The translations under genes were made by a program, and so were the position numbers. The notes under the pieces are model-generated. The model ran no database searches. It was not told the DNA's origin and saw only the letters and a program-made list of their open reading frames with translations. A stretch of DNA of 56,776 nt. Source: Duncaniella sp. (lineage in GTDB: Bacteria; Bacteroidota; Bacteroidia; Bacteroidales; Muribaculaceae). Location of the stretch: positions 1 to 56,776 of the forward strand of contig JAIDSW010000076.1 of assembly GCA_029061025.1 (NCBI GenBank), given 5' to 3'. Positions 1 to 56,776 of this stretch are shown one piece after another. Numbering within the stretch: position 1 is the first letter of the stretch; the number at the start of each line of letters is the position of its first letter.

Positions 1-96
1 GGGTAGGGGAGGGGGGATTTATGATTAATGAATTTAAAATTGAGATTGGAAATTGGAGAATTGAGAATTGGTGTTTATGGCGTTTACTGAGTATCT
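1..96. repeat. AT-rich intergenic edge with short repeated words
   Basis: No gene is visible in these first bases. After a G-rich start the stretch is built of related words such as ATTGAGA, ATTGGAA and GAATTGAGAATT. The same vocabulary recurs at about 35357-35480, so this looks like the dispersed AT-rich intergenic repeat of this genome. It lies just downstream of the rsmH stop codon, and no ftsL start follows within it. Confidence 0.4.
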
Positions 97-1023
97 TTAC
101 TTTTCATTATCAAGTTTCACTGCCACTCGGAGCTTGGCGGAGCGGGAGCGGGGATTGCGGGCTATTTCGTCGTCGTCAGGCACTATGGGGCGCGAACCAA
201 GCATCTTCATCGGTGCTTCAACCCGGCCGTAGAAGTCCTTGACCTGACGTCCTTCAAAATTTCCGGTTTTCATGAAATTTTTCACGATACGGTCCTCAAG
301 GGAGTGGTAGGTGATCACTGCCAGACGGCCGCCGGGACGCAGAGCGTCGCAGGCTCCCTGAAGCATCTCGCGCAGTGCCGCCATTTCGTCGTTGACCTCT
401 ATGCGGAGTGCCTGAAATATCTGGGCGAGCTCTTTTTTCTCTTTCCGCGGATCTACCGCCGGAGCCACAATCTCAAGCAGCCTGCCCACGGTATCGACAG
501 GAGCCTGACGGCGCGCGGCAACTATGGCGCGGGCTATGGCGCGCGACTGGCGCAACTCGCCGTAGAGATACATCACGTCGGCAATCCGCTCCTCGTCGGC
601 CTCTTCAAGAAAGCGGGCGGCACTCATGCCGGAGCTGCGGTTCATGCGCATATCCAGGGGTCCGTCGGCGCGGAATGAGAATCCGCGTTCGGGTGTGTCG
701 AAGTGATGAAACGAAACTCCGAGGTCGGCCAGCACACCGTCTACAGCGTCCACGCCGTAAAATCTGAGAAAGTTGGTGATGTAACGGAAATTGGAGTAAA
801 CGATTGTAAACCGCTCGTCGGTCATGGCACGTTCCACAGCGTCGCGGTCCTGGTCGAAGCTGTAGAGATGTCCTCCGAGCGAGGCATCGAGGCGCTCCAT
901 GATGGCGCGCGAATGTCCTCCGCCGCCGTAGGTCACGTCTACGTAGGTACCTCCGGGATGTATGTCGAGGGCTTCGATCGAAGCGCCGAGGAGAGCCGGT
1001 ATGTGATAAGGTTGATCGGTCAC
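97..1023 (-). CDS. rsmH: 16S rRNA (cytosine(1402)-N(4))-methyltransferase RsmH
   Basis: RsmH (MraW) transfers a methyl group from S-adenosylmethionine to N4 of C1402 in the decoding centre of 16S rRNA. The 308-residue length is normal. The SAM-binding signature TYGGGGHSRA is at residues 31-40, followed by the family motifs GVSFHHFD, GFSFR.DGPLDMRM and, near the C-terminus, TYHSLEDRIVK. The start MTDQPYHIP matches the usual N-terminus of the family. In most bacteria rsmH follows mraZ and precedes ftsL in the division and cell-wall cluster. Here the upstream neighbour is a TPR gene 258 bp away, and the 96 bases downstream hold no ftsL start, so it appears detached from that cluster. Confidence 0.96.
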   Translation of the reverse strand: MTDQPYHIPALLGASIEALDIHPGGTYVDVTYGGGGHSRAIMERLDASLGGHLYSFDQDRDAVERAMTDERFTIVYSNFRYITNFLRFYGVDAVDGVLADLGVSFHHFDTPERGFSFRADGPLDMRMNRSSGMSAARFLEEADEERIADVMYLYGELRQSRAIARAIVAARRQAPVDTVGRLLEIVAPAVDPRKEKKELAQIFQALRIEVNDEMAALREMLQGACDALRPGGRLAVITYHSLEDRIVKNFMKTGNFEGRQVKDFYGRVEAPMKMLGSRPIVPDDDEIARNPRSRSAKLRVAVKLDNEK

Positions 1024-1220
1024 GGATTGGTGTGTTGGTTTTCAGGGTGTAAAGTTACAAAAATAATTTGCAAATTAAAACTCCCCGTCGATCACTTTTT
1101 GTTAAATTTTTATCTACAACCGACTACAACGCCCTGTGACACCTCCCACCCCGGGATTCACATAATTTGCGATTGTAAATTTTTGAAAATACAAACCGAT
1201 AATTGGTGCTCGCCACATAC

Positions 1221-1250
1221 GAAAAACGCCGATACCCGGAGGCATCGGCG
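1221..1250 (-). terminator. Intrinsic terminator after the TPR gene
   Basis: Arms at 1227-1236 and 1241-1250 form a 10-bp stem with one G-U pair and a four-base loop. On the minus strand a run of five T follows. It lies about 30 bp past the stop codon of the TPR gene at 1282, so that gene probably ends its own transcript here and rsmH is transcribed separately. Confidence 0.75.
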
Positions 1251-1281
1251 CATTATGGAAGAAATTAATGGAATTGGCGCT

Positions 1282-1965
1282 TTATTCGGCCACGCTTGCT
1301 TCGGCGCGCTTGAGATATTTCTTGATATCGATACCGTTTTCCTGACCGTACTGAGGATATTTCTTGAGAATTTCAGCGTATACTTCAGCCTCGGCTTTGT
1401 AGTTCTTGAGATGACGGTATACGGTGGCTTCCTTGATCATGAAAGCGGGTGTGTAGTGAGGATTGTTGTCGGAAATCTTCACGGCTTTCTTGAAACAGTC
1501 GAGAGCCTTGTCATACTGCTCAAGGTTGACGTAGCAGTCGCCCATGAGTGAGCGCGACGATGCGCCGATGATGCTTTCGGTAGGCTTGTAGTCGTCGAGG
1601 TATTTGATAGCCTGCTCATATTCGCCTTTCTTGTAGAGAAGGATGGCGGCATTGAGGTTGGCAAGGTTGCCGCTTTCAAATGAATGGTTGGCGGCTACTT
1701 CCTGATATTTTGCAAGAGCGGTGGAGTCGTTGCCCATAAGCATTTCGATGTCGGCTTCGCCGAGGGCTTTGGAGGCAGCCTCCTTGGCGGGCTGACGGAA
1801 TGCGTAGACATAGATCAGAATCACGGCCACAAGAGCGGCTACGCCAATGCATGACCAGAGGATGATCTTGGGATTGTTCTGTACTTTTTCACCGATACCG
1901 GTGAGGGTGTCATTGACCTCGTCGATTGATGTGCGGGTCTCGTCTTGGGGCTTTTGATTTGCCAT
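1282..1965 (-). CDS. Membrane-anchored tetratricopeptide repeat protein
   Basis: This 227-residue protein has a short cytoplasmic N-terminus, one hydrophobic segment at about residues 34-56, and a C-terminal region of TPR-like helical pairs. Recognisable repeat cores include GNLANLNAAILLYKKGEYEQAIKYLDDY, split here between residues of two helices, and a later NLEQYDKALDCFKKAV-type unit. The layout resembles YfgM-like anchored TPR proteins that bind other envelope or chaperone proteins, but no specific partner can be named. A possible minus-strand -7 box TAATTTTG lies at 2035-2042 with no clear -33 element. The gene stands alone, with its own terminator. Confidence 0.8.
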   Translation of the reverse strand: MANQKPQDETRTSIDEVNDTLTGIGEKVQNNPKIILWSCIGVAALVAVILIYVYAFRQPAKEAASKALGEADIEMLMGNDSTALAKYQEVAANHSFESGNLANLNAAILLYKKGEYEQAIKYLDDYKPTESIIGASSRSLMGDCYVNLEQYDKALDCFKKAVKISDNNPHYTPAFMIKEATVYRHLKNYKAEAEVYAEILKKYPQYGQENGIDIKKYLKRAEASVAE

Positions 1966-2235
1966 TGCGATATGTTACGTTTTATTGGTTACTTATGTGG
2001 ATACTTCTCGGAAAGTCAGTATTTTTCCGAGTTGCAAAATTAATAGCTTTTTCTTAACTAAAAAAATTTCGGGCTGATTTTTAAGTGAATTTTGCTTTTA
2101 TACAGCTTCAAATTTTTGATCCTACGGCGATAATTATACTATTAGTCTTAATTCTGTATCTGCATTGCAAAATATTTGCAACAAGTGTTTATCCTTTAGG
2201 ATAAGTTACTTATATTATTGATTATTAATATCTTA
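1966..2235. other. AT-rich intergenic region without a gene
   Basis: About 270 bp of AT-rich sequence between the HEKIH-protein gene and the TPR gene. A TAATTTTG word on the minus strand at 2035-2042 fits the Bacteroidetes -7 element. I see no open frame with a plausible start, no tRNA and no strong hairpin here. Confidence 0.5.
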
Positions 2236-2562
2236 TTAATCCTTACTTCGCAAATATTTAATCCACGAATAGTGCTTCCGCCTGCCGAGATAACTGAGGT
2301 CGTGACCATACCGGTAGGCTTCGCGCTCAAATGAAATGTTGTAATAGGCCTTATTCCAGTTGCTGTATTTCAGCAGCTTCACCAACCACTCTATCAGGTA
2401 AAGAATATAAAAAGGAATATAGAGGAGTTCGCGCTGCTGGGCATCGTGTATTTTCTCATGATTGATTACCTTTACAGAAATCCAGCTCTTGTCACGGGTC
2501 AGGTAAATTCCGAAAAGATTCAGGCATATACCATCGGGAATCAGCTTACATTTAACTATCAT
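2236..2562 (-). CDS. Small protein with HExxH zincin-like motif
   Basis: This 108-residue protein of unknown function carries HEKIH at residues 35-39 and an acidic ISFEREAY segment at about 76-83. Between them lies a hydrophobic stretch of about 18 residues (about 47-64). HExxH followed by a distal Glu is the zinc-binding signature of gluzincin-type metallopeptidases, so a minimal membrane-associated zincin is possible. This is inferred from the motif alone, and the chain is far shorter than usual peptidases. Its ATG overlaps the uvrC stop by 4 bp (ATGA), so it is translationally coupled to uvrC. The coding sequence is more AT-rich than its neighbours. Confidence 0.7.
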   Translation of the reverse strand: MIVKCKLIPDGICLNLFGIYLTRDKSWISVKVINHEKIHDAQQRELLYIPFYILYLIEWLVKLLKYSNWNKAYYNISFEREAYRYGHDLSYLGRRKHYSWIKYLRSKD

Positions 2563-4388
2563 TTTTCTTCGGTATTATCTTCCTCAGCGTGGAGAGCCGA
2601 GTAAACTACCGATGCGCGCGACGGACCTATTACATCGCCTATCTCTTCGAGAGGAGCGGCTTTCAATTTCTTTATACTCTTGAAGTGCGTGAGCAAAGCG
2701 ATGCGTGTTTTTTCGCCTACTCCTTTTATGGAGTCAAGTTCGGAGACGGCTTGAGTTTTTGAACGGCGGTTGCGATGATGGGTAATGCCGAAGCGGTGAG
2801 CCTCGTCGCGCAGGTGCTGGATCACACGAAGCGTCTCGCTGTTTTTGTCGATATACAGCGGCACGGAATCGCCGGGGAAATAGATTTCCTCAAGTCGTTT
2901 CGCGATTCCCACGAGCGCGATTTTACCCCGCAGACCTATGGCATCGAGTGCCTCCACGGCAGCCGAAAGCTGACCCTTGCCGCCGTCCACTACTACGAGC
3001 TGGGGCAATGGCTCGCCTTCCTCCATAAGCCGGGAATACCGTCGCGTGAGCACCTCTTTCATCGAGGCAAAATCATCGGGGCCCTCCACGGTTTTGATGT
3101 TGAAATGTCGATAATCTTTCTTGGATGGAACGGCATCCTTGAACACCACGCACGAGGCCACCGGATTCGTGCCCTGAATATTTGAGTTATCGAAGCACTC
3201 GATATGACGCGGAAGCTCCGAGAGATGAAAATCCTGCTGAATGCGCTGAAGGATTCGATCAGTGCGCAGCGACGGGTCGCGCTTTTCGGCTGTCTTGATT
3301 TTATCGATGCGCTGCTGGCGGGCATTTTTGGCCGAGATTTCAAGGAGCTTCAACTTGTCGCCTTTCTTGGGCACGGTGAAGGTTACTCCGGGAAATTCCA
3401 CATCAGGAACTTCGGCAACGATTACCTCCTCGAAGTCCACGTCGAGCGACTGGCGGATTTCGGCCATCGCATAAGCAAGCATGTCGGCCGAACTCTCGTC
3501 GAGCCGCTGCTTATATTCGAGCGTGACGCTTCTCACCACCGCGCCGCCGCGCACGTGCATGTAATTGACAAACACATCGGCCGAACCCTCCTCGCGATCG
3601 ATGCCAAACACATCCACATCAGTGAGCGCAGGCGATACTATGACGCTCTTGGAGCGGTAGCGCGTCACGAGATCATACTGCTCCTTTATCTCCTGAGCCT
3701 CCTCAAACCGTAATTCCTCCGAGAGTTTCTCCATCTCGTCGCGAAGATAGCGCAACAGTTCGCCGGTCTCACCGCGCAGTATCAGCCTTACCTTTTCTAT
3801 ATAGCGAGCATATTCCTGTTCCGACACCAGCCCCACGCACGGGCCGCAGCATTTCTTGAGATGGTAGTCAAGACAAAGGCGTCCCTTACCTTTGGCGATA
3901 TATTCAGGCGTGATGGCATGGCGGCAGGAGCGAAGTGGATACAGCCGGCGGATAAGTTCAAGCACCGTGCGCGCCACTGCCGTATTGGTATACGGGCCGT
4001 AGAATTTCGAGCCGTCCTTTATGAGCTGGCGCGTAAGAAACACACGGGGATAATGCTCATTGGTCACCACGATCCACGGATAGGTCTTGTCGTCTTTCAG
4101 CAGCACATTGTAGCGCGGCTGATAAGCCTTGATCATCGAAGCCTCGAGATTAAGCGCATCCTGTTCGGTGGGCACCACGATATACTTCATATCGGCGATG
4201 GCTCTGACGAGAAGATTGGTGCGCAGGCGGTCGTGGGTGCGGTTGAAGTAGCTCGACACGCGGCGCTTCAGATTCTTTGCCTTACCCACATATATCACCG
4301 TACCCTCTTTGTCGAAGTACATGTATACTCCGGGGGTATCAGGAAGAATGGATATTTTCTCGGCAAGTTCGGGCGACTTTTTTACCAT
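2559..4388 (-). CDS. uvrC: Excinuclease ABC subunit UvrC
   Basis: UvrC makes the two incisions either side of a bulky DNA lesion after UvrA and UvrB have marked it. The 609-residue length is typical. The N-terminal GIY-YIG nuclease domain shows TPGVYMYF and VIYVGKAKNLKRRV at about residues 18-46. The UvrB-binding UVR helix pair lies near 200-235 (LSEELRFEEAQEIKEQ), followed by the RNase H-like C-terminal nuclease with IECFDNSNIQG and VVVDGGKGQLSAA. A helix-hairpin-helix segment (SIKGVGEKTRIALL) lies near 555-570. It overlaps the small HEKIH gene downstream and follows apt. Confidence 0.97.
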   Translation of the reverse strand: MVKKSPELAEKISILPDTPGVYMYFDKEGTVIYVGKAKNLKRRVSSYFNRTHDRLRTNLLVRAIADMKYIVVPTEQDALNLEASMIKAYQPRYNVLLKDDKTYPWIVVTNEHYPRVFLTRQLIKDGSKFYGPYTNTAVARTVLELIRRLYPLRSCRHAITPEYIAKGKGRLCLDYHLKKCCGPCVGLVSEQEYARYIEKVRLILRGETGELLRYLRDEMEKLSEELRFEEAQEIKEQYDLVTRYRSKSVIVSPALTDVDVFGIDREEGSADVFVNYMHVRGGAVVRSVTLEYKQRLDESSADMLAYAMAEIRQSLDVDFEEVIVAEVPDVEFPGVTFTVPKKGDKLKLLEISAKNARQQRIDKIKTAEKRDPSLRTDRILQRIQQDFHLSELPRHIECFDNSNIQGTNPVASCVVFKDAVPSKKDYRHFNIKTVEGPDDFASMKEVLTRRYSRLMEEGEPLPQLVVVDGGKGQLSAAVEALDAIGLRGKIALVGIAKRLEEIYFPGDSVPLYIDKNSETLRVIQHLRDEAHRFGITHHRNRRSKTQAVSELDSIKGVGEKTRIALLTHFKSIKKLKAAPLEEIGDVIGPSRASVVYSALHAEEDNTEEK

Positions 4389-4404
4389 GACTTGTGTTGA
4401 TAGC

Positions 4405-4436
4405 GACGGACGCGTCCATTAGAGAGCGCGTCCGTC
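4405..4436. repeat. Palindrome between apt and uvrC
   Basis: A perfect 10-bp inverted repeat GACGGACGCG / CGCGTCCGTC with a 12-base loop. No T run follows on either strand, so it is not a classical intrinsic terminator. A related GGACGCG palindrome occurs at 52654-52675. It may act as an mRNA stem between apt and uvrC or as a repeat element. Confidence 0.6.
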
Positions 4437-4476
4437 AGTGCGATAGATTCAGTAAGGTTTTCAGCCGGCTCTACAC

Positions 4477-5022
4477 TCAGAATTTGATGAGCGAGGTCAC
4501 TTCAGCATCAGCCGGAAGCGCGGCGCGACCATTCAGGTCAGAAAGTTCGGCGATGAAATTGATATAGATTTTTTTGGGATTCATCGATTTCACAAGATTA
4601 TAGGCAGCGGCCATCGTGCCACCTGTAGCGAGAATGTCATCGTGAAGCACCACCACATCATCTTCCGTAATGGCATCGCGGTGTATCTCAATCACATCCT
4701 TGCCATACTCCTTATCATAAGAAGCCTGGATGGTATCAGCGGGAAGTTTGCCGGGCTTGCGCACGGGCACAAAACCTGCGCCGAGTTCAAAAGCAAGGAT
4801 ACTGCCTCCGATGAAGCCGCGCGACTCTATACCTACTACTTTGGTCACACCTTTGTCGCGGTAGAGCTGCGAGAGATCCCAGCCGATGATATGCAGACCA
4901 CGGGGATCTTTAAACAGTGTCGTGAGATCGCGGAAAATGATTCCCTTCTTGGGAAAGTCAACTACATCGCGGATTTTGGACTTTAGATATTCCATATTTT
5001 CTGATATTAAATTTTCGTTCAT
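4477..5022 (-). CDS. apt: Adenine phosphoribosyltransferase
   Basis: Apt salvages adenine by joining it to 5-phosphoribosyl diphosphate to give AMP. The PRPP-binding loop VVVLHDDILATGGT is clear, as are FRDLTTLF and GIESRGFIGG. I place the start at the ATG at 5022 (MNENLISEN), giving 181 residues, the usual size. The frame stays open upstream to an ATG at 5049, but the extra residues MFHVKH are just the translation of the parS-like palindrome at 5033-5048 and are not conserved in Apt proteins. The gene lies 42 bp downstream of mnmG on the same strand. Confidence 0.94.
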   Translation of the reverse strand: MNENLISENMEYLKSKIRDVVDFPKKGIIFRDLTTLFKDPRGLHIIGWDLSQLYRDKGVTKVVGIESRGFIGGSILAFELGAGFVPVRKPGKLPADTIQASYDKEYGKDVIEIHRDAITEDDVVVLHDDILATGGTMAAAYNLVKSMNPKKIYINFIAELSDLNGRAALPADAEVTSLIKF

Positions 5023-5032
5023 CGCTGTAAAA

Positions 5033-5048
5033 TGTTTCACGTGGAACA
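5033..5048. promoter_or_regulatory. parS-like chromosome partition site
   Basis: The 16 bases TGTTTCACGTGGAACA match the bacterial parS consensus TGTTTCACGTGAAACA at 15 of 16 positions, and the core TTCACGTG is intact. In many bacteria ParB loads onto the chromosome at such sites, which cluster near the replication origin. The site sits in the gap between mnmG and apt. That it binds ParB here is inferred from the sequence match. Confidence 0.8.
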
Positions 5049-5064
5049 ATAGTATTTTCTATCT

Positions 5065-6945
5065 TTATCTTCCCATCAGGAGAAGGAGTATATTAATATC
5101 GGCGGGTGAAATACCGGGTATACGTGAAGCCTGACCTACGGTTTCGGGGTCGATACGCTGCAATTTTTGGCGCGCCTCGGTGGATAGTGAATTGATCGTC
5201 GAGTAATCAAGTTTGCCGCGTATCTTCACTCCTTCAAGCCGGCGGAGCTTGTCGGCGATGAGTTGCTCACGCTTTATATAACCGTCATATTTCATGAGCA
5301 CTTCGGCTGCTTCGATTATCTCTTCGCGTCGCTCGGCTTCAATATTCTCTTCGATAAACGTGGCTAATTCGGGCAAACCATCAGCAAGTGTCGAAAGGTT
5401 AAGCGACGGCTGGAGCACAAGACTAATCAGTTTCACACCTTGCTTCACAGGTTGCAATCCGAGCTTCTCAAGATAGGGATTTATAACCGATGCTTTCACT
5501 GAGTAATCGTGACAAAACGTTATAAGAGCATCGCGCTGACGCTTTTTGCTTTGCATAAGCCGATAGCGCCTTTCATCAACAATTCCCACTTCGTAACCAC
5601 GCGGCGTAAGACGCATGTCAGCATCATCCTGACGAAGCAGTATCCTGTACTCGGCGCGAGAAGTAAACATGCGGTAAGGCTCGTCCACTCCTTTCGTAAC
5701 AAGGTCGTCAATAAGAACACCTATATAAGATTCATCGCGGGCGAGCAAGAATCTTTCGTCGCCCCTGGTAGAAAGCGCAGCATTTACGCCGGCAACCAGA
5801 CCCTGACCGGCAGCTTCTTCGTAGCCGGTAGTGCCGTTGATCTGGCCTGCGAAAAATAAGCCCGAAATAAGTTTCGTTTCCAGAGAATGATACAACTGCG
5901 TCGGATCGAAGAAGTCATATTCTATAGCGTAACCCGGACGGAAAAGCTGTACATCGGCAAGTGCCGGGATTGTTGCAAGCGCTCGAAACTGCACGTCGAC
6001 GGGGAGCGAACTCGAGAATCCGTTGAGGTAATATTCCGTAGTCGTTTCGCCTTCGGGTTCGAGGAAAAGCTGATGCTCATTCTTGTCGGCAAACGTTACT
6101 ATCTTCGTTTCGATACTCGGACAATAGCGCGGACCGATACTCTGAATCTGCCCGTTGTAAAGCGGCGAATCAGGAAGAGCCGCGCGCAGTATCTCGTGGG
6201 TTTCGGGATTGGTGTATACGGTGTGGCAAGGTCGCTGTCGGAGCACACGCTTCGATTCAGGGAGATAAGAAAACTTGTGGAAATCATTATCTCCTTCCTG
6301 AAGATTGGTTAATTCCCATTTAACGGAGCGTCCGTCGATACGCACGGGTGTGCCGGTTTTCATGCGATCGGCGCGAAAACCGAGTTGGCGAAGTTGCTCG
6401 GTAATACCGGTTGATGCCGGTTCGGCAACTCGTCCGCCGGGGAGCTTAACCCGACCGGTGTGCATAAGGCCGTTAAGGAATGTTCCGTTAGTAAGCACAA
6501 CCGCCTTGGCACGGAATTCCATACCCAGGGCCGTGCATACTCCTGCCACTTGACCGTCTTCAATAATAAGGCTCGTCACCGAATCCTGCCACATCCATAG
6601 ATTAGGAGTGTTTTCGAGTATCGATCTCCATTTTAAAGAAAAAGCCATGCGGTCGCTTTGCGCGCGGGGGCTCCACATAGCCGGCCCTTTCGAGCGGTTA
6701 AGCATTCGGTATTGTATGGCAGTCAGGTCAGTAACAATACCCATCATTCCGCCGAGCGCATCTATCTCCCTTACAATCTGTCCTTTAGCAATTCCACCGA
6801 CGGCAGGATTGCAACTCATCTGGGCGATTTTATTCATATCGATAGTAATGAGAAGCGTTTCGCAACCCATACGCGCTGATGCCGAGGCAGCCTCACAACC
6901 GGCATGCCCCGCGCCCACAACTATGACATCATAACTGTATTTCAC
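5065..6945 (-). CDS. mnmG: tRNA uridine-5-carboxymethylaminomethyl modification enzyme MnmG (GidA)
   Basis: MnmG binds FAD and, with MnmE, builds the carboxymethylaminomethyl group on U34 of certain tRNAs. The 626-residue length is typical. The FAD-binding Rossmann motif VVGAGHAGCEAA is at residues 9-20. The family signatures SCNPAVGGIAKG, GLFFAGQINGTTGYEEAAGQG and the C-terminal helical region ending RIPGISPADINILLL are all present. The start overlaps the ybeY stop by 4 bp. mnmG is often close to the chromosome origin in bacteria, which fits the adjacent parS-like site. Confidence 0.97.
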   Translation of the reverse strand: MKYSYDVIVVGAGHAGCEAASASARMGCETLLITIDMNKIAQMSCNPAVGGIAKGQIVREIDALGGMMGIVTDLTAIQYRMLNRSKGPAMWSPRAQSDRMAFSLKWRSILENTPNLWMWQDSVTSLIIEDGQVAGVCTALGMEFRAKAVVLTNGTFLNGLMHTGRVKLPGGRVAEPASTGITEQLRQLGFRADRMKTGTPVRIDGRSVKWELTNLQEGDNDFHKFSYLPESKRVLRQRPCHTVYTNPETHEILRAALPDSPLYNGQIQSIGPRYCPSIETKIVTFADKNEHQLFLEPEGETTTEYYLNGFSSSLPVDVQFRALATIPALADVQLFRPGYAIEYDFFDPTQLYHSLETKLISGLFFAGQINGTTGYEEAAGQGLVAGVNAALSTRGDERFLLARDESYIGVLIDDLVTKGVDEPYRMFTSRAEYRILLRQDDADMRLTPRGYEVGIVDERRYRLMQSKKRQRDALITFCHDYSVKASVINPYLEKLGLQPVKQGVKLISLVLQPSLNLSTLADGLPELATFIEENIEAERREEIIEAAEVLMKYDGYIKREQLIADKLRRLEGVKIRGKLDYSTINSLSTEARQKLQRIDPETVGQASRIPGISPADINILLLLMGR

Positions 6946-7412
6946 TTTTGTCGGTCGGAATTTTCGTTTAACAAACCGAAAAGGAGAGCTTGAAGCCTGT
7001 CAAGTGCCTCATTTTCATGCGCTTCCATAATCTCGCGTTCACCCGGACCCTTGTCGTTGATGCCACACAGATGAAGCACACCGTGTATTATCACCCGCAG
7101 CAATTCGCGGTCATACGTAGTGCCTACCAATTTGGCATTAGAAGCCACGGTATCGAGAGAAATGAACATCTCGCCCGAAACGCGATCCTTGCGTGTATAA
7201 TCAAATGTAATAATATCGGTATAATAATCATGGTGAAGAAATTCACGATTTATGCGCAAAATTTCCTCGTCATCACAAAATATGAATCTAAGCTTTCCGA
7301 CAGTGTAACCGTGATCGCCGGCAACAAGGGAAATCCAAGCATCGAGAAAGCAAGGCCGGATATTGGGCATTGCAACCGACCCGGCAGTGGTCCATTCAAT
7401 ATTCTGGCTCAT
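6942..7412 (-). CDS. ybeY: Endoribonuclease YbeY
   Basis: YbeY is a zinc-dependent endoribonuclease used in 16S rRNA 3' maturation and ribosome quality control. The 156-residue protein carries the metal site HGVLHLCGIND at about residues 110-120. H110 and H114 are present, but the third ligand of the classical HGxLHLxGYDH motif is replaced by the ND-KGPGE segment, a pattern I also associate with other Bacteroidetes YbeY proteins. It is the first gene of an operon with mnmG (ATGA overlap) and has a well-formed promoter 19-49 bp upstream. Confidence 0.94.
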   Translation of the reverse strand: MSQNIEWTTAGSVAMPNIRPCFLDAWISLVAGDHGYTVGKLRFIFCDDEEILRINREFLHHDYYTDIITFDYTRKDRVSGEMFISLDTVASNAKLVGTTYDRELLRVIIHGVLHLCGINDKGPGEREIMEAHENEALDRLQALLFGLLNENSDRQK

Positions 7413-7430
7413 TATTGGATATATTACTCA

Positions 7431-7461
7431 CAAAAATAAGAAAAATAATCCAAACCGCCAA
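7431..7461 (-). promoter_or_regulatory. Promoter of ybeY-mnmG
   Basis: Read on the minus strand, TTG (7461-7459) is separated by 20 bases from TATTTTTG (7438-7431). This matches the Bacteroidetes primary sigma-factor consensus TTTG-N19/21-TAnnTTTG. Transcription would start near 7424, leaving a leader of about a dozen bases before the ybeY ATG. Confidence 0.7.
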
Positions 7462-7656
7462 GCCGCAATTTTTCCGGCCGATTATCAGCGCATCCGAAAT
7501 AGCGTATTAAAAGCTGAGCTGCAACAGATTATGCCCAAAATTGCCCTTTGAGAATTAAATAAAATCATCAACACGAATACGTATAGGGAAATATTTCACG
7601 CAAAAACGCTTAAAAAATTGTAATATTAGAGAGTGGAAAATTCTCGCGGCGGAATT

Positions 7657-7687
7657 TTGCAGTTTTGCGGGAATGTTGCTATTTTTG
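7657..7687 (+). promoter_or_regulatory. Promoter of the RSH-pgpH operon
   Basis: TTG at 7657-7659, inside TTTTG, is followed after exactly 20 bases by TATTTTTG at 7680-7687, a full match to the Bacteroidetes -33/-7 consensus. The start would fall near 7694, about 30 bases upstream of the ATG at 7726. Confidence 0.75.
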
Positions 7688-7725
7688 TAAAATGAAGAAA
7701 TAGTATTTCTTAAAGACCGAAAGAA

Positions 7726-9972
7726 ATGGAGCAATATAACCTTACACCCGAGCAGGAAGAACAACTCGTCGACCGCGAGTTTCGCGACCTGCTCGACGGA
7801 TACCTCAGAAGCAATCACCGCAAGAAAGTCGAGATAATAGAGCGCGCTTTCAGCTTCGCCAAGGAAGCTCACAAAGGTGTGCGCCGCCGCTCGGGCGAAC
7901 CATACATACTTCATCCTATAGCTGTGGCAAAGATCGCCAGCCGCGAGATAGGTCTCGGCTCAACATCGATATGTGCGGCTTTGCTCCACGACGTTGTGGA
8001 AGATACCGAGTATACCGTAGAAGATATCGAGCAGCACTTCGGAAAGAAGATTGCGATGATCGTGGAAGGTCTTACCAAAATTTCCGGCGGTATTTTCGGC
8101 GACAAGGCTTCGGCTCAGGCCGAGAATTTCCGCAAACTGCTGCTGACGATGAGCGAGGACATCAGAGTGGTGCTCATAAAGATGGCCGACCGACTGCACA
8201 ACATGCGCACCCTCGGCTCAATGGCTCCCAACAAGCAGTATAAAATCGCAGGCGAGACATTATATATATATGCGCCTCTGGCTCACCGTCTGGGTCTGTT
8301 TGAGATAAAGACCGAGCTTGAGGATCTCAGCTTCAAATATGAGCATCCCAAGGAATATGCCCGCATAGAGCAACTGATCAAAAACACCTCGGAGGACCGC
8401 GACGCGCTCTACACGGAGTTTGCCGCACCCATCCATGCGCGCCTCAACGAAATGGGTATTCAGTACGAAGCCCGCAACAGACTCAAATCCATCTACTCGA
8501 TATGGCGCAAGATGGAGACGAAACATATCCCCTTTGAGGAGGTCTATGACCTTTTCGCCATGCGCATCATATTTGACTGCCCCGATCTGAGCAAGGAAAA
8601 GGAGACATGCTATAAAATCTACGCCGCCATCACCGACCTCTACCGCCCGCACCCCGAGCGCACACGCGACTGGATCACCAACCCCAAGGCCAACGGCTAT
8701 CAGGCGCTCCACGTCACCCTCATGGGACCCGACGGTCACTGGATCGAAGTGCAGATACGCTCGCGCCGCATGGATGAAATAGCTGAAAAAGGCTTCGCCG
8801 CCCACTGGAAATACAAGCAGGGTGAAAGCGACGAGGAAAGCGAGCTCTCGGAGTGGCTCTCGACCATCAAAGACATTCTGGAAGATCCCACCCCGAGCGC
8901 AATCGACTTCCTCGACACGCTGAAACTGAATCTATTCTCATCAGAAATCGCCGTATTCACCCCCAAGGGCGAGATCATCACGCTGCCGGCCAATTCGTCG
9001 GTGCTCGACGTGGCATTCTCGCTCCACTCCGAGATAGGCACACACTGCATCGCGGCTAAGGTCAACCACAAGCTCGTGCCCCTGAGCCATCGCCTGCAGA
9101 GCGGCGACCAGGTAGAAATCCTAACATCCCAGTCACAGACACCCAAGCCCGAGTGGGAAAACTTCCTGTCGTCGGCCAAAGCCAAGACTCGCCTGCGCAA
9201 GGAACTGCGCCGCATTCAGCAGCCTCTCATGGAGAAGGGCAAGCAGATATTCGACAAATTCCTCGCCGACAAAAACATCACCCTCAACAACAATGTACTG
9301 ACCAAGATACTCGGCACCTACAAGGTGGCCAACCGCGAGGAGCTTTTCTACAAGCTCGGCAGCGGCGAGATATCGATAGACGATTATCTGAACGAAAGCA
9401 CATCGTCGCGCGCCCGCTCACTCATTTCCAAGATATTTTCCCTCGGACTGGGAGGCGGAAAGAAAAAGAAAGAAAAGACCGAAGCTCAACCCGACACCAA
9501 AGCCGCCCGACCGAAAATCAACACTAAAGAGAAATATGTGCTGAAATACAACGACCGCGAGCGGAACTTCGTATTCGCCGACTGCTGCCGCCCCATTCCC
9601 GGCGACGAGGTGATGGGGTTCATCAACGACAACGGAGAGGTGGAGGTGCATGAGCTTACCTGCCCGCGCGCTCAGGTGCTCAAGGCAAGCTACGGCCCCC
9701 GCATCGTTGCCACGAGCTGGGATCATGTCGCAGGCTCGTTCCACGCCGTAATCAACATCGAGGGCATCGACCGCCACGGCATACTTCAGGAACTCACCGG
9801 ACTTATCTCGACCCAGCTCAACATCAATATACGCAGCCTCAACATCGAGGCTCACGACGAAGTGTTCACATGCCGCCTCGGCGTACTGGTGCGTGACACC
9901 GACACCGTGACGCTCCTGTGCAAAAACATCCTAAAAATCGACGGAGTAAAGAGCGCCGTGCGCGCCCGTTGA
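7726..9972 (+). CDS. Bifunctional (p)ppGpp synthetase/hydrolase (RelA/SpoT family)
   Basis: This long RSH enzyme makes and degrades the alarmone (p)ppGpp. At 748 residues it has the complete layout. The N-terminal HD hydrolase has HD at 88-89 and ED at 92-93 (LLHDVVEDT) plus MADRLHNMRTL. The synthetase domain has RLKSIYSIWRKM and WITNPKANGYQALHVT. A TGS domain (VFTPKGEIITLPANSSVLD) lies near 410-470, a conserved-cysteine region has FADCCRPIPGDEV, and an ACT domain forms the last 75 residues. The intact HDxxED motif predicts that the hydrolase is active. Only 15 bp separate it from the next gene, a probable c-di-AMP phosphodiesterase. Confidence 0.95.
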   Translation: MEQYNLTPEQEEQLVDREFRDLLDGYLRSNHRKKVEIIERAFSFAKEAHKGVRRRSGEPYILHPIAVAKIASREIGLGSTSICAALLHDVVEDTEYTVEDIEQHFGKKIAMIVEGLTKISGGIFGDKASAQAENFRKLLLTMSEDIRVVLIKMADRLHNMRTLGSMAPNKQYKIAGETLYIYAPLAHRLGLFEIKTELEDLSFKYEHPKEYARIEQLIKNTSEDRDALYTEFAAPIHARLNEMGIQYEARNRLKSIYSIWRKMETKHIPFEEVYDLFAMRIIFDCPDLSKEKETCYKIYAAITDLYRPHPERTRDWITNPKANGYQALHVTLMGPDGHWIEVQIRSRRMDEIAEKGFAAHWKYKQGESDEESELSEWLSTIKDILEDPTPSAIDFLDTLKLNLFSSEIAVFTPKGEIITLPANSSVLDVAFSLHSEIGTHCIAAKVNHKLVPLSHRLQSGDQVEILTSQSQTPKPEWENFLSSAKAKTRLRKELRRIQQPLMEKGKQIFDKFLADKNITLNNNVLTKILGTYKVANREELFYKLGSGEISIDDYLNESTSSRARSLISKIFSLGLGGGKKKKEKTEAQPDTKAARPKINTKEKYVLKYNDRERNFVFADCCRPIPGDEVMGFINDNGEVEVHELTCPRAQVLKASYGPRIVATSWDHVAGSFHAVINIEGIDRHGILQELTGLISTQLNINIRSLNIEAHDEVFTCRLGVLVRDTDTVTLLCKNILKIDGVKSAVRAR

Positions 9973-9987
9973 TAAGTCGACACGCCT

Positions 9988-12081
9988 ATGAAACTATCCA
10001 AGAAATCCATGTGGCTCCGTGCCATATATTTTGTGGTGGCGGTAGCCGCTATCGTCTACTTCCTGCCGCGCACCAGTCAGCGCGAATATGTGTATGAGGA
10101 AAACCGCCCGTGGAGCTACGGTCTCCTCACCGCTCCCTTTGACATCCCCGTGCACCTCGACTCGGTTTCGGCACGCCACGTAAAAGACAGCATCGACTCG
10201 AAATTCGAGCCGGTATTTATCCGCGATTCCAATGCCGAGAAGCTCATAGTGGGCGAAATTTCCTCACGCCTCAACTCCACCGACACACTCAACATCTCGC
10301 CCACTGAGAAAAACGAAATCATAGCCCGCGTGCGCAAAATCTACAGCGACGGCATAGTGTCGCGCGCTGTATATGCCGAAATCCGCTCGGGCCGACTCCC
10401 GGCTGTGCGCTTCATCCACGACAATATCTCCATGTCGATGCCTACGGGTCAATTCCTGTCGGTAATCCGCGCCTACGAGAAACTCGACTCGTCGTTCCGC
10501 TCGCCCCACGTCCATTCGGCAATCGCGGCAATACATCTTTCAGAGCTGCTTGAGCCCAACATACGCCCTGATTCGGCACTTACCGAGCGCCTGCTCTCCG
10601 ACGCCTATCTCAAAGCCATGGCACCGGTAGGTGTGATACAGACCGGAGAGCGCATAATCGACAAGGGCGAGGTGGTGACGCCGCGCCTTGCCACCGTGCT
10701 CCGCACCTATGAGGAGATGCTCGCCGAGCGCTCCACCGAGGTGGATGCAAGCAGCTATTATCCCATAGCCGGACAGACGCTCTACGTCATCATACTCTTC
10801 GCAATCCTCTACTGCTACTTCATTTATTTCCGCCCGCAGTATTTCAGCAACGATTCGATGATGCTCTTCGTGATGAGCGCCATCACGGCATTGTCGCTGT
10901 TTGCGTTTGCGATGGATGCCACTTTCCGCCACGGCATCTATCTTGTGCCGTTCACCATCCTGCCTATCATCACTGAGATATTCATGGACTCGCGCACGGC
11001 GCTGTATACATTTCTCATCGAGATATTCATCTGCGCGATACTGCCATCGTTTGCCCTGGAGTTTATCTTCGTGCAGTTTGTGGCGGGAGTAGTGGCGATA
11101 GACTCGCTCAACGACCTCGCGCGCCGCTCGCAGCTGATACGCACCGCCGTGCTCATCCTGCTGTCGTATTGCCTCTCATATGTAGCCATCGAACTGATGA
11201 CAAGCGGCTCGATCGAGAATCTCCAGCCGCGCATGTTCGGGCTGTTTGCCATCAACGGCGTGCTCGTATCGTTCTGCTACGTGCTCATATTCATATTCGA
11301 GCGCATATTCGGCTTCACTTCCCGCGTGACCCTCGTGGAGCTCAGCGATATTAACAATCCGCTGCTCCGTGAGCTGTCGGAGGAATGTCCCGGCACGTTC
11401 CAGCACTCGATGCAGGTGTCGAATCTTTCGGCCGAGGCAGCCCGCCGCATCGGCGCCAACGTGCAGCTCGTGAGAGCCGGCGCCCTGTATCACGACATAG
11501 GCAAAATCAAGAATCCCGCTTTCTACACTGAAAATCAGCACGGTGTAAATCCCCACGACGCACTCGACCCGCTCCAGAGCGCGCGTGTCATCACCGGACA
11601 TGTGACCGAAGGATTGAAGATGGCCGAGAAAAACAAGCTGCCGCAGATCATCCGCTCATTCATCTCCGAGCACCATGGCCGCGGCACCGCAAGATACTTC
11701 TACACCACCTACTGCAATACCCATCCTGACGAGACGGTCGACAAAGCCCCGTTCAGTTATCCCGGCCCCAACCCCACATCGAAAGAGACCTCCATACTCA
11801 TGATGGCCGATGCCGTGGAAGCCTCATCGCGCTCACTGAAAGACTATTCACCCGAAGCGATACAGAATCTTGTCAACCGTATAATCGACACGCAGATCGC
11901 CGAGGGACTGCACAACGATTCGCCCATATCGTTCCGCGACGTTCAGGAAATCAAGGATGTATTCGTGCAGCGACTCCGCACCATGTACCATACCCGCATT
12001 TCCTATCCCGACCTGAAGAAAAATCCCGAAGAGACCGCTCAACCCTCACCTTCGGCCGACGTTAATAACAATAAAGCATAA
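9988..12081 (+). CDS. pgpH: 7TM-HD cyclic-di-AMP phosphodiesterase (PgpH-like)
   Basis: PgpH-type proteins hydrolyse the second messenger c-di-AMP. The 697-residue protein has an N-terminal membrane segment (about 9-27) and an extracytoplasmic domain to about 255. A block of about seven hydrophobic helices follows (about 256-440), then a cytoplasmic HD domain with TFQHSMQVSNLS, GALYHDIGKI and EHHGRGTARYF. This is the 7TMR-HDED layout. The gene is 15 bp after the RSH gene and almost certainly shares its transcript, which places the enzymes for two nucleotide second messengers under one promoter. The Pro/Ser tail after about 680 looks disordered. Confidence 0.9.
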   Translation: MKLSKKSMWLRAIYFVVAVAAIVYFLPRTSQREYVYEENRPWSYGLLTAPFDIPVHLDSVSARHVKDSIDSKFEPVFIRDSNAEKLIVGEISSRLNSTDTLNISPTEKNEIIARVRKIYSDGIVSRAVYAEIRSGRLPAVRFIHDNISMSMPTGQFLSVIRAYEKLDSSFRSPHVHSAIAAIHLSELLEPNIRPDSALTERLLSDAYLKAMAPVGVIQTGERIIDKGEVVTPRLATVLRTYEEMLAERSTEVDASSYYPIAGQTLYVIILFAILYCYFIYFRPQYFSNDSMMLFVMSAITALSLFAFAMDATFRHGIYLVPFTILPIITEIFMDSRTALYTFLIEIFICAILPSFALEFIFVQFVAGVVAIDSLNDLARRSQLIRTAVLILLSYCLSYVAIELMTSGSIENLQPRMFGLFAINGVLVSFCYVLIFIFERIFGFTSRVTLVELSDINNPLLRELSEECPGTFQHSMQVSNLSAEAARRIGANVQLVRAGALYHDIGKIKNPAFYTENQHGVNPHDALDPLQSARVITGHVTEGLKMAEKNKLPQIIRSFISEHHGRGTARYFYTTYCNTHPDETVDKAPFSYPGPNPTSKETSILMMADAVEASSRSLKDYSPEAIQNLVNRIIDTQIAEGLHNDSPISFRDVQEIKDVFVQRLRTMYHTRISYPDLKKNPEETAQPSPSADVNNNKA

Positions 12082-12093
12082 TTACACGAAAGA

Positions 12094-12579
12094 ATGTCAA
12101 CCGTAACAATCATAATCGCGGGCATTATAGCCCTTGGTGCCGTCGTGGCATCGTTCATTTCACGCCCGTGGGCTCCCGCGGCCGCATTTATAGCGCTCGC
12201 TATCGCGGGCAGCTCCGACGGAGCCGATATTTCAGGCGCCACCTTGATATTCTGGATGGCCGCAGCCGTTATAGTCACGATCATAGTGATGACTCTGCCA
12301 CGCACCGTGGCGCGCTCCACCACAGGCGTAGCCTACATAGCCGGCGCAGCGCTGGCGGGTCTGTTCATCGGTATCTGCATCAGCCATGCGGCTATAATAA
12401 TCGGCACGGTCACGGGCGCGATACTTGGCGCGATCGCCTACTGCCGCACACCATCGGGACGCGCGCTGGGATTTCCCGGTAAAAAGGCTGTAAACTATCT
12501 TTGCGCCAAGGCATTTCCCATCGTAATCACATTCTGTATCGCGGGCGAACTAATAGCCGCCGTCACCATGTCGATATGA
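12094..12579 (+). CDS. Small multi-pass membrane protein of unknown function
   Basis: A 161-residue protein rich in Ala, Ile and Gly, with about five hydrophobic segments (about 4-18, 24-38, 45-65, 77-115 and 137-160). I recognise no family. Small-residue motifs such as AGAALAGLFIG suggest tight helix packing. It starts 12 bp after the pgpH-like gene and its TGA overlaps the ATG of the next gene (ATGA), so it belongs to the same operon. It may be a partner of the phosphodiesterase or of the following DUF4919-like protein, but nothing in the sequence decides this. Confidence 0.75.
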   Translation: MSTVTIIIAGIIALGAVVASFISRPWAPAAAFIALAIAGSSDGADISGATLIFWMAAAVIVTIIVMTLPRTVARSTTGVAYIAGAALAGLFIGICISHAAIIIGTVTGAILGAIAYCRTPSGRALGFPGKKAVNYLCAKAFPIVITFCIAGELIAAVTMSI

Positions 12580-13292
12580 AACGCACTCTCGCAATCATCA
12601 TAGCCGTCGCAGCGTGCATCGCCGGTGCATGTGCCGCCGTGCTTCCCCAACTCAACCGCGAGAAGCCCGATATGGCGCAGATCAAGCGCGAAATCAACGA
12701 CCGCACCTCGCCCTACTATTACCCGCGGCTCATGGAGGAATTCATGCGCAACGACACGCTCATGAAGATCGATAAATACCGCCATCTCTATCTGGGCTAC
12801 ATGTTTCAGGAAGATTACACGCCCTACCGCTCCAAGGAGAGCAAGATGCGCTTCGCCATCCGCGAAAAAGACCATCATCAGCTCACCCGTCAGGAATGTG
12901 ACTCGGTGATAGCCGACGCCGAAGCGGGTCTTGCCGACAATCCTTTCGATCTGCGACGCATGACGCTCCTTATCGCGGCCCTCAACGAAAAGGGTAAGAC
13001 CAATCTTGCCAAGATATGGCAATACAAGCTCGACTATCTGCTTATGGCCATTATATCCACCGGTACCGGACTTGATGAAGAAAATGCCTGGTATGTGATA
13101 GAGCCGCAGCATGAATATGTGCTGCTCAATGCAATGGGCTATATAGTCGACGATCATCTGTTTTATGACCCGTGCTATGAATATATCACCGTCACCGATA
13201 CTCAGGGGCGGCAGGCGGGAGGATATTACTTCAACATATCCAATCTGCTTGAGGAATATTTCAGAAAGCATCCCGATGAGCTCGATGAATAG
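12576..13292 (+). CDS. Exported DUF4919-like protein
   Basis: I take the start as the ATG at 12576, overlapping the upstream stop by 4 bp. It gives a good signal peptide (MKRTLAIIIAVAACIAGACA) and 238 residues. A longer frame opens at 12501 but lies inside the membrane-protein gene. The segments YYYPRLMEEFMRNDTLMKIDKYRHLYLGY-like (split across about 47-75), FAIREKDHH and YYFNISNLLEEYF resemble the Bacteroidetes family DUF4919, whose function is unknown. The family assignment is from memory of its motifs. It is predicted to be periplasmic. Confidence 0.75.
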   Translation: MKRTLAIIIAVAACIAGACAAVLPQLNREKPDMAQIKREINDRTSPYYYPRLMEEFMRNDTLMKIDKYRHLYLGYMFQEDYTPYRSKESKMRFAIREKDHHQLTRQECDSVIADAEAGLADNPFDLRRMTLLIAALNEKGKTNLAKIWQYKLDYLLMAIISTGTGLDEENAWYVIEPQHEYVLLNAMGYIVDDHLFYDPCYEYITVTDTQGRQAGGYYFNISNLLEEYFRKHPDELDE

Positions 13293-13329
13293 CCCCATTC
13301 CGCGCTCCTGCAGTTAATCACATTTCACA

Positions 13330-14343
13330 ATGATACGCAACTATATCACTACTGTAATCATATCGACGGTGCTCGCCTTGGCTGCCGCATGCTCAAGCGG
13401 CGACCGCTTTGAAATCGACTGCGAAATCAGCGGCCTTGACAACGGCAGCGTCGACATGATATACTTCAACGGAGGCTTTAACGCCGTCACAGCTCATGCC
13501 TCCGATTCCCGCGTGAAACTCTCCGGCCGAACCGAGATACCGGCTCTCGTGGACGTGTGGGACAGCGACGGCCGGCTGCTGTTTTCGCTCATCGCCGTCA
13601 ACGGCGACCGCCTCAAGGTGAAGATGGAGCTTGACAATCCTTCATCGGCCGTAATCGAGGGTAATGAGGAATCGGAACTGCTGTCGCGCTTCCGCGCCGA
13701 CAACTCCGCTCTGCTCGCCGCCGGCCCCTCGGCAAGTCTCAACCTGGCAGTGGAGCGCTTCATCATGTCCAATCCCTCGTCGCGTGCCGCCACGGTGGCG
13801 CTCATGACCATCTATGACCTCAACGCCGACCCCGTAAAAGCCGATTCACTCCTCAACCGCCTCGACGCCGATGCACGCAATCTCACATCCATACGCGACT
13901 TCTCGCGCACACTCGCCGTAGCCTCGGCTTCGGTGGCCTACGAGCAAGTGCGCCCCATCACATTCCACGTCAGCACTGACTCCACGGTAGAATTCATACC
14001 CTACCGCCACAAATACTCCCTGTTGGCCGTGACAACCTCCCCTGCCGACACATCATCGGCACGCATCATGCGCGCCCTCAGGAGCGATTTCAGCGACAAA
14101 AAGCTCAATATAGTGGAAACCTCCGTCGTGGCCGACTCGGCGCGCTGGCGGGCCTCCACAGCAGGCGACACGGCCACGTGGTCACAGACATGGCTGCCCG
14201 GTGGCCTCGGTAATCCCACGCTGTCGCTCCTCGCCATACCCGCGGCACCGTATTTCATAGCCGTGGACTCGACGGGTAAACAGTTATACCGCGGATTTTC
14301 TCCTGCCGAGGCCGATTCCGTCCTCCGCTCCCGTATCAAATAA
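13330..14343 (+). CDS. DUF4369-type lipoprotein with thioredoxin-like C-terminus
   Basis: A 337-residue lipoprotein: the signal peptide ends in ALAAAC with the lipidated Cys at 21. The N-terminal region (about 26-110: IDCEISGLDNGSVDMIYF, LIAVNGDRLKVKMEL) has the beta-rich pattern of the DUF4369 domain found ahead of thioredoxin-like domains in Bacteroidetes. The C-terminal part ends with PYFIAVDSTGKQLYRG, like the end of an AhpC/TlpA fold, but no CxxC redox pair is visible, so it is unlikely to be a thiol oxidoreductase. It lies between the DUF4919-like gene and yifB on the same strand. Confidence 0.75.
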   Translation: MIRNYITTVIISTVLALAAACSSGDRFEIDCEISGLDNGSVDMIYFNGGFNAVTAHASDSRVKLSGRTEIPALVDVWDSDGRLLFSLIAVNGDRLKVKMELDNPSSAVIEGNEESELLSRFRADNSALLAAGPSASLNLAVERFIMSNPSSRAATVALMTIYDLNADPVKADSLLNRLDADARNLTSIRDFSRTLAVASASVAYEQVRPITFHVSTDSTVEFIPYRHKYSLLAVTTSPADTSSARIMRALRSDFSDKKLNIVETSVVADSARWRASTAGDTATWSQTWLPGGLGNPTLSLLAIPAAPYFIAVDSTGKQLYRGFSPAEADSVLRSRIK

Positions 14344-14355
14344 TTCAGGAAAACA

Positions 14356-15903
14356 ATGCTTCAGAAAACCAACGGCGCAGCCGTGCAGGGCATCGACGCC
14401 ATCCCGGTCACGATAGAGGTATCGGTGGAACGTGGCGCGCTGTTCTGCATCGTGGGCCTGCCCGACACAGCCGTCAAGGAGAGCTACCAGCGCGTGCTTT
14501 CAGCCATTACGCAATCAGGCCACTCATTTCCCCGAGCCCACATCGTAATCAACATGGCTCCGGCCGACGTGCGCAAGGAGGGAGCCGCCTACGACCTGCC
14601 CATCGCCATAGGTATCCTCACGGCGGGCTCAAATATCAGTCCGGTCGTAGACCTGAAGCGATACCTCATAATGGGCGAACTTTCGCTCGACGGCACGCTG
14701 CTGCCCATACGCGGCGTGCTACCCATGGCCATTCTCGCGCGCAAGCTCGGCTACGAAGGCATGATACTCCCGGCGGCCAATGCCACCGAGGCGGCCGTGG
14801 TCAACAATCTTGACGTGTACGGATGCTCGTCGCTGGCCGAGGTAATCGACTTCATCACCGGGGTGACGCAGCTTGAGCCCACGATAGTCAACACCCGCGA
14901 GGAATTTTTCAACGCCGCCATGAGTTTTGACTCCGATTTTATCGATGTGCGCGGTCAGGAAAATGTCAAGCGAGCCCTTGAAGTGGCATGCGCGGGCGGC
15001 CACAACATTCTGCTCGTAGGTCCTCCGGGAGCCGGCAAGTCGATGATGTCGAAGCGAATCCCGTCGATACTCCCGCCGCTGACGCTCACCGAGTCGCTCG
15101 AAACCACCAAGATACACTCCGTAGCCGGCAAACTCAAAAACGGCTCGCGGCTCATCTCCCATCGCCCCTACCGCGCGCCTCACCACACCATCTCACCCGT
15201 GGCGCTCGTGGGCGGAGGCTCCAATCCCATGCCGGGCGAAATATCGCTGGCTCATAACGGAGTACTGTTTCTCGACGAATTTCCCGAATTTTCGCGCGCC
15301 GTGCTCGAAGTCATGCGCCAGCCCCTCGAGGACAGGCATATCACCATATCGCGCGCGAAATATTCCATCGACTACCCCGCGGGCTTCATGCTCGTGGCGT
15401 CGATGAATCCGTGTCCATGCGGATACTACAACCATCCCACACGCCGGTGCACATGTCAGCCCGGAGCCGTATCCCGCTATCTCAGCCGCATATCGGGGCC
15501 GCTGCTCGACCGCATCGACCTGCAGGTGGAGATACTCCCGGTGCCATTTGAGCAACTTTCAGGACCCACCGACGGCGAGACCTCGGCACAGATACGCGAG
15601 CGTGTGATACGCGCCCGCGAGATACAGTCGCGACGCTTCGCCTCCCATGCCGGCATACACTGCAACGCCCAGATGCCCACACGGCTTCTGAACCTCTACG
15701 TAAAGCTCTCGCCCGAATGTAACGGGATACTGAAGAAAGCCATGCAGCGGTTTGACATGAGCGCCCGCGCCTACGACCGCATCCTTAAAGTGGCGCGAAC
15801 CATCGCCGACCTCGACGGCTCTGCCGAAATCCTGCCCGCCCACCTCCACGAAGCCATCTCCTACCGTAACCTCGACCGCTCCTCATGGGGCGCGACTGTA
15901 TAG
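14356..15903 (+). CDS. YifB family Mg-chelatase-like AAA+ ATPase (ComM homologue)
   Basis: YifB/ComM proteins form hexameric helicases that promote branch migration when incoming single-stranded DNA recombines with the chromosome. At 515 residues this is full length. It has an N-terminal Lon-protease-like fold (about 1-170), Walker A GPPGAGKSMMSKR, Walker B VLFLDEFPEF, the family signature ASMNPCPCGYY followed by a CxC region, and the C-terminal Mg-chelatase domain (AYDRILKVARTIADL). It ends the plus-strand run, 7 bp from the convergent metallo-hydrolase gene. Confidence 0.93.
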   Translation: MLQKTNGAAVQGIDAIPVTIEVSVERGALFCIVGLPDTAVKESYQRVLSAITQSGHSFPRAHIVINMAPADVRKEGAAYDLPIAIGILTAGSNISPVVDLKRYLIMGELSLDGTLLPIRGVLPMAILARKLGYEGMILPAANATEAAVVNNLDVYGCSSLAEVIDFITGVTQLEPTIVNTREEFFNAAMSFDSDFIDVRGQENVKRALEVACAGGHNILLVGPPGAGKSMMSKRIPSILPPLTLTESLETTKIHSVAGKLKNGSRLISHRPYRAPHHTISPVALVGGGSNPMPGEISLAHNGVLFLDEFPEFSRAVLEVMRQPLEDRHITISRAKYSIDYPAGFMLVASMNPCPCGYYNHPTRRCTCQPGAVSRYLSRISGPLLDRIDLQVEILPVPFEQLSGPTDGETSAQIRERVIRAREIQSRRFASHAGIHCNAQMPTRLLNLYVKLSPECNGILKKAMQRFDMSARAYDRILKVARTIADLDGSAEILPAHLHEAISYRNLDRSSWGATV

Positions 15904-15910
15904 GTGCAGG

Positions 15911-16537
15911 TCAGCCGAGAAGCAGGCGGCGCTCGGTGGCTACGGTGACGGGGGAGGAGTGTCCGGAGTAGAGCATGGTTTCGGGCGGGAGTGTGAGGAT
16001 ACGCTCCACTATCGACCGCTCCAGATCGCTGCGGTTGCCGCCGGGAAAGTGGGTCAGACCGGGACCGTGCTCATATAGCGTGTCACCCACAAACGCCACC
16101 TTCTCGTCCTCCGACCAATAGGTCACCGAGCCGGGTGTGTGACCCGGCGTGGCGATGACTTTTAGGGAGAAAGAATTGTTGGCCTTGAGGCGAATTGTCT
16201 CGCCGTCATACACCTCCTCATAGTGAGGCACAGTGATCGGCTGACCTACCGCACCGCTCAGATTCAGAGCCGTATCGGTGAGATAACGCGCATCGGGAGT
16301 GTAGATATATATGGGAGCCGCAAGTTTCTCGCGCAGAAGCTCGGCAGCGCCGAAGTGGTCGAAATGGCCGTGGGTCAGCAGGATTTTCTCTATAGTATAC
16401 CCGCCGCGCACCACCGCGTCATATATGACCCCGGCCTGAGCGCCGGGATCGATTATGAAACCGCTCCGGGTGTCATCGTCGATAAACAGATAGCTGTTCT
16501 CGGCGAATACACCCTGCACCTGTATCTGTCTTACCAT
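15911..16537 (-). CDS. MBL-fold metallo-hydrolase (glyoxalase II-like)
   Basis: A 208-residue metallo-beta-lactamase-fold enzyme with the metal motif LLTHGHFDH, then TPGHTPGSVTYW, VGDTLYE and a final SGHSSPV. This layout is common in small glyoxalase II-like thioester hydrolases; the substrate cannot be told from sequence. I place the start at the ATG at 16537, which has an unusually good Shine-Dalgarno (AAGGAGG at 16552-16546) eight bases upstream. The frame runs on to 16609 but would overlap the DsbA-like gene. It is the last gene of the MarR / DsbA-like operon, which suggests a role in thiol or electrophile metabolism. Confidence 0.88.
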   Translation of the reverse strand: MVRQIQVQGVFAENSYLFIDDDTRSGFIIDPGAQAGVIYDAVVRGGYTIEKILLTHGHFDHFGAAELLREKLAAPIYIYTPDARYLTDTALNLSGAVGQPITVPHYEEVYDGETIRLKANNSFSLKVIATPGHTPGSVTYWSEDEKVAFVGDTLYEHGPGLTHFPGGNRSDLERSIVERILTLPPETMLYSGHSSPVTVATERRLLLG

Positions 16538-16545
16538 AGCTTCTC

Positions 16546-16552
16546 CCTCCTT
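16546..16552 (-). promoter_or_regulatory. Strong Shine-Dalgarno deciding the hydrolase start
   Basis: AAGGAGG on the minus strand, ending eight bases before the ATG at 16537 and overlapping the stop codon of the DsbA-like gene. Such sites are uncommon in Bacteroidetes, so its presence supports the internal start rather than the longer frame. Confidence 0.7.
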
Positions 16553-17267
16553 ATAACACACATCCTTCAGGGCCGCAGGCATGCGGACGTTCCTCAGCCG
16601 GGGCGGCATCCTCGGCCTCTTTCATGCGGCGCTCGGCGCGGCGCAGAGCCTCTTTCATCGCATCGGCCGACAATGCCCCGGGCACGGCAAACTCACCGTT
16701 GAACACCATATAGGGCACGCCGCGCACGCCGCGCATCTGAGCCTCGCGCTCGTCGAAGCGCACATCGTCGGCAAAGCGGTCGGAATCAAGCACAGCCTTC
16801 ACTTTCGCCTCGTCCATGCCGGCCTCGGTGGCTACCGATACAAGCACATCACGGTCGGCCAGCACGAGATTGCGGGTGAAGTAGGCATCGAAAAGCAGAT
16901 GATTCAATTTCGTCACCGTGGCATAGTCATACTCAGCCTCGGCGAGTTTCATAAGGCGGTGGGCGTCGAATGTATTGCTGTAGCGCGTGGTGGCGTAGCG
17001 GAAATCGATACCCTCCTCACGTCCAAGTGCCGAAATATGCTCTATCTGCGCCTCGGCCTCGGGGACACTGAGACGATATTTCATGGCAAAACGCTCGGGA
17101 GTGGTGGTGGTGACCTGGCGAGGAGCGCCCGGATCGAGCTCAAACGCACGATAATCTATCTTCACATCATCGGTCATGCCGAGTTCCTCCACAGCCTTTT
17201 CGAGACGAGCCTCACCGATATAGCAGTAAGGACATGCAAAATCGCTCCATACAGTAATTGTCATCAT
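16551..17267 (-). CDS. DsbA-family (FrnE-like) thiol oxidoreductase
   Basis: A 238-residue cytoplasmic protein, with no signal peptide, that starts with a thioredoxin-like strand and CPYC at residues 12-15. An inserted helical domain with FDAHRLMKLAE follows, then the cis-Pro loop GVPYMVFNGEFAVPGA. This is the FrnE/YwbO branch of DsbA-like proteins, implicated in oxidative and disulfide stress. The C-terminus has an extra pair of Cys (HACGPEGCVL) that could form a second redox or metal site. The gene follows marR by 40 bp and precedes the metallo-hydrolase. Confidence 0.92.
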   Translation of the reverse strand: MMTITVWSDFACPYCYIGEARLEKAVEELGMTDDVKIDYRAFELDPGAPRQVTTTTPERFAMKYRLSVPEAEAQIEHISALGREEGIDFRYATTRYSNTFDAHRLMKLAEAEYDYATVTKLNHLLFDAYFTRNLVLADRDVLVSVATEAGMDEAKVKAVLDSDRFADDVRFDEREAQMRGVRGVPYMVFNGEFAVPGALSADAMKEALRRAERRMKEAEDAAPAEERPHACGPEGCVL

Positions 17268-17307
17268 AATTTGTTTCCTTTCTTCTTTTTGTTTTTATGT
17301 AAAGTTG

Positions 17308-17739
17308 TTAGTCTAATATTTGATTCAGCACTCTTACGAAAACCTCCATATCACCCTCCTTCACCATCGAAGCAAGAGCCTGATGACGCTCACAGGCTAC
17401 AGCAAGGATGGCGGGTTGCAGATCCCTGCCCAAGAGGGACAACCACACCCGCAGGCATTTGTGGCTTATCGCTTCGGTATCGACAAGTCCCTTGCGTGAA
17501 AGCGAAGCCACCGTGCGGCACACCGAGGCCTTGTCCTTGCCCAATGTATCGACGATCTCACATTGCTGCAAACCGTCGCGATTGTAGAGCACACGCAGTA
17601 CAAGATACTCCGAAGCCGTTATGTCGAGACCCGCAGCCTTGAGTGCGGCTTCAAGCTGCGATGTGAGCTTCTGATAAGCTTTGCCTATCAGGCACCCTAC
17701 ATTGGGTATCGCATAAGCTGATGTAGTTTCCGTTTTCAT
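17308..17739 (-). CDS. MarR family transcriptional regulator
   Basis: A 143-residue MarR-type repressor. The winged-helix part is visible as LTSQLEAALKAAGLDITASEYLVLRVL-like helices, then QCEIVDTLGKDKASVCRTVASLSRKGLV (each split across helices of about 15 residues). The protein has five cysteines, so thiol-based sensing is possible but unproven. I choose the ATG at 17739 (MKTETTSAY). The frame continues to 17781, but the extra residues are hydrophobic, unlike the family, and overlap the candidate operator. It heads an operon with a DsbA-like oxidoreductase and a metallo-hydrolase. Confidence 0.9.
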   Translation of the reverse strand: MKTETTSAYAIPNVGCLIGKAYQKLTSQLEAALKAAGLDITASEYLVLRVLYNRDGLQQCEIVDTLGKDKASVCRTVASLSRKGLVDTEAISHKCLRVWLSLLGRDLQPAILAVACERHQALASMVKEGDMEVFVRVLNQILD

Positions 17740-17761
17740 ACCGATATAACAAAGCAGGCAG

Positions 17762-17782
17762 CAAAATAGTTGACTAATCAAC
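17762..17782 (-). promoter_or_regulatory. Candidate MarR operator over the marR promoter
   Basis: GTTGA and TCAAC half-sites separated by four bases lie at 17769-17782, a typical MarR-family palindrome. On the minus strand it abuts CTATTTTG (17769-17762), close to the Bacteroidetes -7 box but one base short. Binding here would block transcription of the marR operon, giving autorepression. The site is read from sequence; binding is inferred. Confidence 0.6.
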
Positions 17783-17834
17783 CATTTCGCTGCCCGATAA
17801 TCATTTTCTCATTAATCTCAGGGATTTCATGCCA

Positions 17835-18938
17835 CTAACGGCGCTCCTCCTCCTCAACCCGCGCCACAAGGCGCTCCACGGCCGCAGGCAATGGCTGGAC
17901 TATTTCGGGAACACGGAATCTCTCGTGGCGCATCTTATTCTTTTTCAAATCCTTGTATTCATCGACGGTATAATGCGTAATCTCCACGGGATATTGTTCC
18001 AGATAGCAGTCGACTTCATACGGACGATCGGTATCCATCATCTTTTTCATCCATTTTCCCTTGACCAGCACGTGCAGGGTTGATGTAGTGAATATATAAT
18101 CTTTCAGACCGTAATTGCACGAATCGTTGCGGTGAAATGCAGCTGACTCCACGTAATTGCTCATCTCCATAGTGCAGCCGAGCAGCTTGAAAAACATCGG
18201 ACTCCACACATGCTTCTTATTATCGGCAAGATGATCATGCTCGACTATAAACATATCATTGAAGTTGCGATATACATATTTCGGGAAATGCTTGCCGGCC
18301 ACCGTATCGGAAGCGGCTCCTGATTTCATCCGCTCCGACACTTTCACATCAGCGGAAGGAACACTTGCAAGAATTCCCATAAACGACAGAGAGCCAAGTG
18401 CATCATGGGAGTCGGGACGCAACACCACATCTTGTCCTTCATCGTTGGCAATACGACCGTAGCGGCGCACTCTGCACACCGACGGATGCGCGTCATAACT
18501 GTTGTAACCCTTCACCTTCCCGTCGGCAAGAAAAAATTCAAGCATATATTCGTTGAACACCTGCATGGTGTCACCGCTGACTATACCGGTGCAATACTCG
18601 CGGGCATAGGTGAGCACCCGGGTTACGGGACGATCCACGGGCGTCACAATCACTTCACCGAGGGCATAAGTAGCCGGCGACATAGCCACCGTATCGGCCG
18701 GCATGTCCACCGTAAGCGGTTCGTAGCCGAGACAGCGCAACGACAGGGGATAATCTTTTTCGTTTATCAAAATGTGGCCTTCCGCATCGGTCACACCGAG
18801 GATAATACCCGCCGACGAAACTACAGCAGCGCCTGTCACGGGCGACCTGTCGCTGTCATCAACAAGTGTCACCACATTTCCTGCACGGGCAGTCAGAAAT
18901 AATAAAGAAACGAGGAGAAACGAAAGTACCTTTTTCAT
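17835..18938 (-). CDS. Exported protein with carboxypeptidase-regulatory-like domain
   Basis: Starting at the ATG at 18938 (MKKVLSFLLVSLLFL), the 367-residue protein has a signal peptide ending near ARA. A beta-sandwich of about 75 residues follows (VTLVDDSDRSPVTGAAVVSSAGIILGVTD-type strands, then SLRCLGYEPLTV). This resembles the CarboxypepD_reg-like domain at the N-terminus of many Bacteroidetes outer-membrane proteins. The remaining 270 residues match nothing I recognise and no receptor barrel is present. The C-terminus is charged (RVEEEERR). It is probably periplasmic or surface associated; the role is unknown. Confidence 0.75.
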   Translation of the reverse strand: MKKVLSFLLVSLLFLTARAGNVVTLVDDSDRSPVTGAAVVSSAGIILGVTDAEGHILINEKDYPLSLRCLGYEPLTVDMPADTVAMSPATYALGEVIVTPVDRPVTRVLTYAREYCTGIVSGDTMQVFNEYMLEFFLADGKVKGYNSYDAHPSVCRVRRYGRIANDEGQDVVLRPDSHDALGSLSFMGILASVPSADVKVSERMKSGAASDTVAGKHFPKYVYRNFNDMFIVEHDHLADNKKHVWSPMFFKLLGCTMEMSNYVESAAFHRNDSCNYGLKDYIFTTSTLHVLVKGKWMKKMMDTDRPYEVDCYLEQYPVEITHYTVDEYKDLKKNKMRHERFRVPEIVQPLPAAVERLVARVEEEERR

Positions 18939-18982
18939 TGGAGAGAAATTGATATCACGATAATTCTTGGTTACTACCACAT

Positions 18983-19035
18983 AAGACGCAGCTACGGGCG
19001 GATAGTTACAACTGCGCCTTCTGTTTTTTTTCTTT
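18983..19035 (+). terminator. Orphan terminator-like hairpin, plus strand
   Basis: A 9-bp stem with one G-U pair (AAGACGCAG near 18984 and CTGCGCCTT near 19012-19020), followed on the plus strand by a run of eight T. No plus-strand gene precedes it: both flanking genes are on the minus strand. It could end an antisense or small RNA, or be chance. Confidence 0.4.
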
Positions 19036-19048
19036 CAGATGATGGTTG

Positions 19049-20464
19049 TCACTCAGGCTTCGGCTCTGGCAGCCAGCGCGAGGAGCGGAGACGGAGCAGG
19101 AATATGAGACCGCGGAACGAGAGCTCCACAGCCATTGCGATCCACACGCCCGTCAACCCCATCGTGCCCACAAGCAGGGCGGCCAATGTAAGGCGCACGA
19201 GCCATATGCTGCCGAAATTCATGCACGAGGGTATGAGAGTGTCGCCGGCACCCACAAACACGCCGTAGCTCACTATAGCGGCCGCAAACATAGGCTCGGC
19301 AAAGGCTTCGATGCGCAATATCGACGCACCGAGGCGGCGTATCTCCTCCGAGGGTGTCATGAGCCCAATCATGCCGTCAGCACCTATCCACATAATGGCA
19401 CCCATCACGGCCATCACGGCCATGCCGAGACTTACACACAGATAGGCAAGTTCGCGCGTGAGCTTGCGGCGGCGCGCCCCCACACACTGTCCCACTATGG
19501 TCGTTGCGGCATCGCTCACTCCGAATCCGGGCATATAGCAGAGGCTCTCGGCAGTGATGGCAAACGAGTTGGCCGCAATAGCTATAGTTCCGAGGGGAGC
19601 CACTATGACGGTCGACATTATCTGCGCTCCGCACATGATACACTGCTGCAGGCCGATGGGTGCGCCTATCTTGAACGCACGACGAAGCACCGGACGTGTC
19701 ACGGCAAAGCTTCCCGATTGACGCATATCAATCTGCGGCGAACGACGCCAAAGCACGTAATTCATGAGTATAGCCGTGATGAGTTCGGCAAGACCCGTAC
19801 CTATTGCCGCGCCCACCACTCCCAGGTCGGCACCGGGAAGGTGAATCGCAATCCCGGCCACGGTGAAGTCATGGGAGGGGAAGATGAGAAAGAAATTAAA
19901 CACCACATCGAGCACACACATAAAGATATTGAGCGCGCTGGGGGTATTCATGTTGCCCGAGCAGCGGAGCACGGCGCCGGCAAGGGTGCTGAGCGTATAC
20001 ACGGGCAGGCAGGCTGAAAAAATCGCGAAGTAAAGCGACGCATTATGGTTGATATCATCGTTACCGCCGAGCCATATGGGAAGATACGGGCTTATGGCAA
20101 GACCTATGGCAGCGATGATGGCGCCGTATATTGCCACGGCCACCGTGCCCTGACGCACCACGGCCTGAGCGCCGGCCTTGTCAGACGCGCCGAGGCGGTG
20201 AGCAACCTGCACTGAAAATGCCGTGGCGGCCGCTGAGCATAGTCCGCCGAACAGCCATGTTGTGGTCTCCACAAGGCCCACCGATGCGGCAGCCTCAGCG
20301 CCGAGCGAACCCACCATCGAGGCATCGATATAGAACATCGCCGTGAGCGACACCTGAGCCAGGATAGCGGGGATACTTAGCAGCACGATCAGGTGAAGGC
20401 GCTCGCCGAATGTCATCGGCTCGCCCTCACGTATCTTGGCAAGCAGTCGCTCCGAGAGTTTCAC
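19049..20464 (-). CDS. MATE family efflux transporter
   Basis: A 471-residue multidrug and toxin extrusion type antiporter with about twelve hydrophobic segments and two repeated halves. MATE-like motifs include SIPAILAQ, ATAFSVQVAHRLGA, IGAPIGLQQ and TIVGQCVGAR. The start is a GTG at 20464 overlapping the stop of the aminotransferase gene by 4 bp (GTGA), so the two are translated together. The substrate is not predictable. The linked C-S lyase and DUF3737 genes may supply or handle the exported compound, which is inference. Confidence 0.92.
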   Translation of the reverse strand: MKLSERLLAKIREGEPMTFGERLHLIVLLSIPAILAQVSLTAMFYIDASMVGSLGAEAAASVGLVETTTWLFGGLCSAAATAFSVQVAHRLGASDKAGAQAVVRQGTVAVAIYGAIIAAIGLAISPYLPIWLGGNDDINHNASLYFAIFSACLPVYTLSTLAGAVLRCSGNMNTPSALNIFMCVLDVVFNFFLIFPSHDFTVAGIAIHLPGADLGVVGAAIGTGLAELITAILMNYVLWRRSPQIDMRQSGSFAVTRPVLRRAFKIGAPIGLQQCIMCGAQIMSTVIVAPLGTIAIAANSFAITAESLCYMPGFGVSDAATTIVGQCVGARRRKLTRELAYLCVSLGMAVMAVMGAIMWIGADGMIGLMTPSEEIRRLGASILRIEAFAEPMFAAAIVSYGVFVGAGDTLIPSCMNFGSIWLVRLTLAALLVGTMGLTGVWIAMAVELSFRGLIFLLRLRSSRWLPEPKPE

Positions 20465-21624
20465 TTGAGCAGCGCGGATTCTATGCGGTTAAGAGCCTCG
20501 TCGAGCGTGTGACGCCGGCAGGCGAGATTGATACGGATAAAGTTTTCGCCTCCGGGGCCGTAATCACTCCCCTCGCTCACCATGATGCGGGCATCTTCGA
20601 GCAGTCTACGGGCAGTGGCATCGCCGTCAAGGTCGCTTGCGCTCACGTCTATCCATGCGAGATATGTTCCCTCCATGGGTGTGAGTTTCCAGCCTAAGGC
20701 GGGGTGAGAGTCAATAAAGGCGGCAAGCCGGGTGAAGTTGCCGTGGAGATACACACGCAGCTCATCGAGCCAGGCGGCTCCGGCGGGGGTATATGCGGCT
20801 ATGAGCCCTTCTACACCGAAGGGATTCACGTCACACACCTCATTGTCGTTGATGGCGCGGTCAATGCGGCGCGCGGCATCGTCATCAGAGGCCACGATAC
20901 ATGCGATCTGAAGTCCGGCGGTATTGAACGCCTTGCTCGGCGACACACACACGGCCCAACGGTCAGCACCGTCGGTAGCAACCGTAGCATAAGGTGTATA
21001 ATCCACGCCCGGGAATGTCAGCTCGCAATGGATTTCGTCGGAGATCACGAAAGTGGAGTGGCGGCGCGCAATCTCGGCCACGCGGCGGGTCTCGTCGGGA
21101 GTCCACACACGGCCACCGGGATTCTGCGGGTTGCAGAATATGAGCAGCGGAGTGCGGCGGTCGCTGAGCGTGGCTTCGAGAGCATCGAAATCTATGGCAT
21201 AACCGGCAGCGGTCATCAACAAGGGCACGCTGCGGAGCATGCAGCCGTTGTTGCGTATCGATGAGTAGAAGCAGTTATAGGCCGGCGTGAGGAGCGCCAC
21301 GCCGTCGCCGGGGCGCGTGACGGCTTTTATAATGGCCGATACGGCGGGTACTACCCCTGAGGTATATATGAGCCTGTCAGTATTTATTTCCCAGCCGTGA
21401 CGCGAGGAAAACCAGCCGGTAAGGGCGGAGTAAAATTCGGGGCGCACCTTGGTGTAGCCGAATACTCCGTGATCCACGCGGCGGCGCAGCGCGTCGACCA
21501 CGCAGTCGGGCGCGCGGAAGTCCATATCGGCCACCCACATGGGTATGACATCGTCGGCGGCCGGGGTATCCCATTTGTAGGAGCCGGTGTTACGGCGCAC
21601 TACCGCTTCATCAAAGCTGCTCAT
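20461..21624 (-). CDS. PatB/MalY-type PLP-dependent C-S lyase (aminotransferase fold)
   Basis: A 387-residue fold-type I PLP enzyme of the MalY/PatB group, which cleaves the carbon-sulfur bond of cystathionine or cysteine conjugates. The early motif IPMWVADMDF is diagnostic. CNPQNPGGRVW, SDEIHCELT and the PLP lysine in SPSKAFNTAG follow. The start at 21624 (MSSFDEAV) overlaps the DUF3737 gene by 14 bp; the frame is open to 21666 but the extra residues do not fit the family. A second PatB-type gene lies at 39058-40245. Confidence 0.92.
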   Translation of the reverse strand: MSSFDEAVVRRNTGSYKWDTPAADDVIPMWVADMDFRAPDCVVDALRRRVDHGVFGYTKVRPEFYSALTGWFSSRHGWEINTDRLIYTSGVVPAVSAIIKAVTRPGDGVALLTPAYNCFYSSIRNNGCMLRSVPLLMTAAGYAIDFDALEATLSDRRTPLLIFCNPQNPGGRVWTPDETRRVAEIARRHSTFVISDEIHCELTFPGVDYTPYATVATDGADRWAVCVSPSKAFNTAGLQIACIVASDDDAARRIDRAINDNEVCDVNPFGVEGLIAAYTPAGAAWLDELRVYLHGNFTRLAAFIDSHPALGWKLTPMEGTYLAWIDVSASDLDGDATARRLLEDARIMVSEGSDYGPGGENFIRINLACRRHTLDEALNRIESALLK

Positions 21625-22462
21625 CGGTTGAAATCTTGCAGTCGGCGGGAGCGAGCACATTGGCATCTATGATAATCTCGCCTATCGACTTGGCTTTAAT
21701 CGAACCTGTGCGGGGATTCTTGACGCTCGTGATCGGTGAGGTAACTACGGCATCGACCGACGAATCCTCAAAAGCCAGGTCGCAGTCGGCGTCAAAAGTG
21801 CAATTTTCCACCACAAGGTCGCGGCAGTAGCAGAGGGGCTGTGTGCCCGATATGTGGCAGTTGACGAGCTTGAGGCGGCGCGAGTGCCAGCCCAGATATT
21901 CTCCTGAGATTGTCGAGTCGATTATGGTGACGTCGGTAGTGTTCCAGAAAGCGTCCTTGGAGTGTATCTCGGCGTTGCGTATGGTCACGCGATTGCAATA
22001 CTGGAACGAATAGTTGCCGTGTTGGGTGTAACGGTCAATATCGATATCGTCGCAGTGCATGAAAAGATAGTCGGCATTGGCTACTTCCACGTCGCGCAGC
22101 TGAATGTCACGGCAGTGCCAGAGTGTCTCCTGCGCATCGGGAATCTTCACGCGCTCAAGGGTGATATGATCCATGTCACGGAACATCTTGGGCGCTTCCA
22201 CGAGGGTATCTTTCATGATGAGGTCGCGCGAATACCACAGCGCGGCGCGGGCGCCGGGTGTGAAAAGGCAATTTTCGATGGCGAAGTTATCCACATGCCA
22301 GAAAGGGTACTTGCCCTCGAAGCGGCAATCGCGGGCCACGATGTTGCGGCACTGCTTGAGGGCGGATTCGCCCGTGTGGATGGTGACATTTTCAAGAGCG
22401 AGATCGCTCGAAGCAAACAGCGGACGCTCGCCGCCAAACTCTGTATCTTTTATGAGCTTCAT
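21611..22462 (-). CDS. DUF3737 family protein (right-handed beta-helix)
   Basis: A 283-residue protein made of repeated short strands with N/D-C-x-F turns (for example ENCLFTPGARAALWYSRD, WHCRDIQLRDVEV). The repeating period of about 20 residues is typical of a right-handed beta-helix, and the whole matches the DUF3737 family (from memory). Members often sit beside PatB-type lyases, as here. The function is unknown and no signal peptide is seen, so it is probably cytoplasmic. It heads the operon. A minus-strand -7 box TAACTTTG is at 22493-22486, without a clear -33. Confidence 0.85.
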   Translation of the reverse strand: MKLIKDTEFGGERPLFASSDLALENVTIHTGESALKQCRNIVARDCRFEGKYPFWHVDNFAIENCLFTPGARAALWYSRDLIMKDTLVEAPKMFRDMDHITLERVKIPDAQETLWHCRDIQLRDVEVANADYLFMHCDDIDIDRYTQHGNYSFQYCNRVTIRNAEIHSKDAFWNTTDVTIIDSTISGEYLGWHSRRLKLVNCHISGTQPLCYCRDLVVENCTFDADCDLAFEDSSVDAVVTSPITSVKNPRTGSIKAKSIGEIIIDANVLAPADCKISTDEQL

Positions 22463-22524
22463 AGTTAACCAGAAAATTAGTGTAGCAAAGTTACGAAATA
22501 ATCGTGTATTTTAATACATAACGC

Positions 22525-23442
22525 TTATTCTGATTTGAAAGTTGCCGCAATGGTATGTGCGAGGTTGTTCATCGACAGGCATGTATCGCGGGCAAGAGGT
22601 GTACAGGAGGGATAGCCGAGCGAGATAATGAGCAAGCGGCCCTGAGTACACAGCTCGAAATCATGAGCCGCGGGTTTATATCGGTCAGGAAACGCTTCGT
22701 GGGTGACCAGGATTATCTTGCCGCCAGTTGCCTCTGCTTCATTGCGAATTGCCTTTTCGGCCTGCGAAATAAACGGAGATACGAGCACACCTCCGTTGGC
22801 AGCGGTATAGAGCCATGTTTCCTTGTTTCGGGATAAGACTTCGGGGGAATCGGCCCGATGCACCACAACCTGCTCTTTAAACGGATTGTCAAGGAGATGA
22901 ATGTTGCCGTAAACCATGCACGCATGACCGGCGATATTCACACTGTCGCGCCGATTAAAGAAATCGGGGCAAGCGCGGCGCACGGCCAGTCGCCGGGGAT
23001 TGTCGCGGATATATGCAAACAAGGTGTTGAGATCCCTTTTGCTGGTAACAATCTGGTTGTTGAAGCCATCTTCAAATACGTGATTCTCGCCCGCGGCGAG
23101 ATTGACGGCATTCTTGAATCGCGCTATATAGAAGCCAAGATGCTCGGGAAGTGGCGATTGTACCCACAGCAATATGTGCACATGGTCAGGCATCACCACG
23201 TATTGATCGGCTCTCAGGGCGGGATGGATCGCACTCATGTTATAAATCAGATCAGCGATTTTCTTGCCTGTGTGGGACCAGCGGGTACGGCATGAGCCGC
23301 GGGTGCCGGCCGGAAGCTGCGGGTCTCCTTCAATAACACTTAACGGTGGAAAGTCGCGCCTTCGGGACAGCGTGATCATGTACCGGCATGACGAGCGGTA
23401 GTCGTGCCATAACGCACGCTTGAGCTGAGAGTTGCGAGCCAT
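22525..23442 (-). CDS. REP-associated tyrosine transposase (RAYT) fused to a C-terminal SLOG/DprA-like domain
   Basis: Residues 1-180 form a Y1/HUH transposase domain. RYMITLSRRRDF begins the fold, MPDHVHILL carries the HUH pair H87 and H89, and Y144 in AYIRDNPRR is the likely catalytic tyrosine. RAYT enzymes act on short palindromes tagged by GTAG. Residues about 183-305 add a second domain with GGVLVSPFISQAEKAIRNEA and GGKIILVTHEAF, which reads like a Rossmann-type DprA/SLOG fold; that assignment is tentative. A GTAG-palindrome lies 33 bp upstream of the start. A deleted second copy of the gene lies at 31858-32431. Confidence 0.8.
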   Translation of the reverse strand: MARNSQLKRALWHDYRSSCRYMITLSRRRDFPPLSVIEGDPQLPAGTRGSCRTRWSHTGKKIADLIYNMSAIHPALRADQYVVMPDHVHILLWVQSPLPEHLGFYIARFKNAVNLAAGENHVFEDGFNNQIVTSKRDLNTLFAYIRDNPRRLAVRRACPDFFNRRDSVNIAGHACMVYGNIHLLDNPFKEQVVVHRADSPEVLSRNKETWLYTAANGGVLVSPFISQAEKAIRNEAEATGGKIILVTHEAFPDRYKPAAHDFELCTQGRLLIISLGYPSCTPLARDTCLSMNNLAHTIAATFKSE

Positions 23443-23474
23443 CTTTTCAATAATTTAAAGGGAGCTGAAATTAA

Positions 23475-23492
23475 GGGAGCTGAAGCTCCTAC
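23475..23492 (-). repeat. GTAG-tagged palindrome upstream of the RAYT gene
   Basis: On the minus strand the sequence is GTAG followed by GAGCTTCAGCTCCC, a short hairpin with the 5' GTAG tetranucleotide typical of REP elements handled by RAYT transposases. A partial direct copy (GGGAGCTGAA) lies just beside it at 23460-23469, and a second palindromic stretch at 23523-23543 may pair with it as a BIME-like unit. Confidence 0.6.
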
Positions 23493-23550
23493 ACACTTAC
23501 AAATATAGCAAATTTATTTGAAAAAGCTGCGAAGCTTCAGCTTCTGCCAT

Positions 23551-23589
23551 AAAACTAAACCCGGGAGCGAAGGTGGCTTCGCTCCCGGG
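23551..23589 (-). terminator. Strong intrinsic terminator after the fimbrillin-like gene
   Basis: A perfect 13-bp GC-rich stem (23560-23572 with 23577-23589) closes a four-base loop. On the minus strand it is followed by a T-rich tract (TTTAGTTTTA). It lies 34 bp past the stop of the lipoprotein gene and ends the protease-lipoprotein operon. Confidence 0.85.
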
Positions 23590-23622
23590 CGGGTATAGAT
23601 GGTAAGAGGATATGCTGCGGTA

Positions 23623-24777
23623 TTAATACTGCGAGAGGTCGATTGACTCGATGCCTTCGAGCGAGTCGAGGGTGAATCCGGTAGAGTTCCAGGTCTCGAC
23701 CACTACATCGGTGGAAGTACCTGCCGAGAGGATTACCTTGCCTCCGATGGCATAGTTGAGCATGGTGTTTCCGGCCACGATGTTACCGAATACGTTGTCG
23801 CCCGTAAAGGTGGGGAAGCTGAATTCGGGAGCATTTACCTTGAACACGAGCTGACCGTAGAGCTGCGCGAGCTGAGGATCGTCAGTTCCCTGGTTGAGAG
23901 AGACGGTCTGGGTCTGGTCAGGACGGAACACGAGTCCGTTGGGGGAGAGGATGAGGTGGAAGATGGTCTGGAATCCGCCGCGGATGTCGACCTGGGGGAA
24001 ATTCACCTCGTAGGTCTTGCCGTCGATGGTAGCCGAGAGAGTGGCGGGGGAAGCCTTGGTAGAGGCGGGGATGAGCCACATGGAGGGGAGATCGGCTTTC
24101 CAGCCGGCAGCGTCGATAGTCTTGTTGAAGTCAACGGTAAACGCCTTGCGATTGGTACCGGTGATGTTACCGGTAGAGATATCGAGGTCACCTTCGGTGA
24201 AGATAGTCTCGCCGTTGACAGAGAGTCCGGTGAGCTTGCCTTCGCCTGCATAGCCCGACTTCGAGATATTGAACGAAGCCATGGCCAGAGCGTGCTTCAT
24301 GGTGAGCTTGGCGGTGGTGATACCCTGCGAATAGTTGGCTGCGGCGGCGCTACCGGAGTAGAGCACATCCTGCTGCTCGGTGATGTCGACAGGGTAACGC
24401 AGGGGGTCAAACGAGCCTGAAGCCTTGAAAGGCGCTACGGCGTAGACAAAGAGAGCATTGTTTTGGGTAGTGAACTCCACCACGGGCGAGAGACCCCACG
24501 CACCGTTCTGGAAAGTAGCCTTGACACCCTTAACGAAGTCCTGCGACGAGAGCGAGCTGCCGGTCTTGACAAACACGTTCATAGTGGCCGCTTCGCCCAG
24601 CTCAGTGGTGACCTGAGCTTCGGTGAGCACATTGGTGCTTATCTTGAGAGCCTTTTCCGAAGGAGTGGTGCCGGGGTTGGTGCCGGGTTCGTTCTCCTTG
24701 CTTTCACCGCAGGAGGTGAGTGCCATCGAGCCAAAAGCCGCGAGGCTTGCTATATAAAGATATTTCGAGAATTTCAT
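23623..24777 (-). CDS. Fimbrillin-family (Mfa-like) lipoprotein
   Basis: A 384-residue lipoprotein with the lipobox LTSC (Cys 23), then a short linker rich in Gly, Thr and Pro (GTNPGTTPSE). The middle has ALFVYAVAPF, DVLYSGSAAA and, most tellingly, TAKLTMKHALAMASFNI, a pattern common to Bacteroidetes fimbrillin (Mfa-like) subunits. The C-terminal part is beta-rich and ends ESIDLSQY. It would be exported, lipidated and assembled on the surface. It is 29 bp downstream of a C10 protease gene and probably co-transcribed with it. No anchor, tip or Mfa2-type gene is near, so a surface lipoprotein with another role is possible. Confidence 0.75.
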   Translation of the reverse strand: MKFSKYLYIASLAAFGSMALTSCGESKENEPGTNPGTTPSEKALKISTNVLTEAQVTTELGEAATMNVFVKTGSSLSSQDFVKGVKATFQNGAWGLSPVVEFTTQNNALFVYAVAPFKASGSFDPLRYPVDITEQQDVLYSGSAAAANYSQGITTAKLTMKHALAMASFNISKSGYAGEGKLTGLSVNGETIFTEGDLDISTGNITGTNRKAFTVDFNKTIDAAGWKADLPSMWLIPASTKASPATLSATIDGKTYEVNFPQVDIRGGFQTIFHLILSPNGLVFRPDQTQTVSLNQGTDDPQLAQLYGQLVFKVNAPEFSFPTFTGDNVFGNIVAGNTMLNYAIGGKVILSAGTSTDVVVETWNSTGFTLDSLEGIESIDLSQY

Positions 24778-24806
24778 AGGAGTAATTTCGTCAGGATTGA
24801 GTTGAA

Positions 24807-26444
24807 TTATTTCTTTATCTTGAGCACTTTGGTATCACCGTCGGAGGTGGTGAGGGTGAGAGTGTTCTCGCCGTCGCCGAGCTGCGACTTATTGAAAGAG
24901 AACTTGGGCAGGGGCTCGAGAAGTGCCGAGCCAATCTGAGTACCGTCGGGACGGGTGAGGGTGTAAGTGACGCCATGCTTGGTCTTGAGAGTGAATTCGC
25001 CAGTGTTGCGGTCATAGGCAAGCGAAGTCGCTTTCTCGATCTTGCGGTAAGCCACCACATTGATAGTAAACTCGGCGGTGAGTCGGTCGCCCTTGGCGGT
25101 CTGAGCCGAAATTTCTATACCGATGGTGGGCTTGGTGGCATCAAGCTCGGCTGTAGTCACGAGGTTGCCGTCCTTGATAGCGAAGGGTACTTCGGGGAAT
25201 CCCTTGAGGGCAGCGTCGTAAGAGCCCTGCACCTTGAGATTGTAAGCAGCCTTGGGAGCTTCGCCGTTGACAAGAATTTCACCTACTACCGTACCGGCGG
25301 GGAGCTTCTCGTCGATGGTGGTTTCGGTAAGGTCGATGGAGCGGAGCTCACGTTCGGGCGAACCGATACCGATTACAGCCACCTGATCGTAGTTGTACTC
25401 ATAGCCGCTCACGTTGAGGCGGGAGAGCTGGAACCAACCGTTGCCCGAGCCGTTCCAACCCCAGTTGAGGTGGTACTTGCCTGCGCCGTCGAAACCGTCG
25501 ACATTGAAGGAGTGGCCGGCATCTTTCGCACCGGTGTTGGTGTGGGAGATAGCGTTGTAGACCACTGCGCGGCCTGCCGCGAGCTCATTGTAGATAAGGC
25601 GATCCCAGTCACCGTGGTAGCTGTCGCGCCATATATAGTTGACGTCGGAAGGATAGCAGAAATATTTCTTGAGAGCGTTGGATATACGGCTCACCTCATT
25701 GGAGGGGATACCTGAACCGTTGGCGCCATAACCCATCGACACCGATACACCGGCGTGATAGAGCAGGCGGGCAGCCTCGTCGTTGGAGTTGGTGCCGTTG
25801 ATGATAGCGTCCCAGTCGTAGGGCTTCTCATTGTCCCAGTTCACTTCCTGAGCGGTGTAACCGGCAGGAACGTAGCGGAACACACCCTGACCCTTGTTGG
25901 GCCAGCGTTGCACGGTCATAGCCTGACCCATGGCCACTGCCACGCAACCTACGAGCGCACGTCCCGACGCATTGGAGGGACAGTATTTGCTGAAGTTTCC
26001 GTCCTGAGTCCAGTTGACCTTGATGAGCGGGTCGATACGGCCATCATCGGCACGGGAGAACTCCGCTGCCATGTTGGTCCAAGCGGCCGACACGGAAGTG
26101 CGGCGGCGGGCCTCAAATTTATTTACGTCGCCTATCTCGTCGATAACGGCGCGCATGTTTTCAGGGAGATCGGTCACGTCGAGGTTTCCTTCAAGGTTGT
26201 AGCCGATGATAGGATCCACAGCGTCGTCGGTCGAAACGATCACCCAACCGGCAGGCGCGAGATTTACGATATAATACCGGTCCTTAGCAGTGAGAACCTG
26301 CTTCACGGTGGTCTGCTGACCCGAACGGGCCTTTATCCACATTTTGGCAGCCTCTTCGGCACGGCTTTGTGACACGGGGTTGGCCCAGGCGCCTATTGCA
26401 CCCACAGCCAGCAAGATTGCTAAAAAGATTTGCTTCATGTCCAA
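24807..26444 (-). CDS. C10 family cysteine peptidase (streptopain-like)
   Basis: A 545-residue secreted protease. A signal peptide (about 1-21) precedes a Spi/inhibitor-like propeptide (about 25-115). The catalytic domain has Cys167 in ALVGCVAVAMGQ and His311 in DAGHSFNVDGFD, followed by HLNWGWNG, all as in SpeB. After about 340 there is a beta-rich C-terminal part of about 200 residues that may be Ig-like. All catalytic elements are present, so it should be active once the propeptide is removed. The leader upstream is about 130 bases, with a candidate -7 box TACTTTTG at 26582-26575. It leads an operon with a fimbrillin-like lipoprotein. Confidence 0.93.
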   Translation of the reverse strand: MDMKQIFLAILLAVGAIGAWANPVSQSRAEEAAKMWIKARSGQQTTVKQVLTAKDRYYIVNLAPAGWVIVSTDDAVDPIIGYNLEGNLDVTDLPENMRAVIDEIGDVNKFEARRRTSVSAAWTNMAAEFSRADDGRIDPLIKVNWTQDGNFSKYCPSNASGRALVGCVAVAMGQAMTVQRWPNKGQGVFRYVPAGYTAQEVNWDNEKPYDWDAIINGTNSNDEAARLLYHAGVSVSMGYGANGSGIPSNEVSRISNALKKYFCYPSDVNYIWRDSYHGDWDRLIYNELAAGRAVVYNAISHTNTGAKDAGHSFNVDGFDGAGKYHLNWGWNGSGNGWFQLSRLNVSGYEYNYDQVAVIGIGSPERELRSIDLTETTIDEKLPAGTVVGEILVNGEAPKAAYNLKVQGSYDAALKGFPEVPFAIKDGNLVTTAELDATKPTIGIEISAQTAKGDRLTAEFTINVVAYRKIEKATSLAYDRNTGEFTLKTKHGVTYTLTRPDGTQIGSALLEPLPKFSFNKSQLGDGENTLTLTTSDGDTKVLKIKK

Positions 26445-26656
26445 TTTTAATAGGGTGATTGTCTGTGTTATTATTCTTTTCTATAAACAGTTAGATGGGT
26501 GGAGGAACTTCCCTTTGCCGCCGTCTACGCTACTCGCGCCGACGATTTTTCCTCCTTTTTCCGGCAAAGCAATACAAAAGTAGTAAATTTCCGTGACAAT
26601 TCCTAACAAAATGATAGTTTTAATAGAATTTTAACGCAAATTTGGTAAAAACTTCT

Positions 26657-27202
26657 TTAAATTCCCGGTTCAACTGCCACGGCAACCGTAGGATATGCTC
26701 CTCGCCAGGGTAAAGTGCCGTAATATCGCTCAAGTGTCACGGTGACCGGACGGCCGGTACCCTGATAGCTCTGAAGCACGCGGGCGAGGGAATCAGACGG
26801 GATGGAGAAATTGATTTCGCGGGCATAGATGCGGGTGGAATCCTCGAGGGCGGCATGCGACACCATCTCGCCCTCAAATGTCTTGCACACGATACCGCGC
26901 TTCTCCACCGACACCACATAGCCGCGCACCTGCGAGTCGGTGGTATAAGGTATGAAGTAACGTATCGACACCGTCACGGCCAGAGCCACAATGATGATCG
27001 CGAAAAACCATACCCAGAATTTCCGGCAGCCGCCGCGCTTCCTGAGCTCGGGATTTCCGGCTGCGGGCTCGGAGCGCGCAGGTGATGATGACGTGAAATC
27101 TACCGTCTGCCCCGGCACGGGAGTGGTATCGGGAGCTTTTCCGGCGTTATCGCTGTTATTGAAATCATGGAGGAAGTAATCCTCGTTTCGGTCAAGATTC
27201 AT
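26657..27202 (-). CDS. Single-pass membrane protein of unknown function
   Basis: A 181-residue protein. The first 57 residues are polar and Pro/Ser-rich, then a basic patch (RKRGGCRK) and a membrane helix at about 62-84 (FWVWFFAIIIVALAV). A C-terminal extracytoplasmic domain of about 95 residues contains GYVVSVEKRGIVCKTFEGEM. The basic patch puts the N-terminus in the cytoplasm. I recognise no family. It overlaps the flippase-like gene by 11 bp and would be made with it. Confidence 0.75.
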   Translation of the reverse strand: MNLDRNEDYFLHDFNNSDNAGKAPDTTPVPGQTVDFTSSSPARSEPAAGNPELRKRGGCRKFWVWFFAIIIVALAVTVSIRYFIPYTTDSQVRGYVVSVEKRGIVCKTFEGEMVSHAALEDSTRIYAREINFSIPSDSLARVLQSYQGTGRPVTVTLERYYGTLPWRGAYPTVAVAVEPGI

Positions 27203-28259
27203 AGGCTGATGATGGTGATGAGGGGCGGTTGCGCTGAAGGGCGATCGCGGTGAAAGTGAATATACCCAGAAGGATGAGCAGAAGGGTCTGCGTACCCATC
27301 ACGAGATTGGCAAATGTAGTCGCGTATTCGGTAGTGAGTCCCGGCACCGTGTAGAGGCTAAGCCCGAATATCACGGCCCACTGCCAGGGGCCGATGCCGC
27401 CGTTGCTTGGCACGGCCATGGAGATGCTCGACAGCACGAAGCACACCAGCACCGCCGTGACGCCATGCTCGGCCACTACCTGCGCCGTGACGGGAAACGA
27501 GAAAAACGCCAGATAGAGCTGAAAGAAATAGCAGCCCCATACTCCGGCCGTGAGCAGCAGCCAGCGACCTTTGCCGGGCATCTTCACTATTACGGCAAAC
27601 CCGTCCCACAGGCGCTGCCACACCGCGCGTATCTTCACCACGGCCTTGGCCTCGGGATACTTCACGAGGATAAAAGCCGGCACTACTATGACGATGATTA
27701 TAGTGAGCCAGAGCCACGGCGAGGTGGCAAGGGTCATGGCGGTATCGTAAGCCTCGGGGTTCTGGCTCAGATAGCTCACCAGCTGGGCGCCGGCGAGCAG
27801 AAACGTGAATCCGGTGATGAGAAGCACCGTAATGGTATCGGCGAGGCGATCAGCGACCATCGAACCGAACACGGTGGCAAACGGTGCCTGCCGGCGCTCG
27901 GCCACAAATCCCGTGCGCCACACTTCGCCCAGGCGGGGAAATACAAGATTTACCGCATAAGTGCCGAAGATACTCAGCGTGAGCTCCCAAAGCGAAGCGT
28001 CGATACCGAGGGCACGCAGCTGAATGCGCCAGCGGGCGGCGCGGAGCACATGACTGAGAATACTTACGGCCAGGGCGGCGCCTATCCAGCGGAAATCGCA
28101 GTCGCGGCGTATGGTCTCTAACATCATGCCGAAATCTATATCATGAAACAGCAGATAGCAGAGCCCCACCGTGATAATGAGCGGGACACCATACTTGAGC
28201 AGGTAGCCGAGTACCCGGCGCCCTTTGCTGCCGGCCGGTGTGACGGATGGTTGTTGCAT
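27192..28259 (-). CDS. Lysylphosphatidylglycerol-synthase/flippase-like membrane protein (YbhN/AglD type)
   Basis: A 355-residue protein with about eight hydrophobic helices. It has the family patterns RAARWRIQLRALG, NLVFPRLGEVWRTGFVAERR, MVADRLADTITVL and, late, AVPSNGGIGPWQWAV. These are typical of the transmembrane part of MprF-like proteins and of the stand-alone YbhN/AglD group, which are thought to move lipids or lipid-linked sugars across the membrane. No aminoacyl-transfer domain is attached, so lipid lysinylation is unlikely. It lies first in a two-gene operon and is divergent from the Xer gene. Confidence 0.85.
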   Translation of the reverse strand: MQQPSVTPAGSKGRRVLGYLLKYGVPLIITVGLCYLLFHDIDFGMMLETIRRDCDFRWIGAALAVSILSHVLRAARWRIQLRALGIDASLWELTLSIFGTYAVNLVFPRLGEVWRTGFVAERRQAPFATVFGSMVADRLADTITVLLITGFTFLLAGAQLVSYLSQNPEAYDTAMTLATSPWLWLTIIIVIVVPAFILVKYPEAKAVVKIRAVWQRLWDGFAVIVKMPGKGRWLLLTAGVWGCYFFQLYLAFFSFPVTAQVVAEHGVTAVLVCFVLSSISMAVPSNGGIGPWQWAVIFGLSLYTVPGLTTEYATTFANLVMGTQTLLLILLGIFTFTAIALQRNRPSSPSSAYES

Positions 28260-28298
28260 CGGTTGAAAGTTTGAGTTACAAAAATAACGATTTTTTTC

Positions 28299-28329
28299 TT
28301 GCTTTTCTTATATCGTTGAATTATATTTG
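28299..28329 (+). promoter_or_regulatory. Promoter of the Xer recombinase gene
   Basis: TTG at 28299-28301 and TATATTTG at 28322-28329 are 20 bases apart, matching the Bacteroidetes consensus. The start would lie near 28336, about 19 bases before the ATG at 28355. Confidence 0.75.
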
Positions 28330-28354
28330 CACTATACACCTAAAAGCGACTGCC

Positions 28355-29284
28355 ATGATCGACCGCTTCATCGACTATCTGAGTCTCGAACTCAACTATT
28401 CGCCCAATACCGCGGCAGCCTATCGCCGCGACCTCGAGCAATGGGCCGGATGGGCTACTGGCGGCGATGTGTCGCAGCTCAAGGTGATGGATGTCACGGT
28501 GTCGGATCTGCGTCTGTATCTGTCGCATCTCAGCCGCACCGGCGCGTCGGCAGCCACACTCAAGCGCAAGGTGCAGGCACTGAAATCATTCTACAAATTC
28601 CTCATGCGCAACCACGGGCTTAAAGCAAGCCCCGCGGCAGCGCTCACCACACCGCGGCTCCCCAAGCGGCTGCCGCTCAACGTGCGCCCCGACGAGACGG
28701 CCGCGATGCTCGACGCCGGAAGCGACGTCTACGCCTCGGCCAACGAGTTCAAAAACATCCGCGACCGCCTTATAGGCGAGCTGCTCTACGACACCGGCAT
28801 GCGCTGCAGCGAGCTTACCGGACTGCTCGATATCAACACCGATACACGTCGCCGTGAACTAAAAGTGCACGGCAAGCGTAATAAAGACAGGATCATCCCC
28901 ATCAGTCCGCGGCTGGCGGAGATGATCGACAGTTACCGGCCACTGCGTCCGGCACCGGAGGGTGCCACCCGACATGTCGACACGCTGCTTGTGAGCGTCA
29001 ACGGACTTCCGCTATCGCGTCACGACGTATACCGCATAATGCGCCGCTGCATGGAGGCGGCCGATGTGCACGCCGCCCGCCGCAGCCCCCACGTGATGCG
29101 CCACTCCATGGCCACCGACATGCTCAACGCCGGAGCCGGTCTCAACACCGTAAAGCAACTTCTGGGTCATGCCTCACTCGCTTCGACACAGGTTTATACT
29201 CATCTGAGTAATAGAGAACTACAACAAAATTATCAACAAGCACACCCCCGTGCGCTAAAAAAAGGAGGACAAAATGGACATTAA
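28355..29284 (+). CDS. Tyrosine recombinase XerC/XerD family
   Basis: A 309-residue site-specific recombinase, a length typical of the Xer enzymes that resolve chromosome dimers at dif. The N-terminal SAM-like core-binding domain (about 1-90: SPNTAAAYRRDLEQW) precedes the catalytic domain with R150 (GMRCSELTGL), the HxxR pair H246/R249 (SPHVMRHSMA), H272 (QLLGHAS) and nucleophile Y281 (TQVYTHL). I choose the ATG at 28355, just downstream of the promoter. The open frame upstream to 28247 overlaps the promoter. It cannot be told from sequence whether this is XerC or XerD. The stop overlaps the hibernation factor gene by 11 bp. Confidence 0.92.
   Translation: MIDRFIDYLSLELNYSPNTAAAYRRDLEQWAGWATGGDVSQLKVMDVTVSDLRLYLSHLSRTGASAATLKRKVQALKSFYKFLMRNHGLKASPAAALTTPRLPKRLPLNVRPDETAAMLDAGSDVYASANEFKNIRDRLIGELLYDTGMRCSELTGLLDINTDTRRRELKVHGKRNKDRIIPISPRLAEMIDSYRPLRPAPEGATRHVDTLLVSVNGLPLSRHDVYRIMRRCMEAADVHAARRSPHVMRHSMATDMLNAGAGLNTVKQLLGHASLASTQVYTHLSNRELQQNYQQAHPRALKKGGQNGH
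29261..29268 (+). promoter_or_regulatory. Strong Shine-Dalgarno for the hibernation factor
   Basis: AAAGGAGG ends five bases before the ATG at 29274, inside the last codons of the Xer gene. Strong sites of this kind are rare in Bacteroidetes and may give the ribosome-binding factor efficient, coupled translation. Confidence 0.65.
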
Positions 29285-29561
29285 CATCAAAGCCATCCAC
29301 TTCGACATCGCCGAGAAACTCACCGCGTTTATCAACAAGAAACTCGAGCGCGTCGCCCGTCATAACCCGGCAATCACCACCGCCGACGTATCTCTCAAAG
29401 TAGTGAAACCCGAGACGGCCATGAACAAGCAGGCCATCGTGAAAGTCCTCCTGCCTCAGGAAGAAGTAGTGGCCGACAAGACTGCCGACACCTTCGAGGA
29501 AGCCGTTGACCTCTGCCTCGAAGCCATCGAACGCCAGCTCGAGAAGATCAAGAACAAGTAA
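29274..29561 (+). CDS. Ribosome hibernation-promoting factor (HPF/RaiA family, short form)
   Basis: A 95-residue protein of the RaiA/HPF family, which binds in the A and P sites of resting 30S subunits and blocks translation or drives dimer formation. The pattern AIHFDIAEKLTAFINKKL, then DVSLKVV, VVADKTADTFEEAVD and a final AIERQLEKIK fits the beta-alpha-beta-beta-beta-alpha fold. It is the short form, lacking the dimerisation tail of long HPF. It is translationally coupled to the Xer gene upstream. Confidence 0.92.
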   Translation: MDINIKAIHFDIAEKLTAFINKKLERVARHNPAITTADVSLKVVKPETAMNKQAIVKVLLPQEEVVADKTADTFEEAVDLCLEAIERQLEKIKNK

Positions 29562-29584
29562 CATCACCTCATCGTAACGAATAA

Positions 29585-29630
29585 TTGCGGGTGCGCGGGC
29601 AAGATTCCCGTGCATCCGCAACTCGTTTTT
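29585..29630 (+). terminator. Intrinsic terminator after the hibernation factor
   Basis: Arms at 29585-29599 and 29607-29621 give a 15-bp stem with two G-U pairs and a seven-base loop. It is followed by CTCGTTTTT. It ends the Xer-HPF transcript and separates it from transketolase. Confidence 0.85.
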
Positions 29631-29665
29631 CACTGAAAATATCGGGTATTATCACGAAAAATGCT

Positions 29666-29673
29666 TATATTTG
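29666..29673 (+). promoter_or_regulatory. Likely -7 element of the transketolase promoter
   Basis: TATATTTG matches TAnnTTTG. I see no TTG at the expected -33 position, so the call is weaker than for the other promoters. A start near 29680 would leave a leader of about 80 bases. Confidence 0.45.
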
Positions 29674-29761
29674 CGGTATATTGCTGCGATATTCAGCGAA
29701 ATACGCATTGATAACAAAGACCGGAAATACAATAAGAAATACCAATCATATTACCTATCAA

Positions 29762-31792
29762 ATGGATATCAAGACTCTTAACCGCGCGGCCGACAATATC
29801 CGCGCTCTGGCGGCCTCGATGGTCGAAAAGGCCAAATCGGGACATCCCGGCGGTGCCATGGGCGGCGCCGACTTCGTAAATGTGCTTTATTCACAATTTC
29901 TTGTCACTGACCCCGATGATCCCAAATGGCTCGGTCGCGACCGCTTCTTCCTCGATCCCGGCCACATGTCGCCCATGCTCTACAGCGTGCTGGCTCTTTT
30001 CGGACACTATACCACCGAGGAACTCTCGCAGTTCCGCCAGTGGGGCTCTCCCACACCCGGTCACCCCGAGCTTCACCCCGAGCGCGGCGTAGAGAACACC
30101 TCCGGTCCTCTCGGCCAGGGTCACACGATGGCCGTAGGCTGCGCCATTGCCGAGCGCTTTCTTGCCGCACGGTTCGGCGAGTGGATGAGCCACAAGACCT
30201 ACGCCTTCATATCCGACGGCGGTATACAGGAGGAAATCTCTCAGGGCGCAGGCCGTATCGCCGGATACCTGGGATTGAGCAACCTCATCATGTTCTATGA
30301 CAGCAACAAGGTGCAGCTCTCCACTTATGTCAACGCCGTTGACACCGAGGATGTGGCAGCAAAATACCGTGCATGGCACTGGAATGTGCTTGAAATCGAC
30401 GGCACCAACCCCGAGGAAATCGCTCAGGCTCTCACCGCCGCTCAGCACGAGACCAAGCGCCCCACCATCATCATAGGTCACACCGTAATGGGTCGCGGCG
30501 TGGTGAAGGCCGACGGCTCCAATTTCGAGGGTCAGTGCTCCACCCACGGCCAGCCTCTGAGCGCCGCCGGTGCCGACTATGCCGCCACGATGCGTAATCT
30601 CGGCGCCGATCCCGAGAATCCCTTCGTGATTTTCGACGACGTGAAGAAGCTCTACGAGGCTCGTCATGCCGAGCTGCGCACCATCGTGGCCGAACGCCGC
30701 AAGGCTCAGGCCGATTGGGAACTCGCCAACCCCGAACTCGCCCGCGAACTCAAGGATTTCCTTGCCAACAAGCTTCCCGAAATCGACTACAAAGCTATAC
30801 CTCACAAGGCCAACATCGCCAGCCGTCAGGCCTCGGCCGACGTGCTCGCAGTGCTCGCCGAGAAGGTCAACAATATGATAGTATCGTCGGCTGACCTGGC
30901 CAACTCCGACAAGACCGACGCATTCCTCAAGAAAACCCATCCGTTCACCAACGGCGACTTCTCGGGCGCATTCCTCCACGCCGGTGTATCGGAGCTCACC
31001 ATGGCCGCCATCATGAACGGTATCGTGCTCCACGGTGGTGTGATAGGCGCATGCGGCACATTCTTCGTGTTCAGCGACTACATGAAGCCCGCCGTGCGCA
31101 TGGCTGCCCTGATGGAACTCCCCGTGAAATACATCTGGACTCACGACGCATTCCGCGTGGGCGAGGATGGTCCCACCCACGAGCCCGTGGAGCAGGAAGC
31201 ACAGCTCCGCCTCATGGAAGAGCTCAAGAATTTCGCAGGCCGTCCCTCGATGCTCGTGCTCCGTCCCGGCGACGCCGTGGAGACTTCAGTAGCATGGAAG
31301 ATGGCGATGGAAAACTTCGACACCCCCACCGCTCTCGTGCTCTCGCGCCAGAATCTCCCCGATCTGCCCGCCGTGGCATCTGACCGCTATGCCGAGGCTG
31401 AAGCCGGCATGAAGCGCGGCGGTTACGTGGTGGTAGAGGCCGAGAACCCCGACGTGGTGCTCGTGGCCAACGGCTCGGAAGTTTCGCTCCTCGTTGAGGT
31501 TGCCGAGCGTCTGGCCGCCGAAGGCAAGAAAGCCCGCGTGGTATCCGTTCCCTCGATAGGTCTCTTTGACATCCAGCCCGAGGAATATCGCCTGAGTGTG
31601 ATTCCCGCTGACGTGAAGGTGTTCGGTCTCACGGCCGGTCTGCCCTCTACGCTGCGCGGCGTGGTGGGTCGCAACGGCAAGGTATTCGGTCTCGACCACT
31701 TCGGTGCATCAGCTCCCTACAAGGTGCTCGACGAGAAATTCGGCTTCACCACCGATGCCGTCACCGCCCTTGTCAAGGAATATCTCGCATAA
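29762..31792 (+). CDS. tkt: Transketolase
   Basis: Transketolase moves two-carbon units between sugar phosphates in the pentose phosphate pathway using thiamine diphosphate. The start at 29762 (MDIKTLNRAADNIR) gives 676 residues, normal for the enzyme; the frame is open upstream to 29585 but crosses the terminator and promoter. Motifs are SGHPGGAMGGADF, DPGHMSPMLYSVLALFG-type residues, GPLGQGHTMAVG, ISDGGIQEEISQG, the Pyr-domain THDAFRVGEDGPTHEPVEQ and LRPGDAVET. It stands alone between two terminators, and its codon use is strongly C-ending, as for a highly expressed gene. Confidence 0.97.
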   Translation: MDIKTLNRAADNIRALAASMVEKAKSGHPGGAMGGADFVNVLYSQFLVTDPDDPKWLGRDRFFLDPGHMSPMLYSVLALFGHYTTEELSQFRQWGSPTPGHPELHPERGVENTSGPLGQGHTMAVGCAIAERFLAARFGEWMSHKTYAFISDGGIQEEISQGAGRIAGYLGLSNLIMFYDSNKVQLSTYVNAVDTEDVAAKYRAWHWNVLEIDGTNPEEIAQALTAAQHETKRPTIIIGHTVMGRGVVKADGSNFEGQCSTHGQPLSAAGADYAATMRNLGADPENPFVIFDDVKKLYEARHAELRTIVAERRKAQADWELANPELARELKDFLANKLPEIDYKAIPHKANIASRQASADVLAVLAEKVNNMIVSSADLANSDKTDAFLKKTHPFTNGDFSGAFLHAGVSELTMAAIMNGIVLHGGVIGACGTFFVFSDYMKPAVRMAALMELPVKYIWTHDAFRVGEDGPTHEPVEQEAQLRLMEELKNFAGRPSMLVLRPGDAVETSVAWKMAMENFDTPTALVLSRQNLPDLPAVASDRYAEAEAGMKRGGYVVVEAENPDVVLVANGSEVSLLVEVAERLAAEGKKARVVSVPSIGLFDIQPEEYRLSVIPADVKVFGLTAGLPSTLRGVVGRNGKVFGLDHFGASAPYKVLDEKFGFTTDAVTALVKEYLA

Positions 31793-31812
31793 AAAATAGC
31801 TATTATTCTCAT

Positions 31813-31858
31813 AATTCCTCACTTCGTTCGGAGCACGATCGAAGTGAGGAATTTTTTT
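31813..31858 (+). terminator. Intrinsic terminator after transketolase
   Basis: A perfect 14-bp stem (31813-31826 with 31840-31853) and a 13-base loop, leading into a run of seven T (31852-31858). It begins 20 bp past the stop codon. Confidence 0.88.
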
Positions 31859-32431
31859 CACCTTGAGGCGAGGCGCATGGTCATTCCTTCGGGGTGGGAG
31901 GCAAGCATCTCGGCCAATCGGTTGAGGCGGGCGGCCCAACGGTAGCTCATATTCTGCTTACGGGAATCGTAATTCAGCTCGCCTAAGAGCAGTAGCCTTC
32001 CTGATCCCGGCATTTCAAATTCCCTCCCCGAGGGTGAAAACCGCTCAGGAAAGCCGTTGTCGGTAATTCTCACTATCGAGCCGCCGCTCTCCACGGCCAT
32101 TTTTCTCATATCATTCTCCACCGGATGAATAAAGGGCGAGATGAGGACGCCTCCGTTTTCAATACAATCAATCCAGCCGTCACGATTGGCCTGCAACTGC
32201 GCGGGCGAATATTTTCTCGAAAACCTCACCTGCGACTGATCTCACAGCCCTCGGGGCATCATTCCCTTCCGCTTCAGCCGGATTGCCCGTTACGACAGAA
32301 AGTGCCGGAATGTGAGGCGCCACCTTGAGGGTGATCATATACCGGGCAGGGCGGGTATAATCATGGGGATGTGCACGGCGGTTGTAGCGCGGCGCAGCCG
32401 GCTCCCGCAAGTAGGGATTGGTATCATCCAT
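31858..32431 (-). pseudogene. Deleted second copy of the RAYT-fusion gene
   Basis: The reading frame from 32431 (PRYNRRAHPHDYTRPARYMITLK, split by family position) matches the N-terminus of the RAYT protein at 22525-23442, sharing RYMITL, ALSV and G-P. It stops at 32180. A second frame, 32229-31858, matches its C-terminal domain: SRKYSPAQLQANRDGW, then NGGVLISPFIHPVEND and GGSIVRITDNGFPERFSP. The whole HUH core (about residues 68-190 of the intact copy, with the H-x-H pair and catalytic Tyr) is missing and the join is out of frame. It is therefore a remnant, although the C-terminal domain alone could still be made. A good promoter precedes it. Confidence 0.8.
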
Positions 32432-32468
32432 CGTGTTACAAACGAGTGAGTAATAATTATTTCGATTG

Positions 32469-32499
32469 CAAATATACTGCTTCCCGTCTACTATCGCAA
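32469..32499 (-). promoter_or_regulatory. Promoter facing the degenerate RAYT copy
   Basis: On the minus strand, TTG (32499-32497) and TATATTTG (32476-32469) are separated by exactly 20 bases, a full match to the Bacteroidetes consensus. The promoter seems intact although the gene behind it is not. Confidence 0.7.
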
Positions 32500-32520
32500 T
32501 ATCGCAGCTCGCTGTGGAGG

Positions 32521-32528
32521 TAACTTTG
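32521..32528 (+). promoter_or_regulatory. Likely -7 element of the portal-gene island
   Basis: TAACTTTG fits TAnnTTTG and lies 18 bp before the ATG at 32547. No clear -33 TTG is seen at the expected distance. Confidence 0.45.
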
Positions 32529-32546
32529 CGCTAAAACATCACAAAT

Positions 32547-33116
32547 ATGAAACTCACACTGACCCAATCGCAGATGAACGAGCGATGGCTCACTCTGCGC
32601 CGCCTCAACACCGTGCCGCTCGCGGCTGTCGTGAGCCGCAACGACGGCATCGACATGGATATGATAGTCACCGAGGAGGTGAAGAAATGGTATTTCAACC
32701 TGCTGCTCACGGCGCCCGAACACATGCTCGCGCCCCGCGATATTGAAGATGCACTCGAAGTGCGACCCGACGGCCGCGGCGGCGGGCAAGTGGTGGTGCC
32801 TCCCGAAGTGGTGAGAATACTTTCGGTGACGATGCGCGGCTGGAATGCCCCGGCACGCATCCTTCACGACAATGCTTTCCCCGAGGGGACGATACGCCGC
32901 GTGCGCCGCCGTCAGGCAAGCCCGCTCACCATGTCGGGACCTGACGATCCGGTGGCACTCATGCACTCAAATGTCATAAGCCTGTATCCGTATATCGACG
33001 GCGACGAATTGCTGACATTCCGCGCCGTGGTGATGACCGACGGCATTTATGAATTTGATTCCTCAGCTTTAACCACAATCTTAGAAGATGAACCGAAATA
33101 TGACTTCACCCTTTGA
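32547..33116 (+). CDS. Probable phage head-tail adaptor-like protein
   Basis: A 189-residue protein with no signal peptide or membrane segment. The middle part has QVVVPPEVVRILSVTMRGW followed by RRRQASPLTM and SLYPYIDGD. This order resembles small connector proteins that follow the portal in podovirus and crAss-like genomes, where a strand of the form LP-x-x-F-x-R-L precedes a Trp; the likeness is weak and tentative. Its end overlaps the portal-like gene by 29 bp, so the two are expressed together. Base composition matches the surrounding chromosome, which suggests long residence. Confidence 0.6.
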   Translation: MKLTLTQSQMNERWLTLRRLNTVPLAAVVSRNDGIDMDMIVTEEVKKWYFNLLLTAPEHMLAPRDIEDALEVRPDGRGGGQVVVPPEVVRILSVTMRGWNAPARILHDNAFPEGTIRRVRRRQASPLTMSGPDDPVALMHSNVISLYPYIDGDELLTFRAVVMTDGIYEFDSSALTTILEDEPKYDFTL

Positions 33117-34410
33117 ACGCGCCCATGCGGCATGGGAGGCTATGGCACCGCTGCGCCGCTCCCGTACCAGGCTCAAGAATTTCACCTATGGCGACCAATG
33201 GTCGTGGCCCGTGGCCGATGCCTCGGGGCATATCATCACCGAGGGTGATGCCGTGCGCTCATTAGGCAAGACCCCGCTTACCAACAATCTGCTGCGTTCG
33301 CTCGTAAAGAGCGTGGTGGGGCGCTTCCGCTACAATATAGCCGCCGAGAAGCGCAAAGAAAGTGCCGCACCGGCCTTCAACCGCCTCGACGAACTGGATG
33401 CGCGCACTCTCGAGGAGTTTCTCATATCAGGCTGCGCCATTCAGCGCGTGGTGGCCGAGAAGCGACCCGAAGGATGCGGAGCGTGGGCCGACAAAGTCTC
33501 GCCGGCACTGTTTTTCTGCAATCCGTTCACTGACCCGCGCGGCACCGACATCGAACTTATAGGCATGCTCCACGAGATGGACTGCGAGCAGATGATAATG
33601 AGATTCGGACACGGAAATGCCCGACGGGCGCGCATGATACGCGACACGTGGCGTCGCAACTGCCGCGATGACGATTCTTCCACCGCTTTCTCACATCATC
33701 CCGGCACCTTTTTCAGCGCTTCGGCCGACGGTAAATGCCGCGTGATAGAGGTGTGGACGCTCGACTACACCGGCAACCGCCGCTCGGCATCGTCGTCAAC
33801 CTCTTATAAGGTGGAATGGCATTGCCGTTATTATGCTCCCTGCGGCATGCTGCTCGACCATACGGTATCGCCGTATGCCGACGGATCACACCCGTTTGTA
33901 GTGAAGTTCTATCCGCTCACCGACGGTGAGGTGCACCCCTTCATAGAGGATATCGTGGAGCAGCAGCGTCACATCAACCGCCTCATCACCATGATTGACC
34001 ACGTGCTGGCGGTATCGGCCAAAGGAGTGCTTCTGTATCCGCTCGAAGCGCAACCCGACGGTTTTTCGATAGCCGACGCCGTGGCGCTATGGAACCGTCC
34101 CGGCGGCGTGATACCCATCGACGGCACCGCAGGCCGCATTCCCACCCAGCTCAATTCCGAGGCGTCGACCGACAATGCCGCCCGTCTGCTCGACATCGAG
34201 ATGAACATGATGCGCCAGATTTCGGGCGTATCGGCGGCTCTACAGGGGCAGACTTCGGCCGCCAACCAATCGGCCACCATGTTTGAGAGCCAGATCCAAA
34301 ACTCAGCCATAGCCCTGCTCGATATTTTCGAGACTTTCAATACGTTCCGCACCGTGCGCGATGAAAAGCTTGCACAATGCGCCGGAATCTGCAAAATTAA
34401 CAGCAATTAA
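33088..34410 (+). CDS. P22-type phage portal-like protein
   Basis: A 440-residue protein with the sequence pattern of P22-type portals: an N-terminal YGDQW segment, then LTNNLLRSLVKSVVGRFRYN, LISGCAIQRVV, LFFCNPFTDPRGTDIELI and VIEVWTLD. FIEDIVEQQRHINRLITMID (about 292-311) follows, then the late RQISGVSAALQGQ ... SATMFESQIQNSA. Portals are the twelve-part rings through which phage DNA enters the head. Family members usually exceed 600 residues, so the C-terminal barrel is shorter or absent. An alternative start is the ATG at 33100. No terminase, capsid, protease or tail gene is in the window. Confidence 0.75.
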   Translation: MNRNMTSPFERAHAAWEAMAPLRRSRTRLKNFTYGDQWSWPVADASGHIITEGDAVRSLGKTPLTNNLLRSLVKSVVGRFRYNIAAEKRKESAAPAFNRLDELDARTLEEFLISGCAIQRVVAEKRPEGCGAWADKVSPALFFCNPFTDPRGTDIELIGMLHEMDCEQMIMRFGHGNARRARMIRDTWRRNCRDDDSSTAFSHHPGTFFSASADGKCRVIEVWTLDYTGNRRSASSSTSYKVEWHCRYYAPCGMLLDHTVSPYADGSHPFVVKFYPLTDGEVHPFIEDIVEQQRHINRLITMIDHVLAVSAKGVLLYPLEAQPDGFSIADAVALWNRPGGVIPIDGTAGRIPTQLNSEASTDNAARLLDIEMNMMRQISGVSAALQGQTSAANQSATMFESQIQNSAIALLDIFETFNTFRTVRDEKLAQCAGICKINSN

Positions 34411-34445
34411 CAGTGCGGTATGGTTATTACGCCCACATATCGTGG

Positions 34446-34453
34446 TATTTTTG
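34446..34453 (+). promoter_or_regulatory. Possible internal -7 element
   Basis: TATTTTTG fits TAnnTTTG and lies about 41 bp before the ATG at 34495, in the 84-bp gap after the portal-like gene. The -33 position holds only a weak match. It could let the last two genes of the island be made separately. Confidence 0.4.
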
Positions 34454-34494
34454 CAACGATAATAGTAAATAACCACAACCTAAATCTTATCTAT

Positions 34495-34860
34495 ATGCTT
34501 GAACTTGTCGATCGCCGCAACCGCGACTTCGCGCGCCGCTGCAAGGAAATAATGGAACTCAACCACGCTCCCGAGTCGCTCTCGTCTCTCGCTGCAAAAG
34601 CAGCCGCATCAGCCGCCCCGTGTTACTACGTGAGCTATGACATGGCCGTGCGCACCGTGCGCGAATACCGCCGCGGAGAGCTTGGCACAATCAGCCCGTT
34701 ACGCCGATCCATGTGGGAAGAAATCAGCCGCAAGGTAGCCTCGTTTGAGGCCCGCGGCTACGGCTACCATAGGGCAGTAGAGACGGTGCTTCGCACAGCC
34801 ACCGCATCGAGCTTCTTCATCTCACCCGTTACAGCCCGACATATCGCGGCGAAAATCTGA
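34495..34860 (+). CDS. Small conserved phage-type protein of unknown function
   Basis: A 121-residue, basic, helical protein (LELVDRRNRDFARRCKEI, PCYYVSYDMAVRTVREYRRG, SPLRRSMWEEISRKV, ATASSFFISPVTARHI). It recalls small proteins I associate with Bacteroidetes prophages, with a Y-Y-V-S-Y segment and an ending with SFFIS, but I cannot name a family. The start at 34495 is chosen because the upstream part of the frame (from 34420) runs through the candidate promoter. It is 18 bp upstream of the next gene on the same strand. Confidence 0.65.
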   Translation: MLELVDRRNRDFARRCKEIMELNHAPESLSSLAAKAAASAAPCYYVSYDMAVRTVREYRRGELGTISPLRRSMWEEISRKVASFEARGYGYHRAVETVLRTATASSFFISPVTARHIAAKI

Positions 34861-34878
34861 CGAATACCAATCAATTCT

Positions 34879-35355
34879 ATGAACTACACACTCTACACGG
34901 AGAAAATTCTCCCCATCGCCCGCTCCCTCGCCGCAATGCAGATTCTTGCCGACAATCACGGCGAGGGCGACGGCGCGCATCCCCTCAGCCCGCTGCTCGA
35001 GGATTTCAGGCTTCCGCTCGTGAAGCAGCTCATGCTCCAGTCTTATATAGAAATGACCATAAATCTACGCCGGTATATCGATGAAGCCGAGATACCTCAG
35101 GCCGACATGGATTTCGATCGGTTTAATCTAAGCTTCAACACTCCACGAGGATTCGGCAGCGTGGAAGCCGATATGCTTCTGTCGGCGATGGAACAGATAA
35201 TAGCACTCGGCACGGTAGCGTCAGTCATGCGTGTGTGGCGTCCCGAGTCGCCGGCAGCCGCCAATGCCTTCTCTAATCTCGCCGCCGAATATCTCGCCCG
35301 TGCACTCTCGCTGCTTTTACCGCCGTTTCCCAAGGCAATACTTCCGGTATTATAA
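34879..35355 (+). CDS. Small helical protein of unknown function in the portal island
   Basis: A 158-residue protein, largely helical, without signal peptide or recognised domain (IARSLAAMQILADNHGEG, LVKQLMLQSYIEMTINLRRYID, LNFNTPRGFGSVE-like turn, then a hydrophobic helix ALSLLLPPFPKAI at the end). It closes the four-gene island and is followed by the AT-rich hairpin repeat at 35357-35480. The position suggests a role tied to the portal-like protein, but nothing in the sequence shows it. Confidence 0.65.
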   Translation: MNYTLYTEKILPIARSLAAMQILADNHGEGDGAHPLSPLLEDFRLPLVKQLMLQSYIEMTINLRRYIDEAEIPQADMDFDRFNLSFNTPRGFGSVEADMLLSAMEQIIALGTVASVMRVWRPESPAAANAFSNLAAEYLARALSLLLPPFPKAILPVL

Positions 35356-35356
35356 A

Positions 35357-35480
35357 TTGAAAATTGAAAATTGAAAATTGAAAATGGAGAATTTAGAATT
35401 GCTGATGTAACAGCTAATAATTCTAAATTCTCCATTCTAAATTTTCAATTCTAAAAGAATTTTTCCATTCTAAATTTTAG
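35357..35480. repeat. AT-rich heptad repeat and long hairpin
   Basis: Four tandem ATTGAAA-type heptads (35357-35385) run into an 18-bp perfect inverted repeat (35383-35400 with 35419-35436) around an 18-base loop, followed by further TCTAAATT words. It lies between two convergent genes, so it may act as a bidirectional terminator. The same words occur at 1-80. Confidence 0.75.
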
Positions 35481-36583
35481 ATTTTCAATTCTTTAAAGTA
35501 GGCGTCGAGCACATCGCGGGCGGCTGTAAACGAGCTCTGCAAATTGGCAAGCACGCGCTCCTCTTTCTCGGCGAGCATCTTTTCAACCACGGGATTGGAA
35601 TAGAAATGGTCGCGCAGCTTCTCGTTGATGGTCTCATACATCCAGTAACGGGCCTGCTCCAGACGGCGGCGCTCGAAATATCCGTTGGCTTTCACGAAAG
35701 CGAAATAGCGGTCGATCATATCCCACACCTCGGGAATGCCGAGCTCGAAATAGCCTGAGTAGGTGAGCACCTCGGGCTGCCATCCTGAAGCCGTAGGCGG
35801 GAAAAGATGCAGTGCGCTGCGGAATTGTGCCTGAGCCAGGCGTGCACGGTCGATATTGTCACCGTCGGCCTTGTTGATCACAATACCGTCGGCCATCTCC
35901 ATGATGCCGCGCTTTATGCCCTGCAGTTCGTCGCCCGTGCCGGCAAGCTGGATAAGCAGAAAGAAGTCGACCATCGAGTGCACGGCGGTCTCGCTCTGAC
36001 CCACACCTACGGTCTCGACGAAAATATTGTCAAAACCTGCGGCCTCGCAGAGCACTATAGTTTCGCGTGTCTTACGCGCCACACCGCCCAGTGACCCAGC
36101 CGAAGGGCTGGGGCGAATGAATGCCGACGGATGCTGCGAGAGCTTCTCCATGCGCGTCTTGTCACCGAGAATACTGCCTTTGGTGCGCTCGCTCGACGGG
36201 TCGATGGCAAGCACGGCCAGACGGCCGCCGTCGCGCAGCACATGGAGGCCAAACACATCTATCGACGTGGATTTACCTGCACCGGGCACACCGGTGATAC
36301 CTATGCGCCGCGAGTTGCCCGAGTAGGGCAGGCATTTCTCAATCACCTCCTGCGCCACAGCCTGATGCTGCGGATTGAGGCTTTCGATAAGCGTGACGGC
36401 ACGCGACAGTACTGTCACGTCACCCTTGAGTATACCTTCCACAAGCTCTCCGGCCGAGGGGAGGGGCTTGCGGCGCACGCGGGTAAGGTAAGGATTAACC
36501 ACAGGCGGCTGCTTCTCGGGGCCCTGATTCACATTAAGCGACCGGTAGCAGCTCTCATTTTCAGGATGCTGTATATTGTCCAT
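35477..36583 (-). CDS. meaB: Methylmalonyl-CoA mutase-associated GTPase MeaB
   Basis: MeaB is a G3E-family GTPase that guards and reloads the B12 cofactor of methylmalonyl-CoA mutase, used in Bacteroidales for propionate formation from succinate. The 368-residue protein has the Walker A GITGVPGAGKST, the switch region DPSSERTKGSILGDKTRM, then FVETVGVGQSE and the base-recognition motif NKADGDN, with a C-terminal dimerisation arm. The mutase genes (mutA/mutB) are not in the window. It has its own promoter just upstream. Confidence 0.95.
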   Translation of the reverse strand: MDNIQHPENESCYRSLNVNQGPEKQPPVVNPYLTRVRRKPLPSAGELVEGILKGDVTVLSRAVTLIESLNPQHQAVAQEVIEKCLPYSGNSRRIGITGVPGAGKSTSIDVFGLHVLRDGGRLAVLAIDPSSERTKGSILGDKTRMEKLSQHPSAFIRPSPSAGSLGGVARKTRETIVLCEAAGFDNIFVETVGVGQSETAVHSMVDFFLLIQLAGTGDELQGIKRGIMEMADGIVINKADGDNIDRARLAQAQFRSALHLFPPTASGWQPEVLTYSGYFELGIPEVWDMIDRYFAFVKANGYFERRRLEQARYWMYETINEKLRDHFYSNPVVEKMLAEKEERVLANLQSSFTAARDVLDAYFKELKI

Positions 36584-36615
36584 CGGGTAGAGATTTTGCT
36601 TTGTCTATCTGATAA

Positions 36616-36645
36616 CAAAATTAGCACAAATCTCCCAAAAGTCAA
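36616..36645 (-). promoter_or_regulatory. Promoter of meaB
   Basis: On the minus strand, TTG within TTTTG (36645-36643) is followed after 19 bases by TAATTTTG (36623-36616), matching the Bacteroidetes consensus. The start would lie near 36609, about 26 bases upstream of the ATG. Confidence 0.7.
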
Positions 36646-36651
36646 AATAAT

Positions 36652-36876
36652 CTATTTCCTCTCACCCTCGTGATTTTCTTCCCATATCAATGTTGCGAGA
36701 TATTTCTCACTACGGCATTGTAGATCCGCTACTCCTTCCTCTATCATATCAGATACAGCTGAGGTATAGTACATATCGGTGGCTTCATCTAATGAAATTC
36801 CAAATAATTCACACAGGCTCATAATAATTTTTGCCACTTTTGATGCCCGTATCACTGTTCTGCTTTCTTCGGTCAT
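36652..36876 (-). CDS. DUF3791 family small protein (third gene of trio)
   Basis: A 74-residue helical, acidic protein of the DUF3791 type: ASKVAKIIMSLCELFGISLDEA precedes a charged tail (ENHEGERK). Its ATG overlaps the stop of the DUF3990 gene by 4 bp. DUF3791 proteins are small partners usually found beside DUF3990 genes; their function is unknown, but the size and coupling fit an antitoxin-like role. The trio is more AT-rich than the genes on both sides. Confidence 0.75.
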   Translation of the reverse strand: MTEESRTVIRASKVAKIIMSLCELFGISLDEATDMYYTSAVSDMIEEGVADLQCRSEKYLATLIWEENHEGERK

Positions 36877-37343
36877 AGTTTTCGGCTTTCAATGTGTTTA
36901 AGGCAGTCATTCAGCATCATTTGTGATCTGATACAATACTGATTATTAGGCTTTTCATATTTAAGCAATCCGAGTGTTTCGTTTTCCGATAACTCTCCTT
37001 CAAAATATCTGTCGAGGGTTTGAATAACCTTATCGTTAGCAATACCACCTACCACCATATCAAAGTCAGTATCATCTTTACCCGCCCTGCACTTCGATAC
37101 AAAGTCAAGCCAAATCTTGTCGTAGGCATCAAATTCGAGAATCTTCCATTCGGCAGGATCAAATTCCAATTCATAAGTATTTATCCAAGCCTCCTTGTTG
37201 CGACGCAGAAAGCGCTGAGCATATCTCACAGCCTGATCCTCCATTGAAGTCAGGTAAAATCCTCTGCCAAAATCAAGAAAATCCCGGGAATGTTCCGTAT
37301 CAGGCCTGCCGACCGAAATATACGAAGAATGATACAGCTTCAT
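36873..37343 (-). CDS. DUF3990 family protein (ADP-ribosyltransferase-like)
   Basis: A 156-residue protein of the DUF3990 family. The opening MKLYHSSY with a His in the first strand, then RDFLDFGRGFYLT and a later acidic region around the DRYFEGEL segment, follow the order of conserved positions in the ADP-ribosyltransferase fold (His, Tyr, then Glu). An NAD-using toxin or modifying enzyme is therefore plausible but not shown. It is embedded between two DUF3791 genes with 4-bp overlaps at both ends (ATGA), which ties the three products to a fixed ratio. Confidence 0.8.
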   Translation of the reverse strand: MKLYHSSYISVGRPDTEHSRDFLDFGRGFYLTSMEDQAVRYAQRFLRRNKEAWINTYELEFDPAEWKILEFDAYDKIWLDFVSKCRAGKDDTDFDMVVGGIANDKVIQTLDRYFEGELSENETLGLLKYEKPNNQYCIRSQMMLNDCLKHIESRKL

Positions 37344-37558
37344 TGAGGTAATACTCCTTTTTCTTTCATGAAATCAGTAATATCGTCCATCAGATAACGG
37401 GAACTGAATGTATGAAGCACGTCATATGAAGGTACAATATAATCATATAGAATACCTGAACTTTTCAATCGGGCATAAACATCGCTCTGGCTCAATTTCA
37501 GCCGTTGAGCAAGTTTACTGATACAATATGTCACAAATTCAAGGGTATTCTTATCCAT
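37340..37558 (-). CDS. DUF3791 family small protein (first gene of trio)
   Basis: A 72-residue protein with LEFVTYCISKLAQRLKLSQSDVYARL and a Y-V-P-S-Y-D-V-L-H-T segment, typical of DUF3791. It is the first gene of the trio, 16 bp downstream of the DUF1573 gene, with no clear promoter of its own in that gap. Its TGA overlaps the ATG of the DUF3990 gene. The early pattern YCISKLAQRL suggests a small helical DNA- or protein-binding fold. A second, diverged copy lies at the other end of the trio. Confidence 0.8.
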   Translation of the reverse strand: MDKNTLEFVTYCISKLAQRLKLSQSDVYARLKSSGILYDYIVPSYDVLHTFSSRYLMDDITDFMKEKGVLPQ

Positions 37559-37574
37559 GATTTCTCCTGTAATT

Positions 37575-38636
37575 TCACTCCCCCGTCAGTCTTATCATTT
37601 CGGTGGGGTTGACTGGGTCGTTGGCTATGATGGAAATGCGGGTATTAAGAGGAGCGGAAGGCTTGAGACGAGAGGGATCGACAGTGACCGTAACGCGCGC
37701 CGATTTTCCTTTCTTGATCTTCACAGCCGAGACGTCGAGTGTCACGGCGGGATCCTGGCAGGTGACGCTGCGCAATATCAGCGGATCGGTACCTGAGTTG
37801 GTGATCTTAAACGTGTGGGTGATTTTCTTCAGCGAGCGGTCGAGATGACCGAGGTCGATACGAGGTTCGCTCAGCGTCATCACCGGGCGCTTGTCCATCT
37901 GCGCCGGGGTGAGGGTTGAGAAGTCTTCCTTGATTATAGCGACGGTCTCTACATTGACAGGGTCGTCGCCGGGCTGTGGAGCGAGACCAAACGAGCCTGT
38001 GGTAAGTCCCCAGTCATTGCTGAGATCAGAATGCAATATGCAGCTTACCACAAACTGCTCGCCGGGAGGCACAGTCTTGGGCTCGCATATCACATTGATG
38101 TATTTGGGTGCACCCGTGATTACGGGATGCAGTGTGTCGGGCGAAGCATTGTAGCCTTCGAGCGATTTCACAGCGGAGTGATCTTTTATCACAGGGCCGT
38201 AGGCCACGGTGGTACCGCGCAGACGCATCGGACCGGCCTCTACCGGATAGCGCGACTTGAGGGTATTGCCTGCTCCTATCACAGTGCCGCGTATCTTCAG
38301 CGTCGTGCGTGAGCGTTCGGCATCGGTCTCCACGTAGATATTTTTCTCAAACTTTCCCGGACGACCTTTCGGGTCAAAACCTACGGTCACCACAGCCGTG
38401 TCGCCGGGGGCGACAGGCTCGTGTGAAAAGGTCGGACGGGTGCAACCGCAGTTGGCTCTCGCGGCCACTATGGCCAACGGTTCCGTGCCTTCGTTGACCA
38501 ACTTGAAGTCACAGTATACGGTGCCCAGATCCTCGTCGAAAGCTCCGAAATCATGAATCTTTTCAAGCCAGCGCACCTGAGCCTGACTTGTGATCGCACA
38601 TAACGCTGCTGCAGCTATAAGAAAAAAGCGTAGCAT
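37575..38636 (-). CDS. DUF1573 protein with several Ig-like repeats
   Basis: A 353-residue exported protein with a signal peptide (about 1-19, ending SQA). The first DUF1573 unit shows IHDFGAFDEDLGTVYCDFKLVNEGTEPLAIVAARANCGCTRP across about 25-67. A similar second unit appears near 262-330 (LGHLDRSLKKITHTFKITNSGTDPLILRSV), this time lacking the CGC motif. DUF1573 domains are Ig-like (ASH/MSP type) and often occur in Bacteroidetes envelope proteins of unknown role. It is 7 bp downstream of a one-unit DUF1573 gene, so the two form an operon. Confidence 0.88.
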   Translation of the reverse strand: MLRFFLIAAAALCAITSQAQVRWLEKIHDFGAFDEDLGTVYCDFKLVNEGTEPLAIVAARANCGCTRPTFSHEPVAPGDTAVVTVGFDPKGRPGKFEKNIYVETDAERSRTTLKIRGTVIGAGNTLKSRYPVEAGPMRLRGTTVAYGPVIKDHSAVKSLEGYNASPDTLHPVITGAPKYINVICEPKTVPPGEQFVVSCILHSDLSNDWGLTTGSFGLAPQPGDDPVNVETVAIIKEDFSTLTPAQMDKRPVMTLSEPRIDLGHLDRSLKKITHTFKITNSGTDPLILRSVTCQDPAVTLDVSAVKIKKGKSARVTVTVDPSRLKPSAPLNTRISIIANDPVNPTEMIRLTGE

Positions 38637-38643
38637 GGTGGTA

Positions 38644-39027
38644 TCAGGGAATGATAGTGCCTGAGAATGTCAGTTTCTGGCGTGAATTTCCGGCATTGGT
38701 CTTGACCTTGACCACACGCTCAAATTCACCCGAGCGGCCTCGGGGATCAAACGTGATGGAAATCTCTCCCTCCTTGCCGGGCTGAACGGGCATCTTGGGA
38801 TAGGATGGCACGGTGCAGCCGCAGCCGCCGTTGGATACGGATACTATCACGAGTGGTTTGTCGCCCGTGTTGGTAAACTTATATGTCGCGGTCACCTTAC
38901 CTCCGTTGGCACGGATGGTGCCGAAATCATGACTCACAGCCTCAAATTTTATCTCGGCTTTGGATTTTGCTTCGGTTACAAAAGCCGTAAACATCACGGC
39001 AAAGAGGAGAAAAAGTATTTTTTTCAT
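38644..39027 (-). CDS. Single-domain DUF1573 protein
   Basis: A 127-residue exported protein: a signal peptide to about residue 20, then one complete DUF1573 unit with VSHDFGTIRANGGKVTATYKF, NTGDKPLVIVSV and GGCGCTVPSYPKMPV-type positions. The CGC pair is kept, as in most members. It precedes the larger DUF1573 gene by 7 bp and follows the second PatB gene by 30 bp, so the four could be one transcript. The function is unknown. Confidence 0.9.
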   Translation of the reverse strand: MKKILFLLFAVMFTAFVTEAKSKAEIKFEAVSHDFGTIRANGGKVTATYKFTNTGDKPLVIVSVSNGGCGCTVPSYPKMPVQPGKEGEISITFDPRGRSGEFERVVKVKTNAGNSRQKLTFSGTIIP

Positions 39028-39057
39028 CTTAAAAATTTGGTTAATCTTGATTAAAAA

Positions 39058-40245
39058 TCACAGACCTGCTTTCACTAAAGCCTCGCGCAACTGGTCAAGG
39101 GCGGCAATGATGGTGTGACGCGGGGCGGCGACATTGAACCTCATGAAGCCGTCGCCTTCGTGGCCGAACATAGCTCCGTCGTTGAGAGCCAGACGCGCAC
39201 GGTTGACAAACAGGTCGATCAATCCGTCATGATCCAGTCCCAGTCCGCGGCAGTCAAGCCATATCAGGAATGAAGCTTCGGGGGCCACGGCCTTGATGCG
39301 CGGCATATGTTCGCGGCAATATTCCTGTACGGCAGCGATATTGTCCTCGATATATTTCAGCGCCTCATCGAGCCAGTCCTCGGCGTGGTTATATGCGGCC
39401 ACGGTACCTACCACGGCCATCATCGTGGGCTCGCCGAATTCATTTACCTCCATCCATTCATAAAATTCCTTGCGCAGCTTCTCATCGGCTATCGCTATCC
39501 ATGAACTCGACAATCCGGGTATATTGAATGTCTTTGACGGAGCGCCAAGCGCTATACCCGTCATGCGGGCTTCCTCACATGTGTCGAGATAAGGATAATG
39601 CTTGCGGCCATGCAGCATCAGGTCACCGTGAATCTCATCCGACACCACCTTCACGCCATATTTCGCCGCCAGACGAGCCACACTTGCAAGCGTGTCGCGG
39701 CTCCACTGCAGGCCTATAGGATTGTGAGGATTACAGAGTATCATCATGGCGGGATGCTCCTCGGCAAATATCTTCTCGAGACCTTCGAGATCCATCGAAT
39801 AATTATCGTCGGCATCACACACGAGCGGATTTTCCACCGTCACGCGGCCGTTTCCGTCGATGAGGCGGCGGAAAGGATGATATACCGGCGGCTGAATCAC
39901 TATCTTATCGCCCTTGCGGGTAAAGAAATTGATAATATAGCCTATACCTCTCACCACGCCGGGAGTAAATGTGAGCATCTCGCGCGTCACCCTCCACCCG
40001 TGGCGGCGGTCGAGCCACGATATTATGGAATTCCAGTATTCATCGGGCACGGCGGCATAGCCGTAGACCGGATGCGATGCGCGCTTCAGGAGCGCGTCGG
40101 TGATAGCGGGATGGGTGGGGAAGTCCATGTCGGCGATCCACATGGCGCGTATATCATCGCGGCCAAACATCGGCAGCAGTGCGTCGGTCTTCATGCAGCC
40201 TGTGTGGCAGCGGTCTATTTCCCGGTCAAAATCGTAGTGGTTCAT
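39058..40245 (-). CDS. PatB/MalY-type PLP-dependent C-S lyase, second copy
   Basis: A 395-residue enzyme of the same family as the gene at 20461-21624. It has AMWIADMDFPT, NPHNPIGLQWSRD, VVSDEIHGDLML and the PLP lysine in GAPSKTFNIPGL. The two proteins share the fold-type I order but differ through most of the chain, so they are old paralogues rather than a recent duplication. This copy has no transporter or DUF3737 gene beside it. A -7-like TACCTTTG lies at 40281-40274, without a clear -33. Confidence 0.92.
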   Translation of the reverse strand: MNHYDFDREIDRCHTGCMKTDALLPMFGRDDIRAMWIADMDFPTHPAITDALLKRASHPVYGYAAVPDEYWNSIISWLDRRHGWRVTREMLTFTPGVVRGIGYIINFFTRKGDKIVIQPPVYHPFRRLIDGNGRVTVENPLVCDADDNYSMDLEGLEKIFAEEHPAMMILCNPHNPIGLQWSRDTLASVARLAAKYGVKVVSDEIHGDLMLHGRKHYPYLDTCEEARMTGIALGAPSKTFNIPGLSSSWIAIADEKLRKEFYEWMEVNEFGEPTMMAVVGTVAAYNHAEDWLDEALKYIEDNIAAVQEYCREHMPRIKAVAPEASFLIWLDCRGLGLDHDGLIDLFVNRARLALNDGAMFGHEGDGFMRFNVAAPRHTIIAALDQLREALVKAGL

Positions 40246-40289
40246 GGTGAGTCAGGATTGAATTTATGAATCACAAAGGTAATACTTTT

Positions 40290-41354
40290 TTACCTTTTCT
40301 TCACCGATTGACCGAGAAATGTGACGCCTATTCGCGAAATGCAGCTGTCAGGGTGCGCGCGCATATAGCGGAATATGATCCAGGGAACATATATACCTGT
40401 CAGGAGCGACAGTAAGCTGTAGATCCACCATGGCAGGGTGACAAAATGACTGAGCACCTGCTGGCTTAATACATTGAAATACCACGACAGCAGGAAGATA
40501 ATATAGTTGGAGCCACGCAGATGGTCAAGCACTCCTATGTGCTTTGATTCAAGAATCTTTGCAAGACTGATATTCATCGCTATACCGAATATAGAGCTGA
40601 AAATCACGAAATCAGTATTCTCCGCGATCAAATACAGCACAGCCCACACCGCTGCCGTAAACACCAAAAACCACATCGATTCCCAAGGTATCGCCCGATC
40701 CACGACTTTCATGTAGCGGGCATACATGAGTCCCAATACGAAATACACTGCAAGACGGCAGGTATCGCTCAGCGAAAACCATGGCTGATGCAGGGCATCG
40801 ATCCAAGGCAGCGCTCCGTAGATCATCACGAGAATAATATATACGGCAAGCTCATTGATTCTGATTCTGCGGGCTATCAGTATCATGCCGTAGGTGATTA
40901 CAAGCAGGGTGAAACTCGTCTGCAGAAACCAGAAAAGCGGAATTATCATCCTGTCGTTTCTCAACAATCCCTCGGCAAGACTTCTCCACGACATCTCAAT
41001 CGCGTCGTCGGCCATACCCGACATCATGGCACGTGGTATAAAAGTGACCACCGTGAGGGTGACAAAGGGCACCATAAGTCGCTTGAGCTTGCCTGCGACA
41101 AAATCGGTCCATCTCACCGCTCCGGTTTTCATCACCACAGTATATCCGAGCAGGAATCCCGATACAAAGATAAACAGCGGCATCCTGAACGAATACATCA
41201 TCCGGTAGATATACGTAGTCTTACCCTCGCATCCATCAGGATACTCGTGCATCGAGTGACCGAGCACTACAAGTATGATACCTATGATCTGAAGATATGA
41301 TACAAACCGCAGAAATCCGGCAGTTCTCTTTTCAGTCAGCACTGACGAAGTCAT
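40290..41354 (-). CDS. Acyltransferase-3 family membrane protein
   Basis: A 354-residue membrane protein with about ten hydrophobic segments. The start has the family arrangement of an early helix with VVLGHSMHEY (His near 38) and RMPLFIFVSGFLLGY, as in acyltransferases that O-acetylate sugars or other envelope molecules. Its acceptor is unknown. It overlaps wbqC by 4 bp (ATGA), and it is the last gene of the long leuS operon. A polysaccharide- or lipid-modifying role fits the WbqC neighbour. Confidence 0.9.
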   Translation of the reverse strand: MTSSVLTEKRTAGFLRFVSYLQIIGIILVVLGHSMHEYPDGCEGKTTYIYRMMYSFRMPLFIFVSGFLLGYTVVMKTGAVRWTDFVAGKLKRLMVPFVTLTVVTFIPRAMMSGMADDAIEMSWRSLAEGLLRNDRMIIPLFWFLQTSFTLLVITYGMILIARRIRINELAVYIILVMIYGALPWIDALHQPWFSLSDTCRLAVYFVLGLMYARYMKVVDRAIPWESMWFLVFTAAVWAVLYLIAENTDFVIFSSIFGIAMNISLAKILESKHIGVLDHLRGSNYIIFLLSWYFNVLSQQVLSHFVTLPWWIYSLLSLLTGIYVPWIIFRYMRAHPDSCISRIGVTFLGQSVKKR

Positions 41355-41977
41355 TTTATTATCTGCCTTATCATTTTCCTCAACACCAGCGGCGATTCCG
41401 GTCCCATATTGAAAATAAGGTCAAGCACTGAGAGTCCGGGAATGAAGCCGAGTCTGTCAGCCCGCACCTGATAATATTCTACAGCGGGATACCGGAAACC
41501 GTCATCATATATATCCGTGACCTGAGTTGATGAATCATGGGGAGCAGGAAGCATAAGTATGCGGCGAATCTCGGCATCTATCGCACTGTTAAGCTCCACC
41601 ACCGGCTGATCTTCCGCAACAAGCAGCGGCAAAAATCGCGGGGCGTAGAATTCAAAGTACGGAGTGCGTCCATAGGCGCTCTCGAGAGCAGTGCGGTGCA
41701 CGTCGGTCCAGTTACCGTGAGCCGACACCTTTATGTCACTCCACCTGGCAGTGGATGCCGATTGAGGTTTGGCCGTGGGTACGGTAAGCCGCAGCGGTCC
41801 GTTGACATCGGCTATCACTGTGCGATGTACGGCCTTCTGCCGCTTGTCGTAGCGCGCATCGTTCATCACCACCGACCCGCTGCTTGCAGCAATGGCGGCA
41901 TAATAATTTATGTCGCCGCAGTAACGCGACGGCACGGCGAGTATACGGTCAGGATAAACTACAAGACGGTTGCGCAT
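41351..41977 (-). CDS. WbqC family protein
   Basis: A 208-residue protein of the WbqC family, first noted in O-antigen clusters and often seen next to lepB in Bacteroidetes. Recognisable parts are PSRYCGDINYYAAIA, RHRTVIADVNGPLRLTVP-type positions, GRTPYFEFYAPRF and a final PGLSVLDLIFNMGPES. The activity has not been firmly established for the family. It is 4 bp from the small membrane protein upstream and overlaps the acyltransferase downstream. Confidence 0.9.
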   Translation of the reverse strand: MRNRLVVYPDRILAVPSRYCGDINYYAAIAASSGSVVMNDARYDKRQKAVHRTVIADVNGPLRLTVPTAKPQSASTARWSDIKVSAHGNWTDVHRTALESAYGRTPYFEFYAPRFLPLLVAEDQPVVELNSAIDAEIRRILMLPAPHDSSTQVTDIYDDGFRYPAVEYYQVRADRLGFIPGLSVLDLIFNMGPESPLVLRKMIRQIIK

Positions 41978-41981
41978 TTTT

Positions 41982-42338
41982 TTATGCTTTCTTTTTCAGC
42001 TTAACCAAATAGGCCGCAACTGTAATGAGAGCAAGGAAAGCAGGAATCCACAGAAGCGGGAGTACATCAGTCATTTCCGTGCAGAAATAAGTGACGGTTA
42101 CTGACAGAGTAAGAGCATAAGGGAAGCCTAAATCAAGAATAAAATCCTTGAGCCCGGATGATTGAGGTATCTTATTACTCAAACATAAACCTGCAATAAG
42201 TCCTGTCACTGACAGAGCAGCCAAACCTATCATCATATATGCCAGTACCAGGTTCCATATCATTCCGATAATTATAAAAGGGAACGCAGCATTAAAAATG
42301 GCACAACACGATACCGTAAGCGCATTGGATTTAAACAT
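41982..42338 (-). CDS. Small four-helix membrane protein of unknown function
   Basis: A 118-residue protein with four hydrophobic segments (about 5-28, 31-49, 70-86 and 90-112), ending in a basic tail (KLKKKA). No family recognised. The coding sequence is slightly more AT-rich than its neighbours. It lies between lepB (24 bp) and wbqC (4 bp) in the same orientation. Confidence 0.75.
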   Translation of the reverse strand: MFKSNALTVSCCAIFNAAFPFIIIGMIWNLVLAYMMIGLAALSVTGLIAGLCLSNKIPQSSGLKDFILDLGFPYALTLSVTVTYFCTEMTDVLPLLWIPAFLALITVAAYLVKLKKKA

Positions 42339-42362
42339 GGTGGCTATGAATTACAGGTAAAG

Positions 42363-43832
42363 TCATTTCGAGGGATTGGCCGAGGTAAAGATGCGGTTCC
42401 AGCGTATTTTGTCAAGGCCTCCTTTATCCTTGTCAAATGACACGAGCACCAGTTCCGGCTTACCTACTATGTGGTCTTCAGGCACGAATCCCCAGTAGCG
42501 GGAGTCGAGCGAGTTGTCGCGGTTGTCACCCATCATGAAGTAATAATCCATGGCAAACGTATAGGTATCGGCCGGTTTGCCGTCAATATAAGCCTTGCCG
42601 TCCTTGAAATATGCATCATGATGACCCTCATAGTTGCGTATGCACCGCTCGTAGGTGAGCCAGTTGTCGTAGGTGAGCGGTATGGTGGCACCTTTCTTGG
42701 GTATCCAGAGTTCGCCGTAATCGGCGCGGGTCCATGTATCGGCTATACCTTCGGGAAACAGGAAATCACCTTCGGGAGCCGGTTGTTTCATGATTTTGCC
42801 TACAGAGCCGGAGGCTGTCATGTCAGCCACCATCTTGTCAGTGAGCGGCGAGAGATATATCGCAGGCACTGACCCATCTTCATTGACCCTGAATCCGAGC
42901 GCCTCTATTCCGGGTATATCGGCGGGAGTCACATTGATGCGGTGACGGTCATCCTCGCTTATACCCCATGAGTCAAACTGCTCGTCGGTAATCGGCGACG
43001 ACGTAGCCTGATAGTAGTAATTGAACTGCGCGTCGGCAGGTTTCACGATTGCTTCGCCATCTATGTAAATCACGCCGTCGGTTATGCTTATGGTTTCGCC
43101 TGGCAATCCCACGGCACGCTTCACATAGTTTTCCCTGCGGTCGACAGGTCGGTAGATAATCTCTCCGAACTGGGCGGGATTTCCATGCACGGTCTCGCGG
43201 CCAAACATGCGCACGAGCGTGTAATAATCGGGATTCTGCATCTTCAGCGCCACCGTATCACCGGCAGGCACATTGAATACCACTATGTCGCCGCGCTCCA
43301 CGCTGCGGAGTCCGGGCAGACGATGGTATTTCCATTGCGGATTTTCGAGATAACTCTTTGTATTGATGATGGGAAGGGTATTTTGCGCGAGAGGGAAATG
43401 GACAGGAGTCATGGGCACACGCGGTCCGTAGACCATCTTGTTGACCCACAGATAGTCGCCTACAAGCAGCGATTTCTCAAGCGACGACGACGGTATCTGA
43501 TAATTCTGACCTACGAATGTAAAGACGAAATACACGAGAATCAAGGCATAGACTATCGCATCTACCCAGCTCATGATACCTTTCACCACCTTGTTATTGG
43601 ATTTCTTCCACCATGTAAAGGGAATATAGCCGGTGATGTAAATATCGAAAAGGAGCAGCCACCACAGGGCCACCCACCAGTTGCCGAGCCATGCCACCCA
43701 CAGGAAGAAAATCAAGGATACTATACCGAATCTTATCCAGCGTCCTTTGGTATTGTTTTTTACACGTGATATGAAATCTTCCTTAAATGATTTCGGGCGG
43801 TTTTCCTGCTGTGTATTATCGTAGGGTGTCAT
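42363..43832 (-). CDS. lepB: Signal peptidase I
   Basis: LepB removes signal peptides from exported proteins at the outer face of the inner membrane. The 489-residue protein has N-terminal membrane segments (about 36-80 and 92-108). The catalytic serine is most likely S117 in QIPSSSLEKSLLVGD, and the general-base lysine lies in NYVKRAVGLPGETI. The C-terminal box is MGDNRDNSLDSRYWGFV. A long insertion between the last two motifs gives the large size typical of Bacteroidetes enzymes. The gene is 5 bp after dapB, a conserved neighbour pair in the order. Confidence 0.95.
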   Translation of the reverse strand: MTPYDNTQQENRPKSFKEDFISRVKNNTKGRWIRFGIVSLIFFLWVAWLGNWWVALWWLLLFDIYITGYIPFTWWKKSNNKVVKGIMSWVDAIVYALILVYFVFTFVGQNYQIPSSSLEKSLLVGDYLWVNKMVYGPRVPMTPVHFPLAQNTLPIINTKSYLENPQWKYHRLPGLRSVERGDIVVFNVPAGDTVALKMQNPDYYTLVRMFGRETVHGNPAQFGEIIYRPVDRRENYVKRAVGLPGETISITDGVIYIDGEAIVKPADAQFNYYYQATSSPITDEQFDSWGISEDDRHRINVTPADIPGIEALGFRVNEDGSVPAIYLSPLTDKMVADMTASGSVGKIMKQPAPEGDFLFPEGIADTWTRADYGELWIPKKGATIPLTYDNWLTYERCIRNYEGHHDAYFKDGKAYIDGKPADTYTFAMDYYFMMGDNRDNSLDSRYWGFVPEDHIVGKPELVLVSFDKDKGGLDKIRWNRIFTSANPSK

Positions 43833-43837
43833 GTCGA

Positions 43838-44563
43838 TTATAATATGTTAAGCGAGTGAAGCATCTCGGTGATGGTGAAAATACCATGTCGACCGGCAAG
43901 CCATTCGGCAGCCATTACGGCACCGAGGGCAAACCCGTCGCGCGAGCGGGCATCGTGGGTGATCGAGATTGAATCTACTGCCGAGGTCCAGGTTACGGTG
44001 TGTATACCCGGCACTTCGCCGCGACGTTCGCAGCTTACGGGGATTATGCCGTCACCTTCAGCTTCCTCGCTCCAGGCTTTGTAGTCAGGATTTTCTTCCA
44101 TCATCTGCTCAAGAAGAGTGATTGCGGTACCCGACGGGTGGTCGAGTTTATGTATATGATGGGTCTCGCTCAGCGAGGGAGTATACTGAGGGAGTCGGCT
44201 CATCATCGCGGCAAGACGACGGTTAAGTTCCATCATCACATTCACTCCTATCGAGAAATTAGTGGCGGCCAGCAGGGCGCTGTCGTGAGCCAGCACATAT
44301 TCATCCACCTCTTTCTTGCTTCCATACCATCCGGTAGAACCGCACACCACAGGCACGCCGGCCTTTACCGACAGCATGATATTTCTAGCTGCCGACGACG
44401 GATTGGTAAACTCTATCGCCACGTCGGCCTTACGGAACGCCTCCGATTCAAATTTCGATTCCTCGCCGGCATCAATCACGGCAGTGACCTCATGACCGCG
44501 CTCCAGCAGAAAACGCTCGATGGCCTTACCCATCTTGCCATAACCTATGATAGCTGCTTTCAT
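43838..44563 (-). CDS. dapB: 4-hydroxy-tetrahydrodipicolinate reductase
   Basis: DapB reduces the ring product of DapA with NAD(P)H on the way to diaminopimelate and lysine. The 241-residue length is normal. The nucleotide-binding motif is IIGYGKMGKAIE at the N-terminus; the catalytic segment ETHHIHKLDHPSGTAI is intact. Its start overlaps the stop of the 174-residue gene by 4 bp and it ends 5 bp before lepB. Confidence 0.95.
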   Translation of the reverse strand: MKAAIIGYGKMGKAIERFLLERGHEVTAVIDAGEESKFESEAFRKADVAIEFTNPSSAARNIMLSVKAGVPVVCGSTGWYGSKKEVDEYVLAHDSALLAATNFSIGVNVMMELNRRLAAMMSRLPQYTPSLSETHHIHKLDHPSGTAITLLEQMMEENPDYKAWSEEAEGDGIIPVSCERRGEVPGIHTVTWTSAVDSISITHDARSRDGFALGAVMAAEWLAGRHGIFTITEMLHSLNIL

Positions 44564-45084
44564 AGCATCTGAAGGGCCTGAAGACTGTCGAGTATCTCCA
44601 TGTGGGAGAGGTTGCGGCGAGCGGATATGGCACGCGCGAAATCTTCGGCCACATTTTTCACTCCGTAATGGGAAAACAGTCGGTTGAGATAATTGAAATC
44701 CTTGTCGAAAAGGCGGTCAAATTCATCTTCGTCAAGACCGCAAGTGTCACGTCCCTCATCAAGAGCTGTAGAGCGTATGAGTTTGTGCAACTCTGAGTTG
44801 ATAGTGAGCTTGTTCTGCACCATGTTACGGCACATAACATTGGAAATCAGCATCACAAGCGAGAGGTTATAGTTGTGAAGCAGTCGGTTCCATGCACTTT
44901 TGGCCGAAAATTCGGGATTTCCCGAGAAATAAAAATCGGCCCGCAAGCGGAGTATATCGCCGGGCTCGCGGTCAATATCTATCGACGTGAGATATTCCTC
45001 GCCGTCAAAAGCCACGAGACCTATAGCCATGCCGGCCGCGCCATAGGCACGGTCAGCATCATCAGTATATCTTAACGGGTTCAT
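44560..45084 (-). CDS. Conserved hypothetical protein upstream of dapB
   Basis: A 174-residue soluble protein, mostly helical after residue 60. It has an N-terminal acidic, beta-like part (DADRAYGAAGMAIGLVAFDGEEYLTSIDI across about 8-37) and a helical part rich in Arg and Asp (MCRNMVQNKLTINSELHKLIR, DEDEFDRLFDKDFNYL). I recognise no domain. It lies one base after porZ and overlaps dapB by 4 bp, so it belongs to the operon. The function is unknown. Confidence 0.8.
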   Translation of the reverse strand: MNPLRYTDDADRAYGAAGMAIGLVAFDGEEYLTSIDIDREPGDILRLRADFYFSGNPEFSAKSAWNRLLHNYNLSLVMLISNVMCRNMVQNKLTINSELHKLIRSTALDEGRDTCGLDEDEFDRLFDKDFNYLNRLFSHYGVKNVAEDFARAISARRNLSHMEILDSLQALQML

Positions 45085-45085
45085 A

Positions 45086-47509
45086 TCAGTTTACTACAAG
45101 TATTTTAGCTACTACATCGGCAGCCGATGCAGCGGAATCAGCCTTGGTGGAAGCAAGCACATAATATACGCCGCTCTTAACGCGCGCGCCCGAAAAATTA
45201 CATCCGTCCCACATTGCCATACCGCCTTCCGAAGCTGTCTCGGCCACTACATTCATCGCCGAGTCGCATATCTTGATGCGTGAGTCGGCCATAAGTCCGG
45301 TAATGGTGATCCAGCCGGTATAGTCGGGTGTTACGGGATTGGGATAGGCATATACATCGGAATAATCGGGTCGGGCAGGGGAGGAGTCGGAGCTGTATTC
45401 GGCTACACCGAAAGGTGTGGCCATAAATACTGAATTGCTCGTGGGATGAGCATATACGGCATATACTGTATTTGAGGGCAGCATAGAGTTCTCGGCAGTA
45501 TAATGACCGAGTATTTCATCGCCCGAAGGACTTACCAGATACACACCCGATGCCGTGGTGCCTATCCACTTGCGATTGGAGTTATCTACCGATATTGAGG
45601 TGATGGTTTCCTTTTCAAGCAGGTAGTCGGCCAGATTTGTGCCGTCGTTGCGGGGCACCTTGAGGTGATTGATGCGGAAGTCGGGCGAGGCAAGGGTAGC
45701 TGGATTGGTGATTTCGACCACTCCCTCAAATGTTCCTATCCACACTTTTCCGTCATGATCCTCCGCCATGCACGATGCAAAGGTCAAGTCATAATTTTTA
45801 CCGTCCTGATCGATAAACGAGGTGAGCAGATATGACTTGTCGTCGGTAAAATTTGAATCAGTGCCGCGGGTATCTATAGCAAGCAGCATGGATTTATTTG
45901 GTTGCACAATTACCATGTTGCTTTTCTTTAGAGGCGCTATGGTAACGTCTTTAAACGATGTCATTTCAAATTTCGTGGCATTGACCCAGTCAGAAGAAGT
46001 GACCGACGTAATATTCTTGCGCTTGGCCGCCGGCAATACAAAGAGGTAATTATCCAAAGCATGACAAGCCACCCACAGATTGCCCGCTTTGTCAAACGCC
46101 ATGTTTACCACACGACTTCCCGAGCCGGCAAGATTGGGCAGGGGAGAGTTTTCCCAGTCAAATTTCATGATTTCCTGACCGTCTTTCACCACATACACTC
46201 CTTCCGTACCCGACGACATGTAGAGTATCGAGGAATCATCGGGATCCTCGAGAATATATGTGGGATTCACCAATACAGGGCCATTGCCATTCTGTGTATT
46301 AATCGAGCCTACGTGTTTGGCGCTGACATTTTCAGCCGCCACCGACACAAATTCGCCGGCCTCATACTTATCGGCAAGCTGCACAAGGGTGATACCCTCG
46401 CCCTGTCCTCCCACTCTGAAATTGGAGCGGCCGAGATTGGTGGTATAGAAAGCTTCACCGTCAGTCGACGGTATGATATAGGCCGGGATGTCAACCGTAG
46501 TAGAGGGTGTGGGTTTATATCGGTCGCGGAGCACTTTGTGATTGTCCTTATCGGCAATATACCACTCGGCAATACCGCTTTTACCGGCAACCCATACCTC
46601 ATCAAGACCTTTGCACGTATCGAACAGATCCGAGCCGAAAGCTTCAGGCACAGTACCCTCGTTGATCCAGTTACCCTGCGGACGGGCAAGTGAATAGATA
46701 GTTCCTGCTACATTGGCAAAGTATACCTTGTCGCCGCAATCCTTCAGGGAAGTTACATTGCTTCCTGCGCCTATATAGTTACCTTCATGCTTGACTTCAC
46801 CGGTGGCTCTGTCAAGACGAAACTTTTTCACTACTGACGATTCGGTTCCTCCAAACATTCCGTTCTCAGGATCCATGACAGCAAATGACGTGCAGCCGAT
46901 GTTATCGTCAATTCCGGGCTTGAAATTTTCAAACTTGTTGAATTTGCTACTGCGCGGCAAGGAGTATAATTTCTTATTTGAAAGTATCACGTAATAATCG
47001 GGGAAGAGTACGATCCTGGATATATCCTTATTGAATACACCCGATTCCCTTACCTCGTGGCGCTTGGTGTCATAGTGCACCAGTCCGAAATTGGCGGCAA
47101 CATACATGTTGTCACCGTCAAATACTATGTCGTTGATTACGGGGGGTATGCTGAGCGTGGCATCCTTGATGTCAGGAAGATTCACCACCTCATCGTTGTC
47201 ATAGAGCAGGTCGATATTACCGTTGCCGTAAGCTATGGCAAGATATTTGGCAGCATGATTATAGAAAATGCCTGTCACGTTCACATCCGAGAGTATATTG
47301 CTGCGGTCATAGGCAAGAGCGCCGTCGGCTTTCTTGTCGTAGCCATACAGGAATCCTGAATTTATGTAATATACCCTGTCATTCGAGTCAACTATCTTTG
47401 ACACTTTGGGACCGAAGACCGGATACAGTCTCCATGAACCCACGGCAAGCTGAGCCGAAGCGTTGAGTGAAACTACAGCAATGAGAAGAGCGAGGAGTTT
47501 TTTTATCAT
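45086..47509 (-). CDS. porZ: PorZ-like beta-propeller protein with type IX secretion C-terminal domain
   Basis: An 807-residue exported protein with a signal peptide (about 1-19), many beta-propeller blades (for example DRVYYINSGFLYGYDKK, HDGKVWIGTFEGVVEI, NRKWIGTTASGVYLVSP) and a C-terminal domain beginning AYPNPVTPDYTG and ending near GVYYVLAST. This is the PorZ layout. In Porphyromonas gingivalis PorZ is a surface component of the type IX secretion sortase step. The symbol is given on domain order, not on a match to P. gingivalis. It is 4 bp from rdgB and 1 bp from the following gene, deep inside a housekeeping operon. Confidence 0.85.
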   Translation of the reverse strand: MIKKLLALLIAVVSLNASAQLAVGSWRLYPVFGPKVSKIVDSNDRVYYINSGFLYGYDKKADGALAYDRSNILSDVNVTGIFYNHAAKYLAIAYGNGNIDLLYDNDEVVNLPDIKDATLSIPPVINDIVFDGDNMYVAANFGLVHYDTKRHEVRESGVFNKDISRIVLFPDYYVILSNKKLYSLPRSSKFNKFENFKPGIDDNIGCTSFAVMDPENGMFGGTESSVVKKFRLDRATGEVKHEGNYIGAGSNVTSLKDCGDKVYFANVAGTIYSLARPQGNWINEGTVPEAFGSDLFDTCKGLDEVWVAGKSGIAEWYIADKDNHKVLRDRYKPTPSTTVDIPAYIIPSTDGEAFYTTNLGRSNFRVGGQGEGITLVQLADKYEAGEFVSVAAENVSAKHVGSINTQNGNGPVLVNPTYILEDPDDSSILYMSSGTEGVYVVKDGQEIMKFDWENSPLPNLAGSGSRVVNMAFDKAGNLWVACHALDNYLFVLPAAKRKNITSVTSSDWVNATKFEMTSFKDVTIAPLKKSNMVIVQPNKSMLLAIDTRGTDSNFTDDKSYLLTSFIDQDGKNYDLTFASCMAEDHDGKVWIGTFEGVVEITNPATLASPDFRINHLKVPRNDGTNLADYLLEKETITSISVDNSNRKWIGTTASGVYLVSPSGDEILGHYTAENSMLPSNTVYAVYAHPTSNSVFMATPFGVAEYSSDSSPARPDYSDVYAYPNPVTPDYTGWITITGLMADSRIKICDSAMNVVAETASEGGMAMWDGCNFSGARVKSGVYYVLASTKADSAASAADVVAKILVVN

Positions 47510-47513
47510 ATTT

Positions 47514-48089
47514 CTATCTGAATAAAATCTTTAAAAGTTCGGCTGTGGCACGGCCACGGTGAGAAACAGCATTTTTTTCACTGTCGGTCATCTGGGCGAA
47601 TGTCTTGTCGAAACCTTCGGGCATGAACACGGGATCATATCCGAAACCCGATTCGCCACAGCATTCTTCAGTGATTTTTCCTTCCACCTTTCCTTCCACC
47701 ACATACTCCTTACCGCCGAGCTCGAGAGCTATCACGGTCTTGAATCGTGCGGAGCGGTCAGCTGCGTCTTTCATGCGATCGAGCAGCAGGGCCACGTTGG
47801 CTCGGGAATCACATTCGGGTCCCGCATATCGCGCCGAATATACTCCCGGCTCGCCCCCGAGGGCGTCGACCATCAGTCCGGTATCGTCGGCAAAGCAGTC
47901 GCAGCCATATTTTTCGCTCACATGCCGCGCCTTTATGAGGGCGTTACCCTCAAGTGTATCGGCAGTCTCGGGTATATCGTCATGGCAGCCTATATCGGCC
48001 AGCGAGAGTATTTCGATGCGGTCGCCAACTATTTCACGCAGCTCCGAGAGCTTGTGGTGATTATTGGTGGCAAATACTATTGAACTCAT
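47514..48089 (-). CDS. rdgB: Non-canonical purine NTP pyrophosphatase (RdgB/HAM1)
   Basis: A 191-residue enzyme that hydrolyses inosine and xanthosine triphosphates so they do not enter DNA. Motifs: [16 protein letters not shown] at the start, [16 protein letters not shown] and [11 protein letters not shown], then [20 protein letters not shown] and SHRGRA at the end. The length is normal. It lies between leuS (32 bp) and porZ (4 bp) on the same strand. Confidence 0.95.
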
Positions 48090-48121
48090 TGAACTATAAC
48101 GCGGTGACAGGTACCTATATT

Positions 48122-50896
48122 TTATACCACAACTATATTAACAATTTTTGCAGGTACGAATATAATCTTCTTCACCGTCTTGCCTTCAAGCCACTTGGCG
48201 GCCTGTTCGTGGGTAGTGGCGAGTTTTTCCACTTCCTCGCGCGGCATGTCGGCGGGTGCCTGTACGTTAAATCTCACCTTGCCGTTGAACTGCACGGCAT
48301 AGTTTACCGAGTCATCCTTCAGATACTTCTCGTCGGCTTTCATCCACTGAGCGTCGCATATGGTGGTGGTGTTGCCCAGGGCGGTGTGCCAGAGTTCTTC
48401 GGTGACGTGGGGTGCGAACGGTGCAAGAAGCACGAGCAGTGTTGAGAGCACGTCGCGGTTATGGCACTTCTCAGCTGTAAGTGTATTTACACAGATCATG
48501 AAGGCTGCCACCGATGTGTTATAAGAGAAATTCTCTATATCATCGGTCACTTTCTTTATGAGCTTGTTGATGGCCTTGAGTGACTCGGTGGAAGGTGCGG
48601 CATCATCCACAAGGCATGTATCTCCCTTGTAGAAAAGTGCCCAGAGTTTCTTGATGAAACGGTGCACGCCGTCGATACCATTGGTATCCCACGGTTTGCT
48701 CTGCTCCAGCGGGCCGAGGAACATTTCATAGAGACGCAGCGTGTCGGCGCCGTAACGCTCCACGATATCGTCGGGGTTCACTACGTTAAACATCGACTTC
48801 GACATCTTCTCCACGGCATAGCCGCAGACGTATTTACCGTCCTCGAGTATAAACTCGGCATCCTTGAATTCAGGGCGCCAAGCGCGGAATGCGTCGAGAT
48901 CGAGTATATCGTTGCTCACTATGTTGACATCCACGTGTATGGGAGTTACGTCATAATCTTTTTTAAGTCCGGCGCTCACGAATGTATTGGTATCCTTAAT
49001 ACGGTATACGAAATTGCTTCGGCCCTGTATCATACCTTGATTGATGAGCTTGCGGAAGGGCTCGGCCTCGCACACTACTCCGAGATCATAGAGGAATTTG
49101 TTCCAGAAACGCGAGTAGATGAGGTGACCGGTGGCATGCTCGGTGCCGCCTATATACAGGTCGACATTACGCCAATACTTGTCAGCTTCTTCCGATACAA
49201 GTGCGTCGTTGTTGCGCGGATCCATATAGCGCAGGTAGTAGGCCGATGAGCCTGCAAAGCCGGGCATGGTGTTGAGTTCGAGAGGATACCCTTCGGCGGT
49301 AGCCCAGTTTTTGGCGCGTCCCAGCGGCGGCTCGCCCTTTTCGGTGGGAAGATAGGCATCGACTTCGGGAAGGAGCAAGGGTAGCTCGCTCTCGGGGAGC
49401 AGATGAGGTATACCGTCTTTATAATATACAGGGAACGGCTCGCCCCAGTAGCGCTGACGGCTGAAGATGGCGTCGCGCAGGCGGTAGTTGACCTTTACCT
49501 TTCCTATTCCTTTTTCTTCGATGAATTTCTTTGTCTTGGCAATGGCCTCTTTCACCTCAAGGCCGTTGAGGTCGAGTTCCGGACCTGAGCTGTTGATCAT
49601 CGTTCCTTCCTTGGCGTCAAAGCTCTGCTCGCTCACGTCGGCACCTTCTATAAGAGGAATAACAGGAAGATCGAAATGACGGGCGAAAGCATAGTCGCGG
49701 CTGTCGTGGGCAGGCACGGCCATGATGGCGCCCGTGCCGTAGCCGGCAAGCACATAGTCGCTCACCCACACGGGTATTTCTTTTCCCGTGAGCGGATTGA
49801 CAGCCATGGCGCCGGTAAACACACCGGTGACCTTCTTGTCGATCATTCGCTCGCGCTCGGTCTTGTGACGTATCGAGGCTATATATTCGTCGACTGCGTT
49901 ACGTTGCTCCGGAGTGGTGATCAAATCCACATATTCACTTTCGGGGGCAAGCACCATGAAGGTGACTCCGAATATAGTGTCGGCGCGGGTGGTGAATATT
50001 TCGAGCTCCACATCACTGTTCTTGATGGGAAATTTCATTTCAGCACCCTCGGAGCGTCCTATCCAGTTTCGCTGGGTCTCCTTGAGCGAGTCGCTCCAGT
50101 CTATGGTATCGAGGCCGCGCAGCAGGCGCTCGGCGTAGGCCGACACGCGCAGACACCACTGGTACATCAGTTTCTGCTCCACAGGATAACCGCCGCGTAT
50201 CGACACGCCTTCGCTCACCTCATCGTTGGCAAGCACTGTGCCGAGTTTCGGACACCAGTTTACCATCGTGTTGCCGAGGTAGGCGATACGGTAGTTCATC
50301 AGCACGTCTGACTGCTGCTTCTCATCCATAGCCTTCCACTCGTCGGCGGTAAAGCTCAGCTCTTCGCCGCAGGCTGCGTGCACACCCTCGCTACCTTTTT
50401 TCTCAAAGTGAGCTATGAGCTTGGTTATAGGCTCGGCACGGTCGAGGGCGGTGTCATAGTAGCTCTCAAACATTTTCATGAACGCCCACTGTGTCCACTT
50501 GTAAAACTCGGGATCACACGTGCGTATCTCGCGGCTCCAATCGTAGCAGAATCCTATCTTGTCGAGCTGCGAGCGATAGCGGGCGATATTCTGAGTGGTG
50601 GTCTTCTCGGGGTGCTGACCGGTCTGGATGGCATACTGCTCGGCGGGCAATCCGTAGGCGTCATAACCCATGGGATGAAGCACATTGAACCCGTTGAGAC
50701 GCTTATAGCGCGAATATATGTCGGAGGCGATATAACCTAACGGGTGACCCACATGCAGTCCCGCTCCCGAGGGATAGGGAAACATGTCGAGTACATAGTA
50801 TTTCGGACGTGAGGGGTCGATTTCGGCACGATACACATTATTGTCGCGCCAGTATTGTTGCCAGCGGCTTTCGATGTCGCGGTGATTGTATTCCAT
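48122..50896 (-). CDS. leuS: Leucyl-tRNA synthetase
   Basis: LeuRS charges tRNA-Leu. The 924-residue protein has HVGH at 48-51 (the HIGH motif of the Rossmann fold), a CP1 editing domain, and the second signature [10 protein letters not shown] near 695-705, then the anticodon-binding helical domain. It is the first gene of the long minus-strand run to the acyltransferase at 40290. The upstream 109 bp contain the TTAATGA repeat rather than a clear promoter. Confidence 0.97.
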
Positions 50897-51005
50897 TTTA
50901 TAATTAATGATTAAGGATTAACGATGATTGATTAATGATTAATGATTAACGATTAATGATGAATAGAGAATCTTAAATTTTAAATTCTTAATTCTTAATC
51001 ATTAA
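50897..51005. repeat. TTAATGA tandem heptad repeat between leuS and nadA
   Basis: Between 50900 and 50960 the unit TTAATGA / TTAACGA repeats several times, followed by TCTTAAATTTTAAATTCTTAATTCTTAATCATTAATCAT, read here as several shorter words, which is partly inverted to the first half. It resembles the intergenic repeats at 1-80 and 35357-35480 in style but not in sequence. It separates two minus-strand genes and may terminate nadA transcription. Confidence 0.65.
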
Positions 51006-51944
51006 TCATGAAAGTGAAAGCATCCGCTCGATGGGGAGACGGGCGCGGTCGATGATGGCCTCGTCGACATGAATCTGCGGCTCAAGGTCGCGCAGGCAGT
51101 CGCACAGTTTCTCGAGGGTATTGAGTTTCATGTAGGAGCACTCGTTGCATGCGCAGGTGCTGTCGTCGGCCGGAGCGGGAATGAAAGTCTTTTCGGGACA
51201 TTTCTTCTGCATCTCATGCAGTATGCCGCTCTCTGTAGCCACTATAAATTCGGTGGCATCGCTTTCGGTGGCATATTTCAGCAACACTGCTGTAGAGCCT
51301 ATCACATCGGCCAGCATTCTCACTTGCGGGCGACACTCGGGATGAACCAGCACGGGCGCATCAGGATGCTCAGCCTTGAGCTTCATGATCTTCTCCACCG
51401 AGAATTTTTCATGCACATGGCAGGCGCCGTCCCACAACACCATCTGCCGTCCGGTGACAGAGTTGATGTAATTGCCTAAATTTCGGTCGGGACCAAAGAT
51501 AATCTTCTCATCTTTCGGCATCGACTCCACCACCTTCATGGCATTGCCCGAAGTGACCACTATGTCGGTCAGAGCCTTCACGGCAGCCGAAGTGTTGACA
51601 TAACTTATTACGGTGTGACCGGGATGTTCCTTGATGAAAGCCTCGAAGTCGGCGGCATCGCAGCTATCGGCCAGCGAGCAGCCCGCTTCGAGATCCGGCA
51701 CGAGCACCACCTTGTCGGGACACAGTATCTTCACCGTCTCGCCCATGAAATGCACGCCGCACATCACTATCACTTTCGCATCGAGCTTCGACGCGATCTG
51801 AGCCAGCGCAAGCGAGTCGCCAATGAAATCGGCTATGTCCTGAATCTCACCTTTGGCATAATAGTGAGCCAGGATCACAGCATCTCTTTCCTGCTTCAGT
51901 CTCTGAATCTCCCGGAGGAGTCCTGCCCGGTTTTCAACTTCCAT
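51006..51944 (-). CDS. nadA: Quinolinate synthase
   Basis: NadA joins iminoaspartate and dihydroxyacetone phosphate to form quinolinate for NAD synthesis, using a [4Fe-4S] cluster. The 312-residue protein has the early AHYYAKGEIQDIADFIGDSLA, VHFMGETVKIL and DLEAGCSLADSCD, then VHPECRPQVRMLADVIGST and the C-terminal CACNECSYMKLNTLEKL. The three-domain layout and cluster cysteines are kept. nadB and nadC are not in the window. The promoter region upstream is the AT-rich, DnaA-box-rich stretch. Confidence 0.95.
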   Translation of the reverse strand: MEVENRAGLLREIQRLKQERDAVILAHYYAKGEIQDIADFIGDSLALAQIASKLDAKVIVMCGVHFMGETVKILCPDKVVLVPDLEAGCSLADSCDAADFEAFIKEHPGHTVISYVNTSAAVKALTDIVVTSGNAMKVVESMPKDEKIIFGPDRNLGNYINSVTGRQMVLWDGACHVHEKFSVEKIMKLKAEHPDAPVLVHPECRPQVRMLADVIGSTAVLLKYATESDATEFIVATESGILHEMQKKCPEKTFIPAPADDSTCACNECSYMKLNTLEKLCDCLRDLEPQIHVDEAIIDRARLPIERMLSLS

Positions 51945-52640
51945 TTTTTATTAATCGAAAAAAATTTTTTAAAATAAAGAATTTTAACAGGAGCAGTAAT
52001 GCGTGTAAATTCACGTGATAACTTTCAGCCATTTTCCTTGCATTTCAGGGTTATTGATACGGGGTTAACATTCTGCCGCCCTTTTTCAACACTACCCGCT
52101 ACTGAAAGATAGACGTTTACGCGCTTTATCTACACTATGTTTATAAGGTGCAAAGTTAATAAATTCTTGTGTAAAATCATCATGCAAAATGTCAAAAAGG
52201 GTACTGAAAAGTGTGTGTATAACTATGTGACATAATATTTGCACCGTGGTGTCATCATCGTTATAAGAATTTGAATCTCAATTTTGCAAGAGTAACTTGT
52301 TGAATATTCTCAACAATTATCTACACGGTTGCTGACACTCTTTTCAACACACGTTTTCATCATCATTAATTAGTATTCAACTGATTGTGCTTACAAAAGT
52401 GGAAAATTTACATGAAATTTACACAGCTATTGACACTTTATATACATCATAAAACTCTCTTGTTCAGTCATACTGTTATGTTTCTTTACATAGTGTGGAT
52501 AACAATGCCTTACACTATCTACACACCATCTTTTGTGAATTTACACCCATGTTGACAATTTACTTAATCAACACGCTTATATACACTTTATCGACATGAT
52601 AAATCATTGATTAATAGATGGTAATAGCAGTTATTTACAT
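51945..52640. other. Candidate replication origin: AT-rich region dense in DnaA boxes
   Basis: Nearly 700 bp without a gene. Words close to the DnaA box TTATCCACA are frequent. A perfect one lies on the minus strand at 52494-52502 and TTATACACA on the minus strand at 52214-52222. Near matches occur at 52126, 52317, 52438, 52577, 52588 and 52631 (plus strand starts). Runs of TTTACA and TTGACA words and AT-rich tracts lie between them. A TTCACGTGA core lies near 52010. This is what an oriC looks like, though box matches alone do not prove it. No dnaA gene is near. Confidence 0.55.
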
Positions 52641-52653
52641 GGTGTAATTTGTA

Positions 52654-52675
52654 CGGACGCGAATTTTCGCGTCCG
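52654..52675. repeat. GGACGCG palindrome right of the candidate origin
   Basis: A 10-bp perfect inverted repeat (52654-52663 with 52666-52675) around two bases. It shares the GGACGCG core with the hairpin between apt and uvrC. Confidence 0.55.
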
Positions 52676-52763
52676 CATCCACAACATGAATTGAACCGAT
52701 AGCCTAATGATGACAAAAAGATCACCGCTAACGCTAATATCGTCATACTCATTTTGCTCCGCC

Positions 52764-52788
52764 GGGCGCTTCACAGGAGCGCCCCTAC
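52764..52788 (-). repeat. REP-like palindrome, GTAG-tagged
   Basis: On the minus strand, GTAG is followed by GGGCGCTCC, a short spacer and AGCGCCC. Related copies lie at 52828, 54990, 55104 and 56604. The GTAG tag plus palindrome is the signature of elements mobilised by RAYT transposases. Confidence 0.6.
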
Positions 52789-52827
52789 AATATTGCCATT
52801 CAGAGATATGGTTGTTATGTGTTATCT

Positions 52828-52852
52828 GTAAGAGCGCTCCAGGGAGCGCCCG
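52828..52852 (+). repeat. REP-like palindrome, diverged copy
   Basis: GTAAGAGCGCTCCAGGGAGC runs into GCCCGG, a variant with GTAA in place of GTAG. It lies 40 bp from the inverted copy at 52764, so the two form a BIME-like pair. Confidence 0.5.
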
Positions 52853-52931
52853 GCCGGGCAAAACAGTAATTATAAAATAACCGCTTGCCACAATGATAAT
52901 GACAAGCGGATTATAATATGATATATAGTGA

Positions 52932-53228
52932 TTAAAGCGCGCGGTCGATAAGTTCGCCCAGCTGGTTGGCAGTCTTTTTACCACTTTCGCGCATCAGTTC
53001 CTCGCCTTCCTTGAAAAGAATGTAGCAGGGATAAGCCGTGATGCGGAAGTGTTCGCTTACGCGGTTGTTGAAATGGTTGGGGAAATAGATTACATGAGCC
53101 TTTCCCTCATACTTGGCGCTCACCTCTTCCACTATAGGTTTCACCTCTGAGGCTTCTTCCTTGCCCTCATGCACAAATGCCACTAGAGTAGGCATCTTTT
53201 CTTTAATGATTTCTTCAAGATTTTTCAT
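52932..53228 (-). CDS. Thioredoxin-fold protein lacking the CxxC motif
   Basis: A 98-residue protein with a thioredoxin-like order: VAFVHEGKEEASEVKPIVEE at the place of the active site, HVIYFPN, then TAYPCYILFKEGEEL with the cis-Pro loop. The redox CxxC is absent; the only Cys is next to the cis-Pro. It may bind other proteins instead of reducing them. It lies between the two halves of the origin-like repeat, and no clear promoter is seen. Confidence 0.85.
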   Translation of the reverse strand: MKNLEEIIKEKMPTLVAFVHEGKEEASEVKPIVEEVSAKYEGKAHVIYFPNHFNNRVSEHFRITAYPCYILFKEGEELMRESGKKTANQLGELIDRAL

Positions 53229-53725
53229 ATCTGATCTGTATTTTTAATTTCTGTAATTATAACGCCCAAGCCACAATAACGGTTTACACCCGCGCAACTG
53301 AATACAATTTTAAAAAATATAAATTTACATGATTATATACACTTTTTCTACATCATAATACATTGATTATTAATAGATTAAATATAGTTATTTACACATT
53401 GTAGAAAAAGTTGTGATTACTTTTTTACATGATAGATAAGGATGCCATATTGAGATTTGGTAGTGCATAAAACCCCTGAAAAGTCGCTCAGCAGCTTTAT
53501 ATAAATAATTGAATAGCAGAATATACAAGTGATGAGATATGATCCGACAGCAAAAGGTGTCTGCAATGAGATTCTTGTTTATGCTTTTTTATATTGCTGT
53601 TTAAATGGCGAACAAGGAGGAATAAACTCGGTAGGGTGTTGTTCGTTAAATTGACTGTATTACACCTAAATAACCCTCATACCTCTATTAACCAAATGAC
53701 TTTCCGAAAGTAAAGGCACATTTAA
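53229..53725. other. Gene-poor AT-rich region with a second origin-like repeat
   Basis: Nearly 500 bp without a convincing gene. The part at about 53330-53410 repeats the right end of the candidate origin (about 52575-52645): TATATACACTTT, a C-A-T-CATAA segment, CATTGATTA, ATAGAT and TATTTACA follow in the same order. DnaA-box-like TTATATACA (53333) and TTATTTACA (53388) occur. A 40-codon frame from about 53532 is Cys-rich but has no supporting context. Confidence 0.6.
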
Positions 53726-54799
53726 TTATATATTGCTCTCTATTTCTTCTACTGTTGGTAATGTTCCTTTGAAATCAACAGGAAAGAGTTTTGCCAATTC
53801 GTATTCAGAAATACCGATTGGTTCATTTATGGCTTCTAAAGCGTATTTAGCCAACACATTATCTTTTGTCTTGCATATCAGTATGCCGATTGTTGGATTA
53901 TCTGTTTCTGCACGTAATTCGTGATTGACAGCGGCAACGTAAGTGCCAAGTTGTCCGAGACTGCTTGCTTCAAATTTCCGCGTTTTTATTTCAACTACTA
54001 CATAACAATGTAGTTTGGTGTTGTAGAACAACATATCCAAGAATTGCTCTGTACTTCCAACCTTAATCCTGAATTCGCGTCCCATATAAGCAAAGCCGCT
54101 ACCCAATTCAAGCAGAAATTTTGCAATATTATTCTCTAATGCATCTTTCAACTCTTTCTCTCTATAATTCTCTGCTATACTGATAAAATCAAATGTATAT
54201 GGGTCTTTTGTTATCTCCTGTGCTAAGTCTCCGTGAGGCTGAGGTAATGCACTGTGAAAATTTGTAATTGCTCGTCCTTGACGTTCATACAAGTCTGTAT
54301 CTACAAAATTTTCAAGCATCCCACGAGACCAATTGTTCGCTATAGTTTTACGGACAAAGAAAATAGCCTTGTCGATATTATCTTGATACTTATCCATGAT
54401 GACCTTGTGATGTCCCCAGGGTATCATAAAGATTTCTTCCCCAACTTGGGGAACAATTTGAGATTCTTGTTGCGTAATTTCTTCCTCAACTTGGGGAAGA
54501 AATTTATCTGCCTTTGGATAAAGCAGATAGAATCGCTGCATATATCGAAGATTTGTAGGAGAAAAACTTTTTACTCCGGGCAGTAAAACCTTTAAGTCTT
54601 GACTGACATTCTCAAAGAATTTATCTCCCCACTTATATTGCGATTTCTTTTCTGTTATTTCTCGACCTAAATTCCAATAAAATTTTAGCATTTCAGAATT
54701 AACAAATGTGGCAGCTTTTATTTGGCTACGACGGAATTTTTCACTTATAATAGTGATCCATTCTTTATAGGTCTTATCTGTGTTAAGAAGTGTACTCAT
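53726..54799 (-). CDS. YhcG/DUF1016 family PD-(D/E)XK nuclease
   Basis: A 357-residue protein with an N-terminal DUF1016 helical domain (YKEWITIISEKFRRSQIKAA, LKFYWNLGREITEK, SPTNLRYMQRFYLLYP) and the C-terminal YhcG nuclease (GREFRIKVGSTEQFLDMLFYN, then VVVEIKTRKF with the D...ExK residues). I use the ATG at 54799 (MSTLLNTD); the frame is open to 54820. A low-complexity linker (EEEITQQESQIVPQVGEEI) is coded by CCCAACTTGGGG palindromes. The gene is markedly AT-rich and stands alone. Related proteins occur in defence islands, but no partner is seen here. Confidence 0.9.
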   Translation of the reverse strand: MSTLLNTDKTYKEWITIISEKFRRSQIKAATFVNSEMLKFYWNLGREITEKKSQYKWGDKFFENVSQDLKVLLPGVKSFSPTNLRYMQRFYLLYPKADKFLPQVEEEITQQESQIVPQVGEEIFMIPWGHHKVIMDKYQDNIDKAIFFVRKTIANNWSRGMLENFVDTDLYERQGRAITNFHSALPQPHGDLAQEITKDPYTFDFISIAENYREKELKDALENNIAKFLLELGSGFAYMGREFRIKVGSTEQFLDMLFYNTKLHCYVVVEIKTRKFEASSLGQLGTYVAAVNHELRAETDNPTIGILICKTKDNVLAKYALEAINEPIGISEYELAKLFPVDFKGTLPTVEEIESNI

Positions 54800-54961
54800 G
54801 ACAGCAAAGTTACGCAACATTCCTGAATTTCTCTGCCTTTTCCAACGCTTTTAATGTGCGGTAACTTCGTGTGTGATGTTTACAGACCGGAAAATATTTT
54901 ACGGTTACGGCTCATTATAATTTTTTCTGCACGCTAAATGAAATTTATACATGCTCCCTAT

Positions 54962-55083
54962 CTTATTTAATTAATTGAATTGCAATCCTGTAGGGGCGCT
55001 CCATGGAGCGCCCGGCCGGGCAAAAGGTAATTTCAGTCATTGTGCTCAAATAGCTCCGCCAGACAAAAGGTAATTTCAATATT
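54962..55083 (+). repeat. Direct repeat, left copy (about 120 bp)
   Basis: This segment and that at 56576-56700 share the same order: CTTATTTAATTAATTGAATTGCA, a REP-like palindrome, CCGGCCGGGCAAAAGGTAAT, CAGTCATTGTG/CAGCCATTGTG, CAAATAGCTCC and GGTAATTTC. They are in the same orientation, about 1.6 kb apart, and flank the coiled-coil gene. Confidence 0.75.
54990..55013 (+). repeat. REP-like palindrome, GTAG-tagged (in left repeat)
   Basis: GTAG followed by a perfect 20-base palindrome GGGCGCTCCATGGAGCGCCC. This is the best-formed copy of the family in the window. Confidence 0.65.
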
Positions 55084-55103
55084 CATGCTCATTTTGCTCC
55101 GCC

Positions 55104-55128
55104 GGGCGCTCCTGTGAAGCGCCCCTAC
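55104..55128 (-). repeat. REP-like palindrome, GTAG-tagged
   Basis: On the minus strand, GTAG, GGGCGCTTCACAGGAGCGCCC, then GGCGGAGCAAAATGAG. It is inverted relative to the copy at 54990, about 90 bp away, so the two form a pair. Confidence 0.6.
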
Positions 55129-55479
55129 CGGATATGCGGGTGATAATCGGTAAGTTGTGATAGATAAAAAAACAGGGACACAGCAATTACTGTATCCCTG
55201 TGGTCGTGGGGCGGGTGGGGCGAGTGTATCAGCACAAGCGATGGCTTGAACGATGTCGATAACCCTTCGTTTTCCGGTCAAGAGCTAAATCAGCCTCCGA
55301 ACAGTCAAGTCATCAACGGCTAAGTGTGTTTTGGAAAACCGGTCATTGTAATGAGCACAAGGCTTACTGAAAAATTACCGCGTTTTACGGCGGCTCAAAA
55401 TTTTCTTGCGAGTAATGATACACCGCCCTCATCCCTGCGGGCGACGGCGGCCATAATCCGGCACCGTCGGATTCCTACC
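55129..55479. other. Intergenic region, no gene supported
   Basis: About 350 bp between the repeats and the coiled-coil gene. A minus-strand frame of 82 codons crosses a palindrome and has low-information composition, so I do not call it. No RNA gene is seen. Confidence 0.5.
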
Positions 55480-56376
55480 TCACGACTTTGACTTACCGAG
55501 TTGCGATACCGTTTCGTAGATGTCGCGCAGCGACTCGGGTATGCGTATGCGCAGAGCGGCTATTTCTTTTGAGCGGGTGCATTTATGTTCGGCCAGACGG
55601 GCCTCTACAATGTTGCACTGGGCTGCCCAGTCGCTCATCTCTTGCGAGAATTTGGTTCTCGCTGCAAGTTCCGATTCTTCTACGGCTTTTTTACACTCGT
55701 GTTTCATGGCATTAAGCTGCGACTGCACGTCGCGATACTGCGCCTGAAGTGAAAAATACACATCCTCCACCACTTGAGAATCTACCGTGGGCTGGTAGGT
55801 AAATATGAGCGTATCGCGTCCCTTACCCTCCACTTCATGAGGTTTCTTGCCCTTAGCCTGCAACTGCTGGCGCGCTTCGGCCAGTTCTCCCCCCGGGTGT
55901 ATGGCTTTGCCGAGAGTCGACGCAAGAGCTTCAAGCGTGTAATAGCGACAACGCTCGTCGATTGTCTTTGATGCGTAATAGTCATCTTCGGTCAAATAGT
56001 AGCCGAGGTGTGGTTCTTTTTCAAGATCTAAGCCGCATTCTCCGGCATAATCTTCAAAGTTCAGTTGTCTTACTTTGCTGAGTAATCTTTCCTTGGCTTT
56101 AATAGCCTCGCGAAGCCACGCTATAAGTGATTTTGCCTGGGCGACGCGTTTCAGTAGCTCAGGAATTTTTTCCACTTCCGCATTATCAGCTCCCTTATTG
56201 AGAACATTGGGTTTTTCTCCGCTTATGAGGGTGACAGTAGTGGAATATAGTGTGATTTCCTTAAGCGAAGTTTCGATTTCGCTTATCATTTCCTTGGCCA
56301 GATTGGCGATGTGATTGGCCGAGGTTGAGGTGAGACCCTTTCCGTCGGCATCAAAAAATATCATGTCCTTTTCCAT
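55480..56376 (-). CDS. Coiled-coil protein of unknown function between direct repeats
   Basis: A 298-residue protein rich in Glu, Lys and Ala, with long helical stretches likely to form coiled coils (about 20-115 and 200-298). There is no signal peptide or membrane segment. Recognisable words include RVAQAKSLIAWLREAIKAKERLL and EESELAARTKFSQEMSDWAAQ, but no family. An alternative start is M5. The direct repeats on both sides suggest that it entered as a cassette. A -7-like TAATTTTG lies at 56403-56396 without a clear -33. Confidence 0.7.
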   Translation of the reverse strand: MEKDMIFFDADGKGLTSTSANHIANLAKEMISEIETSLKEITLYSTTVTLISGEKPNVLNKGADNAEVEKIPELLKRVAQAKSLIAWLREAIKAKERLLSKVRQLNFEDYAGECGLDLEKEPHLGYYLTEDDYYASKTIDERCRYYTLEALASTLGKAIHPGGELAEARQQLQAKGKKPHEVEGKGRDTLIFTYQPTVDSQVVEDVYFSLQAQYRDVQSQLNAMKHECKKAVEESELAARTKFSQEMSDWAAQCNIVEARLAEHKCTRSKEIAALRIRIPESLRDIYETVSQLGKSKS

Positions 56377-56776
56377 AGCATTTTTCTTTTTGATGCAAAA
56401 TTATATACCCGTTGCGCAACGTATCTGCGCACAATAAAAAATAGTTGTTATAATAAGAAAAAATCTCTCGGCGACAGCGCGATAACCAACCGCGGAGAGG
56501 TGAATCATGACCTGGTAAAGAACCGCGGAGCGACGAGGTAGTGAGGGCGTATTTTACAACCTCGCCGCCCCGCGGCTTATTTAATTAATTGAATTGCAGT
56601 CATGTATGGACGCACACTGGGGAGCGCCCGGCCGGGCAAAAGGTAATATCAGCCATTGTGTTCAAATAGCTCCGGCCGGCAAAGGTAATTTCTATAATCG
56701 TAACCATCCGAAATAAGCCGTCTTTTACATGGATTTTTTGAGAGCGAACTTTGCGATCAAAAAGGCCATGTTTAAT
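56377..56776. other. Window end: inverted repeat and right copy of the direct repeat
   Basis: About 400 bp without a gene. An imperfect inverted repeat (CCGCGGAGCGACGAGGT near 56523-56539, with ACCTCGCCGCCCCGCGG near 56559-56575) precedes the right copy of the direct repeat. The last 70 bp show nothing I recognise. Confidence 0.5.
56576..56700 (+). repeat. Direct repeat, right copy (about 120 bp)
   Basis: Partner of the segment at 54962-55083, same orientation. It differs by scattered substitutions, and the palindrome (about 56604-56629) has GTAT instead of GTAG and a broken stem, so this is the more decayed copy. Confidence 0.75.

Follow-up and report, generated by a model that had tools for sequence, protein, structure and literature searches.

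Near one end of a 56,776-nt stretch of Duncaniella sp. DNA (the window), AT-rich DNA crowded with words resembling DnaA boxes recurs in part beyond a small gene. This raises the question of whether chromosome replication starts here and, if so, whether it does so from one origin or from two cooperating halves; the original prediction was of a candidate oriC, possibly bipartite. Computational evidence throughout indicates that this region, which lies upstream of the quinolinate synthase gene nadA, is very probably the chromosomal oriC of an uncultured gut bacterium of the Muribaculaceae. Among named relatives a Duncaniella sp. assembly comes closest, with a NadA that is 94% identical.

Chromosomal position and neighbouring genes

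The window genome is a draft of 363 contigs, of which the window is one, and GC skew was followed on chromosomes of relatives sampled in 20-kb stretches. A skew minimum had been named beforehand as the check on the candidate, and in the relatives this check is passed, with the minimum falling at the orthologous site in G092, G416, G130 and G291. G092, a member of the same family assembled as one closed 3.3 Mb contig and sampled in 40 stretches of 20 kb, has a mean skew of -0.054 left of the nadA region and +0.068 right of it (P 1e-7); a blind scan puts its origin at 1.38 Mb, and the DnaA-box modules described below lie at 1.377 and 1.380 Mb. In G416, a closed chromosome of the same genus (3.6 Mb contig), the blind optimum is at 1.22 Mb and the module at 1.227 Mb (P 2e-4); the blind-scan origin is about 10 kb or less from the site in both closed chromosomes. 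The 2.3-Mb contig of the congener G130 changes from minus to plus skew at the kilobase upstream of nadA (P 1.5e-4), and a large contig of G291, from another family of the order, changes sign at nadA (P 5e-3, twelve stretches). Skew is weak in G408 (P 0.06), where the blind optimum falls 0.6 Mb away from the module. Within the window itself skew does not turn up over the 3-4 kb that lie right of the origin, where the signal is blurred because this stretch includes a low-GC nuclease gene. That gene (53726-54820, minus strand) adjoins the origin, encodes a YhcG/DUF1016 PD-(D/E)XK nuclease and was perhaps acquired.

The two landmarks outside the origin are:

51006-51944, minus strand, nadA (quinolinate synthase), left flank of the origin (PF02445, E 1e-125)
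5033-5048, no strand assigned, perfect parS (TGTTTCACGTGGAACA), the only one in the assembly

Of 149 family genomes 140 have nadA, which is the origin-flanking gene in most of the family. Reading of 21 loci showed a box array upstream of it in 20, in a few cases some way off. The family member G007 (L093) has no DnaA-box cluster upstream of nadA, and here either the origin or the nadA gene has moved. Literature searches on nadA together with oriC in Bacteroidetes gave no relevant result. The parS-like site that had been reported 47 kb away proved to be a perfect parS, and exactly one perfect parS is found in each of G000, G092, G130 and G057, 11-47 kb from the site. The single parS of the window directly adjoins gidA/mnmG (5065-6945). 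Adjacency to dnaA, which is usual for an oriC but not required, is absent, as had been stated: the draft has dnaA on a different contig, and in relatives hundreds of kb separate it from the origin. For Bacteroidetes such a distance between oriC and dnaA is the norm (PMC4755523).

Core architecture and predicted unwinding element

Alignment of the region upstream of nadA from 23 loci yields one conserved array. Moving away from nadA it consists of an A/T tract, DnaA-trios, a short GC-rich spacer, box 0 on the minus strand and box B1 on the plus strand, with 78-79 bp from box 0 to B1, 43 bp from B1 to B2 (plus) and 12 bp from B2 to B3 (minus). B3 is followed by GCAAAGTTAATAA and, at 52 bp, by R4 (minus); a right-hand group of at most three plus-strand boxes, 10-12 bp apart, lies about 180-200 bp from B3. 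In the window these elements are:

51945-51984, no strand assigned, A/T-rich tract, predicted duplex unwinding element (family alignment)
51985-51999, plus strand, five DnaA-trios (TAA CAG GAG CAG TAA) in three-base phase
52000-52003, GC-containing spacer after the trios
52004-52012, minus strand, box 0 (GAATTTACA), degenerate in the window species, 79 bp before B1
52082-52165, plus strand, module copy 1, the ancestral core (profile R1, E 1.9e-15)
52083-52091, plus strand, B1, within module copy 1
52126-52134, plus strand, B2, within module copy 1
52138-52146, minus strand, B3, within module copy 1
52150-52162, conserved GCAAAGTTAATAA after B3, within module copy 1
52190-52198, minus strand, box R4 (TTTTTGACA), at the 52-bp distance from B3 that relatives also show
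52317-52325, plus strand, box R5 (TTATCTACA), conserved right-hand group
52341-52349, plus strand, box R7 (TTTTCAACA), conserved right-hand group

The trio phase of 50 unique related sequences has an A fraction of 0.73, compared with 0.20 for whichever phase is lowest. Their trio runs average 4.38, compared with 2.63 (sd 0.20) in shuffles; box 0 is placed 78-79 bp before B1 in 48 of the 50. Judged by its A/T tract and trio phase, an AT-rich unwinding element stands beside a DnaA box, and the site of unwinding is quite probably the one next to nadA. The same order of elements makes up the basal unwinding system of B. subtilis, i.e. DnaA box, GC-rich spacer, DnaA-trios and A/T tract (PMC6669920, PMC8287927), which has been searched for in more than 2000 species (PMC8287927). 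The window origin differs from that of B. subtilis in lying far from dnaA, in its box TTAT[C/T]AACA and in its degenerate box 0, and its opening is predicted.

The Bacteroidetes -7 promoter element is TAnnTTTG. The minus strand of GCAAAGTTAATAA (52150-52162) contains TAACTTTG, which matches this element and is directed at nadA, and the origin therefore probably contains the promoter of nadA.

DnaA box and recognition helix

The sixth position of the DnaA box, which is C in E. coli, is A in 117 of 150 core boxes and C in only 4. Therefore, the family box is TTAT[C/T]AACA and not TTATNCACA; TTATCTACA is common in the window species. The residues of the DnaA recognition helix are held to contact the DnaA box, and this helix reads DHTTV in E. 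coli and B. subtilis. It reads SHATV or THATV in three relatives (L119, L120 and L121), and in the window genome itself dnaA is truncated at the end of a contig. A literature search on DnaA recognition residues found no paper. The altered helix together with the shifted box suggests a changed specificity, in which case the DnaA of this lineage would prefer TTATCAACA over TTATCCACA. A broader and rather doubtful proposal is that initiator and origin changed together, and that copies of a 90-bp module multiplied and crossed genes to give working multi-part origins in several genera.

Module copies

An exact three-box pattern matched in just 4 of 247 genomes of the order. This pattern was too strict, and therefore a profile, R1, was built, which spans 90 positions of the B1-B3 module and draws on 19 relatives, with the window genome and its sister left out. 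R1 matches in 190 of 197 sampled Muribaculaceae genomes, and most best matches adjoin nadA; the remaining 7 of the 197 gave no match. In the window R1 identifies four module copies, all on the plus strand, of which copy 1 is listed above. The others, with the associated features, are:

52434-52503, plus strand, module copy 2 (R1 E 1.5e-4)
52494-52502, minus strand, perfect box TTATCCACA ending module copy 2
52577-52585, extra box 11 bp before module copy 3
52584-52645, plus strand, module copy 3 (R1 E 1e-7), repeat D1
52932-53228, minus strand, gene with a thioredoxin fold, separating module copies 3 and 4 (PF00085, PF13848)
53333-53341, extra box 11 bp before the first box of module copy 4
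53347-53409, plus strand, module copy 4 (R1 E 1.9e-3), repeat of copy 3, also in G142

The repeat of about 75 bp in the same order, on which the idea of two halves was based, is real: it comprises direct repeats of 51 nt (80% identity) and 18 nt (83% identity), and when 52560-52660 is aligned locally with 53316-53420 the score is 66, the highest of 300 shuffles being 36. The small thioredoxin-fold gene that had been placed between the halves is likewise there, and is the one gene in the gap. The repeated piece is also related to 52082-52165 and 52434-52503, which makes four copies where two had been seen. Copy 1 is at the family position; copies 2 and 3 are common to a few congeners, with similar three-copy arrays at like distances in G142, G406, G411 and G073; copy 4 is found only in the window and the sister species G142. 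Because there are four copies and the fourth was found in the two sister species only, the two halves are better described as one ancestral core and three derived copies. Among the loci searched, the thioredoxin gene too occurs elsewhere only in G142, where it is 98% identical. Reading of the sequence before copies 2-4 found no box 0 and trio element at the matching place, and they are therefore likely to be accessory DnaA-binding arrays.

Several modules at one locus are also seen further afield. G055 (L144) has two full modules, one on each side of nadA, G037 (L145) has two that are 10.6 kb apart and inverted, and G092 (L047/L068) has two that are 3.1 kb apart; the loci inspected were partly picked for having several matches and give no frequency.

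The window also contains GC-rich palindromic pieces (52651-52698, 52750-52791, 52826-52871 and 54976-55128), which recur between genes across the draft genome with about 33 matches and may be REP-like elements. It has no tRNA or RNA family.

Alternative explanations

The simplest alternative is that box-like words arose by chance in AT-rich intergenic DNA beside an unrelated repeat, and the loose one-mismatch motif does give 56 matches over the whole window against 38 expected. Their clustering tells a different story. At least eight such words, two of them perfect, had been reported, and 52126-52645 contains 10 words within one mismatch of TTATNCACA (mean 2.06, maximum 6 in 500 dinucleotide shuffles), with perfect TTATNCACA words at 52214-52222 and 52494-52502, both on the minus strand. 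The same interval contains 9 TTATNNACA words against a mean of 0.52 and a maximum of 4, and none of the 500 shuffles reaches 9; counted per kb, the 53rd kb of the window has 9 of these words and every other kb 0-3. Box order and spacing are moreover kept across the family, and the conserved spacing refutes chance, the probability of which is negligible. A DnaA-titration or recycling site of the datA or DARS kind, or a DnaA-regulated nadA promoter, would also carry DnaA boxes; copies 2-4 alone could serve for titration, and a promoter-like element lies within the region. In E. coli, datA and DARS are DnaA-box arrays that lack an unwinding element and lie away from oriC. Copies 2-4 resemble them as box arrays with no unwinding element but differ in adjoining oriC, and the region as a whole is at the skew switch in four genomes, has trios and an A/T tract, and has one parS nearby, so that a role other than oriC is highly improbable. 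Conservation and skew together rule out chance and titration alone.

A closer rival is a functional bipartite origin, in which DnaA bound at 52082-52645 would pair with DnaA bound at 53347-53409 and loop out the thioredoxin gene, both clusters being needed. In the bipartite origins of H. pylori and B. subtilis, dnaA lies between the clusters. The window resembles these precedents (PMC8235120 for H. pylori) in that DnaA-box clusters, copies 1-3 and copy 4, flank a gene (52932-53228), but that gene has a thioredoxin fold, and a recent copy of a core module makes up the second cluster. This much of the two-halves claim stands, and the clusters share an orientation that is kept in G142; the separated full modules of G055, G092 and G037 are also in its favour, as are five TTWTNNACA words in 53229-53480, a count reached by none of 500 shuffles. 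The claim falters on the halves themselves. Most relatives read have a single cluster, the split layout is shared only with G142, copy 4 is the weakest R1 match, and copies 2-4 have no preceding trio element; the second half thus looks like an accessory array. A bipartite origin is accordingly considered unlikely, and a single family-wide core beside nadA, with three derived sub-module copies, is preferred.

Proposed mechanism

The location, conservation, architecture and copy number of these elements are established here, as is the skew switch in relatives. The course of initiation at the single core is a proposal, in which DnaA binding, the opening of the DNA and the function of the additional copies are predictions. 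DnaA would bind the spaced core boxes from box 0 to R7, and a filament of ATP-DnaA would extend from box 0 onto the DnaA-trios (51985-51999) and open the A/T tract (51945-51984) next to the start of nadA. The helicase would load at the opened tract, and two forks would depart in opposite directions. Copies 2-4, as duplicates of the core's DnaA-binding module, may recruit or titrate DnaA and thereby tune initiation, with copy 4 acting from beyond the thioredoxin gene.

Relation to other Bacteroidales origins

Overall, this is a known kind of origin in a variant arrangement: it is linked to nadA, its box is shifted and its modules are repeated. The literature consulted deals with Bacteroidetes origins in broad outline. 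The predicted oriC of Prevotella intermedia and other Bacteroidetes (PMC4755523; DoriC) similarly consists of a box cluster at the skew transition with dnaA distant, and for some relatives the location may already be in DoriC. The predictions in PMC4755523 used E. coli boxes with one mismatch, whereas here the lineage's own box, its module, trio element and nadA anchor are defined and the module copies are described. Outside the family but within the order, the sequence preceding nadA is often rich in AT and contains several boxes, some of which keep the spacing described above, and several Bacteroides species have a minus- and a plus-strand box about 200 bp apart upstream of nadA. Some genera have no boxes there, e.g. 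Tannerella sp. (L270). Boxes upstream of nadA in other families imply an origin beside nadA that probably predates the Muribaculaceae, the skew basis outside the family being G291 only.

Bacteroidales rank among the most common bacteria of the gut. Looking beside dnaA does not reveal where their replication starts, nor does the E. coli DnaA box do so reliably. The conserved 90-bp module next to nadA can be searched for and locates the origin even in fragmented drafts, which aids the estimation of growth rates from read depth and the construction of replicating vectors in Muribaculaceae. In addition, related species with one to four module copies form a natural series in which the role of extra DnaA arrays is testable.
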